Below, piece by piece: positions 1 through 64,000 of a DNA stretch of 64,000 nt. Each line of letters opens with the position of its first letter. Position 1 is the first letter of the stretch. Source of the stretch: Deltaproteobacteria bacterium (GTDB lineage: Bacteria; SAR324; NAC60-12); NCBI GenBank assembly GCA_002685535.1, contig NYXK01000109.1, positions 29,124 to 93,123 of the forward strand. Reading direction: 5' to 3'. The translations under genes and the position numbers were made by a program. The notes below the pieces were generated by a model. It was not told the DNA's origin. It did not search any database and saw only the letters and a program-made list of their open reading frames with translations.

Positions 1-170
1 GATATCATTTCGGGTTAGCAGATTTTTCCTTGCGTCATGACGTATCAATTGTCGTGTCTTCCAAGGCGGGGTAAGAATCCTTGAAATTGTCACGCCACCA
101 GCGCGAATAATAAGCTAGTTGATCCAGGCGTAATTCTGCAGGTTCAATTTCCGTCTACTCTTGCACTACA

Positions 171-3100
171 ATGTCTGGAAACCAATTCCAACGTGGCCGC
201 GGTCGCGGACGTGGAGAGCGGGGTTCATCTGACCGTGGCCACGATCGCGGTCGCGGACGTGGAGACAGGCCTCCAAGCGATCGTGGTCGTGGCTCTCATT
301 TTCAGGTCGCGAGCTTGGAGAGTCGGGGTGGTCGAGGTACTCGTGGCGGATTTGGGCGAGGCGGCCGTGGTGGTCCTGCAGAAGTTGAGGTATTCTTGTG
401 AGCAGGCTCTATTGATCAAATGTAGCCACTGACACCGACTGACGTTCCCCAGCCATGGCCCTGGCGAGTATCCCGAACACGATATCCAAGTGCGAAAGAT
501 CGAGAACGAGACTGCAAGAGCCGTTCAGCTCAAGAGTACTGGACCTCAGAAATCCATTCTTGAACCACGATTGCCCCCAAGGCCTGGTTACGGAACACAA
601 GGGAAAGAGGTCACTCTGTGGGCGAATTACTTTGAGATGGTGGCGCACAAGGACTTGATGTTGTTTCGCTATAGTATCGAGATTATACCTGTTGACACTG
701 GAGTCGGAAGAGTGCCGACCGGCAAAAGGGCGAAGAGGGTCATCGAGCTCCTTGTTGAAGAACACTTCTCTGAACACAAGAACAGTATTGCAACAGACTA
801 CAAGTCAAACCTGATTTGTAGATCAGAGCTCCCCATCGATGAAGAGGGATACCTTGTCCGGTACAGATCGGAAGACGAAGACGAACCTTCTCAAAATGCC
901 AAAGCATACAGGCTGCGTCTCCAAAGCACAGGCACACTCGCAGTTTCTGAGCTCATGGACTATCTAACTTCCAGCCATGCAAGTACCCTATTTGGATCTA
1001 AGGACGAGATCATCCAAGCACTCAACATCGTCATGGGACACCATCCAAAATCCGCCTCCAACATTTTCTCTGTGGGTGCGAATAAGCACTTCGAACTGGC
1101 CCCAGCTGCCTTTGAGACGATGAGTCTTGGAGGAGGGCTTCAGGCCATCCGAGGATTTTTCATCAGCGTTCGGTCTGCTACCTGCCGCATCCTCCTCAAC
1201 GTCCAGGTGAAACATGCTGCATGTTACGAGGAAGGCCTCCTTGGCCCATTGATATCCACATATCTAAGCCACAATGACCGAAACATGGTCAGACTCGCCA
1301 CCTTTTTGAAGAGAGTGCGCGTCCGAGTCACCCACATTATCAGGAAGAACAGAGAAGGTCGCGAAATATTCAGAATAAAGACCATCACGGGTCTGGCAAC
1401 GCCTGGAGATGGCCACGGGTTACAGTACCCTCCCATCGTGCCAAAGTTTGCTGCTGGCGCGAAAGAGGTAAAGTTTCACCTCGGTAGTCCCGAAGGACAA
1501 CCAAGTACGTCTCAACCGAGTGCGTCTCAACAAAGTTCTGCTGGAAAGAAAGGTAAGAAGGGTAAGAAGCCTATCAAGGAAGGACCTGAGCCACCTGGCG
1601 GCGGTTATATCAGCGTTTATGACTTCTTCCAAAGGAGTAAGGTGTCTGCCTATCCCCGTGTACTTGAAACTATGGTTAACGCATCTGCCAGCCCACGGCA
1701 TCACTATCACGGATCCCAATATGCCTGTTATCAATGTTGGAACTCGGCAGAACCCATCGTATTTACCACTAGACGTCTGCGTTGTCTTGCCTGGCCAGCC
1801 TAGCGGCGCAAAGCTGACTCCAGGCCAAACGCAACAGATGATACGATTTGCAGTCCGTAAACCTGCCGCGAATGCCAAGTCAATAGTCATCAATGGCGCT
1901 CGGCTTCTAGGCCTAGAGCCGCCGATAAATCCTACCATTGTGAGTTAACCATGCGCTAGTGGTGAGGGAACGCTTACCTTTGTCAGGCTGAGTTCGATAT
2001 CGCTGTGATGCCTAAGCTTATCGCCGTCCCCGGCCGGGTCTTGACAGGACCTAATGTTCGATACAAAGACGGCAAACCTGCCCAGACTCGATATGCTAGC
2101 TGGAATATGCAAGAGGTTGAATTTTCGACAAGATCAAAGCTTCCTTCGTGGACATACCTCCTCATATCGTCGCCGAGGTCGCCCGACGCATGGAGAAATG
2201 AACAGGAATTGAGTTCCACGCTGAACGCATTCCAGCGCAAACTGAGACAGCTCGGCATCGACGTGAATGATTATACTCCTGGTCTGCGCATTAACTTAAA
2301 CCCTGCCAATGTCGACGGGGATATTGATGCGGCTATCCAAAGATTCCTCAGCCATCCCACCAGACCTCCGCCAAAGCTGATTCTTGTCATAATACCTCAT
2401 CTCGATTCATCCATCTATAACCGCATCAAGTTCGTGTGCGACGTCAAGACGGGGCTGCTCAATGTCTGCACCCTAGGCTCGAAATTTGCAAAGGCCAACG
2501 ACCAGTACTACGCTAATGTTGCGCTTAAGTTCAACCTCAAGCTTGGCGGACGAAACCAGTACTTGGACAATACCAAAATTGGCATCATCGCAGAAGGGAA
2601 GACCATGGTAGTGGGCATCGATGTCACCCACCCCACGCCTGGCTCGGCATCGAACGCGCCAAGCGTGGCAGGAATCGTGGCTTCTGTAGACCCATGGCTC
2701 GGACAATGGCCGGCGGATCTCCAAATTCAGACCGCGAGACAAGAGATGGTCTCTGGCCTCGACAGTATGCTCAAGTCACGCCTTCGTCTGTGGGCGACTA
2801 AGAATAAGGGAACTTACCCCGAAAACATCCTGATTTACCGTGATGGTGTGTCCGAAGGGCAATACGAAATCGTTCTTGACCAAGAGCTACCTCTACTCCG
2901 AAAAGCGTGCGAAGAAGTCTATCCACCAAGCGATATGAAGAAGAAGCTCCCTCGCATGTCCATCATCATTGTTGGCAAACGCCATAACACTCGGTTTTAT
3001 CCAACTACCAAAGAAAGCGCCGACCGCTCTTCGAATCCTCAGAATGGCACCATTGTCGACCGCGGTGTCACGGAAGCCCGGAATTGGGACTTCTTCCTCC

Positions 3101-3471
3101 AAGCTCATACTGCCCTCCAAGGAACCGCGCGTCCAGCACACTATCACACAGTCCTAGATGAGATCTTCCGAAGCCGGAAGGCGCAACCTCCCTTCCAGAA
3201 CGCCGCAGATGTCCTCGAGGACTTGACGCACAATATGTGCTACCTATTCGGTCGCGCTACTAAGGCCGTTAGTATTTGCCCTGCCGCCTATTACGCGGAT
3301 CTCGTCTGTGAGAGGGCTAGGTGCTATTTAAGCAAGCTATTTGATGCCACACCCGGAGCCACACCCGCGGGCAGCGTGGTGTCAGGAGCAGGTGGCGGAG
3401 GCGGACAAGTGGCAGATCCGAATGATGTGCGAATACATGAGAATGTGCGTAATACGATGTTCTACATCTGA
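171..3471 (+). CDS. Argonaute (QDE-2/AGO-like), multi-exon, RGG-rich N-terminus, PAZ and PIWI domains
   Basis: ORFs 171-401, 490-1803, 1520-1948 and 2005-3471 join across GT..AG introns near 390-452, 1637-1692 and 1940-1986. PAZ/linker motif 'NMPVINVGTRQNPSYLPLDVCVVLPGQPSGAKLTPGQTQQMIRFAVRKP'. PIWI motifs 'VVGIDVTHPTPGS', 'ILIYRDGVSEGQY', 'HNTRFYP', 'ARPAHYHTVLDE'; C-terminus '..NTMFYI'. Confidence 0.95.
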
Positions 3472-3839
3472 CGCGATGAAGGTAAATGCTTGATGGTATT
3501 GATGTTTGCGTACGGGTAACTTCTCTGAATTTGTCATGGCGTGTTCTGCTTTTCAAACTCCTTTGCACCCCTCCAACGAAACCTAATGCTCTGTTTCTAA
3601 AAAGTCAAAATGGTTATACTTGGTCGTAACTGGCGGCTTGAAATTCAATTTGATGATTTGCTCCCCCCTTTTTCGTTGCTAAACGCTTGTGACTTGAATA
3701 CTAATGACGAGACAAATGACTCCAAAACCCCACATTTATTCAGTAATACCCGTAGATGTGCAAGTTTCATGAAATCCGCGAGGCATTAATAAAGAAGCAG
3801 AACGATTGATCCCCGTGCATCTCCGCTCAATCAAAACGC

Positions 3840-6800
3840 CTAGGCCCCTAGCTCGGAGTTCGAAACGAAATGACTACCCCCCGCACATCGGTACCCCGTC
3901 CTCTGCTTGATCCAACGAAATCCTACAGGACAAACACCCATATCTCTCAACTTCTTTTGTGCTTGAGCTTCCTCTTTCCTCTTCCTATCTGCCTCTTCTC
4001 TGGCTTTGCGTAGCTTCTCCTCCGCTTCTTGTTTGGCGTGTCGAGCTTTCAGGGCACGAATCCTCAACTCTTCATGTCGGCGCTTTCGCTCGTTCTCTTC
4101 ATCATCGTCGTCGTCGGAAATAGTTTGTGATGGCGCAGCTTCCTGTAGCGGTTTTTCTTCTTGCGCGTGGCCTTCTTGCTCAGTCACTGCAGTCTCCAAC
4201 TGCTGCTCTAAATCGACGATCGCGTCTTGGGAATTTTTCTGGGCGAGCTCATTCGCTCTGATGTCGGCCTGCAGTTGTGTCCACGTCTCATCTGATACGC
4301 CTGTATCCCGTGGCTGCTCTCGTGGCGCCACATCAACTTGCTGCTCTTGTCTGGGATTATCGTCAGCTAACGCCGGTGTTGGCTCTGCGAGCTTAGCGGC
4401 TGATGATGTCGAAGTAGTTTTGGGCGGAGGTGAGAGCGAGTTGGTGGCTACATTGAAGATTGATGCCATAGTACCGTTACTTAACGAGCTTTCTCTGCCC
4501 GCCTTCGTTCCGCATCGAGCAAGCTGGGTTATCAACATCTTCTGAAGAGCGGCAACCACGTCCTTATGGGAAACCGTCAGTGCCGTGGAAGCGGACTCCG
4601 CGCTTTCAAAAGCAGATGCCACGATGGCCTTGGACAGAGTCTTGACGTCCCGGCCATTGCCCCAGTTTGGAAGGCAGGAAAGGCTGTTGAAGTGCTTAAT
4701 CATATCCCCGTAACCGTCGGATTGGCGACCCTCCAGAACGAACTCAATTCCAACAACTCTCAACTGGCGTTGAAGAAGCGTCAAACACTCTTCCGCCGTC
4801 ATATTTTGGAACACAATCTCCTCTGGAAACCTACTTGAGAGACCCGGATTGACTTTGAGAAGTCTGTTCATGTCTTCGGTGTAACCAGCGAGTATGACAA
4901 TGAGTTTACCCAAGAATTGGGGTTTCGTAAGACTATCAACCAATTCATCGATGGCTTCTTTTGCGAACTGGCCCTCACCCAATCTGTAGGCTTCATCTAC
5001 GAAGAGGACCTTCCCCAAACCATCTTTCAGAACACTTACCGTTTTCGATCCGGTTTGACCGACGTACGAAGCGACGAGGTCTGAAGCCGAACGCTCAAGA
5101 TATTCAGGAGCCGACAAGAGACCCATGTCATAGAACACTTGGCCCATCTTTTGAGCAGTAGTTGTCTTCCCGGTTCCTAAATTGGTTATTAGAGCGGGCT
5201 CTGCGAAGGGATCTGTACCATAATGACTCACCTGGCGGACCTTTGAAGATGAAATTGAATGGAATATGCAACTTTGGGTCCATACCTCGAGCTCTCATAT
5301 TAGCCGCAACCCGCTGATATCTCTCAAGCTTGCTGATCAGCGTTTCGCAGCCCACCACATCCGCAAAGAGCTTTCGGAGATTGAGAGTTGCATTGTTGGC
5401 CCGGTCAAAATTCTCATCGAAATCTTGCGGCAAGAAGAGAACTTCCACTTTCTGGCTCTTCACAGTCTGCATGGATCGTCTTTTCTGTTCTTGAGCTTTA
5501 GCATGAGATATCAGATTCTCAACATCGCCAGCATTGCCAAAATTGGGCCGATCGCGAGCCCTTGAGAGGAGTCCGATGGCCACGTCCTTGGCTTCCTCTG
5601 TTGCTTCGAGTCCCTGCTTTTTGAGTTTGAGTTCGAGAATTTGTCTCAACTGCTGATCATCAAAGTCTTCGAAGAGGAATGCGTAGCTAAGCTGAAATCG
5701 CCTTGCGAGACCAGGGTTCGAATTTTCCAACATTTCCTGCATTTGTTCCTTGTAGCCCAATAGGAGTACGCATCGGTCTTCACCCGGCGTGCTTTGAACT
5801 TCTGCCACGATTGTGTCGATAACTGACGTTTTGAAGGGGTCTGACGTGTTTCCCACGCCCTTAGATCCTGAGTAGAGCATATAGGCTTCATCAATTATGA
5901 GAACCTTGCCTTCACTCGCTTTCAGAATAGCCTTAGTGTTCTTTTCCGATTCTCCAAGAACACTTCCGATGAAATCTGCAGGGTCCTTGACCACAACTAT
6001 AACCTGAAATCAGCCCGGATTTCCAGTGACATCAATTCAGTGGGCATTTAGCCTGGCCGCAATGCGGAAGCCAAGGTAGCGGCTCATGAGCCAGAAGCAA
6101 GGTGGAAAATGAAACTGTAGTATTCTTACCTTCGCGTTTCGATAGCAAACACATATCAGCTAGTATCGCCCCATACAGTTTACCAACTGACGTTTTACCT
6201 GTACCAGGTGAGCCAACAAAAATACGGTTGAGACTGACTTCGATTGGGGGCTGCTCCTCGAGCTCTCGTTCGTAGTTCAACTGCAAACGATCCACAAGCC
6301 CCTTTATGGACTCCTTGACAGCCTTAAGCCCGATCAGCCCCTGGAGCTCTTTCCACGCCGCACTTTCTCGTATCGCTCCGGAAGGCTCAGGGCCTATCAA
6401 GTCCTCTTTCGTAAAAAGGAAGTCATCTGGTGTGAGACCGGCAGCCCGTTCTTGCTGTAACCTATTGGCTTGCCGCTCGGAGATCTTTGCCCAAGTATTC
6501 TCCAAAGCGCGGGCGTTACCGTATCCTTCACGCCCCCGGCCTCTGCCCAGGCGGCGAACAGCGATTCTAGCATATATGCCGGTCGGGCCACCCTCAATCT
6601 TCGCACGGCCGTGGTACTTCTTCTCGACCAAACGATGCAGCATCGCCAGTAGCTCTTGGTCGGAGTAATCAGCAAAATAGAGACGGTGAGGTATACGGCT
6701 ATCGAATCCTGGATTATGTTCAAAGAACTTCTCCATCTGCTTACTATAGCCCGCTAGAATGAAAACAATCTTCCCGACTTTGTTTTCGATCTCCGCCAAC

Positions 6801-9800
6801 AAGAAATCGAGGACCGATGCGCCTCCCGGGTTGTGGCCATCAGCCAGTTGATAAGCCTCGTCCAGGAAAAATGTCCCTCCACCTGCATTGAGGATTGTCT
6901 CTATATGCTTTTTCGCTCCTGCAACTCCCTCATTCGCGAGACGGGCTCCTGTCGTCTCAATGAATTCAGTTCCAGGAAGCACCGCAACGGAAGATAGGAA
7001 CTGGGCGTAGAGACGCGCAATGGTGGTTTTGCCTAACAGGCATTAGCAAAATTGGAGCTGAGCTAGCGGATACCTACCAGTTCCGGGATTTCCCAGTAGG
7101 ACTAGACCAAGTCTCTCATTCTTCATATCGGTACCTTGCCTTCGGACGGTTTCAATTTTGGCTTTTATCGTAAGAATCTTAGATTTCACGTCCTCCAAGC
7201 CGGTAAGGGCCATAAGAGCATCGATTGCGTCGTTCGAGGCCCCTTCAACGCGTTTTTGACGATCCCATTCTTGTTGCGATTTGCCATTCATATCTTGCGT
7301 CGTATTTTGATCTGTCCCGAGGCTTTTCTCCTCTGCGACAGAGTGAGGTCCAACAGTAGCCAGCAGCGAAGATGTTGGTGAGATGCTTGGCGCTGATTGG
7401 GTTTCCAGCGTCGCCTTTGAGGGTGTATTTAGAGCCTGATCTGCTGAAAGCCTCGCTGCCTCTAGGTCTCGCCTCTTTTGCTCCAACGCCCGGGCATTTT
7501 CCTCGGCAGTCACGCCGTCAGCTACTCGTTCTCTTGCATGCTTGATTTGGTGTTCAAGCTCAGCCATTTTCGATGCATGCTCTGCTTGCTCCCGGTCGCG
7601 CTTTGCTTGCCGTTCTAACTCTGCTTGCAGCTCTTTCTGTCGCCTCTCGTCCTCACGCTGACAAGTCTGACACGCTGATGGCTGGTTTTCGTGGCACTTC
7701 CACCTTCTGAGATGACCTTTGCTGCACCTAGACTCCATGATATGTTCGCACTGCATCTTAGAATGGTCGGAGAGTTGGTGGCAGTGCTGTGGGCACTTAT
7801 GAACACCACAGCTTAACTTAGCACCACTAAGAATCTCTGATCAGCACGCCGTAATCGACCAGGTCTCTACACCTACCATGGTTCCAAACATCCTCCATCA
7901 GGACACTGCTCATCGAAGCCTTCGGGCCGACACAAGAGAGCATGCCGATTCGGGTGGCGGTCGCATTTGAGGGGAAATCCATCATAGATGTGGCCGCCTG
8001 TTTTAAGAAGCGCCATGAAGCGTTCCCATAGTTCCTTCCCTTTGCGGGAGTTCATGAATGTTTCCGCATCGCCGATCATAATCAGCGCATCTCGAGCTCG
8101 TGACAATAGGACATTCAGTCGTTCCGGGGATGACATGAATCCAATATCGTGCCGGGAATTGCTCCGTGTTAACGAGATTATGGCTATGTCGCTTTCTTCT
8201 CCTTGGTAGTTGTCTGGGAGGTTGGATTAGCGCTTGTTAAGAATGGGGCCTCAGATTGTATATAATGCGCCAGATGTGGAAAGATGAGTTCCCAAATGAC
8301 TTCAATAGTGCAACAGGATGCATTTGATGGATTGAATAGTAGCTGTCAAAGGGTGTCTCTTACCAATTGTAGATATTCGGATCCGCGGCTTTTTCAAGCT
8401 AGCGGATGCCGCAGGCATCAATCCGGCACGAACTAAGTCATACGAATCGAGGTCATTCAAGACTGGGTCATTATCCTTGCCTAGCTCATCCAATAGAAGT
8501 CGCAACTGGCCGAGATAAGGAGTCAGAACAACGATGTTGTCCGTCCGATATCCCTGCTGGCCAAGGTAACGTACGCATTTAAGCGTCATTTTTGCTTCAA
8601 ACATGTTCTTCTTCGAGGACGTCGAAGTAGTATCCTTCCAATCTGGGACGTCATGAAGCTCGATCTCTGGTTCGCTATGATTCACGAATATCAAATTGTC
8701 CCGGAAACCCCTCAGGCCAGGTCGCCCTTGAGTGTTTGGAGCATCGACTAGGTCGGGATATGTCAGTTGCCTAACAAGGGCAGAAATCTCAGGCCGCATG
8801 CGATGTTGTTGGTAGAGGACCTGATGAGGATAATTTCCGAGGACAAGCCTCTCGAAGAGTGATCGGTTCAAATCGTAGCCGTCTCCTTTCTCCACACTGA
8901 GATCATGATGCACCTTGGGACGAAGTTGTTTGTGGTCGCCGATCAGGATCAACTGTTTGGTTTCCGGTCCCAAAGCGGTAAGGACATGGCTCTCTAGTAT
9001 CTCTCCAGCCTCTTCGACTACAAGTACGCCGGGTGAAATAGACTGGAGGGCCTGAACATACTTTGCGGCAGCCGTTGTGGTGCATCCAATTATACGCTTC
9101 CTGCGGATGACCTGAAGGTCCTTCTCCATGTGGATTGCCTGGATCTGGTCAAGAGACGTATTGTAGGCCGTTCCAGCCTCATGAAGCCTAGCTACACGTT
9201 CCTGCAACATTTGAGATCTCCAATTGTTCATGGCCTCCATCCGACTTTCAGCTTTCATTTGCCATACTTCTTTAAATGCAACCTCAATCCTCCTCTTGTA
9301 CATTCCTGCATCTTTTCCTCGGTACCACCGGTCAAGCAGGTAGAATGGATCCACTGCCCTACCTCTCTTACCCACTCGGACCATGTTGTTCTCCTCCTCA
9401 GGCACACGAAATGCTTCAAAAAAAGGAGGGCCATCCATCTTGAACTCGAGATGCTCCATGATGTCGGACTTGCTAGCATTGGCTTCGCTGAAAGCTCTAA
9501 ACGCTTCCTGCAGATTTCGACATTCTTCCCTGACCAGATCCTTTCGTAAATTCAGCATACGCCACTGGTCTTGATTGAGTTTGATAGATTGCCGCATCTC
9601 TTTAAGTGAAAGAGGTTGCGTTCTGGGTGTCGCTTTGGCCGGAGACCCCAGGCGAACGATATCGAGCGCGGGTATATCTAAGTCGAGCAGCTCTTCCAAG
9701 AATTGGTCGAGAGCATGATGTGTGTAACAAACCACTAGGATCTTTTCTTTGGAGTGGTCGTGGATCGCTTTCGCTATCAATGACCCAATAAAAGATTTTC

Positions 9801-11385
9801 CCGTCCCTAGAGAACATCAGTTACAAGGTGAGGATTCACTTGAAGTGCAACTGGGTTGAGTACCTGGAGGTCCATGAATCACGCTGAGCCTCTGCCAGAG
9901 CCCTGCTACAAAGCATGCCGCTTGCGACTTGTCAAGTCGAGTAGGCCGAGGAAGACTCAAGACGCCCTGCAGATCCATCGCATAATCGTTCTCAAGGCTA
10001 GCTATAGTACTGCGCATCATCCTGGATAGCTGATATGAGGGGCATGGTAGATCTTTTCCCTGCTTCCAATGGAGTATGTCATCTTCCAGAGACAGTTCCT
10101 TGATCTCTTGTAGTTGCCTGAGCACAGGTTCGTATGCAAAGACGGCTGTACTCAGCTGCACTACTTTTATGTTCTTCGCAGTTTTGAGCTTTAGCAAAGC
10201 TTTCTGCGTTGCCGTTTCGGAGACCTGCAAGCAAATAATCGGAGGAACCTGTGCCAGAAGGCCCTCTTCTCGTATCACTGTCGCCAACGCAGTCACCTCC
10301 TGGTCCACCATCAGACATGCCACAGACTGGTGCTTCAAAAATCTCTGATTGTCTTTGATGAATCTTTTGCGCGAGGGAATGTCCTTGCCCCTCAACTGGG
10401 GGAGATCCTGCACACACAATAGCTGAAGCGACCATGGGTCGCGCTCATCACACAGAATATCCGCTATGCTCAAGTGCTCAATGCACAAGCCCCTACCGCG
10501 TCCTTTCTTGGACGTAAGGGCGCTCTGGATCTCCTCCCGCAAATCGCGTAGCATATCTTCACGTAGCAGTCGGAATTGATTATCAGTATGCAAGGCCAGA
10601 TTAGCCTGCCCAGTATCATTTTCGCGGACTTCGATCGCTCGACGCAAGAAAGGGTCCTTTGCTGCGAGCTCGTCCGGGCTAGGGAGTATTGCAATCCTGT
10701 GTATATCCGCAAAGTCATTATCGTGACGACCGCCAGGACCACCCATGTCTGGTTTATTCGTAGTCTTGATTGTGTTGACTATATGTATAATTCTGTGCGC
10801 TCTTGTGCGAACGTCTAGTTGTGGAGATTCAAGGAGTCGTTTGTGGACTAGCGGTTCTTCGACAACCTGGGAATACGCAATCGCCTTTTCGATCGGTAGA
10901 GAGACAAGCTGTAGGAGGAGCCATGAGAACCCACCGAGACCATCCTCGTTGACCTGGTTCGATTTGACAGCATCGATGAAGGCATTCCAGGTGTACGGAG
11001 GCTCGACAATTTTCGAGACGACTTGTCGCAGAATATCGCCGCCGCAAATACTTTTTAACTCAGGCGCTTGGAGATATCGAAGAAAAGATGGTAAAGGACC
11101 GTTGAGAAAGGTGGACGATGTGTTGATCCGTAATGCCGACTGCAGAGCAAGGAATCCGTGACCACTGCTGATAAGTCTCTGGATGCATGTAGCCGGATCT
11201 GACTGATCGCAGATTGCCTCTAGGAACAAGGTTGTATTCGCATCCGTGATGCCCTGTTTACCAGAGAGTACGTTGGCGAACAAGTTCCGAAGTCTGCTGC
11301 TTCGAGCGTTGATAGCTCTGTCCGACATTGTGAAGCTCTGGTCAAGACATGACGAGCAAATGAGCGATGGGTCGTTTTCACACAA
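3840..11385 (-). CDS. NFX1/ZNFX1-type SF1 helicase fused to Cys/His-rich zinc fingers, three CbbX/CfxQ-like AAA+ domains and a coiled-coil C-terminus (one multi-exon gene)
   Basis: Minus-strand ORFs 9817-11385, 8302-9780, 7873-8136, 7043-7756, 6032-6982, 5128-5994 and 3840-5231 connect through short introns. Helicase motifs HGPPG|TGKS (split by intron), 'VVEEAGEILE', 'LILIGDHKQLRP', 'YQQHRMRPEIS', 'SSPERLNVLLSRAR'. Cys/His-rich segment 'CEHIMESRCSKGHLRRWKCHENQPSACQTCQ'. AAA modules 'GNPGT|GKT..FFLDEAYQLADG', 'GSPGTGKT..VLIIDEAYMLYSG', 'GPPG|TGKT..VLFVDEAYRLGEG'. Confidence 0.88.
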
Positions 11386-12066
11386 AAAGACAGACTTTGT
11401 GAGAGAACAATGTTGTATTCGCAGCAGAGTATTGGATTAGTGGGATGTAGAGTATTTGGGGAAGCCGTAGAGTTTGTTTCAATGTTTCTGTTTCTGGTTG
11501 TTGGCAACCCCGCTATCGATTAAATTATGTGGGGTACGTCGGTGTTGCAGGCGCCGATGCCTAAGGCCTAAAAAGGCAAAGACTTCGGACAAACAAAACT
11601 GGTTGTTTCTTGATTGGCTCTTTAGCAGGCTTTCGTGCTCCAACGTAAATGGCAAGACCCGAAAACACTTCTGGTTAAAAGTAAACTTCCATTATCGTAA
11701 ATATGGCGGCAGCTTGCTAACAATCCACGAGTAACTTATTAATTAAAACGGTAACTTAGTGGAAGAAGAAGGAAGGAATATAAGCCTGGTATATAGAAAT
11801 AAATACTGTAGTTCTAAATCTGACTCAACGAACACGCTAAAGCCACCCGAACCAGCCCCTTCTATAGGAGGCCAAAATGTGCGACCTGATTCATCATGTA
11901 TACTAATATTATATAGACAAGATATGTTGGAATCCAAATTCATAATGAAGGAGAAGAGCTGCAAAGCCGTCAGAAGAGAATACCAGCTGGAGAATCCACA
12001 TCGCCCGGCGTTCCAATCTCCATCATCCGCTCTGATTACAATTCTGAAAAGGCAGGATTAACTCTA

Positions 12067-12837
12067 TTAATCTCTATCAAACCAACAACCAGATACCATA
12101 ACCTGCCTGCTTTCATCCAAGAAAAATTGCCGGACACGGCGGACGAGTTCTGAAGTACCCGGAGATACCTTGCAATGTTTGCGGCCCGGAAACGTCCGTC
12201 TGTAAATCAAATAAAGCAGCGCCCGGTCCGTCAAAATCAGTTCTTGAAGTCCTGATAAGTGGTCGCAGTAATGGATCATATTCGGCGACGTTTCGTCCAC
12301 CCCTATTCCCGAGATCACCACTCTGTTCACGAGGGCAGGATCAGCGACAATCCTTGAAATTTTCATGTTCATCTGCATGTCTAGCTTCGTAACAGCGAAG
12401 AAGTCACAGGCTTGATTGAGGTAAAGAGTTTTCCGTCCAGGGACACCAGGAATTTGTATAGAAGTGCGTTTCAAAAGTCCCTTCGCCAAAGAACGAGAGC
12501 GGTGGCATACATGTAGAGCCGCTGGCGACAAGAAACGTACGATCCTGCCATACCACCATTCACGAAAGCAGGCTTCTCCGCTGATTAGGCGTGGTTCCGA
12601 TAGAGTGAACTCCCATATCATGTCTTGGAGCTCGAAAGGTAATTTAGGAAAGAGAGTAAATGTGCGAGGCGAAAGTGGTGACGACATTGCTGAAGTTTTG
12701 CGCTTGGTTGATGTTATGTTGAAATTTGTCGTCTTTCTAAAGCTTTTATGGGGCTTGGTCGGTGGTGGAGGTCCATAAACGGCCCTGAGGCTGTGATGAG
12801 AGGTTGGTGCTGCGTTATGGGGAGCCAAATCCGTCAC
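12067..12837 (-). CDS. 2EXR domain-containing protein
   Basis: 'FTLFPKLPFELQDMIWEFTLSEPRLI...AALHVCHRSRSLA' is the fungal 2EXR signature. Confidence 0.75.
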   Translation of the reverse strand: MTDLAPHNAAPTSHHSLRAVYGPPPPTKPHKSFRKTTNFNITSTKRKTSAMSSPLSPRTFTLFPKLPFELQDMIWEFTLSEPRLISGEACFREWWYGRIVRFLSPAALHVCHRSRSLAKGLLKRTSIQIPGVPGRKTLYLNQACDFFAVTKLDMQMNMKISRIVADPALVNRVVISGIGVDETSPNMIHYCDHLSGLQELILTDRALLYLIYRRTFPGRKHCKVSPGTSELVRRVRQFFLDESRQVMVSGCWFDRD

Positions 12838-13407
12838 CCGATGCGTTAGTGAGATAATACTTTTGGACGCTCCCTAAATTTAGGTACAGTGGAACAGACT
12901 AATGAGTATTGCTAAATTGACAAACTAAAGCCACCCAAAACACAATATCCAAGGCATGTCTTTCCAGAACAAGGTCCGCCCCACTCTAATCATGCTGACC
13001 TGCCTGGCATATTTGTCTCCTCAGAGTCCTGAAAGTCGCCAAAATCTCAAAATCCACATTTGCTATTACCTCCCGCGGATCGAACTTCGTGCTGGAGAGA
13101 ATTTTGGCTCCCCATTGCCACGTGAGCTACACGGGGCTTGCGGGCCAAGGGACTAATAATAAAGGGAGCCAAAACGGGCTCTCCACACCATTAAGCTGTT
13201 ATAATCCCGTTTTGGCCTCCAGCTATGGCAGTGTCCATTCACATTAGATAAAATAAACATATTGATAAGCATAAAGTATTTGGGCTAACCTTTGGCGATA
13301 CTTAAGCTTACCTAGTCCTTGCTCCTTTAAACAATTGTAAAAGAGGCTACAGAATAAAACATTCTGAGCAATTTCTATGCGCAGGACTAAGAACTCGAGT
13401 TACAACT

Positions 13408-13845
13408 ATGAATCTTGTCGCAGTCTTCGCTCTCCTGATCTCTGTGAATGCCTATCCATACCATGGACAGGTTGATGAGACACTCGTCCCAGAGTTCGGA
13501 GTCATCAGAGGAACTGACCCGGATGTCCTCCAAATAGGCAGTTGTAGTGGATACAATGGGCAGCTTGTCCCAATTCCCTGCACCTGTCCACCTGATCGTA
13601 ACCAGTTTATCAATGCGCTAAATAATGCTCTTGAAGCGGGCAACGTCGAGGGAGAACCAATCGCGTTTAGCTATGATGCTGGTGACCAGTCCAGGGCCAC
13701 AAACAAACAGCGAGCTACTGCCTGTGTAATTGTTCTGCAAAGTTTCAATGGTGAGAAAGGGAATGGATGCCCAGTTGCTTCCGCGCCTAACTTCAAGACT
13801 CAACAAGACACAGGCATTCGGAACGATAAGGTAATTGTAGAATAA
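13408..13845 (+). CDS. small secreted hypothetical protein
   Basis: 145-aa ORF with hydrophobic signal peptide 'MNLVAVFALLISVNAYP' and Cys-containing mature region. Confidence 0.65.
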   Translation: MNLVAVFALLISVNAYPYHGQVDETLVPEFGVIRGTDPDVLQIGSCSGYNGQLVPIPCTCPPDRNQFINALNNALEAGNVEGEPIAFSYDAGDQSRATNKQRATACVIVLQSFNGEKGNGCPVASAPNFKTQQDTGIRNDKVIVE

Positions 13846-14527
13846 TTATACAGCTCAATATTCAATCAGTGCCTACTCTTTGCGATATTTTCATAACACA
13901 GGGTGGTTGCTTGACACCAGGGTAAAGAAGAGGAAGGATCGGGGAATTAGGAATGAGAATGAGGTGCAAATTATTCAAATCCGATTTGGCTATGCATATA
14001 CGTGATGCGCCGAGCCTGGGGTTATCTTAAAAGAACAAATCAACTCGTTAGAGAGGCCATCAACGCCTCTATACGTAGTAGTATCCTAAATTCTCTTCTC
14101 TTTGGATAGATACACGTGATACTAGCTTTAGTCCTTGCTATAAGCACAGGAGACAATGTGAATAGTTGGTATTCCAAAATTGACGCTACGGAAGAATTAT
14201 AATCCTAGTATGTCCTAACTACAATTTATGCGCTTTGCAAATGTTTCTGTAGGAAGAATCATGCTTGTTTCAACAAGTTATTATAGAACAAATAGTTGTG
14301 CAACAAGTCATTATAAGACTGCTAAAAACCCGTTACATAATAATTTTTGTGCAACAACCTGTTGCATAACTATATTGGCTAATAGGTTCAAGTTTGAAAT
14401 TAGGGTACTAAACTAGCAAGATCTAAACATTTTCTTTACGTTTCCGATTTAAAATCAAAGTACTAGAATTCATCAAACAGATCCACTCAATGTAAAACAG
14501 CCTGTGAATATCCTCAATCATATTCAC

Positions 14528-15555
14528 TCAAGACAAGGTCAAGAGGACAGGTCCCGCAAGAGTCGCGAGGGCAAGGTCATCAGTATTATCCGGCTGTTGT
14601 GTCGTCACCACAGCAAATGCTGCCCCATTCATTCCTGGCGGTACCGCTGTCGTCCCTTTCCCCTCTACGGTAATATTCAGCGACGTATATACCGGTTCAT
14701 TGAGCTGGTTGACCCAGCCGACTAGTAATTGCTTGCCAGCTTCTGCGACAAAGGTCATCTGCGCAGGATCCCACTCAAACTCTCGAAGGGGTGGCTCGGT
14801 AGAATTCGCCAGTCTTGGATATGTTGACTCGGAAACATTCAAGGTAGGGAGAGTAGGTAATGCAATCTCAACGGGGCAAGATCCGGGAACGATAAACGAG
14901 AGGGCTAAGTTGTATGCCCATATGTCGCTGATTCCAGTGTCAAAAGGCGCCGGATTAGGCGATTTCCCTTCAATATGCCTGAAGAAAGCATCGTGACGAG
15001 ACTCAACCGTGAGGATCGATGACACCGACTGTATCAGCAATGGATCCGTGACTGCGATGCGCTTAGCAAGGCCGATAGTTGAGCCAATGCCGACAGAAGT
15101 AATTATGTCAGCCAGCCCAAAAAACCCTTGAGTGGAGTTAACTGGGAAGGAATAATTGCAAGGAGGGATTGGTTCCGCGTTATAGTGTTCGAGAAGATCG
15201 ATAATGGTTGCAACGTGAACCTCTTCTTGCTATGAGGGCGTCAGGTTAGCACTCACAGGTTTGGGGCAAGACCACTTACAGCAGCAACCTTGCTGACAAC
15301 CTCGATGGTGTCTTGCGGATATCCGCTCATATTCCACCCTGTGATATTGGTTAAACCAGTCTGGAAGAACGATGCTTCCAAATTTTCGAGAAATAGGGCA
15401 AGCTGAAATTCTTTGACTGCGTTTGTTGATATAGATGATGGCTTGTCAATATATGGCAAGCTACCTCCTGCTACATCTGTGATATTGTTGCAAAGAGGTG
15501 CCGCAGCGACAAGGCTGCCTACAAGAACCGAAGCAGCGTAAAGAAGAGCTCCCAT
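14528..15555 (-). CDS. secreted ferritin-like domain protein (Rds1/LsdA-like)
   Basis: Signal peptide 'MGALLYAASVLVGSLVAAAP', then 'VKEFQLALFLENLEASFFQTG' and 'VESRHDAFFRHIEGKSPNPAPFDTGISDIWAYNLALSFIVPGSCP'. Introns inferred near 15230-15280. Confidence 0.75.
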
Positions 15556-16077
15556 AGTAGCTGCTAGTAGATATCTGCGTGAAAGGTTTAAGGAGACACT
15601 GAAGCGAAGAAGTTGTTAATGTTAAAAGTGAGCATATGCTTCTCTGCTGTATTAATACCTGCAGGATGGCCTTGAAAAGGGTTTCCATTTCTGATCCTTC
15701 CAGGAAGTAATAATTGGTGGTCGGTTAATAATAGATGGGGGGTCAATTTAAGCTCCAGGGGCAAAGAGAGGGGGCAGCGACACCTTTGAGCCGCCTCCAC
15801 TAGCTGTGGTTCTTCTGACTGAGGAGGCAGGCCCGCAGGTGGATCCTTTGGAATATGGTAGCCAATTCGAGTTCCAACCAGCCCGCGTGAACTTTCTGCA
15901 AATTTCGCCTGGGTACCCAAAAGACACTCCATTTGCCGATCAAGACTTGTCCGAGCTATAAGATATCTCTCAAAATGATTCTAATTATTCGCTGCTTAAA
16001 CGCTTCTGCTATCTCCGCAGTACAGTCTGGCACAAAAATCACCAAACAGCAACCTTTTACCTGTCATAGCACGCAAG

Positions 16078-16446
16078 ATGTTTGTTGGATTTGGAGTAAT
16101 GTGGGTGGGACCGAGGAGATCTGACGGGAATGCGAGAACGAAACGGTATTGTGGCGCTGGTTGGATGTTTCGAAGGCCAAAATGGGGGGTTTCTCGAGGG
16201 AAGAAATTGAGCTCAGCAACCGAGGACCGTTCTTCCGACGACAACCCTCCGAGCTACACTGATGCATCTACCCAAAGTAGTTTCGAAGGCCTGCCTAAGA
16301 TTGCCGCAAAATTTGACCCGCACGACTTCGATCTGGGAGAATTAGTGAAGCAATTTCGAGATGAGAGATCCCGCGAAAGGCCTGAAAGGGGATCTAGAGC
16401 TTCAGAGATGTCTCATGAAGGCAGCGGGATTGCGAACAAGGAATAA
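16078..16446 (+). CDS. hypothetical protein
   Basis: 122-aa ORF only; no recognised family. Confidence 0.25.
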   Translation: MFVGFGVMWVGPRRSDGNARTKRYCGAGWMFRRPKWGVSRGKKLSSATEDRSSDDNPPSYTDASTQSSFEGLPKIAAKFDPHDFDLGELVKQFRDERSRERPERGSRASEMSHEGSGIANKE

Positions 16447-16706
16447 GGACTACCAATGGTCCTAATAGACATGGGTTTATGTGTGTATGGTCTATATGTG
16501 GTCACAAATGGAAGTGAGGGACTGATTGGCCAAGATTTTCCCAGGTTGGGTAGGGAAAGGGGCTTTCATTCAGCTATATATTGCTATTGGTCCAATATTT
16601 CTAGCTCCCATAGTATCATTCAACCAGTCAAATGACTTTCGTTATAGGCTTCAGTTCCGAACACTCAACGATTTTAATTTTGACCCACATTTGACATGCA
16701 CTAATT

Positions 16707-17654
16707 TTATATGGCTAGCCTTATTTTGGCGGATAAGCCCACCCGCTCCCTTACACTCATGACAAAGTCGGAGTTGCGTTGATGATGCCCGTGCTCTGGG
16801 CAGCTCTTGTCCGTGAGGTCTGTATATTTCGGCCGCGGGTCTCTCAACCTGTACACTGCTTCGATAGCCTCAGATACTGCCATCCAGAATATACCTCCTG
16901 GCAACTGTTCCGAACCAAGCGACTCAATGTAAGCAAGATAATACTTGCTGAACCAACCACAGAAACAGTCCCAGCATTTCCGTGTTGGCTCTTCAATAAC
17001 TATTTGCAAGAGGCTCTGGCGAATGCTGTTTCTACCTTCCTCGAGCGAGACTAGCCACCCAAATTAAGACGGAATCTTAGAATGGGCAAATAACTCAGAC
17101 TTACGGCAAGTCCTTATCAAAATGTCAGCATCAATATCGTCATGGGCCCAGAGTTTCAAGTAGGAGCCTCGGTGGTGGAGTATCAACCCGAGGCTTATTT
17201 CCTCGAATGACTTTGCGTTGTCAAACCAGTATGCTGCCCTCAGTAGCCGCCAAAGTTGGTTACTATCAGTGATATTGGCACAATTTAACCAAACCTTGAT
17301 GGCAAATGCGAGGGCTACATTACAGTCGAACTTGTCTGCTGTGATAGCTACTCGGAGGATTTGGCTCGCATCGAGACCATCGTGTACCGCATTATTACAG
17401 CCGTGGATGACATTAAGCATGATTTCCATGGCTTCGGCATCGTCTTCTGGCATATCAATTTCCGTCGATTCATTGTCGTCAAGTCTTTGGCCTTCGTTGA
17501 ATCTAGGGCCCAGCATAGCGCTAAATACCCTTGAGGCACTTTTGAGGACCAAAGAATAGGCCTTGAGCCTCTTCATTCCGGCGCCGATGACGAGAATAAC
17601 GTCGCCATCCGGCGCAGTATCTGCTGTGGTGAAGTCGTTCCCTTCAGTTTCCAT
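16707..17654 (-). CDS. BTB/POZ domain protein
   Basis: 'GDVILVIGAGMKRLKAYSLVLKSASRVFSAMLGPRFNEG...IDMPEDDAEAMEIMLNVIHG' is BTB-like. A GT..AG intron near 17054-17104 joins it to ORF 16707-17009. Confidence 0.8.
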
Positions 17655-17973
17655 TATATTCAGGTATGGTGGGGTTGAGGGAACCTTGAGCGGGGTAAAA
17701 AAAACCCCCGAACTAAGATTAGTATCTTTCAGAGCTAGTTCTAGAATGTTCTACGGGGTTGATATTAATCCTCAGGCAGAAAGAAGTGTACACTTCACGT
17801 GCAACACCTGAGAGCAGGGAAATTAAGTGAATGGAGGGGCTTGGAATTCGGGTTCGTGTCTCACAAATAAAATCTTTCAGTGTTCGTAACTGAAGCCGAT
17901 TTCGAACTTTGGATATTTTAGGAGGTAGAGCTGCCGATAGTGGAGAAATCAGTAACTATGACGAGGACGGCGA

Positions 17974-18052
17974 CTAGGGGCAGAGACTAGAGGCAGGAAC
18001 CGGGGGCAGGAACCGGGGGCAAAAACCAGGGGCAGAGACCGGGGGCAAGGAC
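17974..18052 (+). repeat. 13-bp G-rich minisatellite array (locus A)
   Basis: Tandem units such as GGGGGCAGGAACC and GGGGCAGAGACCG. Confidence 0.9.
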
Positions 18053-18251
18053 TAGTGCCAACGGTTAGGCGAATACATTTGATTCGCTAATGTTGGTAAC
18101 TCAGCAGCCAGCAACATGAGAGCATGAATAAAGCAATCAATCAACTAAACTTTCTTGTAGACGCTAATTTTTAGTTGAGGGTGGGACTCGGTCGAAGATG
18201 CGACGCATAGCCCAAGATAAAGTGAAGGCTTTTGCTCAGACGTAGAGGGAG

Positions 18252-19565
18252 ATGCTGTATGTTACATCTTTTCTGATCACTTCAGATATTTTGAATCATT
18301 TCCTGCTATCAAATATGACACCAATCTACGATTTTTACAAAGAACAAGTTGCCTTCTTAACCGGGGCGACTGGCGGCTTGGGAGGCTGTCTCCTGTATAA
18401 GCTCTGCATTGTGCTTGATATACAGCGGCTGTACGTCCTAATTCGTGGATCCGAGAGCGCAGCATTGGAACGATGGAAATACACCATGCCTCAGCAGTAC
18501 CGACATATTGAGGATCGGATAAGGGTCGGAAAGGTTGTCCTTGTTCCGGGTGACATGACAAAGGAACGCTTTGGCATCACCACTGAAACTCTTTGCAAAA
18601 TTGAGGAAGAAGTCACGATAATCATCCATGCGGCTGCGAACATCAGCTTTCGAGCTCCTCTGCAAAAAGTCGTTTTGGACAACTGCTTACCCGCACTTCG
18701 ATTGGCGGCTTGGGCTACGAAAATGACTCAACTTCAGCATTTTGTCCAAGTTTCCAGTGCATATGCGAACTCTTTCCTCCCTGATGGTTCTGTGGGAGAG
18801 AAGATATATTATCTGTCCAACCCTGACGATGCGGAGGGAGAGCTAGAGGAGATTCTACGGACCGGCACAACGATGCATCTGCAGCGCTTTCCTTGGGCCT
18901 ACGCATACTCAAAGCAGCTAATGGAGCGGCTGATGATATCACGGTTTCCCAACCTGCCAATTCTACTCTTGCGACCTACCAGCATCGGACCTGCTATTGC
19001 TCAGCCCTATGAGATGTACGGCCCGCAGGGGTCATGCCCTATCTCCACGCTCTATTCCCGCTTGATGCAGCCAACAGGAGGAAAGAGCATATGGTATGCA
19101 CCAGCACATGGTGGTAACATCCTTGATGAGATTCCGGTGGATATTGTTGCGAACGTTTTGCTTCAACACGTTCATGCAGGTACTCGTGGAGTGGTTCATG
19201 CATCTTCATCGTATTATATCCCCAAGACATTAGAGTGGATACTGGAACGGCCATCCAAGTACCTCCCGGCTCACTGGGCTGCAAGGATGGCAAAACCCGT
19301 CTTCGTTCAGGACACGAGAGTAGAACAAAGCAAGGAAGCGGAATTTTACCGGATTGGATCTCGGGCATGGGAATTTTGCGCTCCATCATCACGCCGACTG
19401 GGAAGCCTTAACGGGCCCTTGACGTTTGGCTTGAATGACCACGATATCGATCGGTTTGCCGAACTCAGGGTAAGGTCTATCTTCAATGAAACTTTTGGAG
19501 AAGGGCGTCTTATGCAAAAGGCAGGGGGGATCGGTCAGCGGGCACTGGCATCGGCCAGGCTATAA
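18252..19565 (+). CDS. fatty acyl-CoA reductase-like NAD(P)-binding protein (NAD_binding_4/male sterility family)
   Basis: 'VAFLTGATGGLGGCLLYKL', 'IIIHAAANISF', catalytic 'YAYSK', 'LLLRPTSIGPA'. The start may be M at 18318. Confidence 0.85.
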   Translation: MLYVTSFLITSDILNHFLLSNMTPIYDFYKEQVAFLTGATGGLGGCLLYKLCIVLDIQRLYVLIRGSESAALERWKYTMPQQYRHIEDRIRVGKVVLVPGDMTKERFGITTETLCKIEEEVTIIIHAAANISFRAPLQKVVLDNCLPALRLAAWATKMTQLQHFVQVSSAYANSFLPDGSVGEKIYYLSNPDDAEGELEEILRTGTTMHLQRFPWAYAYSKQLMERLMISRFPNLPILLLRPTSIGPAIAQPYEMYGPQGSCPISTLYSRLMQPTGGKSIWYAPAHGGNILDEIPVDIVANVLLQHVHAGTRGVVHASSSYYIPKTLEWILERPSKYLPAHWAARMAKPVFVQDTRVEQSKEAEFYRIGSRAWEFCAPSSRRLGSLNGPLTFGLNDHDIDRFAELRVRSIFNETFGEGRLMQKAGGIGQRALASARL

Positions 19566-20017
19566 TGTTCATCGCTAGTACTTAGTGGAGGACGTCTTTC
19601 CCATGAGCCTAGTGTACGGGATGGTTTCTTAAGTAAAGTGAAATCGAGTTTTTGTCAAATTACTTGTCTAAGCGTGCACGCGTCAATACTGCACACAACC
19701 ACAGCTATCTATCTGTTCAAGTCCATGTCGTTATTGCGATTGCTCCCCAGTTTGCGAGGTCCCTTTCAATTTAGACCTTCCCACAGCGCATGAAATTCAA
19801 CATTCATCAGATACAATTCCATTTTTAATTACACACAAAATCGACCAGGTTTCAATTTTGGCTCCTGGTGAGGACCTATTTGGATATCTAAATGCCCTAT
19901 GCCTCCTATCCAGAGCCGTATATGGTTCCTGGCGACCCACCAAAATATATAGTCATGTTTCCCCTTTGTCCTATCTAGACATCGGCTTCAATTCTTACTC
20001 GTTTCAGACAGCACGTA

Positions 20018-20965
20018 ATGGGTGCTTCTCTACTCTCTTTATCACCCGAACTCGTCTGTAGAGTTATAAAAGATTTGCCCATTGAAGATGCTCGTAACTT
20101 ATTGTCGAGTTGCCGCCAGATTCAAAGTAATGGCAAGTATGCTTTTGATGAGAAGTGTTTTCATGTCTTACCGGTCAAACTAGAGAGCCAGAATTTACGA
20201 ACCGCGAAAGATATCATTAAGAAAGAACAATTTCGTTTCGTCCGAAAGATTTTTATTCGACTAGACCGAGTTCACGTTCCTCTATATCTTGAGAGACCTC
20301 AAGAAATAGCTCGACACGGTTTATATAAAATTCTAAAAAGAGGGCTTCATCCTTCTACAAAGTGCGACACCATCATAATAGACTATGGTCCGGAAACGGA
20401 AGAAAATGAGTATCGTCATCATATAAAAGCGGTTGCTTGGGCAATAAAAAAGACTTCATCTCGTCAGGAAGTCAACTCTTTTAAGGCCCAGATACAAAAC
20501 ATAACAGTCCCCAGTTGTCGCGGCTTGATTAAGTTTGGAAGGAGTTTTCTTCACCAAGTACATTCAATCGAAGTCAAAGTCAATTCTCTGGACCAGGACT
20601 TCGATCCTCTATATAAGGTCTTGTCTCTTGCAACTAACCTCAGGGAGCTCTCTATCCGTAATGATGAGTCTGAATTTCTTGATTCAGACGTTATTTCGGA
20701 ACTGATAGGACTGAATTCTGAATTAGAAAGTTTAAGGCTTAGTGGGTTTGAAATCTCCAGAGAACAACTACAGGATGCTATCTTCCTTGTGGAACCTTAC
20801 ATCAAGAACATAAATTTACAGAGAATGATGTTCGTCGATGGATTCAGTTCTTTTATTAATTACATCTCAACGTTGTCTTTAGATGAAGTTTTCCTTGAAG
20901 ATATTTGGGAGCGTGATTTCGAAGGCGGCGAATGTGCAATACAGGATCCAATGAGCTATCTATAA
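20018..20965 (+). CDS. F-box-like protein
   Basis: N-terminus 'LLSLSPELVCRVIKDLPIEDARNLLSSCRQIQS' followed by leucine-rich sequence. Confidence 0.65.
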   Translation: MGASLLSLSPELVCRVIKDLPIEDARNLLSSCRQIQSNGKYAFDEKCFHVLPVKLESQNLRTAKDIIKKEQFRFVRKIFIRLDRVHVPLYLERPQEIARHGLYKILKRGLHPSTKCDTIIIDYGPETEENEYRHHIKAVAWAIKKTSSRQEVNSFKAQIQNITVPSCRGLIKFGRSFLHQVHSIEVKVNSLDQDFDPLYKVLSLATNLRELSIRNDESEFLDSDVISELIGLNSELESLRLSGFEISREQLQDAIFLVEPYIKNINLQRMMFVDGFSSFINYISTLSLDEVFLEDIWERDFEGGECAIQDPMSYL

Positions 20966-21342
20966 TTTTATACTAGGATTATTCAAGTTATGATCTATCT
21001 AGATAGTCCCAGATGAGGAGTTGACTAAATTGAGAGGTAATGGGATGCTGCAATCGTAGATGACAACGATCGCCCTCTCTAAGGAGGCGTGGAAATTTTC
21101 AGATCGGTGGAATGGATAGGATAAGAAGAGGGATTTATTGGAATGTGACGGATTTTGAATGAAAATCAAAGGACTGCACACTTGTACACATCTACTTATT
21201 CCCGTGCTTGGCCTGATCCACCTTGATGAGTTTTGTCGGAATGTCAACGCCATCTAGTGAACTGAATGGTATATGCCTAACTGGTAATATTTGGCATTGG
21301 GCGAATAAATTAGGGTTCTAAAAAATTCAAAACTGCTTCCAC

Positions 21343-21862
21343 TTATCTAAGAAATGGGCACACTTTAATATTCAGGAAGCGATCGGAGACACCGTTATTC
21401 CAGGCATATTCAACCTTTTGCGGAGTCCAAGACTGACTGCTTCCGTACTTCCTCATTGCTGCCGACATGCGACTCCAAACTCCGTCAAAGTCAGCTTCAA
21501 CCGCTCCGGTAATCGCGCCCAGCCGCCAAACCAACTTTAAGATGCGATCATATTCCCCTTCTTTGTCAGCGGCCGCAGCCATTGCCATGGCCTTCACCTA
21601 GTATGAAACAGTTAGCAGATGCTCTAATAAATTAGATAATGCTACTGACTTCGGCGTTACATCTTTTCCACATACAGCTCCATGCCGATGGTGATTTCTT
21701 GACCCCTCTTTTCATGAATTCACTAGCAATGACTTCCCAGCTGGACTTCGTTTCTTTCCAATCCATCAGAGTCATCTTAAGTTGCCAACTCTGTTTCCAT
21801 CTCTCAAAACCTGGTCCAGCACGCCCTTCGAGGCTGCCCGGTCGTGGAGAACTCCCTTCCAT
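21343..21862 (-). CDS. hypothetical protein (possible Myb/SANT-like composition)
   Basis: ORFs 21632-21862 and 21343-21597 joined by a short putative intron. W-rich 'MDWKETKSSWEVIASEFMKRGVKKSPSAWSCMWKRC'. Confidence 0.45.
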
Positions 21863-22205
21863 ACCGCTGAAAGATATTCCGTCGTGGATATTGTAGTCGT
21901 CGGTGGTAATCTAACGATAATGACCTAGCATACTTATACATATGGAAATACTCTTGCCAAACTTATTAATTCGTCACACTGTCCCATGAATCTGATTTAG
22001 TGAGTGTGGAGCAGAAAAAGGGTGAGTGTAATTCTGCGTGGCTGACTCGAAGTCCCAAGGTTCCTCCTTCCTTCTGTGTGGACGAGTTGAGTTTGAAGTG
22101 CATGCAGAGGAATCTCACGAGGGCCAGATCAACTAAAAGAGGTGGAGTAAGATCTTAGACATAAAGTCTAGCAAACTAAATCAGAGTGGTAGTCCCGTGC
22201 GGTAG

Positions 22206-22256
22206 GGACCGGGGGCAGAGACCGGGGGCAGAGACAGGGGGCAGAGACAGGGGCAG
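22206..22256 (+). repeat. 13-bp G-rich minisatellite array (locus B)
   Basis: Units GGGGGCAGAGACC and GGGGGCAGAGACA. Confidence 0.9.
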
Positions 22257-22927
22257 CGATTTAGCGCCTTTTGGATCCGCCGTGCGTCGGCAATGGAAGT
22301 CAGAAACACCCTCAGGCATCTGCGCCAAAATTGCGACGATCAATTTCTAGACTGTCGAAGGAAGTTCCATTATGCAATGTGCTTAGTGGCATTATTCTTG
22401 TTTGGAATGTTTTCTTTATCGACTGATATTCGATGTTTCCTTCATCAAATATATTTACCAGCGCCTGGACAGATGGAGATAAAGAGCGTATATATCTTAA
22501 TAAAACCGGGGTGCGAGTGTACATGTCAAATCAGCAAACTAGAGCCAAAATTGGATCTGCAGCTCATTCAAAGTGAGGACTCAGGAAAGGAACCAAATTC
22601 GATGGGGACCATGTTAGGCCACCAGAACCATTCCTGATCATGGTTATTTATAGATCCATTTTAGTGTCACCACCCTCCAAACCCAGATTCGATGCCCGAA
22701 TCACGCATTTTCCATTGGCTTCGCCAACGGTGTCTATCATCGCGACCGACAACACCGACCTTACCAACACACTCCAAATAGCCGCTGCCGAGTATATATG
22801 AGGGCCTACCCAACATGCATCTCAAACATCACCTCCTTTGTTAAAGCCTTTTCCTTAAGTCTTTTCCTTTATCCAGTCTTTGAATATCATCTTTCTTCTG
22901 CTTTGCTCCTCACATCAATCTCTCAAC

Positions 22928-23689
22928 ATGCTCTTCAACTCTATCATCGCCTCTGCAGTCCTGGCCTACGTCGCTGTTGCAGCACCCACAAGCCCCGAGC
23001 CAGCACCAACCACTACTGTCGCTCCTGCACCACTCGCATCAACCGGACCTAGTCTCACCCAGCAACTATTCCTAGCTGATACTGCCGCCGACCGATTCAC
23101 CCTTCTGCCAAAGGATGAGCAATTCAAGTTCGCCTTCAACAACCCAGCATTGAAGGACAAGGGAGGAAAGGGAGGAGACCTCATCGCCGCCAACCGCATG
23201 ACCTTCCCCGCTCTCGTCGGCACCGGATCAGGCATGGCAGTCGGCTTTTTGAAAGGCTGCGGCTTCAACACTCCCCACGTCCACCCCCGCGCTACCGAGC
23301 TCCAAATCGTCACCCAAGGCGTCCTCCAGACCGAGATGGTTCCCGAGAACGGCGTCTTCAACAAGCCCGGCGATCCCACCAGCGGTCGCCGTGTTATCAA
23401 GAACACCATCAACCAGTTCGAGATGCAGCCATTCTACCAAGGCTCCGTCCACACGCAATTCAACCCTACCTGCCACCCAGCCGTCTTCGTCGCTTCTTTC
23501 AACAGCGAAGACTTCGGAGCTGGTCAAGTCTCTGACGAGTTGTTCGCTATAAGCCCTAACGTCGTCACTGCAGCATTCGGAGAAGCTATCGATGGCGCTG
23601 ATATCAATAATTTCAAGGCCACTATCCCAACTAGCATCGCCAAAGGTGTCGAGGAGTGCCTTGCCAAGTGCGGCATTAAGAAGCGTTAA
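22928..23689 (+). CDS. secreted germin/spherulin-1-like cupin
   Basis: Signal peptide 'MLFNSIIASAVLAYVAVAAP'; cupin motif 'GFNTPHVHPRATELQIVTQGVLQTEMV' and 'QGSVHTQFNPTCHPAVFVASFNSEDFG'. Confidence 0.88.
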   Translation: MLFNSIIASAVLAYVAVAAPTSPEPAPTTTVAPAPLASTGPSLTQQLFLADTAADRFTLLPKDEQFKFAFNNPALKDKGGKGGDLIAANRMTFPALVGTGSGMAVGFLKGCGFNTPHVHPRATELQIVTQGVLQTEMVPENGVFNKPGDPTSGRRVIKNTINQFEMQPFYQGSVHTQFNPTCHPAVFVASFNSEDFGAGQVSDELFAISPNVVTAAFGEAIDGADINNFKATIPTSIAKGVEECLAKCGIKKR

Positions 23690-24277
23690 ACTTCCTACCT
23701 TAACCCAACGACTATATTCGTGACACAGGAGCACGGAGGCACGGCGTACAGGCGCATAAAATTGACATGGCAGCGATGCTAGAGCATTATTACGGATTGC
23801 ATTTAGAGTTTAGCATAGCGAGATTTTTGGGATTTATTTTGCATCATCTTTGCGTTTCTTCTTGATTTCAATAGTGGAGTGAAAGTTCGTTCACTATTAT
23901 TAATATTATTGTATTGACACGGAGATTGGTGGTGGAGGATATGGATAGGATATTTCAGAAGCAGAGATAAAATCAACCGAGCATGCTTCTCTCGAGTTGT
24001 TTTGTTTTGGCTTCAGTGGTGCGAAGAGTGAAAGAGTTCCCGCATCTTTGAGTGGTGTTCTCGTATCATGCCTCGCCTGAGTTGAGGCGAAGCTATTTTG
24101 TAACAAATAAATACGTTTTTAGAAATAAAGGCATAAAATTTACGAGGCGTGTTATCTTTAAACCTATATCCGATTCTTATTACTTATATTTGAAGTTATT
24201 GCGCGTTTAATTTTCCGAACTTTTACTGTGATATTCTAAAAATAGGGGGAGGGGGGAAAAATAGGCTCTCTGTGTCA

Positions 24278-24537
24278 GAATTTGAGGGCTGTCTCCGTCG
24301 GAATAGTTATTAAGTGTTGAGGAAGCCAACGGCGGGAATTTTATTCTTGTAGATATAAAGCGTTGAAAGTGGAATTACCAGATACGCTTGATCCGTTGAT
24401 GCTACTCTTTCGACAGTTAGCCAAGGGCGTTGAGTGGGGCAGAGACAAGGGGCAGAGACAAGGGGCAGAGACAAGGGGCAGAGACATGGGGCAGAGACAT
24501 GGGGCAGAGACATGGGGCAACAACTAATACTCTAAAG
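24278..24537 (+). repeat. dispersed repeat copy 1, ending in a 13-bp minisatellite (24437-24517, locus C)
   Basis: 'GAATTTGAGGGCTGT..CCGTCGGAA.AGTTATTAAGTGTT..' plus tail '..GGGGCAACAACTAATACT' is shared with 27446-27885. Confidence 0.85.
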
Positions 24538-24749
24538 CCCATGATGTCTGCGTGTATTAGAGCTCCATTTGATTTACTGTGGATGGACGGATTAAGACAA
24601 CTTGCTTTAGGTTGCTTTTTTCCCAAAACAGAATACGCACGTGAGTAGCTGAATGCAAGAAATTCATAAAGCGACTAACGAATAGATATTAAATCATTAA
24701 CGTCTTTCACCTTAATTCTTTCTTTCAAGTTTACTATCAGAGACCCATT

Positions 24750-26027
24750 ATGAAGCCCCATATCAACACTATTCTCATTACTGGAGCCACCGGCTTTTTG
24801 GGCAAGGTTCTCGCTGAGGAACTCTTACGTCGGCGGAATGATTATAACATTACAAAGGTCGTCCTCCTCATTCGCAGCACTGAGACCATGGACGCTTATA
24901 AGCGCTTTGAAGAGCTGATTGCTGCCTCATTGTGCTTTAAAAACCTTCCCCAAGACTGGGTAGAGCACGTTCGGGTCATTAATGGTGACCTCGCTCATGA
25001 GCGTTGCGGTATTCAGAATATCGACTATGCAGATATTTGTCAAAATGTCACCCACATAGTTCATGCAGCTGGATGCACAAAATTCGACAGCACGATATCG
25101 GAGGCCCTGTCGTCTAACATTGACGGCGCTCTTCATATGCTCGAGATTGCTAGGGACTGTTACAAGCTCCAGCATTTCGTCACTACGAGCACTGCATACG
25201 TCACGCCCCCTCATGCCATGCCAATCTACGAATCTTTGGTCCACCTGCCACGACCATCAATAGAAATCTACAACGATTTGAAAAACGGCAATCTTACAAA
25301 GAAGGAAGCCCTCGAGCTGACTGGACATCCAAACATCTACAGTCTCTCCAAGTGTCTAGCTGAACACCTCATATCTGAGAGAAGGGGATCACTTCCAGTA
25401 ACAATTGTCCGCCCTAGCATAATTTGCGCCGCTTGGAAGCATCCTATGCCTGGTTGGATCGATAGCAAGGCCGCATTCGCAGGCTTCGTTCTCTGTTTTG
25501 GCAAGGGCATTCTTAAAGTGGTTAATGGGCGACTGGATACCAAGCTCGATATCATACCTGTCGATGAAGTGGCTTCCCACCTTATTCGTGAAATATTTCA
25601 CGGATACTCAAGCGTTGCTGAAACCATTCAAATGCGCATTGTTTTTTCTGTGGCAACAGTGCAGCACTCGCTTGCCCTTGGAGATACTTGTCAAAAGTTG
25701 CAATTGTTCTTCAAGAAGAGAAACGACACTTCTCCCCGGCCAAAATTTCGATACATTGGCCCGCGTACCCTAGTCTTTATGTTGTCCGAATTCTTCAACC
25801 AGAGGATGCGACTGCATATGCACGCCACCATTTGTCGGGTTCAAGGCAAGAGAGCGGAAGCCATTGCGGCCAAGAAAGCCTACCGGCTGGTCACAGCAAT
25901 GAATGTGCTATTTGAGCCTTACACAAATCAAACATATGATTTCCGTCCAGCGAGTTCCACGATTTCTTTGAATCAGGAGGAATATACGCGAATCATTTGC
26001 ACAGGGGTTTGTGAAAACCTGATGTAA
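24750..26027 (+). CDS. fatty acyl-CoA reductase-like NAD(P)-binding protein, second copy
   Basis: 'ILITGATGFLGKVLAEELLRR', 'VTHIVHAAG', catalytic 'YSLSK', 'PVTIVRPSIICAAW', 'LDIIPVDEVASHLI'. Confidence 0.9.
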   Translation: MKPHINTILITGATGFLGKVLAEELLRRRNDYNITKVVLLIRSTETMDAYKRFEELIAASLCFKNLPQDWVEHVRVINGDLAHERCGIQNIDYADICQNVTHIVHAAGCTKFDSTISEALSSNIDGALHMLEIARDCYKLQHFVTTSTAYVTPPHAMPIYESLVHLPRPSIEIYNDLKNGNLTKKEALELTGHPNIYSLSKCLAEHLISERRGSLPVTIVRPSIICAAWKHPMPGWIDSKAAFAGFVLCFGKGILKVVNGRLDTKLDIIPVDEVASHLIREIFHGYSSVAETIQMRIVFSVATVQHSLALGDTCQKLQLFFKKRNDTSPRPKFRYIGPRTLVFMLSEFFNQRMRLHMHATICRVQGKRAEAIAAKKAYRLVTAMNVLFEPYTNQTYDFRPASSTISLNQEEYTRIICTGVCENLM

Positions 26028-26533
26028 TTTCACTGGAGCAAACTCCTAAAGACGGGAAAGAGCGAGGAAGCTGCTCGAGGAAGAATGCGTTGAATAAATG
26101 TTTGATCCTTATTCTAGTTCTCGTCTTACAGACATATACAAGGCTACCTCTCTACAAATTTCGTAGACATGCTACAATCACTTCTCTTCCAATTCTCAAC
26201 TGTTTCTCTCCACCTAGGGATGAACGTTATTGTGTTATAAATCTGTTTTTGAGCATACTCCCTTGTTTATGGCTTTACTCAAATAAAGTTTTTCTAAACT
26301 CCTACCAGAGTCCCAACCTTGGAGTTTCTTAGTCACTCAATGCTGATTTAAATGGCTTCTTGCTATATCTCCATTTCTAATACATGTCGACTCCAAACAA
26401 CACGCCTCTGCTTTTCTTCGGCGTTTCTCCATTGGCAAATTACAACTTAATATGTATACACTCTATTCGACCGAACCAACTTCAAAGCCATATAAATGTA
26501 TGTCTAACCCTAATCCCACCACCCCTTGCCCAC

Positions 26534-27410
26534 TCATTTATAAAACCAGTACTCTGCAGCATACTCTACGGTCTCAACACCCGCGCCCAAACAGGTTGGT
26601 CCAACGCCTCCGGCGGTAACAACGCGATACACCTGACTCAGCCCTACGCTTGTGTATGTTCCTCCTTTGTCGGTCAGGAACAGCCAATCCACCGCGCCTG
26701 TTTCCGCGGGTCCTTTGTTTGCTCCCAGGGGGGCTTTTATACTAGACTTCTTTTCCGCAAACAGAATTGACTTTTTGGGTGAGAGATCGAAGACAGGCGT
26801 TCCAGCTGCATCAAAAAAGTGGTGACCCAGAAATGGTAAAGGCCCCAATTTTGGTGTATGCGTAAAGGTTGGAGGCGGCAGGGGTAAATAGACGGCTCTG
26901 GGGGGGACTTGATGGAGGCAGTTTCCGCTGACATATGCGAGTGATGTTGCGTCTGCGGAAGACAGGAGGTCAATAATTTGTTCTGAAGAGAGATAGAAGA
27001 CAAAATACTAACCGTACAGTGTTGCTACTGCGCCAATTGCAACTGGGGCTGCTCCGGGTCCTGTGCAGGTGTAATTTTGAATGCCTCGGCCTACGGCGAT
27101 ATGTGCCAGTGTCATGATAGGACTGGAGAGCTGTGTGTTACCTATGAGAAAACGTCAGCTTTGTCCTTTCCTTGCCAGTAAGTGAGCAAGCACAGAAGAG
27201 CATAGGTTACGAACCTGCATTAATGGGAGGAATAGGGATTGTTTCGAGTGGTGAAGTAGGCTTTGTGGTAGTTAATGCACACTCTAGAATGAGCGCCGAC
27301 GGATTTGCTGAGGATATGTGGAATAGCGTGAAGTTTATAAGGATGATGCCCTTAAAGATCTTGTATATTGAAGGCATGCTAGGCAAGGAGTCGATATTTT
27401 TCGGTTTCAC
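26534..27410 (-). CDS. DUF3455 secreted protein
   Basis: 'LGPLPFLGHHFFDAAGTPVFDLS..', 'GAVDWLFLTDKGG..', 'VYRVVTAGGVGPTCLGAGVETVEYAAEYWFY' and upstream exon 'IAVGRGIQNYTC'. Three exons inferred. Confidence 0.78.
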
Positions 27411-27445
27411 GAAGTGAGATTAGCAAACTGAGAGCTGCATAAAGA

Positions 27446-27885
27446 ATTTGAGGGCTGTTTTCCGTCGGAAGAGTTATTAAGTGTTAAGGAAGTCAACAGC
27501 GGGAGCTTGATTCTTGTAGATATATAAAGAGTTGAAAGTGGAATTGCCAGATATATCTAGGGTGAATATACTTCTTACAGGCCCATATTCTTTTAACACT
27601 CTTACCCATTAGGGGAAGGATCATTACAGAATCGGAAGATGATTCGATGTAATGCCCTTGTTTTATGGAAATTTCCAGAAAGTGCACAGGCAGAAAACTA
27701 ACATTATTTTGGCCCTATACGAAGTACGTTTGATCCGTTGATGCTGCCCTCTTTCAACAGTTAGCAAGGGGGCGTTGAGCGGTGCCAACGTGGTAGAGAC
27801 AAGGGGCAGAGACAAGGGGCAGAGACAAGGGGCAGAAACAAGGGGCAGAGACATGGGGCAGAGACATGGGGCAACAACTAATACT
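27446..27885 (+). repeat. dispersed repeat copy 2, ending in a 13-bp minisatellite (27795-27872, locus D)
   Basis: Left part and minisatellite tail match 24278-24537; an interval of about 160 bp (about 27560-27720) is not shared. Confidence 0.85.
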
Positions 27886-28253
27886 TTCAGGCCTGCGAAG
27901 GCGGAGCAATGATCCGATTGATAGTCCCACAATGCAAGGAACAGAATCAGCATTCGTTGCACAGTTATTATTTTTTGTGTGGGGGCGTTTGAATTGGCTT
28001 CTAAAAGGTCTCCCTGGTATCAATCGACGCTTTATTGTATGAGGTACCTTATATGCAATTGCCTTCCCTCGTTTATTTAGTTTTTGCATCGAACGGGGTC
28101 GGGAATGGCCTTTATAGTGCCGTGTTTGCAAGCGCTAAACAGAAAAATAGCACAGCCGCAATGTTAACACCGCCACAAATATAACGATCAATAACTGCGC
28201 AGTCCAGTCATTAATAATCAGAGGTGATTCTGTTTGCAACTTACCTTGATCTC

Positions 28254-28893
28254 TTAGAGCGCTTCCTTTTCATCCTCGGGCTTCTTACGTCTGGCAACCT
28301 CCCTATCTTTTGGTGTCTTAATTTTCTCCAGAAGCCAACTATAGACCAAGAACAACACAAACATCGATCCTGTGCAGATACCGCTCACGGCGAGGGTTAT
28401 CTTGGCTGTTATAGACCAATGATTATTGTGAGCTGCCATAACATTGACTAACGTAGTGAGTAAGCCAACGAGTGAGTTTAGCAGACCCGGCCTTTACTGT
28501 ATTAGTTCTCTGCATATCCTATACAGCTGTGAACACTCACAAGAATATCTGTCCAGTTAGCCAAACATATTCCTTGCGCCATTTCTTCCAGAGCCAACAC
28601 GTTCCAACAATTCCAATGCCACACATGACTCCTGCCATTGGCAGAAGCGGAAGGTTCTGGACCGTTTTTTGAACAATCTCTCCGCCTTTGCTACTACTGA
28701 GCGTAGTAGAATGTTTGAGGGAAGTAAAGGTGGCGGGCAACACAACAAATCCGGCTAACGTGAGCCAGGAAAAGAGAGCCGCAAGCATATTATCTACTAT
28801 AGGCACTTTATTAGCTTGGGTACACATTTCCATATAGGGAGTAGGGGTCTCGTTATCAGTGGAGCACTCCTCCTTTTTCCCTGCTTCAGACAT
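28254..28893 (-). CDS. small multi-pass membrane protein, hypothetical
   Basis: ORFs 28537-28893 and 28254-28439 joined by a putative intron; three or four hydrophobic helices. Confidence 0.55.
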
Positions 28894-29198
28894 GATGTAA
28901 GATTCAGGTCAGGAACCGATGAACAAGTACGTTCCGTTTCTGCCATCTCTCGCTAAAGCAAAGATGCGACATGTCAGGGTGCAGCCTCGCTTTAATACTT
29001 CCGGATGTTTCTATTTTAGTCGAGGGTCATATTGAGTTCCCTTGATTTGTCACAATTACATTTCGGGGCCGCATTAAGCTCCCAGCTGAAGACTAGTAGC
29101 CTAATCGATCAAATAGTATGAATGAGTATAATCTTTGAGTTTCATAAGCATTGCAACCCAGATAGCCCCTGACCGTAACACGATCTCGGCCAGCATAA

Positions 29199-30141
29199 CT
29201 ATATCCCTTCATTCAAAGCCAATGTCACTGGAAGAACGCTTGTCGCGTCTCTTCTCAGCCATTTCTTTATGAAATCCTGCATAGCCTCCTGAAATATTTT
29301 ACCTCTCGGCATAAAGTGAGCACCTGGATGGTACACTATCAAGCGATTCTTGCACCTCCCTGCTAACTTCAGCGTGTGATCCTGGGGTATAACTGGATCA
29401 AAATTCCCAACAAAATGCAAGACAGGTGTCTGAACTCGCGGATAGTAGAGAGATTTGTACTGGGGGTGAGACAATATGAAGCCGCTAGAGCAGATAGCAA
29501 AATGAAATGGCGGTGGAAGGAACTATACACCGCGTCAGTCCTGCTCATCGAGTTTACACCTTTAGCCCCGTGCTAGAGTTGCAATATAGAAAGAACATAC
29601 TCTTGAATCCATCTGGAGGTTTTGCATGAGCTCGGGAGATGCTCGGCGTTCTGCAATAGATACTAATATATGAGCCGTGGCTGCACCAGCAGAGAATCCA
29701 ACAATTCCTATAAAGGGACCTGCTGTCCGGATTACTTCGAGCATATAACGAATCGTTTGACCGTAACCTTGCATCACTTCCGTTGTGTAATCTCCAAATC
29801 CCCAAGTCCAGGCGTCGAAGTCTCCTTCATCTCCTGTGGTTGAACTTGCAGGCAGAATTCGATGCGGCGCAGTGGGATAAAACAACTCGACTCCGCCTGG
29901 GAAAGATGGGCAAGCGTTCTGGAGGAGATTCTTGAAGAATCGAGTCTTGCTTTCAAATGATGCTCCCGATTGTGCATTTCCTATAAGTGCACAGCAGTGA
30001 GCGGAATGTTGTGAAGTTCCGTAACATTATCTTGAAAGAGCACATACCGTGGAGCATCAGCACTTTTGCTCTTTGAGAAGAAGTTCTTGTATCCCATTCC
30101 ACGCTCTTCAACCTGGCAGCAAATGAATTGTTAGTACCCAT
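29199..30141 (-). CDS. FSH1-family serine hydrolase
   Basis: 'RAKVLMLHG', nucleophile elbow 'GIVGFSAGAATAHIL', 'VQTPVLHFVGNFDPVIP', 'YHPGAHFMPRG'. Confidence 0.85.
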
Positions 30142-30525
30142 ATTTAGATTTCATCTAGAGAGGAGCAGAGCTGCGTTCGTACTCAGTTTGGGAGGGAGGC
30201 TTTGGACGTCCGTAATCACCCATTCTCCTTGTCAAGTGGTTGGGTGTCGTGAAAATCGTGCGGTTAAAAATACGATTATGTTCACTATTCTTTTCACAAT
30301 TCGAATTGACTGTTCAAGCACAACACCCATAAGATGCAGTCTTCCCATTTATCCATGCCGCATGGAACGGTTCAAGCAACAATGCTTGCTCTGTGCGCAA
30401 GGCGTGGTCTGTCAAGCCCATAACCAGCTGCCGTAGCGTATGTCTTTCGTAGGCAGTCGGAATATTTCACGGTGGTCATGCTCAGGCTCAAGCAATACCA
30501 GATGGAACAAGGTGGTCTAGTGTTT

Positions 30526-30595
30526 GCCCCCAGTTTCTGCCCCCAGTTTCTGCCCCCAGTTTCTGCCCCCGGTCTCTGCCCCCGGTCTCTGCCCC
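30526..30595 (-). repeat. 13-bp minisatellite array in inverted orientation (locus E)
   Basis: TGCCCCCAGTTTC and TGCCCCCGGTCTC units, reverse complement of the common unit. Confidence 0.9.
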
Positions 30596-30946
30596 ACGTT
30601 CTCGCTTCCGTACGCGCTAGGCATTTTCGGCAGTCTATTTTTAGCTACGAATTAATTGTAGTTCTCGTTGGGTAAATTTATTGAGAAAAGCACTCTCGAG
30701 CCTTTGAAGTTATATTTTAAACCGGAAATCGAAATTTAATTGTCTGGAAATAGAAGTCCCGACCCGTATGGTCAAAGCACATTATTGGATGCGTAGAGCA
30801 GATGAGAGAGAGCATCAATAAAATCAAGTCTAGATAGTGCGTGTCGATATAAAGCCCCTTCTTCGTAATTTCCTCGCTCTGACTCTAGCCCTAAATTAAA
30901 TTGTTGAGCCCTTCTATCATATCTTGTCCACAGAGCGTTGCTCGAT

Positions 30947-32574
30947 TTATATTTCAGGGAGTCTCTCCGTCTGCCTTGAAAAGCTAGGGCGATGACCTTT
31001 GAAAAACCAGTAGCTCAAGCCACCAAGAGAGCTGGTTAAAAATGCGATGCCAACAAAGAGAATGAGGTTTCCGTACTTCGCCGCCGATGAAACATCCCCC
31101 ACCAAAATACTACTCACAGATCCTCCAACAAGGTTCCCTACCCCACGCTGGAATTCGAATATGCTATATAACCACAGCCCCGTAGCAGACATGTCAGTTA
31201 ATGCCGTGACGAAACGGCAATATAACACACTGTATCCGCCGGCAAAGAATCCATATAGCAAGCAAAATATAAGTAAAGAGGCAAAGGTGTGACTTAAACC
31301 CCAGACAGAGAGAACAACGATAGAGGAGCATATCGTTGAGCCGACCATAAGAGCGAGCGGGCTGGAATGGTCAGAGAGGTAGCCCATACCGATTTGGCCA
31401 ATTATTTGGGAAATATTTAAAAGGGAGAGTAGCACAGTCCCCTGCTTTGGTGAGAGACCCATGGCAGATGCGTAGGCTACAATATGTCAGTATTTTCACA
31501 ACAAGATCATTTTGTTATTACTTGCATGGTAGATAGATATTTGGTAAGAAGAATACAAGCCCTTGAAGAACATTTGAGCATGTTACTGCAAAGAACATTG
31601 GCTTCTTGAATACTGCAGGGTTGATTTTGTTCTCAATTCCGTTGTCAATCTGGCGTATGAGGCGACCACGAACGAGAGGAAGTGTTGGGCCGACGAGTAC
31701 GAGCTTAATCAAAATCATTATTAGATTTCTCTCAATTTAACAGCTGATATACATACAATGGCAACTCCATACGCTCTTAATGTAGTAGCGTACCCATATT
31801 GTTTGAGCATTTTTTCAATCATAAACGGTAGCCCAAGGCCACAAATTCCAGCAGAACCAAATCTGTAGAAATTTAGTTTTAGTTCGAAAAGAACCAAGTA
31901 AAACTTACAAAGTGCCGTAAGCCAGTCCTCGCCGTAGAATAAACCATCCATTCAACATATTAAGGAGTGGGTAGTATATGATTAGGAAGCCGAAGCCATA
32001 AAGAAATCCTTGTGCGACGATCAAATGCCACACCTGCGTGGCAAAGCTGCTAGCTACTAATGCAAGACTACAAACCAACCATCCACCCCATATCATATAT
32101 TTTTGATATGTAGGGTATTTGATGGTAAAGAAAGCAATCAAAGGTGTACCAAGATACGATATTGCCTATAAGTCAAATAGTAGCAACTATTTAACAAAGT
32201 AAAAATTAGGGGGAAAAGAGGGGGGACATACGGTAGTTAAAGTCCCAACCAACGACAGATATCGATTGTTGGTAAAGGTATTGTTATTTTGATAATATGA
32301 TTGGAAGACTCCAAATGTTAACGGGAAACCTATTAACATCAGTCAAATAATTAAGATGCGAAAGAAAGTATTTACCCCACATTAAGCCTTCGATCATAAA
32401 AGCTCCTATCATGAAAGCCCATGCCTGTCGACCACCATCAACTGGTGGAAGTATAGTATCTTCATCGGCGTTGACGATAAACTCTGTACAGTTATCCGGA
32501 TGGTCTCGTGAACGGTCACCATTAATCATATCGAGAATGTTGCAATGGTTTGAAGCTCCTCCGAACTCAGACAT
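30947..32574 (-). CDS. MFS transporter, monocarboxylate-permease-like, multi-exon
   Basis: N-terminal 'PPVDGGRQAWAFMIGAFMIEGLMWG', then 'YGFGFLIIYYPLLNMLNGWFILRRGLAYGT', 'GICGLGLPFMIEKML' and 'MGYLSDHSSPLALMVGS'. Spread over about six exons. Confidence 0.85.
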
Positions 32575-32753
32575 TTCCCACGGTACTCAAGTAAGTAAAG
32601 AGTAAATCAACAAAGACACAGAATCGAAAAATGAGTAGTGGAAGGGATATTTGGAAATTTGATTGGGGAGACTAGGAATACAACATTTGAAGTTTTCCCA
32701 TACCTCATCTTGGCCAATCAACAGATGATGAGGCTCTTCGGTAGTGGCCGGAG

Positions 32754-32836
32754 ACCAGGGGCAAAGACCGGGGGCAAAGACCGGGGGCAAAGACCAGGGG
32801 CAGAGACCAGGGGCAGAGACCAGGGGCAGAGACAGG
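32754..32836 (+). repeat. 13-bp minisatellite array (locus F)
   Basis: GGGGGCAAAGACC and GGGGCAGAGACCA units. Confidence 0.92.
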
Positions 32837-32881
32837 GACGGTGTGTCTGCTTACCTTAATGCTACTACATTAATTCACTTC

Positions 32882-34022
32882 CTAAAATAGCTCTGCTGAC
32901 TTGTCGTAGTTGTAGAACCCACCGAATGCCGCAACGTTGGTGAATGCAATCAATCGGACGAGCGACCCATGCTGCTTATAGTTCGCCACGAATTGGTGCT
33001 GCACAGGTCAGAAATAGTAGATTGATCGCTTGAATGGACTTACTTGGGCCAGCTTTTCTGGTGTGGAGACTTGCGTCATGGACAAGAATTCAACTGCATC
33101 TTCCGACCAACGTTCTGGATGCCGCAAGCCGAAAGACCCTTTTGGCTGGCTGTCCTTCTCCATCACCTTCATCATTACAATTCCTAGCGCCTTACTGTCA
33201 ATACGTCCTGCGGCGCCCTTTGCACTCTTGCTACAACATTCGATATCGGCTATAGATCGTAGATTTAGTGAAACGCCACAGTGGGAAAAGATGTGTCACC
33301 TACTAATCTTGACCTCACTGATCCTAGCCCCACCAACGTCCTTAAGAGACAGTAATACATTCGAACAATTGATATTACTGTGGGTCCAGCCCTCTGAGGC
33401 TAGGTAAGAAATGCCGTAAAGAATCTGAAAAATTTAGCGGATATTCTCTCGCATTAGCGGTGCTACTTACCTCACGGCTTAGCTCAGCTAATTGAGGCTC
33501 ACAGGGATACCGGGGAGATCCATTGATCCGTTCGAGAGAGATGTCCATATATGGGGATATGATAAAGAATCCTTGTTGGGATGCAAAAACCTCATGGATA
33601 GGAACAAGGTTTTTGTGATGGAGTTGACGTATCATCTCGAGGTTCCCCCTAGCCTGGGATTTAGAAATCGCTCTTACGGTATACATTTGGTCTTGTTTTG
33701 ATTTCTTGTAGGCTACGGTGACTGCGTTGTGCCGTCCGAGTCGCCAATCCTCTTGGTATGATTCCCATGGAGAACCCGCTTGTCCAGGAGCAAAATGTAC
33801 CTTCCTTCCGTTCCCATGAGGCGCTGGAGTTCTGATTGGGGAAGGAGATGCAGAGCTGGGTTGGGCCCTTTTGGTTGGTGGTTGTTTTATAACAGACTTT
33901 GAATAATCTTTAGGTAATTCCAATAGCTCGTCAAGTGTAGAACCCTCGGTCCCAGGCCATGTGCTATTTCGTTTTGAACTTCCAGATTCGGATTCATACT
34001 CGGATTCGGACTCGGACTCCAT
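32882..34022 (-). CDS. protein kinase-like protein, apparent pseudokinase
   Basis: Kinase fold cues 'NLEMIRQLHHKNLVPIHEVFASQQGFFIISPYMDISLERI', 'ILYGISYLASEGWTHSNINCSNVLL', 'VKITDIECC', 'DSKALGIVMMKVME'. Introns near 33420-33465, 33250-33302 and 32990-33045. Confidence 0.7.
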
Positions 34023-34907
34023 AGGTACCTTAAGTAAGAGCGCTTGTGAAAGGATCAAATTGCAAGCACAAGGCTTTGAGTATTGAATCTCGGTGCTGAG
34101 GGTAATGTCAGTAATAATGGAGCTATAAATCACCAAGATTCTGGTGGCCTAATATGGCTCCTCAGAGTAAATTTCGGCTCCTTTTCGCAATCATTCGCTT
34201 TGATTGAGATATTGATCTAATTTTGGCTCCCGTTTGGCCAACCTAACGGATGGGAAATTTACGTGCGGCAGGTCAGAAGGTCTCAAGGTCGTATTGACGT
34301 ACTGTACACGGCGTGAATGTAGACCACTGGCCAGGGACCGACCAGGATATCCGAAGGAACCGACGATCGGGGGATTTCAAACCCGCGACGATTCGCGTTC
34401 GGATGCTTGGAGGTGACGCAAGGCTGTGAGTTGCTACGAAAGTGTAGTCACAAGCTCGAGTGATACCGGAAAGTCTGGAAAGCTTCGGCCTGCGATTGAG
34501 GGGTTTGATTTTCTGCGCGGTGGGAAAGAGGCACACGTTCAATGAATAGAGTGGAGGGTAGTTTTTGAATTTTTTTGAATTGCTTGACCCATTTCAGACG
34601 ACAAGTGTCCACCCAGGCTCAGTGCGGGGGTATTTACAGTTACCACAAAGACCAAAACAGAAAAACTGAAAACCAGATTGTAAAATATCATCTCTAGAAT
34701 GAGTGTCGAACACTTCGAACTCGGTATGATAGCCCCAAAGATGAAAATGTCATTATTCGTACCCCGACACCTCATATTTGTGAAAGGAGTCGTGGAGAGG
34801 GAGGCATCGACAAAGGTGTGGTTGGACATTGATAGTCAGACTCTGAACAAGCCGTGGAGTGCTCGTATGAATGCGAAAGAGGAGGGGTCTGCAGATAGCT
34901 ATTAGAG

Positions 34908-35781
34908 CTAGTTCAATGTAGAAATATGGTAGACTCTACTTACATGAGGGTTTGAATCTTCATATTCATTGTGACCATGGATAATCATGGCTGGTAGACC
35001 CTGGTAGCTCATATTGAATGGGCTCATGGTATCAACCTCGCGCTTGACTTCATGGAAATGCATCATCGAAGGTAGAGTGACGGGAACAGGCGCAAGGTAG
35101 TCTGAGTATTCTGAAGATGAAACTGGACGGTATGGCTGCGATTGCGGGTAAGGTGGGTGGACGATCTCTTCTGGCGCTGGATAAGAGTGGTATGCGAAGA
35201 GAGGTGGAGTTCTGGACCCCTCGCGTTCAAAGCCATGTGAAAATCTCAGGTTGTCCTCCATAGGTGGAGTATAGTGGCTCTGCAAAAGCCTGGGAGATGG
35301 TTGTCGGTGCAAGATCTCTGGACTTCTCCTGTAGTGTTGCTGGACATTCTTCTCTACACGGTGCTGCTGTTGTTGAAGCTCAGCGTGAACTTGAGGAGGC
35401 GAGGCTGAAGAGGATCCAGCGCGTCTCTCGAGGTCTTCGAGACGTCTCTTTAGCTTCTTGCCTGGCACTAGGTCAGTTATAGTTCTCAGATCGGCTGTTG
35501 CAGTATTGCTAACGGTAGTTTCGCTGGGCAATTCTGTTTTGGATTCTCCTCCGCTCAGCCAAGTCGGAGATCTTGGTCCAGTCCTCATCTGGGTTTGCTG
35601 AAATGCTGAAAGCACTGCTTGTGCCGTGGCCGGTGATATGCCTCGAGGCAGTAGCTGTCGAGTATGAGAAACCTTGTCTGGACATGTTGGTGGAGGTGGT
35701 TGACGAAGATACACTGTTGTTGAAGGAAGTCTTCTGAGTTGTTGGTTGGGAGAGATGATAGGCAGGTTCGAGGCGTCTCAA
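34908..35781 (-). CDS. bZIP transcription factor
   Basis: Basic region 'ISDLAERRRIQNRIAQRNYR' joins '..KKLKRRLEDLERRAG' across an intron at about 35462-35512. Confidence 0.88.
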
Positions 35782-37381
35782 TTGGGAGACCTGCTCAAGT
35801 ATATATGTGAATGCGGCACCACAAATCCTCCGCAGTATAGCGTAGCCACCTACCCCTTCTTATAAGGGGTAACCAGCACTGCGAGCAACGGTCGAAGAGC
35901 GGCCGGGAGGGGAGATGGTGCAAGCCAGGATACTTAGCAGAGTGCAGTGCAGCAGGGTGCAGCAGGGGGCTGGTCATGTCGCTGCCAGGCCAGGGTCCTC
36001 GTTCGTGGCTGAGCTGTGAGCTGGACCGTGCAAGGATCCGAAGGGCATGGCTGTGGTAAGGTCCGATATAATGAGGGTGAGGGGTCAAAGCGAAAAAGAG
36101 AGTTGTACAGGAGTCATGGTACGTGATTATACCAACACGCAGGGGGGTCTGCAAGCCGTGATGCCGGGCAGACCACCTTCTTTTGCTCCCATCGAAGTCC
36201 AGGGCCTCATCAGGCATAGCGCTACGCCTCTCGATGCAGCCTGCACCACCCACCCTCGATTCGAAGCATGCAAAGGTAGAAGTAGAGGCTCAGGCCTGCC
36301 TTTATCATACCCATTCTGATCCATATCACTCGTTTATTCTTTATTTTGACCATCATTAAGTCGGTTGAGTAAACAGCAATAGGCGGCTTTCAAGAAAAGG
36401 GGAAGGGAGGCCGACCCCAAGAACGAGCCAATGAGCAACGAGTCATAAGGTTGGGATCATCAGTTTCCTCTGTCTATCAGTAAGTAGCCATTTCAAATTG
36501 GACAATAACTTACATTGTTCAACATATATATGTTCTTTATCGTCGGCGAAGCAGTCAAACCGATTTCTATAGAGGGATTTGCGCAATATGGCCGAGATTG
36601 CCTTTTTATATCGAGCCCTGTCGGATCTTTTAATGGGTATGTTCATCATCGCCCCTCTACACTATATTGTCGAGTCTTCGATTCCCCGGTCTGCCTGCTT
36701 GTCATTTCTAACATTATTCGGGCTGCTACGATATATCCATCTGCCCGATCCGGTTGTCGTATTGGCTTTTGGGTTACTTTGGACCTTGTTTATTGCATTG
36801 TCTGGCAACACTGGAATTGGTTGGACAAGGTAAGGAATCTCTATGCGATAAATTAGATAGTTTATTAACGATCTATAGTTTATTCGTAGTCTATGTAATC
36901 TGCTTGGACTTGGTAAGTTGAGCTCGTCTATGGATTGGGTTGGAAAACTAAAATAAGATGTTGAGAAGCGGCAAGGGATACATAATTTAGATACTTTTCC
37001 ATATGACTCACGATACAAAGCAAGATCCATTCAAACCCGATTCGCGGAGCCGAATTCAGAATCCTCCATCTTTCAAAAAGGTAGCTTAATATAGATGAGT
37101 AGGGAACCGAATAGGGCTTCCTGATCCTCCAAAGTCTTAGCTCTTTGGCACCTGTCTCGTTCCTCTGTTTTGAATTTGATTGGGCTATTATATTTCATAC
37201 TAGTACGTCAACATGCTCATAGTCCCACCTTCCTCCACGATTTGGGATTCTAACCGAACCGCATTCTTTATATTCGTCCGCGGTTATCCTTAAACAAAGG
37301 TTCTCGTCTTAGGATCAGTGAGCAATTCGCACACAAGCAAAAATCCCATCCTGATACGGCGACAACTCAATATAGAGGAGA

Positions 37382-38254
37382 ATGGCAAAGGGGAAACTTC
37401 CTAAAGCAAACAACCCAAGGGAATTCCACGCATTTCCAAACTTCCCTCCCGAACTCCAGAACATGATCTGGCGATATTCTCTCCCTGGCCCACGTGTTAT
37501 TAGGGCGAAGCTCCGCTCAGCGGACTACTTTGTCTTCGGGGATGCTCGTCCTCCAACTGCACTTCACGTCTGCCGAAGTTCTCGTCAAGAAGCTCTTCGT
37601 TTTTACGAACTTCTATCCGAATCCGAGTCTACGGATAATCAATCCGAATGCGACACTATAGATGATCTATCCGAATACGACTCTACAGATGATCTCTCCG
37701 AATCCAACTCTACGGATGACGATCAATTACAAGACAGAAAAAGCGGAATATCAAGATCAAGATCAATATACTTCAATCCGGTGCTCGATACTGTCTATCT
37801 CATGCCAGACCACAAGGAGAAATCTTTGTACTCGAGTTTCGCTTCGAGATTTCCTAATATAGCCAGAATCCATTCCTTAGCTATAGACTTTAGTCCTGGG
37901 TCGGATTTTATGTGGGACCTTTGTGTCATGTTATCTTGCTCTAAAGGAAACCTCAAGGAAATATTGCTTGTCGTTACAAAGGATTCATATGTGTTCTCGA
38001 ACAATCTTGACGAAAAACAGATCAGATTCTCTAAGCCAAAAGACAACGTAATTCCTATATGGATGCAATATCTCGATCCACCGTGGCCCTGGCAGAAATG
38101 GACAGACATAGAGGCCGATCTATTAAGACAATTTAACTGGGTCCCAAATATGCCGCAGTTTCGAGTTATGGGAGCCGGATCTACATCCCAGACAACGGCT
38201 AGTTCGCCTCAACAACGTTGCTTGGTTGCCGATTTTCTTATTTGCCAGGTCTGA
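37382..38254 (+). CDS. 2EXR domain-containing protein with internal acidic repeat
   Basis: 'FHAFPNFPPELQNMIWRYSLPGPRVI...PPTALHVCRSSRQEALRFYEL'. Confidence 0.8.
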   Translation: MAKGKLPKANNPREFHAFPNFPPELQNMIWRYSLPGPRVIRAKLRSADYFVFGDARPPTALHVCRSSRQEALRFYELLSESESTDNQSECDTIDDLSEYDSTDDLSESNSTDDDQLQDRKSGISRSRSIYFNPVLDTVYLMPDHKEKSLYSSFASRFPNIARIHSLAIDFSPGSDFMWDLCVMLSCSKGNLKEILLVVTKDSYVFSNNLDEKQIRFSKPKDNVIPIWMQYLDPPWPWQKWTDIEADLLRQFNWVPNMPQFRVMGAGSTSQTTASSPQQRCLVADFLICQV

Positions 38255-38946
38255 ATTATAGTTAAAGAATTCTGTGAGGCTAAAGGGACCAGAAGCGATC
38301 GTCTAATAATATTCCTTTTTGACATTGGCGAAGAAAGCCAAATGTGCAAAAATCATGAAAGTTTGTTAGTATCATAATGAGTGCAAAGAATTTCACATTT
38401 GGTATACTAACTTAGCTATAACTATTTTCAAGTGGCTGTGCTGCGTTAAATTTACTTTGTTCAGGTGTGTCAACTCAGCTCAGCTCGAAACGGATCTCAT
38501 CTGACCATGAGGGCATAAAACCCCAGCGTAATCGCAGGATAACGGGCGGGCCGAACCTGATTTGCTACAGTATCGTCATCCTTTAAAATCTCACACTGGG
38601 TCCTGAATCGTCTACTTTAGAATGAGGGTGGGGAGCCAGATTTGACCCCTCGGTTCTAAAAATAGGACGGGGCCGGTCAGCCACTTCAAAATGCCACTTG
38701 TTCCCCGATGTACGATTTTTAACTAGACTTTATTCTGTCCTCGTTCATTTTCTTTCTACTAGACTAGACAGGGGGTTCTCGATTGGAGCAATCACCAACC
38801 CCAGCTAGCGTTTAATCGATACATTCCTCTTATTCATCCTCAGTTTTCCGGAAACAAAGATTCTCTTCTCAAGAATCAATAGCCCAAACGCGATCTATCT
38901 TCTTTTTGCATTCCACAGGATTACACTCGACCCATCTTGACTCGCG

Positions 38947-40901
38947 ATGGCGGAAAGCACAGCCATGTATCTTTTAGCACAATTGATGGTATTGCCCACA
39001 CCCTATCTCAATTTATCTGCACAAGCTAACATCCCTTCTGGTGCCTTCGATAATAACAAACGGGGACCAGGCTCAAGCTCTCATGAATGATCCTGAGGTA
39101 ACAAGAATAACAAGTCCTTGCTACTCGTCCCAAGCTGATCAAATTATAGTTTAGCACTTCCCTTGGCAAAGCTTTTGATACCTTTAGCACACTTGCCACG
39201 CTTAATCCAAAAGATTTAGAAATACTCTGCGAAAAGACTCAATGTTATAAGATACTCAAGATAAGTATTCAGACTTCCTTCTGCCGCTTTCTCTTTTTCT
39301 ACGCGCCGCCAGCTAACATCTTTCCACCTCGATCCAGACCAAGCCTCGAATTTGATTAAGCAGACTGAAGGTCAGCACGTCTCCTCTGCTATATCTTACA
39401 CTGCCAAAGCCCATGCTCATCCGTCAACTATATCGGCACCTTCTCGCCTGTTACAATATTCGCGTACGCATAATGATTCACATATTCCTCCTCTACCTTT
39501 GAATTCAGAGTCTGTGGCAGACGCTCGTACGGGGAAACGCCACACTTCCCCGGCCCTGCTATCGCCAATATCTGCGACACGCACTGGTCCATCTTCTCCC
39601 GCTACCACACTGCCCCACTCTGTCTCTCCTACGGTCAGTGTGCTCTCCTCGGCGTCGCAGCCAACATCCCCGTTCCCCAGTGAACGAGCTTCTAGCTCCC
39701 GAACGACGCCAAGTTCTTCCCTACCTCAGAGTCCCTCCTTTGCAAGCGCTTCCCCCGATAAAGCAACATCAGTGACATCTACGCAGCGATCCAGCCCTGG
39801 CGGTACCTGCCTCGCTGACCCCCCAACGCCACTGTTTTGTAATTCTCGTGAGGAGAGTGCAGAGCCGGACCCTCAAGACCTCGTCTCTGACCGACGGAGC
39901 AACACGCTAGCTCCTGGCCCTTCGATGAAGTACCTCCAAGCTCTTAGCATTATGACACCAATGTTTAGCTCAGCCATGAGTCAGACCAAATTGTCTGAAG
40001 TTATAAGAACTGGAGATCTATTAGTTCGCGATGATGCCGTCTCGTTCTTGAGAGATCAACTCCTTCTCTGGACAGGGATGTGGGATCCGTCAGACCTACG
40101 GGCACCGTCAAGCGAAGACTCGATTGCGGACCATTTTGTGAAGATATCACATAGCATTAGTGTCCTTGAGGGGCGAACACATATAGATCTACGTATGCTA
40201 CTCCACCGAATTCTCCAGTATCAGTACTACGTGAGGATAGTTGACGAGATAGAGAAGTCCAGGATTCAGAAACAGCCCGGAGTTGGAGCTGCTACTTACG
40301 CGATAGAGTTCCTCTTACAGCGTTTATATCCTAACGATTGGGGTCTCGTCGAAAAGAAGGAGAGACGAAAACAACTCTTGCATAGGCAAAACCGCCTTGG
40401 TAAGCGGCTAACAAGATTGTCAGGCTATTTTGGGCTCGGCTTCCTCCTCCTCGCGAGTCAAGAGGCAATGGGACGTATGTAAGTAGCTCCGTATCCAAAC
40501 CGGTCATCGCCAGCTAACAGTTTAATAGCACCAACATAGAGCTGTCGGATAACGAGGTCGTCGCGCTTGTATGCTACGTTACTAATGCCTTTCCCGAACT
40601 ACCTAGACTTGGTAAGGCTCTAGATAGAGTGGTGAGGCACATGGTCAAGAACCTCCCCCTAGAGGATATGGAACCTTTCGTGGAAAGTATTCTTCCTGAC
40701 GTTCAGCACCTCCTAAATAGTCGGCGCGATTTGATGCCTTTATCAACGTTCGCTCGGTTTGACCAAGAAGCGCACCACGTGGAACTACTTGAGGTTCTCT
40801 CCGAGGCGCCACGCCCACATCGGCAAGGCCGGACTCCACGACCACGGTCAATTGAGGTAGACCTGGTTTCATCGCGCAAACGCCTCAGACTATCATCCTA
40901 A
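38947..40901 (+). CDS. hypothetical multi-exon protein with Ser/Thr/Pro-rich middle region
   Basis: Short exons 'MAESTAMYLLAQLM', 'FSTSLGKAFDTFSTLATLNPKDLEILCEKTQCYKILK' with CTAAC-containing introns lead into ORF 39352-40482, then 40629-40901 after an intron at about 40480-40528. Confidence 0.55.
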
Positions 40902-41462
40902 GAAACCTGGTCGAATGTTACCAGCAGTAGCTGCTATACGATCCGGCTTAACCGGGGAGTGAGGAGGTAGCTTAAGCGTTACCTTGTAATCACGTGCTCG
41001 ACGACCACCGGGGCCTCTTCAGTGAGTCAATGCAAGTTAGTGCATGCCTTTTACTTTCTCTAGGGACAGACACAATAAATTGCATGATATAAATCAAATC
41101 TATGGTCAAGCTTGTACCGTCTTATGTGACTGCGCTTTCATGTGATTCAGCACGATAATGACCAGGAGAAAGCTTCAACGATCCTAAAAAGTCATGGCAA
41201 TCTCCCGGGAGGAAAATCCAGAAAACGCTCCAGATATTTCTTTAGCGAGCGCGCTGCGGAGCGTCTCTTTCAATTCGCCAGCCCTTTGATACTTGTCATT
41301 CTGCCTTCCACGTGATGCGTCTTGTCCCAGTGGCTGCCGCGGCCTTTTCGGGACTGGACGAGAAGGATGGAGCTAGGAACGAAAAGGGCAGAAGTAAAAA
41401 CGGGCGGGGGATGCTTTTGCTGACACAGAACGTGGCCGAGGATAGGCAGAGAATAGGACAGA

Positions 41463-41527
41463 GCAGGGGGCAAAGACAGGGGGCAAAGACAGGGGGCAAA
41501 GACAGGGGGCAAAGATAGGGGGCAGAT
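41463..41527 (+). repeat. 13-bp minisatellite array (locus G)
   Basis: AGGGGGCAAAGAC repeated about five times. Confidence 0.93.
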
Positions 41528-41672
41528 ATAGGTCCTCGTGCAAGAGTCCTGGAAGCGTCAGATCTAGTTCTTATATTAGACAACTTGTGGACCTTGGTCC
41601 TGATTCTGCAAAATATACTATTTACCAATTAAATTTATACTCATTCATTGAATCTTCAAAAGGTTTCTAACA

Positions 41673-42044
41673 ATGGCGCCGAGAATTCAAGTCCCCCCTA
41701 ACACATTACGGATGACATGTCCCGAATCACGTCGACGCCGCTTTACAACAAAGGAGAACGAGGAGAGAATCCTCCTAGCAAGCGAAGATCGGGAAGCAAA
41801 GCGTGAACTTCGATATCGTCGAAGACAAGGCAAATCAGCGGAGAGTCACTTCTCCAAAGAAGTAGAGAAGGCCAAGGAGGAACTGGAGCTGAAGGAGGGT
41901 TTCTTAAAGAAGCTTGCAAGAGAGGAGAACACTTTAAAAGGGTTTTCAGGAGAGAATAGTAAGGGAAATATGAGAGACGCAGAGCCGAACGTTCAAAAGG
42001 CGAAGGGCGAGACTACGGAGGCTTTGAGATACGTAGTTCCATGA
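41673..42044 (+). CDS. hypothetical basic/coiled-coil protein
   Basis: 123-aa K/E/R-rich ORF. Confidence 0.4.
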   Translation: MAPRIQVPPNTLRMTCPESRRRRFTTKENEERILLASEDREAKRELRYRRRQGKSAESHFSKEVEKAKEELELKEGFLKKLAREENTLKGFSGENSKGNMRDAEPNVQKAKGETTEALRYVVP

Positions 42045-42171
42045 TCTAAGAAGAGATATGAAGGTTTACTATAAAGCTTTACTCCTCGCCGTAATAATTC
42101 CCGATGAGCAGACGCTTGCGTTGACAAAGGAGCAAAACTCCACAAACCGGCGCATACAAATACTCCCTAAC

Positions 42172-42475
42172 GGCGTCTCAGATGCGCGTGCTGGGCTAGT
42201 TGACAGACGCTGGCGTTGTGAAGGGAGCGGAAACTGTCTCCCTCACGCTGGCGCATCGATTGCACTAGCGCTTGACAGACGCTGGCGTTGAGAAGGGAGC
42301 GAAAACTGGCTCCCTCACGCTGACGCATCGATTGCGCTACCGCTTGACAGACGCTGGCGTTGTGAAGGGAGCGAAAACTGGCTCCCTCACGCTGACGCAT
42401 CGATTGCGCTAGCGCTTGACAGACGCTGGCGTTGAGATGGAGCAAAATCTGGCTCCTTGGCGCTGGCGCTCGCAC
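42172..42475 (+). repeat. 72-bp tandem repeat, about four units
   Basis: TTGACAGACGCTGGCGTTG..GGGAGCGAAAACTGGCTCCCTCACGCTGACGCATCGATTGCGCTA.CGC starts at 42200, 42272, 42344 and 42416. Confidence 0.95.
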
Positions 42476-42513
42476 GATTCAAAAGTCAATGAAATTCCGG
42501 GGCAAGTACCTGC

Positions 42514-45432
42514 ATGTTTCGAATTTCACAGATCAAAATGAGACAGAGCAAGGTCGACACTTGGGAGAGGACAGTTCTCAACGATAGGAACTCGAATTAT
42601 CTAGGAACGGCATGTGTTGACCTGGAGGAACTCGAATTTTCCTCGGAATTTGTGCGAGAAAAAAATGAGAAGATCGTTGAGTCATTAAAAGGGAAGTTCA
42701 AAAAAGAAGGCTGCTATCGTCTCGAGCCTCGAAACCGGGTGCCTGCCCTTATTGAACCGTTCGATTTCTTAACCGTTCTTGATTTGTCAAAACTGACGCC
42801 TGACAATTTGCTAGAAAATCCTGAGGAGACACCGCCGCGATTGAAACTTCCCCTGGACCTCCGCCTTTCGTGCCTACACGGTCGGCAGCGCATTGAGGCC
42901 GCAAAGGCCGTCCTTCGAAAGCCGAAAGATCGCTGGTGGACTATAGATCTCTATACTGATGGTAAGTCATAGAACTCCTAGTCAACACGGGCAATTAATT
43001 TATTTCGCTGTAGACTCAGATCCTATCTGGCAGAGAGAGCTAGCAGAAGAATATGCCAACTCAACGAACTTCTCTGACGGCGAAATTTACCGTAAGATTT
43101 ATCAGTATATCTTGGAGCAAGACAAGCTCGCGGAAAAGAAGTGGTGGGCTCGTCTCACGAAGAAGAAGAGCGAATTTTTGAACCGCTTCTTTAAGCATAA
43201 ACGTTTTCCCGCGGCATTTAATGCACTTACAGATATACCTGGAATCTGGGACGGCCTAAATATCGGTGTTCTAGATAAAATGATGGCCTTGAAGTGCGAT
43301 GAGGTAAGTAATCAAGGGGTTTATGGTAGACATCGCTCTGACTTCCCTTAGGAAATTATACACTACCTTGAGGAACATATCTTACAAATATGGTCTTACA
43401 TATTTGGAGACGACCAAGAACTTATGAAGCTAGCCGATCGGGAGTCAGTCAAATTGGTGGAACTAAAAGCTCCAGGGCTATCACGAGGAGATCTTGAGCT
43501 CTTGCGGGGGCCAATGCAGAATAAAAAGCTTTTCCCTTTGATTCGTGCCCAGAACCAGCGGGAAATGATCTGGACGCGCTTGAGTAGCATCGAAGATCCA
43601 ATCCCTACAATCCATACTCTATTCGAGGACGTGAAGTATCTCAGACCATTGCAGAGAGCGATAAGAAAGCTTTTACCATCGGACTTCAAAGGAACAATTC
43701 GCAAAGCCTTAAGGCGGGCCTTCACCGGAACTCACCAAGAAGGGGGTGTGTTTAAGGTCCAGACCGGGGCGCAGAAGTTTACTTTTTGTACTGGAAGTGT
43801 GGAAGACCAGGTATGGTATGGGATCCTGCACCTTTGGCTCTACGCCATGCGACATTTCGATAGACTAGTGGGAGAATGTCCAAAGAAAGAAGAAAAGCAA
43901 GCCCTTCCCGCACCTCAAAAGCCTAGTTCGCTGCTTTGGCATAAATTCGGGCTTCTGGCGGACACCCTAGGGTTTGCTACGAAAGAGATTAAGATTTTAA
44001 AACAGAAGAATCCGGACGCTGAAGTGGCATATGCGGCGTTGTTAGAGGCTCGGGACCCTGATTACTTCACTTATGATGAGAGTTTCGTTCTGCGACACCT
44101 CAGAAGAATGAAACGGATGTTTGACACTGCAATCGAGAAGCCAGATCCAGGTGGCCAACCTACTCTCCTTGTTGACGGTCCTGGCGAGGCAGTTTCCCGA
44201 CGATGCGGTCGTATTTTCGAGAACGCGCACTCACGCACCCGGAAATATCTGTTCTTGCGATCCATTTATGAACCGACTATTGGTGAAGGGGATGGGATAT
44301 CTTCATTTTTTGTCCGAAGGTCAGTCTTCTTTGCATTCTTTGGGAGACCTCCCAAGAATTCTCTGTTTGAACAGCAGGGAGGAAATCCGCCATCACCAGA
44401 TTTAGAAGACGTTATGCAGGTAGATTATGATCATGCAACTACTTCTTCTGATAGGAGCACAAGTTCTTCTCCAAAATCTACCACCTCCGAAGATTCCGCG
44501 AGTACTTCTGCGATATCTGAAGATACCACAAGCGCTGTGCAGACTCCCGTGCCACCCGGCACCACACAAGCCGACCCAGCGGAAGGACCAAGTCAACTCA
44601 CTTGGGATATGAATCCCCTGGTTCAAGAGAGTCATATGATAGCTCAACCTCAAGCTTCAGAGAGCCAGATGATGGTAGGTCCTCAGATGCCAGAGAATCA
44701 AATAATAGTTCGACCTCAGACGCCCGAGAATCAAATAATAGTTCGACCTCAGACCCCGGAGAATCAAATAATAGTTCGACCTCAGACCCCGGAGAATCAA
44801 ATAATAGTTCGACCTCAGACCCCAGAGAATCAAATAATTCGGCCTCAGACCCCGGAAAATCAGATGGTACTTCACCAGACTCCCGAGAGTCAGATGATAA
44901 CACCGATAGAACCTCCGTCTAGGGCAAGAATGCGACTAACACGCGAGGAGGAAGAACCACCTGCGGACGTTTTTTTACGCGGGAAAAGGCGTAAGTTAAG
45001 ACAGAATGAGGATATTAACGCTTCAGAGCATATGGTAATTATAATGCCCCTCTTTAGAGTCATGCTAATAGCTAGTAGGAGGGCGAGCATACACGGAACC
45101 AATACAGCAATACCAAAGATAGGGTATCCTTCGTACTTCGTCAGCCGGGTGGCCAGCTAATCTCAATGAAATTGAACTGCACACGTACTGAAGCTGAAGA
45201 CATAGCTAGGAAATTTGTCGCGGCACGTATAAACCTATTTAATCAAAGTGATAGTGGCCTAACCGTAGGTAATTGTTTCGATGCAGTTCTACTCGATCCC
45301 GACAGATGTGTTTATCTGCGACAGCCACCGGAATTAAGTCAATACCAAGTTGAATTATCGGATGCATCTGTCCGATTTCGAAGCGCTATGGGGGAAGTCC
45401 AGACAATAGAGGAAATAGATGAAGAGCTGTGA
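42514..45432 (+). CDS. DUF3723-like protein, multi-exon, with 11-aa repeat near the C-terminus
   Basis: 'LPLDLRLSCLHGRQRIEAAKAVLRKPKDRWWTIDLYTD', 'FSDGEIYRKIYQYI', 'EIIHYLEEHILQIWSYIFGDDQELMKLADRESVKLVE'. An intron at about 45033-45080 (GTAATT..GCTAATAGCTAGTAG) joins '..EGEHTRNQYSNTKDRVSFVLRQPGGQLISMKLNC..' to ORF 45166-45432. Confidence 0.72.
44690..44870 (+). repeat. 33-bp coding tandem repeat (11-aa ENQIIVRPQTP)
   Basis: GAGAATCAAATAATAGTTCGACCTCAGACCCCG repeated about five times. Confidence 0.95.
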
Positions 45433-46755
45433 ATCTGAACCCGTTAGTAGGGCCTTGTTTCCGAATGTATCAAAGGCATAGAACTTTCCGAATCTGAGCG
45501 TCTCTCTAACTTTGGACGAAATTGCCTGGTAAATATATGTAGATATAACAGTGGATTCGCAATTTACTACAACATGCAATATGAACTGACTAGAGAATCT
45601 GTTATTAGCTCCTGACTCCAAATCCCCAACAACCAACTACGATCGTGTGGAGACCACGCACGAAATAAGGGATCTTCCATCGCAGTTAAGCAACCTACGG
45701 AGAGGCTAGAAGCAGTCAAGAATCTGCCGCGAACCAGCTCACAGCGATGCTGCATACAGCAGAATTAGAAAACCAGTACCTAAAGAGGGATATTCAAAAA
45801 TGGCCAGAAGATTTCAGAGTGAGCACTGCAAATTCCCACCAAATTGTGAATGAGGCGACTTTGGTATTAGAAAAGTTAAAATCTTCACTAAGTTACTCTC
45901 TATTTGGATGTAATTCTTCAAGATTAAGAAACCTGGCAACTTCACTGCACTGCTGAGTAGCATGAGTTCGCTTAAATCGGCGCTCATATCTACGGAGATA
46001 AATTGACCGTCTACTAGACATAAGCATATCTCATTGGCTATACACACGATCTCGCCTAAGAGACGGGGTGCAGAGACAGGGCGCACAAGGTGGTGCGGAA
46101 AGCCAATGTCCAATAGTCCCTGATCTGAACCCAACCACCTCATCCAGCTCCCTTGCCTAATTCTAATTATATCCGGGATCGACGAGGAGCCGCATCGGGT
46201 CCCTCACTACTCGATCACGTGATCAAGGGGACTGGAATGGCTTTTCGTCGCAAAGAGCAGGGAACTTTTCGTGCCGTGCTGAATGGCAAGCAGCTATTGG
46301 ATATGACCTTGACTTGCATGACAAGGGTCGATGGGAATCTCATGCATAGCACATTGGTCTCTTAAGGAAATTTCTCTCAAGACTTTTCTCTTCTTAGGGA
46401 GAATTCTGAGCCATATCTCAAGATACTTATCTTCAGCAAAATAGGTGGGATTTGTGAAATCTCATCCGCATTCAACTTCTTCCAGCTGCGTTCTTTGAAA
46501 CTAGTCTTTCACAAATGGAGACATGCTCGCGTACGGCGGGCGGGAACCATTTGTCTCCTTAAAGAAGGGAGGATCGCTAAGGACAGGCTAACCTTCGAAA
46601 ACATGCAGGCTGAAGATAAAGTGATTTTAGAATCACTGGTCAAGGCAACCCTGTAAATACTAAATAGATGTTATTGCCTGAAATTTGATTACACCGTATT
46701 AAAAACCGCCGTCTCCATGTCAAAGTTAACAATCACCTCCCAATGCCTCCACCGC

Positions 46756-48080
46756 TCACTCCGTTTGGACAATAATCGTATCTCCGTCTATTGCCTTTGC
46801 AGCTTTCCTTCCCCTTACCTTTCGATATTGCTGCTGCACGCCTCCATCTTGTTGGCTCTCAAATCTCGGTCGTTTCCGAGTATTTGGCGACGGAATAGTT
46901 TCCGGAGAGGCCACCGGAGACTCTGCAGCCGATGCTCCACTCTCAGCCGTCAGGTGCATATTTTCGAGTTCCTAGAACTATTTTTTAGTAGCCGTGATTA
47001 AAGTTCCTACATGGCGCTTACCTTTTCCTTCTCAGGTTCTGCAACCCTTTCTACGACAACTATTGCTCGACCTTCAACGGCAGCGAACGCGTCACGGTGC
47101 TCCTGGATCAAGTGTGAATTCTCCTTCTCGAGTTCAGCGATTCTTTTCTCCGCTGCTTCCTCAGCTGTAGCCAATGCGTCTCGGTCCTGGATCAAGTGTG
47201 AATTCTCCTTATCGAGTTCAGCGATTCTTTTCTCCGCTGCCTCCTCAGCTGTAGCCAATGCGTCTCGGTGCTCCCGGATCGAGTCTACCTTCTTCTCCAG
47301 CTCTATAATCTTTTCCCCTGAGCTCAGTCGTTCATACAAATGCTGCTCCTCAAGCTCAATGATCCTCTTATTGGCAATTGCTGCACGATCCTCAGCCGCA
47401 ACCAACGCGTCTCGATGCTCCCGAATCAAATCTTCCTTCTCCTTGCGTAGCTCGTCCAGATTTTGCTGGGCGGTATCAAGTTGGCCATGAGCTTTCCTTA
47501 GGTCGCTTTGATGTTCTCCCTTCATCTCTCGCATCTCATTGAGCTCCCGTTCAGCAGCAGTAAGCATACCATGAGCTTGGGCTAGGGCGGTTTGGTGTTC
47601 TCTCGACTCCCATTGATTCATGGCCTGGAGCTCTCTCTTATATTGTTGGACGCTCAGATCATAACATTGACTAGCCTCGTCAAGCTGAGCCCTAAGGGAG
47701 TTGTGATTTCGACTCATATTCTCGAGATCGGTACTAGTCTTCTTGTGCTCTGTTTCTAGATCTGTGTATGCTTTGGACCAATCTTCCAGCTGTCGCTGAT
47801 AAGTCGTACAAGTGCGGGTTAAACTCGTAATAGTCTCGCGATTGGAAGACAATATATTTAAGGATTCGCTGATTGCGGAATTTGCACCATAGAGGCGTTG
47901 GTCAATAGTGAGGGTGTCTTGGTTGACTGGATGCGGCTGCAGTCTTGTGCCATTGCCAGAAATTGGTTGATATGGTTGGCCTTTATGTAGCTGAGGCCGT
48001 GGTTCAGAAGACATGATTCCAGATGAATTTGGATTTTCTGGAGGACGGATGTAAGGATGAAAATAAGATAGATGTGGCAC
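46756..48080 (-). CDS. coiled-coil protein with internal repeats, hypothetical
   Basis: ORF 47007-48080 shows heptad-rich sequence; an intron (GTAAGCGCC..TTCTAG) joins it to '..ELENMHLTAESGASAAESPVASPETIPSPNTRKRPRF'. Confidence 0.65.
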
Positions 48081-49867
48081 GGCTGAGGTGACGGTGAAGT
48101 GATTGATCTGGACTAACTGGCTTGTTGCCGTTCTGGTCGATGTTTGGCTTGGATTGAAGACTTCTCGGTGGGCAACAATGATCCTTTATACACCGTCTCA
48201 GTGACTAACTTATTCCTTGAAGTTGGGATGCTCGCAATCTGATTATTTTGCGTTTTGAGAAGAGGTGGAGTGTGGCAAACCACTAAAAGAGGAGCCCTCA
48301 AGGTAGCCTTGCTTTAGCGTCTGGCTCAAACAGTGCTGAGGCCCAATTCTTAAAATAACTTGGGTAATCCCTAGTGATCCTTCTTCCTTGAATGTACAGG
48401 GACCCACAATCGGTCCCCTGGAAAGAGCATAATCGGGCCCCATCATGCTCGGTGAGGTTCCAGATATTCTTCCATTGACTCGTGAATGTGAAAAAATAAC
48501 CAAATCAAAGATTGCTCATCATGCTCTTAGAATAGACGCTTGTATTAAGTGTTGACATGAGCACCAACCTTCTACATTCTAAAAAAAGCGATTACAGGCT
48601 TGATTATGGGCAGACGCAAGGTAGAGCTGTGATTGGAACATATCCTGGTACCGAAGCACCACATGAGAGTGCTCTGCCTTGTAAGGTATACTAGGGAACC
48701 GGTGTAGATCTGCATTTAGGTCTCGATAGGGTCGAAATTCATGCAACGACGATACTTACACCGAGAACGGATCCTTGGAAATTTTAGCACGGCTTGTGCT
48801 TCTAACTCACCTTGTGGCAAGATTGTGTGGGAGGAGAAGTCAACTATAGTCCACTCATGGATCGGCTGGTCGGCGCTGCTCCTCCGGGATATTGAAATTC
48901 ATGCTGAACCAAGAGCGACTATTGTATGGTCGATTGGCCTAATTGTGGATATATCTCAAAGGTGGTTCTCGTATCAAGGCCTGACATGCCGTTCAGGGAA
49001 ATTCATGCAAATAATGGCCAGGTCTCTGGTGAACCATGTGCTGCCGAGGACCCAGAATATTTGTGATTCCCCGAAGTCAAGGCGAAAACTGAGCACCAAG
49101 GCTCTCCTTGGTGAGATTTTACCGTCGCATAATGATTTTCCGGGAAGTGGTTGCGGTTGCGCCTTGGAGGATTAACCAGCAAATGTTCAGACCTGATCCT
49201 GAGCCTAACCGCTGAGGTTATCGGTGAAATACGATGATGCTTCACCCATTCAGCGTAGTCTATGCGTTGATCGTCATGTTCGGGACGCACAGCAGCCGCC
49301 GTTGTACAATCCCTGTGTCAGCGCATTCTGTCTTGGGCATGATTATCTACTCGAAGACTAGGGCTATATGCTAAATACTCGTGGCACACCTCTGCCGTCA
49401 CGTGGATCTCCGCGGCTACGGTGCTTTCGAGTTGGCATGAGGCTGGAATTGTGGCTCTGAAGATCACATAACTGAGTTGTCCTTCATGCCTGCGAAGCCG
49501 GCTTAAATGAACGTATTGTTTGTCCGGGACAAGGCCAAGAGTGACTATGCAGCATTCGTTATGCTTTTGATACTCAGGTTCCTATTTATACTTCTGAAAT
49601 AATACACGCAATCAGCGGCGACTGGGCAACTTAATTTTTGACGTTTGTTGTTGGGTTAGGTTTTCTGCCACTTTAACGTTAAAAAGGCGGTAAGTCACAC
49701 GAGTACCAGGAGGGGGAGGAGGGGCTCCACCGAGCCTGATCGGCTGAGTCAGCATTTGATAATTTCCGACGCGACCTCTGGACCACTTCTCCTCTTACAG
49801 GTTCAGCATCAATCTCAGCAACCCGTCCAAAGCGCATCTCGTTTCTATCTTTTCTTTGAGATTCACG

Positions 49868-52861
49868 ATGGCAGACCTCACGGAGAAAGTAGAAGCTCTT
49901 GAGAGGCGACTCGACAAGTTATCGAACGTATTCGACCATATCCGAAAATCTCTCACCTCGAAGCACCCCAAGCGGCGCCACTCAGTTCGCACCAAGACCC
50001 CAAGCGGACGACCGGAATGGGTGGAGGAAATTGTTCAGCATTTCAATGAAATTTCAGCAGAATTAAAGAGCGTCAAGAAGACGCTCGACACACGCTCATC
50101 CACGGACACTGGCACTTCGCAAAGCGATGCATCAGCGACGAATGCTGAAGCTGCGCCAGAAGCCGAGTTGCAGTATGAAGCTCCCTCACAACGTCAGTGT
50201 GCAGAACAGGTGCCTCCAGCAATTCCTGAAAATGGACAGCAAGAATCAGTGGCCACCAATGCACCTGAGCCAGTGGGGCTCCCATCTCCACCTTCACCTC
50301 CAGGCCAGAATATCACGACAAAAGAGCCTCCGCCACAGGCCCATCAAGTACCTGTTAGCTGCGAGTCCTCGCTCAGACCAGCGTCTTTAAACGAATCTCT
50401 CAGCCGCACGACTCAACTGAATGACGCATTTCTTGATCTACAGTCCGAGGAAGGCAACGCACCAACGTTTCACTGCAATTATGAAGACATTAGCGGAAAC
50501 CTCAACGAAGGAAAGCTGGAGCGCTTCTCTTCCGACCCAAGAGTCAAGAAAAAGGGCTTTTTCAAAATTACAGTCGGAGACTTACCACCTCTCAATGTGA
50601 GAGAGGCTAGTTTTGTGCAGCCGGGGAAAGATCATTGCACGAACTTCTCTTCCCAATCGGATTCTCAAGGCTTCGTCAAGCTGAGTAAAGAACAAAATCG
50701 CGAAATTGTATTCCCTGGCTTTCCCCTTCCTGAAAGCCAGAAGGAGTCCTGGTCTCAGGAAGAATTAAAACAGTTTTGGGAGACAACGCTCAGGAAGCTT
50801 CCACAAGACATGTCTTACGTGATCGGGGATCCTCTATTTCCAGATATTGAGCTTAGCCCAGGAGAAGGTCTGAAACGAATAGATGGTTATGAGAACCTTA
50901 GCGGCATTGGGACAACTTATGCCTATCTCAGCGGCGGGGTGTGTTTTTCAATCATGCATAAGGAGGATGCAGAGTTTCTCTCATTAAATCTGTTACGATC
51001 TGGGGGCCACAAACTTTGGCTTCTAGTAGAGCCAGCTTACGGGGAAGAACTAGAGCGTCACATGCGTCAGGAATTTCCCGGGATGGCAACTTGCTCCCAG
51101 GCCGTACGCCATCTTAGCCGTGCTATTCTCCCGAGTAAACTGGACGAGTGGAAGATTCCGTACTCTCTTATCTATACTAAACCAGGAGAGGGTGTCGTAA
51201 CGATGCGCGGAACATATCACCAGGTCTTAAATGAGGGGGATGGCAACTACGCCATTGCAATCAACCTTTTACCCAGTTCGTTGCCAACCATTCCCAAGGG
51301 CTACAAATTTTGTCAGAAAACCTGCCACCCGCATGCAATAACGGCAGCGGACTTACGACTTCGTGCGGAGGGGCGTCCATTGGTCGAGGTTCAAGCAAAC
51401 AAAAGGACCTGTCCGCGACGAGACAAAGTCACAGCGGTACAACCGAATATTATCCCTTCGAAAAGGAATGCAATACAGGCCGAGGTTCAAGCAAACAAAA
51501 GGACGCGTCTACCGCGAGACAGAGTCACGGCCCTGCAACCGAGTATTATCCCGTCGAAAAGGAAGGCAATTCCGGCCGAGTCCCAGTCGGGGACGCCCCT
51601 AGTCCCGCCTCAAATAGGCAGTCTCTTGGAGGCCGTTTGTGGGAAAGAGGCCTTTCATCACTTGTGCTCTCTGATCTATAGCTGGAGAGATCGGTCGAAA
51701 CCGTTTTTCGAGAATAATGGCGGTGCTCCCGCTGTGCAACTCGTACAAGCCATTGGTGCTTTAGAGAAAAAGTCACACCTCACCGAGTTCTTGGACCGCT
51801 TCGCGAAGGTGAAGCTAGTGGAAGTGATAGACGGGAAAAAGGACGGCCGGGTGCAAGCAGATCCAGTGGCTATTACAAACCTCATAAATGGCCTTAGGTG
51901 GGAGAACGATAGAACGAACCGCAAGAAGTTACATCGCTACCTTGACGAAGGCCGGCGATGGAAAAAAATATGTGGCAGTTTCGATGGCCTTTTGTGCCTC
52001 ATTCCTCCGAACCGGGAGAATGGGGGAAATCTCCACGTGTCTGGAAGTGCGTTTAAGGAGCTCTCTGGCAGAGATATCGAGCTGTTTCACTCTCTTCTAA
52101 ACACCAATAAGTTTATACAGCCTTTGTGTCGCGTGGGGAAAACGTTTCAAGCATCGATTTTGTCTGACGCGGAAGTCCCTGAGTTCAAATGGGAGGGTGA
52201 AGATCCAAAAGAGATCTCTCGAATGTCCATGAAAGAGCTGGATCCGTTCATGGCGAAGTTCCATGTGATAACGGAAAATGAGTACAAGCCCGAGAAATAT
52301 GATTGGCCTAAACCGGACCGTTGGCTTTGGGACTGGCCACAGCACCCTATGTGGGTTCCCTCTTCTGATCGGCAATGCGAGCTATGCGATCTATGCACAA
52401 AGGAAAACATTTGCGATTGCATCACTACCTGTTTACCTGAGAACAAGCCTCGGATCACGAATGAAGGGCGAAAGGGGCAAGGCGTTCGTGCGATTGGCTT
52501 GACGTACTTAAAAGATCAAATCCTAGGGGAATTTTGCGGGGAAATCGTGCCCCTAGAGACGCACGAAGATGGCTGGCCTATGGAGTTTATCAGACCCGAT
52601 CTGAATGATGAGCCTGTCGCCCAGATTTACCCGAGAGAAAGAGGCAATTGGGTGAGGAAGGTGAATCACTCGTGCGACCCTTCTACAAAGTTCCGTGTAA
52701 TGAAGATATCTGGGTGGTGGAGGCAGATGCTCGTCGCAACTCGTGAAATTCCGCACAATTGCGAAATTACGGCCTTTTGTGGACGGAATTTCTTAAAGGG
52801 ACAGGGAAAAGAATGTTTATGCGACGGCTGCAGTGGGTGTTCAACACCCCAACGAGGCTGA
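49868..52861 (+). CDS. JmjC + SET domain fusion protein
   Basis: Single ORF. JmjC: 'GTTYAYLSGGVCFSIMHKEDAEFLSLNLLRSGGHKLWLLVEP' and 'IPYSLIYTKPGEGVVTMRGTYHQVLNEGDGNYAIAINL'. SET: 'RKGQGVRAIGLTYLKDQILGEFCGEIV', 'NWVRKVNHSCDPSTKF', 'MLVATREIPHNCEITAFCG', 'CLCDGC'. Cys-rich pre-SET-like 'CELCDLCTKENICDCITTC'. Confidence 0.85.
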   Translation: MADLTEKVEALERRLDKLSNVFDHIRKSLTSKHPKRRHSVRTKTPSGRPEWVEEIVQHFNEISAELKSVKKTLDTRSSTDTGTSQSDASATNAEAAPEAELQYEAPSQRQCAEQVPPAIPENGQQESVATNAPEPVGLPSPPSPPGQNITTKEPPPQAHQVPVSCESSLRPASLNESLSRTTQLNDAFLDLQSEEGNAPTFHCNYEDISGNLNEGKLERFSSDPRVKKKGFFKITVGDLPPLNVREASFVQPGKDHCTNFSSQSDSQGFVKLSKEQNREIVFPGFPLPESQKESWSQEELKQFWETTLRKLPQDMSYVIGDPLFPDIELSPGEGLKRIDGYENLSGIGTTYAYLSGGVCFSIMHKEDAEFLSLNLLRSGGHKLWLLVEPAYGEELERHMRQEFPGMATCSQAVRHLSRAILPSKLDEWKIPYSLIYTKPGEGVVTMRGTYHQVLNEGDGNYAIAINLLPSSLPTIPKGYKFCQKTCHPHAITAADLRLRAEGRPLVEVQANKRTCPRRDKVTAVQPNIIPSKRNAIQAEVQANKRTRLPRDRVTALQPSIIPSKRKAIPAESQSGTPLVPPQIGSLLEAVCGKEAFHHLCSLIYSWRDRSKPFFENNGGAPAVQLVQAIGALEKKSHLTEFLDRFAKVKLVEVIDGKKDGRVQADPVAITNLINGLRWENDRTNRKKLHRYLDEGRRWKKICGSFDGLLCLIPPNRENGGNLHVSGSAFKELSGRDIELFHSLLNTNKFIQPLCRVGKTFQASILSDAEVPEFKWEGEDPKEISRMSMKELDPFMAKFHVITENEYKPEKYDWPKPDRWLWDWPQHPMWVPSSDRQCELCDLCTKENICDCITTCLPENKPRITNEGRKGQGVRAIGLTYLKDQILGEFCGEIVPLETHEDGWPMEFIRPDLNDEPVAQIYPRERGNWVRKVNHSCDPSTKFRVMKISGWWRQMLVATREIPHNCEITAFCGRNFLKGQGKECLCDGCSGCSTPQRG

Positions 52862-52913
52862 TCGTGCACGGGCCACGGTGCCGCACTTCGGCACCGTGGC
52901 CCGTGCACGATCA
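52859..52913. repeat. perfect 25-bp inverted repeat with 5-nt loop
   Basis: TGATCGTGCACGGGCCACGGTGCCG-CACTT-CGGCACCGTGGCCCGTGCACGATCA. Confidence 0.98.
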
Positions 52914-54095
52914 AGGAGGCAGAGACAGGCTCGCTATCATGCGCTTTGGACTTGAACTTTTCTTGCCAAAGGCTTATCCAATTAAGTGCGCCAAAGTACC
53001 GAAGAAGATTCACTTCACCTTCACCACTAGTTGTTTATCCTCCATGGGAAGGGTCGTTCCTTACCAGCTTTGTGTGATGGAGATGCCTTTTCAAGTATTC
53101 CGTATTTCGTGGCCTAGATTAACCATCGGGGTGGGATTTTGAAGGCGGCACACAGGCCCCAAACCCTGCCTACGTCGTCGGGGACTCGCGCCACTTTCCT
53201 CAGTTGAACGCGGCATCGTCGTCCTCCCGTGTCCGCATGAGTATAGGCTCCAAGTGGAAAGACATTATCACTCGTTGATAGGAGCTATCCAGTTTGCCTC
53301 TATCTACGCTCACCATTCCTGATCCGCTATGGCAGCTGGACCGACTTTGCCCCAGAATATTGTGGAAGCGCCTAGGCTGCTTGATATGCATAGGATCGGT
53401 GAGATACAGGTCCGATTCAAATCCATAGCAAGATGGACTCTCTCTGCCTGGCTCTGAAACCTACTACTTCATCAGCTGGTGGCAAACCCAGTTAGGATCC
53501 CTTTGTTGATGTGGGTGGTCCCTGATCGTGGGAGCCTGTCTGGAGACCCGCTAGTCTGCGTGGATGCGTCGGAGGATGAACAGCTTTAGAAGCACTCGCC
53601 CCAAATTGCATGAGAGCCGTCTTAGCTCCGTCCGAGACAGCGCCACGGAGGATCATTCAAGGAACTGTCAGTGGCGAGGCAGCGGTAGCATCCTGAGCGT
53701 CAGCATGATCATTGTTACAATTTTAGCTCGGTGTGATCAACCAAACCTTGCTTGAACTGTGTGGTGGGTCTTCACATTTGTCACTACATGGCCGACCAGG
53801 ACGTTGATCTTCGCAGTCCTGGTTCCGCTTGTAAGTCTCAGGGTTCATGGGTACTAACTTTAGCTGGCTCCGAAGCTGTTGAGCTTTCGTCATGGCCTGG
53901 AGATTTTTGCCTGCGCTGAGTATTAATCACCTTGATGTTCGCAACATTCAACAACATTTTATAGATCCATGGTTCGTTACCTATCTAAAGAGTGAGCAAA
54001 AGAAGGTAAACCAATCCCGGTGTATGCTACGATACGGCTAACGAGATCACATCACAGATCAGCACCCTCCTGCTATAGATACAGCCGTAGAGCAA

Positions 54096-55468
54096 ATGGA
54101 TCGTTTCCAAAGGTCTCAATTTCCAGATTCCGAGGGTTTCTCGGGATATTGGCCTGTATTGCACGAAGACCCTAGCATTGTTTCGTCAAACATCGACAAT
54201 GCTGCATTGAGTACGGCGCACTCCTTCACTTCTCTTGCCACCGCAGACGAAGTATTTGAGCCCTTATCTGCCGAGCCAAAAAGGCTTGCCAGCCATACAC
54301 AATTCTCCAAAGGCTCGGAGTTTTGCCAAGAGATATTCTTCGACTCTCCACCAATATGGCGCAATACCTTGACTTCCCTAGAATCTCAAGCATCACCTTC
54401 AACACTATTTGGGGAAGTGGTTCACCCACAGACAATAAATGCACCAACCAATGAACCTTTGGACTTCTCGCCGAATCGTTTATCCCCCAGGTATGTTCAA
54501 GATCGTCAAATAATTTAGTGGATATGTCCCTTATGTGACTGGTAACAGGGTCATGAGAGAACCAAAGCCGAGACAATCTACTGGAATCAGCGACCTGGCA
54601 GCCACCTTCAGATATCATCGCTCAGGAGAGATTTCGGAAACGCCCAATGAACCTCTAAGATTTGGCATTGACAATAGCGGTCGGGACCATCCATTATACC
54701 AAAATGTGACTCCTCATGGAGATGGGCTTTACCACTGCCCGTGGGAGGACCAGGAAGAGTGCCAGCACCAGCCAGCAAAGCTTAAGTGCGAATATGAGTA
54801 AGATTCTATTTAAGTCTGTTCTCTTGATTTTTAATACTGACCACATCATTTTGAATAGCAGACAGGTGGACTCCCATTTGAAACCTTACCGTTGCAAGGT
54901 CGCTGTCTGCGGGAATCCCCGTTTCTCTTCAACTGCTTGCCTTCTTCGCCATGAGCGTGAAGCTCATGGTATGCATGGACATGGGGACAAACCACACCTT
55001 TGCACCCACGAAGGCTGCGAGCGTAGTGTTCCAGGAAACGGTTTCCCCCGCCATTGGAATCTCCGAGACCATATCAAGCGTATTCATAATGACCTTGCAC
55101 CAACTGAAAGCAAAGCTATTAGATATGATTCCGTATCTGATGAGCTTACAAAAAGTAGGAAGCGTAAGGCCGACTCGACTGACTTGGAGGAGGCTCCGAA
55201 GAGCAGTGCTACTCCGCCAGCGGAGATCGGCCAGCTTCACGAATCAAGGTTGCTTGAACATTATCATCAGCACGAGCAGAGGCTCCTGGAAATTGTCAAA
55301 CAGCTTCACGACCCAAGGGACGCAAACAATATGCACCTGCTCTGGGGTGCCACCAACTGCATCACGGTAATGGCACAAACGATCGAACGAATTAAGGGGG
55401 TGTCAACATCAGGAAATGTTAAGCAAACAAACCCGACCAAGTCACCACGTCATTCGCAGACCGAATAA
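54096..55468 (+). CDS. C2H2 zinc-finger protein
   Basis: 'YRCKVAVCGNPRFSSTACLLRHEREAH' and 'HLCTHEGCERSVPGNGFPRHWNLRDHIKRIH', with exons 54096-54490, about 54550-54800 and about 54862-55468. Confidence 0.8.
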
Positions 55469-56146
55469 CGTGGGTCCTCTATCGCAGTTCTTTCCTTTCT
55501 ATCTGAGCTCAAACTTCCATTAGAGATGCTTAATATGTCCATGGCAACTTTGGGCTCGGATATGTGTACAATAGTATCTGGCTCTCGGATAAGCAAACTT
55601 TAGATTCGCGTTGCTCTTCGTTATGTTAATGAAATTAGCTCCCACTTGCTCGCGGACTTGGCCAGCGTGTCTGCGCCTTGAGTGAGGGATATTTCTATCC
55701 TTTCAGTGTCCTGCAGTGTCCATAACTTCATCCAACGGCTAAATCATCAATTATCAGATAGTAAATTCAAGTAACATGTTTTCCTAGCCAAACTGTCAAG
55801 GACCTCCTCGAAAAGTGTTTCAAAGCCAGTGTTTCAAGGCCGACGGGAGTTAATGCAGCAAAACAAGATGCTTCCATTTCTCTTCTAAACTCTAAACTCT
55901 AAACACATGCAAAACCAAACAAAAGTCATTACTCTAAGAAGCCTCCCAGAAAGCTCTCATAAAATACGCTCCTCACCATCCGAAAAAATCCTTCTCAGCC
56001 ATCGCAAACTTGTCTTCCAAGCAGGAAGGGACATTCCTTTGCCATTGCGTCTGAATCCATTAGCGTTCTCGCTCCACTGCACTAGTGAGAAGGCCACTTA
56101 CACTCCCGAGCAATGAATATCATTTCACCACTCATGAGTTTACCAT

Positions 56147-57092
56147 TCATTTCCCAGCTGGACCATTTATTTTATCAGTACTGTGTGAATCAATCCTAGA
56201 ACTCTTTCGTAATGGCTTCTCAAATCCACCCCCTTCTAATATACTCTGCAGGATGGAACGTAATGACTCCAAAATCATCTTGAGGGGTGAAGAACGGTAG
56301 ACTTCCGTACTGATCTGCCCCAACGCGGTGGACCTCTTGAACTTCAGCAATCTCATACGCTCTTCGTTGCATTTTGCACGGCCCTGGAAACGTGGCACTG
56401 ATACCAAGCAGATGTGGAGACTTCTAAGGTCTTGACACCTCTCAATAGCTCGGAGAACCCTAGTGATTGAAATATCACTGTCCAGATGTAAGGACAGGTG
56501 CCTTACATAGTTGACTCTTTCTGGAGATAGGAAGCGCTCTAGGTTCGTCCCGTCCATCGCAAATTTGTTTTGACGGTAGAACACAGCGACGGCCTCTGTA
56601 TATATCTGCTTGGAAGTTCGGAAGATAGCTAATCTTCTGGATCGATGGCCTTTTGAAGAATGCAGTCCGAAATCGATTGGCGAATCCTCGACGAGAGTCC
56701 ACTCCAAAACCATCCTTCGAATCTCCTCCGGGAACCTGCCAAAATCTAACGGTCCTTTCAGGATTTCAAGCCCTGTAAGACTGTAGATAATGAATTTAAC
56801 CCTTTGGGGAATTATATTAGAATACTCACTAGAAGATCTTGTGTTCGGTTCTTGAGAGCTCCTCATTTTGTTCACGCTCTTGACGTCGACAATAGTCAAT
56901 CTTTTGCTCAAATTTGATTTGCCTTTGACGAAACATGTCAATTATGCAAGAAAGCTCCCTTTCATTGGAGTTGACCTCGTCAATGAGCGTATCCACTTGT
57001 GAAGAGAGGGACTGTATTGAATGCTGAAGGTGCCTCTTTTCTGTCTCTGCTAGGCTGAGGTCATGGCGGACTTCATCTAAAAAGCTTGCCAT
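56147..57092 (-). CDS. coiled-coil plus 2EXR/F-box-like protein
   Basis: Exon 1 'MASFLDEVRHDLSLAETEKRHLQHSIQ..' joins across a GTGAGT..CTTACAG intron to 'GLEILKGPLDFGRFPEEIRRMVLEWTLVEDS...RLAIFRTSKQIYTEAVAVFYRQNKF'. Confidence 0.65.
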
Positions 57093-58128
57093 GTTGCAGG
57101 TATTTGTTTTCGTCTTGCTGAGTCTGTGAAAAGAAAAAGATGAACTCGGCGGGGGGGGGGATGTTGGTTCAGATAGACCTTGGAGGAATAAATAGACCTG
57201 TTTCCAGCATTCTTCATCCAGTGGTAAATTGTTACCTCCCGTTCACCAATCCATGCTATTGCCCAATCGCGAGCTCCCGTTTCTCAATAGGAGGGCTGGA
57301 TGCGATTAACAAAACGCCGTGCCTTCTTTCATACATGAGTAATACACTACGCCAGCACCTGCCTGGATGCAAAGTGGAGCCACCATTTCCCAAGACGATA
57401 TCCATGCGTCGGAGTTGGGCACCATGGAAGCACTTGCCTGAAATTGCATCAATTCCGGCATCTTTCGGGCTGAGACGGCCCAGCTGATAGTTGACCAAGG
57501 CAAAAGTCAGGGCGCGGCTGTGATGGCATGTTTGCTTGCCATGGGAAGGTTTATGCGTTGGCAAATGAGCAATTCAAACGTCAATGGAGCAGCCAAGGTG
57601 GAGCCATTTGTTACCATTGTACTACGAAAAATGGCCACTTGCGCGAGCATCATTGCCCTTTTTGCTGTCCGGTGAGGAGCTATGCTCGCAGACAATGTCA
57701 GCTAAGTAGTTGTGCCGCCTCTCCCCAGGCATCTCAGCATGACCAACTCAAGCCCATGAAGCCGGCACTTCCTCGGCATATAGTTGCTCCTGCCTGCTGC
57801 TTTATGACGCCAGTGATAGTGATAATTCGTTTGCTGAAGCATGTGCAGCTCAAGTGCAACGGTTCTCAAGTCCCTGTTGAATCCCTCCACGATCATCCTT
57901 CCTGCTACATGACACATGGTGACGCAGCTCTACTGGTAGCGATATGTCGACGCTCAGCTATGATGTGTCATGCGTCGAAGCAGGTACTAATCCTTAGTTG
58001 TCCCATGGAGCCTTTAGCCATATAATAAGTTCTTTGCCTCTTCAAAATTTTCTCTTAACAAAGTCCAAAACAAACCAGGTTGTGACTGCTCTCATCACCC
58101 CAAATATTCTGTTTTCCCACACTCAGCC

Positions 58129-59028
58129 ATGGCCGCGTCTGCACTCGAGCCTACATTAAACAACAGTATCCTCACCAAGCTTCCTGTAGAAGTTCGTTTA
58201 ATGATATACGTCCTTCTTTTGGTCAGCGACAGGCCGATACCGATCACATACACACGGATTATACACAGAAATCGTTCCACTTCCCATCCTCGAGAAGACT
58301 TACATTGCCTCCCAGCTCATTTCATTGCAATCCTCAAAGTATGCAAACAAATCTACAAGGAAGCTGAGACAGTTCTGTACAAGTCAAACTGCTTTTTCTT
58401 CGCAAGGCCACGACAGGATCTTGGTGTTTTTCTGACATCAATAAGTGAACAAGCTTATACATCGATTACAAGTCTCGCGTTACGGTACCCACTCGGAGAC
58501 CGGTACACGATTGACTTGTTGTCAGGCTGTCAAAATCTGAACGAGGTCGTCTTCTTTGGGAATAGAGTTCGGATATCAGGGAATTGGTACACGGAAGACT
58601 GGTTGACAGGCTTGCTACCTCGGAAAGACGCTACCTATGTTCAGGAGTTCGAAAAAACACCCAAATATCTCGTTCCTTACTTGGAAGGATTGCGCGTTCG
58701 GTCATTCAAATTCTGTCCAAGTGCAGTGCTTTTGAGAACACGGGCAGACATTTCCCGCTCGATGCCCTGGACGGAAATCACGAAGCCTGGCCGGTGGAGA
58801 GAGGCTCCTAGACTAACCCCTAGCCAAGTGTCATTTAAAGAGCTTGTAACGGGACGTGGGTGCGAGAGAACCAAAGCCCAACAGAAGAGGGCGACAGAAA
58901 GCCGGGGTTGCAAGGTGAGTAGACCTAACCCCCATTGAACTCTACAGATTTCTAATCGAATTTCAGCTTGAGCGTTTCCGTTATTGTAAATACTTTATCG
59001 AAACGCACCGGGATTGGCATTTGGAATA
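58129..59028 (+). CDS. F-box/2EXR-like protein
   Basis: 'LTKLPVEVRLMIYVLLLVSDRPI...AILKVCKQIYKEAETVLYKSNCFFF'. An inferred intron at 58914-58967 adds 'LERFRYCKYFIETHRDWHLE'. Confidence 0.65.
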
Positions 59029-60698
59029 GCTTTATTGGCGAATTAAAAGGATGAGGGGCAAGCTAGCAAGACGACAGGGTTGTGGGCAACAATTAAACTT
59101 GGACGGTAGTGAAGTCATCTGCAATTTGGGAGGAGTAGGACAAATGCCTGGGCGAGGGGTACTGCCCATGACAAAGAGTTTGGGGAGCTGTACAATACAA
59201 TGATGCCGTCGAATAAATGAACGCAATTTTAAGTGCAATCTACTAGTTATCTCCGGACGTGGAGGTCGGACGTGACTTGAACCTACCTTTCAGTCTTTAC
59301 GTGTATCTCCTGGTGCCACTGGACCTCATTCTGGACTTGAATGGCTGCTCAAAGAGTCCAAACGTTTATGCACACATTGGATTCGTAACCATGGGAATAC
59401 ATGTTAAAGCCTAAAAGACCGAACGGTTGTCATGGGTAAACAATTTCAATGAGTTTTCTAGATTTACTTGTGCTTGAATCCTTGAACATGGTTCGCGAGA
59501 TCGCTGTGCTGAATGTTCACGCAAGCCCGGGTCGGATGAAACTTTTTCCGTATAGGGCCTCCTCGGTTAACGACCGAGTCTATTATATTTTCTGCATCAT
59601 CACTTCCTCGACCGGCAATGCTTCAACTTCTACTGAATTCACTTAGTGGCCATGCTTATTCCCTCAAAACTCCTCCACAACCTCTACACGCATGCGCTTC
59701 CTTCAATCATATCATAGAATTCTCCTCGCCAGCCGCAGATTCGTGCATCTTCCCTTTATGAGAGCTCTCATCTCGAAGTTGCTTGATCATCTCTAACGTG
59801 CTATCTACCTTCATTTCGTCCTTCTTACTTGCTCTCTCGACGTTGTCAAGCCTGTATCGAGCTTTGTAAACTAGTAACTCACCAATCCGTGTTAGATAAC
59901 GTTATCAGTCTTTCCTTAGCATAGCTCAGCTCCCCTTCTGCTCGACATGAAGCATCGGAAAGAGATAGGTCCGAAGTCCGAATTCACATTCCGCGGGCGC
60001 CTGGTCCTCCCAGTTTGTAGCTCAGATCACGTCCTCTTCATCTGCGTCGAAGCGGATCATGACGTCCCTTTCATGCGTCGGAGCATAAACAGGCCGCTCT
60101 GTCACCTACCTGTATCATGGGTGCCACCCCTTCCTACTGCCTAATTCATGATAGCGGAGCCATGATGATGATCAAGTGGAAGTAGATCAGCTGTGATGAC
60201 GGATCCATGCGATTAACGTCAAGTTGCTAAACATACCTCATGGGTGAGGCTACAATGGTAGGGTTCATGGACCTGCATGAATGACTTAACTTGTGCCGTG
60301 GAGCTAAAGGAATTACCAGGGAAGCGTCTGCTTGGCTGCATTCACCGTTCGACATGGATAATTCAGTTCCTACCGTTTGGGCATCATGCAGGGCGCCGGC
60401 GATACGGAGAAGTGATGCTCGACGTCATGGTCTCGGAGAGAGTAAGGCCATTAAGGGTCGGCATGAATACTCAACTCGTCCGGTGAAGCCAGCTCCGGTT
60501 GGACCCATGACCATCATCCTTCTTACCGCTAATGCGAAGAATGGGAAGCGATGCTCCACATCAAAGGCTCAGCGACAATAGCATCCATGGATTTCCATGG
60601 ATTGCCCCTCGCAGCCGACGACCATAACTACCTCTCCCATCCCATCTCCTCCTCCTCTCTGCAGTCACCTTGTACCGTATCTTCTTTCAACCCGCATT

Positions 60699-61743
60699 AT
60701 GTCGTCAGTACAACCCAGTTATTGGAATTTCATGAGTAACCATGGGCTTCCGGGCTCTTTCTCTGAGCAAAGTTACTGCCTAGACAGACACCATGGGCTG
60801 CCAGGCTCTTTCTCTGAGCAAATTCGCGACCTAGCCAGACCTCAGAGTATGTGCGTATCTAGCTGTGGGACTTTAACTAAAATAGCATAGGAAACATTTC
60901 TTCTACAACAGACGGTGATATCGACGATATTGATAACGGCGACGTCCCACTTGCTGAAAAGATGATCGACGAGAGTCACAAGAACGTCCCAAAATTCGCA
61001 AACAAGAGCCGGAAGCGCAAGCCCACCGGACAGGTCCCATTTTCAGTTGATGTTGACGGGGATTCGGAGCCATCTCAGAAACGTCATTGTGGCCAATCCC
61101 CAAGTTTCTCTGAAGCAATTCCTGGACGAGATCCCGCCGTGGAAGTTATCGACCTTACCATCGAAGTCATTGACCTCACTGTCGATGTCGAGCATTGCGC
61201 TATTTGCTCAAATGTCCTTGGGCAGGGCCAAGGCTATGTCTCGCGCATGTTTGTTTTTACGACATGTGGCTGTGTATGGTATTCCACCCGGTGGTCTAGT
61301 GAATGAGCTGACACTTTCATTGCAGGTCTTGTGCGGCGAATGCCTTCTTGGTAACATCCAAGAACAGGAACGCGAATCCAGCTCTGTAATCAAAGATGTC
61401 TGGTGCCCTAAGAGTGACCACTTTGATAAAGGGACACAAGAGGCCTGTCAAATCTTTGGACTTGAATGCGCGATTTGCTACACGCCGTCAGCCGATGAAA
61501 TTGATCAAGGGGCGCCGCAGGGGAGTGATCTGATTCGGACATCATGTGGTAAGTCTTGTTCACATCTCAGATATAGATAGTGGTCTGACCACAATAGGTC
61601 ACACATTCTGCCGTAGGTGCATTCGACGGTGGGCTGTAGAACAAAGAATGAAGAAGTGCCCTTCTTGCAGATTGAACCTGCACTGGGAGGGAAAGCAGTG
61701 TTGCCGTTTCAAAACTATTCAGCGTGGGCTTGTTTGTGGATGA
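60699..61743 (+). CDS. RING-finger protein with tandem SUMO-interacting motifs (STUbL-like candidate)
   Basis: 'VEVIDLTIEVIDLTVDVEHCAICSNVLG..TTCGC|VLCGECLL' and 'CAICYTPSADEIDQGAPQGSDLIRTSCG|HTFCRRCIRRWAVEQRMKKCPSCRL'. Introns near 60848-60893, 61272-61326 and 61550-61598. Confidence 0.75.
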
Positions 61744-62470
61744 GAACATCACGTACAGATTTTGGGTGCTCCAACGGTCATGAACAGATGCAATCTATCC
61801 CTCGTGTACTATTTTATACATGATCTCACTTTACACATCACCATTCTCTAATTTCAAAGGACAGAGGCGGCAGATGTCCCTCGTCCTATGCAGTGTTTCA
61901 GAAGTTGACTCGTCCTGAATTGGTAAAATGTCATTTGAGAATCTGTACACCCTCATGAATGTTTGCGCCTTTGACCGGAAGTATCATCGAAATACACAAG
62001 CCAGCTAAACCGCGGATGCCATCCATCCCATCCAAAGGAACATCACTTGAAGGCCAAGAATACAAGGTTGAGCACCTTTGCTTCATATGAGATCATCTGG
62101 GCAATCGGTCGATCTGCTCAACTTGGTTCGACACCACATGGCCGGAATGTCGCCCACGATAAGAGTTGATACGAGAAACCAGCGAGTCACAAGCACTGCA
62201 TGAATATCAGGGATCCAGGAGCAAATCGCCACCGAATCATTGCCCGAGAGCTAGTACTCCGTGAGTAAATCCGGGTCAATGGCTTTCTGGGCATGACGTT
62301 CAGAATCGAGGGTATCTGCCTTGCGCAGGACTCACTCCCTAGGCCCAAGATCAATGCGGTCTGAAGTATAAATATGAGCATCTCCCACCCCAATCCTGTC
62401 GTCAAGTTCATTCTAGTATCTCTCTTTCTTCAATAACACGTCCACACATCCATCTGGAACCTGGAGCATC

Positions 62471-63479
62471 ATGGCTAGACATCAGCGTGCTACAAAGCTA
62501 GCCGAGCGTCAACCTCGACGACACAAACCGTGCAATAAGCCAGCACCCACATGTCGCAGTCGCATGGGGGACGCAGGACGACCAAGCTACCTTGACATAC
62601 GCCAACTTACCGCGGGCTGTGGCCATCTCGCCGGCCAAGCTGAACGCCTCGCTGCGCTGCGAGAGATATTTTCCACTCGAAAGAAGATTGCGGTCGTAAG
62701 TGGCGCTGGCATCTCTGTGAATGCGGGCAGTGAGTCTTCCACCTCTCCGATGCATGAGATAATTCATCTAATATACTCTTGTAGTCCCCGACTTCCGCAA
62801 TAGTTCCGGCCGCAACTGCAGCCGCAACCTGTTCGATGTACGGGTCAACAGCTCAGATTTCCACGAGATGATTTCTAATATGGGAACTTGTGCTTCCCAA
62901 GCCGACCCCACCAAGTTTCACCACCTTCTCAATTGCTTCGCTGGGACAGACCGGCTCCTCTGTAATCTCACGCAGAATATCGACTGCCTTGAGGACAAGT
63001 TGCCTTTGTTGTCTAGCAAGACTGTCCAACTTCATGGGCGACTGGATACGCTGGTTTGTCAGAGGCGAAGCAGTCATGCCTTCCAGGTAGCCCCAGAAGA
63101 CTTTCAAGCAAGGATTATGTCACCGTGTCCAGATTGTGAGACGGTTGATAAGGAACGAGTGCAGATGGGGAAACGATCACACGGTGTTGGGGTGCTACAA
63201 TCCAAAATACTCCTCTATGGGGCCGGACCAGAGTCCGTGATTGGAGATAAATTGTTGGACGAGCTGTTTCAAAAGGTGGACGCAGTCATTATTGCGGGGA
63301 CAAGATTGCAGATTAAGTCACCGAACAGACTCGCAGCAGAACTGTGTCGAGCGGCAAAATGGAGGAACGGCCTCACCGTGTGGGTTAACAAAGAGCGGCC
63401 GCCACGGGAGTTTGAATCTCTTCTGGATTATGTGGCACTTGGGGACTGCGATGAGTTTGCTTCGTTGATTGCGGCATAG
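62471..63479 (+). CDS. sirtuin, Hst3/Hst4-like NAD-dependent deacylase
   Basis: 'KIAVVSGAGISVNAG|VPDFRNSSG' (intron 62730-62784), 'NLTQNIDCLED', 'VQLHGRLDTLVC', 'CPDCE', 'GKRSHGVGVLQSKILLYGAGPES', 'VIIAGTRLQI', 'VWVNKERP'. Confidence 0.85.
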
Positions 63480-63563
63480 CATAATAAAATTCGATTGTAT
63501 TGTACCTGGAGATGGGCCAGCCCATAACACGTGCCAAGCGTAGAAGACTCTGATCTAAAATAA

Positions 63564-63770
63564 TTATTCTGAATACGTGAACAGTTGACTTGCCGGTATA
63601 ATATGTCCCGCTTGGTTAGCGGATACAGGCCGAGGATTAGACCAGTAAGACATAGGATCATGGATTTCATACTCTGTCCCACGACGATCTGTTTCCCAAA
63701 TATCTTCAAGATTAAGAGAGAAGCCATCCGAAGAGAAATTATCGGAAAGGTACGCTCCTTGCCCGGTCAT
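63564..63770 (-). pseudogene. fragment resembling the C-terminus of the F-box-like gene at 20018-20965
   Basis: 'LNLEDIWETDRRGTEYEIHDPMSYW' versus 'VFLEDIWERDFEGGECAIQDPMSYL'. Confidence 0.4.
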
Positions 63771-64000
63771 ACTCTTCGATTCGGAGTCCTAGAGAACACA
63801 CCCGATAAAGGAAAGATTGTCCTATGCGAGAGAGGGCACGACAGTCATCTATTCTGATGTTTTGTATCCGAATCCTCAGCTCGGTAGTTTGCTTGTGTTC
63901 TAGAGTTGTACCTAGTGCCCTTGCTAAGACTTCTGTATTAACACAAGGTGCTAGTAGTCCTGGATCATAGAAATCCGGATCATAGTGTATTGTAATCGTG

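What the first reader, a model, noticed from the sequence alone, without database searches (positions are those of the whole stretch)
49868..52861. One uninterrupted ORF encodes both a JmjC demethylase-type domain and a SET methyltransferase-type domain
Seen: a KDM4/JARID-style JmjC core with the Fe(II) triad apparently kept (MHKED gives H and E; TYHQVLN gives the distal H) and the HKLW lysine. About 400 residues later there is a Cys-rich pre-SET-like segment, GEFCGEIV, NHSCDP and a post-SET-like CLCDGC. Established: JmjC and SET normally act as an eraser and a writer in separate polypeptides. Inference: a fused reader/eraser/writer or bifunctional lysine-methylation switch, with a uniquely fungal middle region. 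I am not aware of this as a characterised architecture.
Basis: partly seen in the sequence, partly recalled or inferred. Interest (0 to 1): 0.82.

Follow-up and report, generated by a model that had tools for sequence, protein, structure and literature searches.

The report
Fungal JmjC–SET protein, SET probably dead
This fungal gene really does join a histone-demethylase-type domain to a histone-methyltransferase-type domain in one protein, but that combination was reported in mould-type fungi in 2008, and here the methyltransferase half has lost tyrosines that such enzymes need, so it is more likely an eraser carrying a binding or targeting module than an eraser-writer switch.

Summary
Window 49868-52861 (+) is one uninterrupted 997-residue ORF with significant JmjC (1.1e-16, residues 359-463) and SET (3.4e-7, residues 882-969) Pfam matches.

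The JmjC core is closest to KDM4. It keeps the Fe(II) ligands (H364, E366, H451), the 2-oxoglutarate lysine (K382) and probably a KDM4-type zinc site, but no JmjN is detected.

The SET domain keeps the G-x-G and NH cofactor motifs. It has Cys971 where the motif-IV catalytic tyrosine belongs (EITAFCG) and Phe889 at the motif-II tyrosine.

A homologue on another contig of the same bin (C65) has the same N-terminus, middle region and SET, 59% identical over the shared C-terminal part, but no JmjC. It carries the same Cys and a Leu at motif II. dN/dS of about 0.12 argues that both genes are maintained, and the collinear flanks argue against a chimaera.

The architecture is not new: "JmjC-SET" was described in filamentous Ascomycota in 2008 (PMC2474616), with its SET suspected inactive. 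I found no biochemical characterisation.

Most likely this is a 2-oxoglutarate oxygenase (histone demethylase) with a catalytically dead SET-plus-middle module that targets or regulates it. A bifunctional writer/eraser is disfavoured, not excluded.

The parts
49868..52861 (+). JmjC-SET ORF, 997 aa plus stop, no intron needed
   Evidence: Pfam JmjC and SET on one frame
49868..50437 (+). N-terminal coiled-coil-like and low-complexity region (residues 1-190), shared with the JmjC-less homologue on C65
   Evidence: blastp 4e-12, 27% identity over residues 1-190; tblastn 31% over residues 1-147
50897..51331 (+). KDM4-like JmjC core (residues 344-488): Fe ligands H364, E366, H451; 2OG Lys K382, Asn374; putative Zn site C409, H415, C482, C486
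   Evidence: Pfam JmjC 359-463; KDM4D 1.4e-15 in PDB, alignment; residue positions; C482/C486 assignment partly from own knowledge of KDM4
51382..51573 (+). in-frame tandem repeat, 2 x 96 nt (2 x 32 aa, EVQANKR...), in the linker between JmjC and the middle region
   Evidence: 82% identity between copies
51605..52375 (+). conserved middle region (about residues 580-836), no Pfam/NCBIfam match over cut-off; conserved with the C65 homologue
   Evidence: dN/dS about 0.20
52376..52432 (+). Cys-rich pre-SET-like segment CELCDLC...CDCITTC (residues 837-855)
   Evidence: sequence; partly conserved in homologue; no Pfam pre-SET/AWS match
52442..52840 (+). SET domain and post-SET-like tail (residues 859-991): GQG 870-872, GEFCGE 887-892, NHSCDPS 933-939, EITAFCG 966-972, CLCDGCSGC 983-991
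   Evidence: Pfam SET 3.4e-7, 3.7e-8 as isolated region; PDB Set1/ASH1L/NSD3/SETD2
52778..52780 (+). Cys971 codon (TGT) at the position of the motif-IV catalytic tyrosine
   Evidence: alignment with Set9 and SMYD-like SETs of the same bin and with the homologue; conserved in the homologue
52859..52913 (.). perfect palindrome, 25-nt arms and 5-nt loop, starting in the stop codon; related palindrome about 50 nt after the homologue's stop

Best explanation
A filamentous-fungal JmjC-SET protein in which the JmjC domain is the only working catalytic centre. The JmjC core is a KDM4-like Fe(II)/2-oxoglutarate oxygenase, most likely a lysine demethylase. The middle region and SET form a separable module that keeps the SET fold and cofactor motifs but has lost the catalytic tyrosines. 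That module most likely acts as a non-catalytic targeting, substrate-binding or SAM-sensing part rather than as a writer. Shown: one ORF, both domains, complete JmjC Fe/2OG residues, Cys/Phe at the two SET tyrosines, a JmjC-less homologue with the same SET substitution, purifying selection. Inferred: demethylase activity, absence of methyltransferase activity, the targeting role, histone substrates.
For: JmjC 1.1e-16, with the HxE...H and Lys residues aligned to KDM4D. SET 3.4e-7. EITAFCG in both proteins against EITVYY in the Set9-like, ELTYDY in the Set1-like and EIFISY in the SMYD-like SETs of the same bin; the Set9 comparison has no gap across 23 residues up to the CxCxxC. Motif II is EFCGE here and ELLGE in the homologue, against EYVGE in Set1. 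Yeast Set1 Y1054A and Y967A are null and Y967F is partial (PMC3585878). The middle-SET part exists without JmjC on C65. dN/dS is about 0.12 over 396 codons, dS saturated. The SET of JmjC-SET was suspected inactive before (PMC2474616).
Against: No activity data exist. The NH cofactor motif is intact, unlike in inactive SET3/MLL5 (RR), so SAM may bind and residual or monomethyl activity is possible; Set1 Y1054F and Y967F keep some activity. JmjN, needed by KDM4 enzymes, was not detected, so the JmjC may not be a KDM4-type demethylase. The structure predictions were uninformative (pLDDT 37 and 34).
Confidence: 0.57

Rival explanations
1. True bifunctional eraser/writer: JmjC demethylates one lysine while the SET, with a Cys-modified active site, methylates the same or another lysine, giving a single-protein methylation switch.
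For: Both folds are significant; G-x-G and NH motifs and the Cys-rich zinc-like segments are kept; the SET is under purifying selection in two genes; a diatom SET-JmjC was proposed to have dual activity (PMC3145265).
Against: Motif-IV Tyr is Cys in both genes and motif-II Tyr is Phe/Leu; equivalent Ala mutants of Set1 are null; no enzyme assay exists for any JmjC-SET protein that I could find.
Confidence: 0.12
2. Scaffold with two non-catalytic domains: JmjC acts structurally, as suspected for DMM-1 and Epe1, and SET as a binding module, controlling heterochromatin spread or a complex.
For: No JmjN; [quoted passage not shown] SET tyrosines are lost.
Against: The JmjC Fe/2OG residues are all kept, which a purely structural domain would not need to preserve.
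Confidence: 0.2
3. Prediction or assembly artefact: two neighbouring genes, or a chimaeric contig, read as one ORF.
For: No transcript data; the contig is a fungal contaminant of a prokaryote bin.
Against: 997 codons open in one frame; both sides of the JmjC segment match a single ORF on another contig in order; a simple scan of the linker (51280-51640) for in-frame GT-AG intron candidates with a CTRAY branch site found none.
Confidence: 0.04

Closest known systems
JmjC-SET proteins of filamentous Ascomycota (N. crassa, A. fumigatus, M. grisea; Veerappan et al. 2008, PMC2474616)
   Same: Filamentous-fungal protein with JmjC N-terminal to SET in one polypeptide; SET predicted not to be an active methyltransferase; family reported as patchy and divergent (also PMC9692433).
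   Different: The 2008 family was linked to SET3/4 by Arg substitutions in the catalytic motif; here NHSC is intact and the lost residues are the tyrosines. Direct homology could not be tested (no fungal protein database in the tools).
KDM4/JMJD2 demethylases
   Same: Best PDB match of the JmjC (KDM4D 1.4e-15), with the same Fe/2OG residues and apparently the same Cys-His zinc ligands.
   Different: No JmjN, PHD, Tudor or AT-hook detected; carries a SET instead.
Set9/KMT5 (Suv4-20) and Set1/ASH1/SETD2 SET methyltransferases
   Same: SET fold and motifs; the C-terminal segment aligns without gaps to the bin's Set9-like protein (EIT..., CxCxxC).
   Different: Cys replaces the motif-IV tyrosine, Phe the motif-II tyrosine; Asn of NHSCxPN is Ser.
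SET3/MLL5-type inactive SET proteins
   Same: A SET domain conserved although catalytic residues are lost.
   Different: MLL5/SET3 lose the NH cofactor motif (RR); this protein keeps it. No PHD finger.
Phaeodactylum tricornutum SET-JmjC protein (PMC3145265)
   Same: Both domains in one transcript.

Membership tests
fungal JmjC-SET family (PMC2474616) | JmjC and SET in one polypeptide, JmjC first | tested here: met
   JmjC 359-463, SET 882-969 on one ORF
fungal JmjC-SET family (PMC2474616) | found in filamentous Ascomycota | tested here: inconclusive
   Contig carries DUF3723, 2EXR, DUF7730, Argonaute and Dicer-like genes, which points to Pezizomycotina from own knowledge; species unknown
fungal JmjC-SET family (PMC2474616) | Arg substitutions in the catalytic SET motif as in SET3/4 | tested here: not met
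   NHSCDPS kept at 933-939; the loss is Tyr to Cys/Phe
fungal JmjC-SET family (PMC2474616) | sequence homology to the N. crassa / A. fumigatus / M. grisea proteins | not testable with these tools
   no fungal protein or genome collection; genome contigs and viral-contig scans gave no relative
KDM4/JMJD2 | JmjC Fe(II)/2OG residues (HxE...H, Lys) | tested here: met
   alignment to KDM4D: H364, E366, H451, K382
KDM4/JMJD2 | JmjN domain | tested here: not met
   no PF02375 match at E up to 10
KDM4/JMJD2 | demethylation of H3K9/H3K36 | not tested
   needs enzyme assay
active SET-domain lysine methyltransferase | SET fold significant | tested here: met
active SET-domain lysine methyltransferase | NH cofactor motif | tested here: met
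   N933-H934
active SET-domain lysine methyltransferase | motif-IV catalytic tyrosine | tested here: not met
   Cys971, same in homologue
active SET-domain lysine methyltransferase | motif-II tyrosine (EYxGE) | tested here: not met
   Phe889; Leu in homologue
active SET-domain lysine methyltransferase | pre-SET or AWS and post-SET models matched | tested here: not met
   Cys-rich segments present but no Pfam match

The most novel reading that the evidence does not exclude
A genuine single-chain lysine-methylation switch in which a KDM4-like JmjC eraser works with a SET domain whose active site has been re-tooled around a conserved cysteine (a non-canonical writer or a SAM/methyl-state sensor that gates the demethylase). 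The JmjC-less homologue would be the writer or sensor alone.
Probability: 0.1. Interest if true: 0.78.

Novelty: new variant of a known kind. Interest (0 to 1): 0.38.

Why it matters
JmjC-SET is a fungus-specific fusion of an eraser fold and a writer fold that has been noted since 2008 without functional work that I could find, and a recent survey set it aside as ungroupable. This case adds two testable facts. The SET half has lost catalytic tyrosines while staying under purifying selection, and the same SET-plus-middle module occurs without JmjC. That turns a vague 'bifunctional switch' into a direct test of pseudo-methyltransferase against non-canonical writer.

Tried and rejected
Relatives elsewhere: genome contigs with the whole protein and with the JmjC core, viral contigs with the JmjC core and with the two-protein alignment, and whole-genome searches of 191 relatives and the 52 available genomes of the bin's phylum gave nothing beyond the same bin. 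Eukaryotic genomes are not in these collections, so absence means little.

Structure: AlphaFold2 without useful alignments gave mean pLDDT 37 (JmjC) and 34 (middle + SET); too poor to judge active sites or to run a fold search, so none was run.

phmmer of the last 42 residues gave no PDB hit, so the Tyr-to-Cys assignment rests on alignment with the bin's own SET proteins.

HMMER's alignments to Set1 and ASH1L put a 2-3-residue gap at EITAFCG. I preferred the ungapped alignment to Set9, which keeps the downstream CxCxxC in register.

Starship-borne cargo was considered because of a DUF3723 gene about 5 kb upstream and a DUF3435 match on the homologue's contig. No DUF3435 match lies on the window's contig, so it is only noted.

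Full report
WHAT IS THERE. Window 49868-52861 (+) is one open frame of 997 codons; the longest stop-free run in 20 shuffles of the window was 232 codons. Pfam finds JmjC at residues 359-463 (E 1.1e-16) and SET at 882-969 (E 3.4e-7), both over their cut-offs. No JmjN, PHD, Tudor, pre-SET, AWS or post-SET model is matched, also when the pieces are scanned alone. The window lies on contig C113 of a 7.28-Mb assembly filed as a prokaryote, but its genes (DUF3723, 2EXR, DUF7730, Argonaute, Dicer-like RNase III, SIR2) look fungal, so the contig is a fungal contaminant of the bin (inference). The species is not known.

THE JmjC DOMAIN. By sequence the best solved relatives are KDM4D (1.4e-15), KDM4A, 4C and 4B, then JMJ14 and KDM5. 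The alignment keeps the Fe(II) ligands H364, E366 and H451, the 2-oxoglutarate lysine K382 and Asn374. It also aligns C409 and H415 with the KDM4D Cys and His that, from my own knowledge, bind zinc. C482 and C486 sit where KDM4 has its other two zinc cysteines; that step is from memory and not tested. A demethylase-type active site is therefore complete on sequence, but the missing JmjN means that it is not filed as a KDM4.

THE SET DOMAIN. GQG 870-872, GEFCGE 887-892, NHSCDPS 933-939, EITAFCG 966-972 and CLCDGC 983-988 follow the SET motif order. Solved relatives are Set1, ASH1L, NSD3, SETD2 and, weakly, SUV420H2. The same bin encodes other SET proteins that serve as internal controls: Set1-like (C103), Set9-like (C17), SMYD-like (C16) (these names are my reading of the sequences). 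Against the Set9-like protein the 23 residues from EIT to CxCxxC align without a gap, and the motif-IV tyrosine (EITVYY) falls on Cys971. Set1-like ELTYDY and SMYD-like EIFISY also have Tyr there. In motif II, Set1's EYVGE corresponds to EFCGE here. In yeast Set1, Y1054A (motif IV) and Y967A (motif II) abolish H3K4 methylation in vivo, Y967F and Y1054F are partial, and N1016A is null (PMC3585878). MLL5, with two active-site tyrosines replaced and the NH motif changed to RR, has no intrinsic activity (PMC5094779). The present SET keeps NH, so SAM binding remains possible.

A HOMOLOGUE WITHOUT JmjC. A whole-genome search found a second gene in the bin, on C65. It matches residues 557-989 at 59% identity and residues 1-147 at 31%, in the same order and within one ORF, but has nothing corresponding to the JmjC. 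It also has EITAFCG, and ELLGE in motif II, so the loss of the motif-IV tyrosine predates the split of the two genes or was selected in both. Over 396 aligned codons dN/dS is about 0.12 (dS saturated), so both proteins appear maintained. Because the flanks of the JmjC segment match a continuous ORF elsewhere, an assembly chimaera is unlikely. Whether the two genes are paralogues of one fungus or homologues from two fungi in the bin is not settled, and the direction (JmjC gained or lost) cannot be told from two sequences.

HOW IT MOST LIKELY WORKS. Best-supported reading (0.57): a JmjC 2-oxoglutarate oxygenase, probably a lysine demethylase, carrying a middle-plus-SET module that is no longer a methyltransferase and serves to bind or sense its target. 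Shown: the ORF, domains, residues and conservation. Inferred: activity, substrate and the role of the SET. A single-chain writer/eraser switch (0.12) needs a SET that works with Cys and Phe in place of two tyrosines. A scaffold with no catalysis at all (0.2) is possible in view of DMM-1 and Epe1, for which PMC9676040 reports no detected activity.

WHAT IS KNOWN. The architecture is already in the literature. PMC2474616 (2008) described JmjC-SET as a combination unique to filamentous fungi, one gene in N. crassa and A. fumigatus, a duplication in M. grisea, and suggested that the SET might be inactive because of SET3-like Arg substitutions. PMC9692433 (2022) set JmjC-SET genes aside because they did not group. 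PMC3145265 reports a diatom SET-JmjC in reverse order with transcript support. No functional study turned up. The present protein shares the architecture but not the Arg substitutions in NHSC, and homology to those proteins could not be tested here; hence 'new variant of a known kind'.

LIMITS. No eukaryotic sequence collection was available, the two structure predictions failed (pLDDT 37 and 34), and there are no expression data.

Noticed in passing
window 52859-52913; G000:C113:24025-24065 (L016 about 10026-10066); G000:C65:4356-4396: Perfect 25-nt-arm palindrome starting in the JmjC-SET stop codon. A near-identical copy lies 57 kb away beside a Dicer-like gene, and a diverged one (same outer GCACGRGCCA/TGGCYCGTGC ends) lies about 50 nt after the stop of the JmjC-less homologue; these are the only three in the bin at that stringency. 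Could be a 3'-UTR hairpin or a small dispersed element.
   Followed up: partly
G000:C113:24324-26783 (L016:10325-12784 -) and window 490-3471: Dicer-like protein (two RNase III domains, Dicer_dimer; no helicase in this ORF) next to an Argonaute (ArgoN, ArgoL1, Piwi), followed by AAA-type ATPase and AAA_11/AAA_12 helicase ORFs: an RNA-silencing gene neighbourhood.
   Followed up: partly
window about 42712-45160: DUF3723 gene about 5 kb upstream of the JmjC-SET; DUF3723 matches occur on seven contigs of the bin. It is a gene family that I recall as common Starship cargo.
   Followed up: partly
G000:C65:7719-8291 (L011): DUF3435 (Starship captain family) match, 6.3e-47, about 1.4 kb from the start of the JmjC-less SET homologue, in divergent orientation.
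   Followed up: partly
window 51382-51573: In-frame tandem duplication of 96 nt (2 x 32 aa) in the linker between JmjC and the middle region, 82% identical.
   Followed up: no
G000 (whole bin): 7.28-Mb bin of a genus whose other listed members are 1.3-3.3 Mb; it holds fungal contigs with Set1-, Set9- and SMYD-like, DUF3435 and DUF3723 genes, so the extra megabases are probably fungal contamination despite the listed 4.35%.
   Followed up: partly
window 62868-63479: SIR2-family match (Pfam 2e-14) 10 kb downstream of the JmjC-SET.
   Followed up: no
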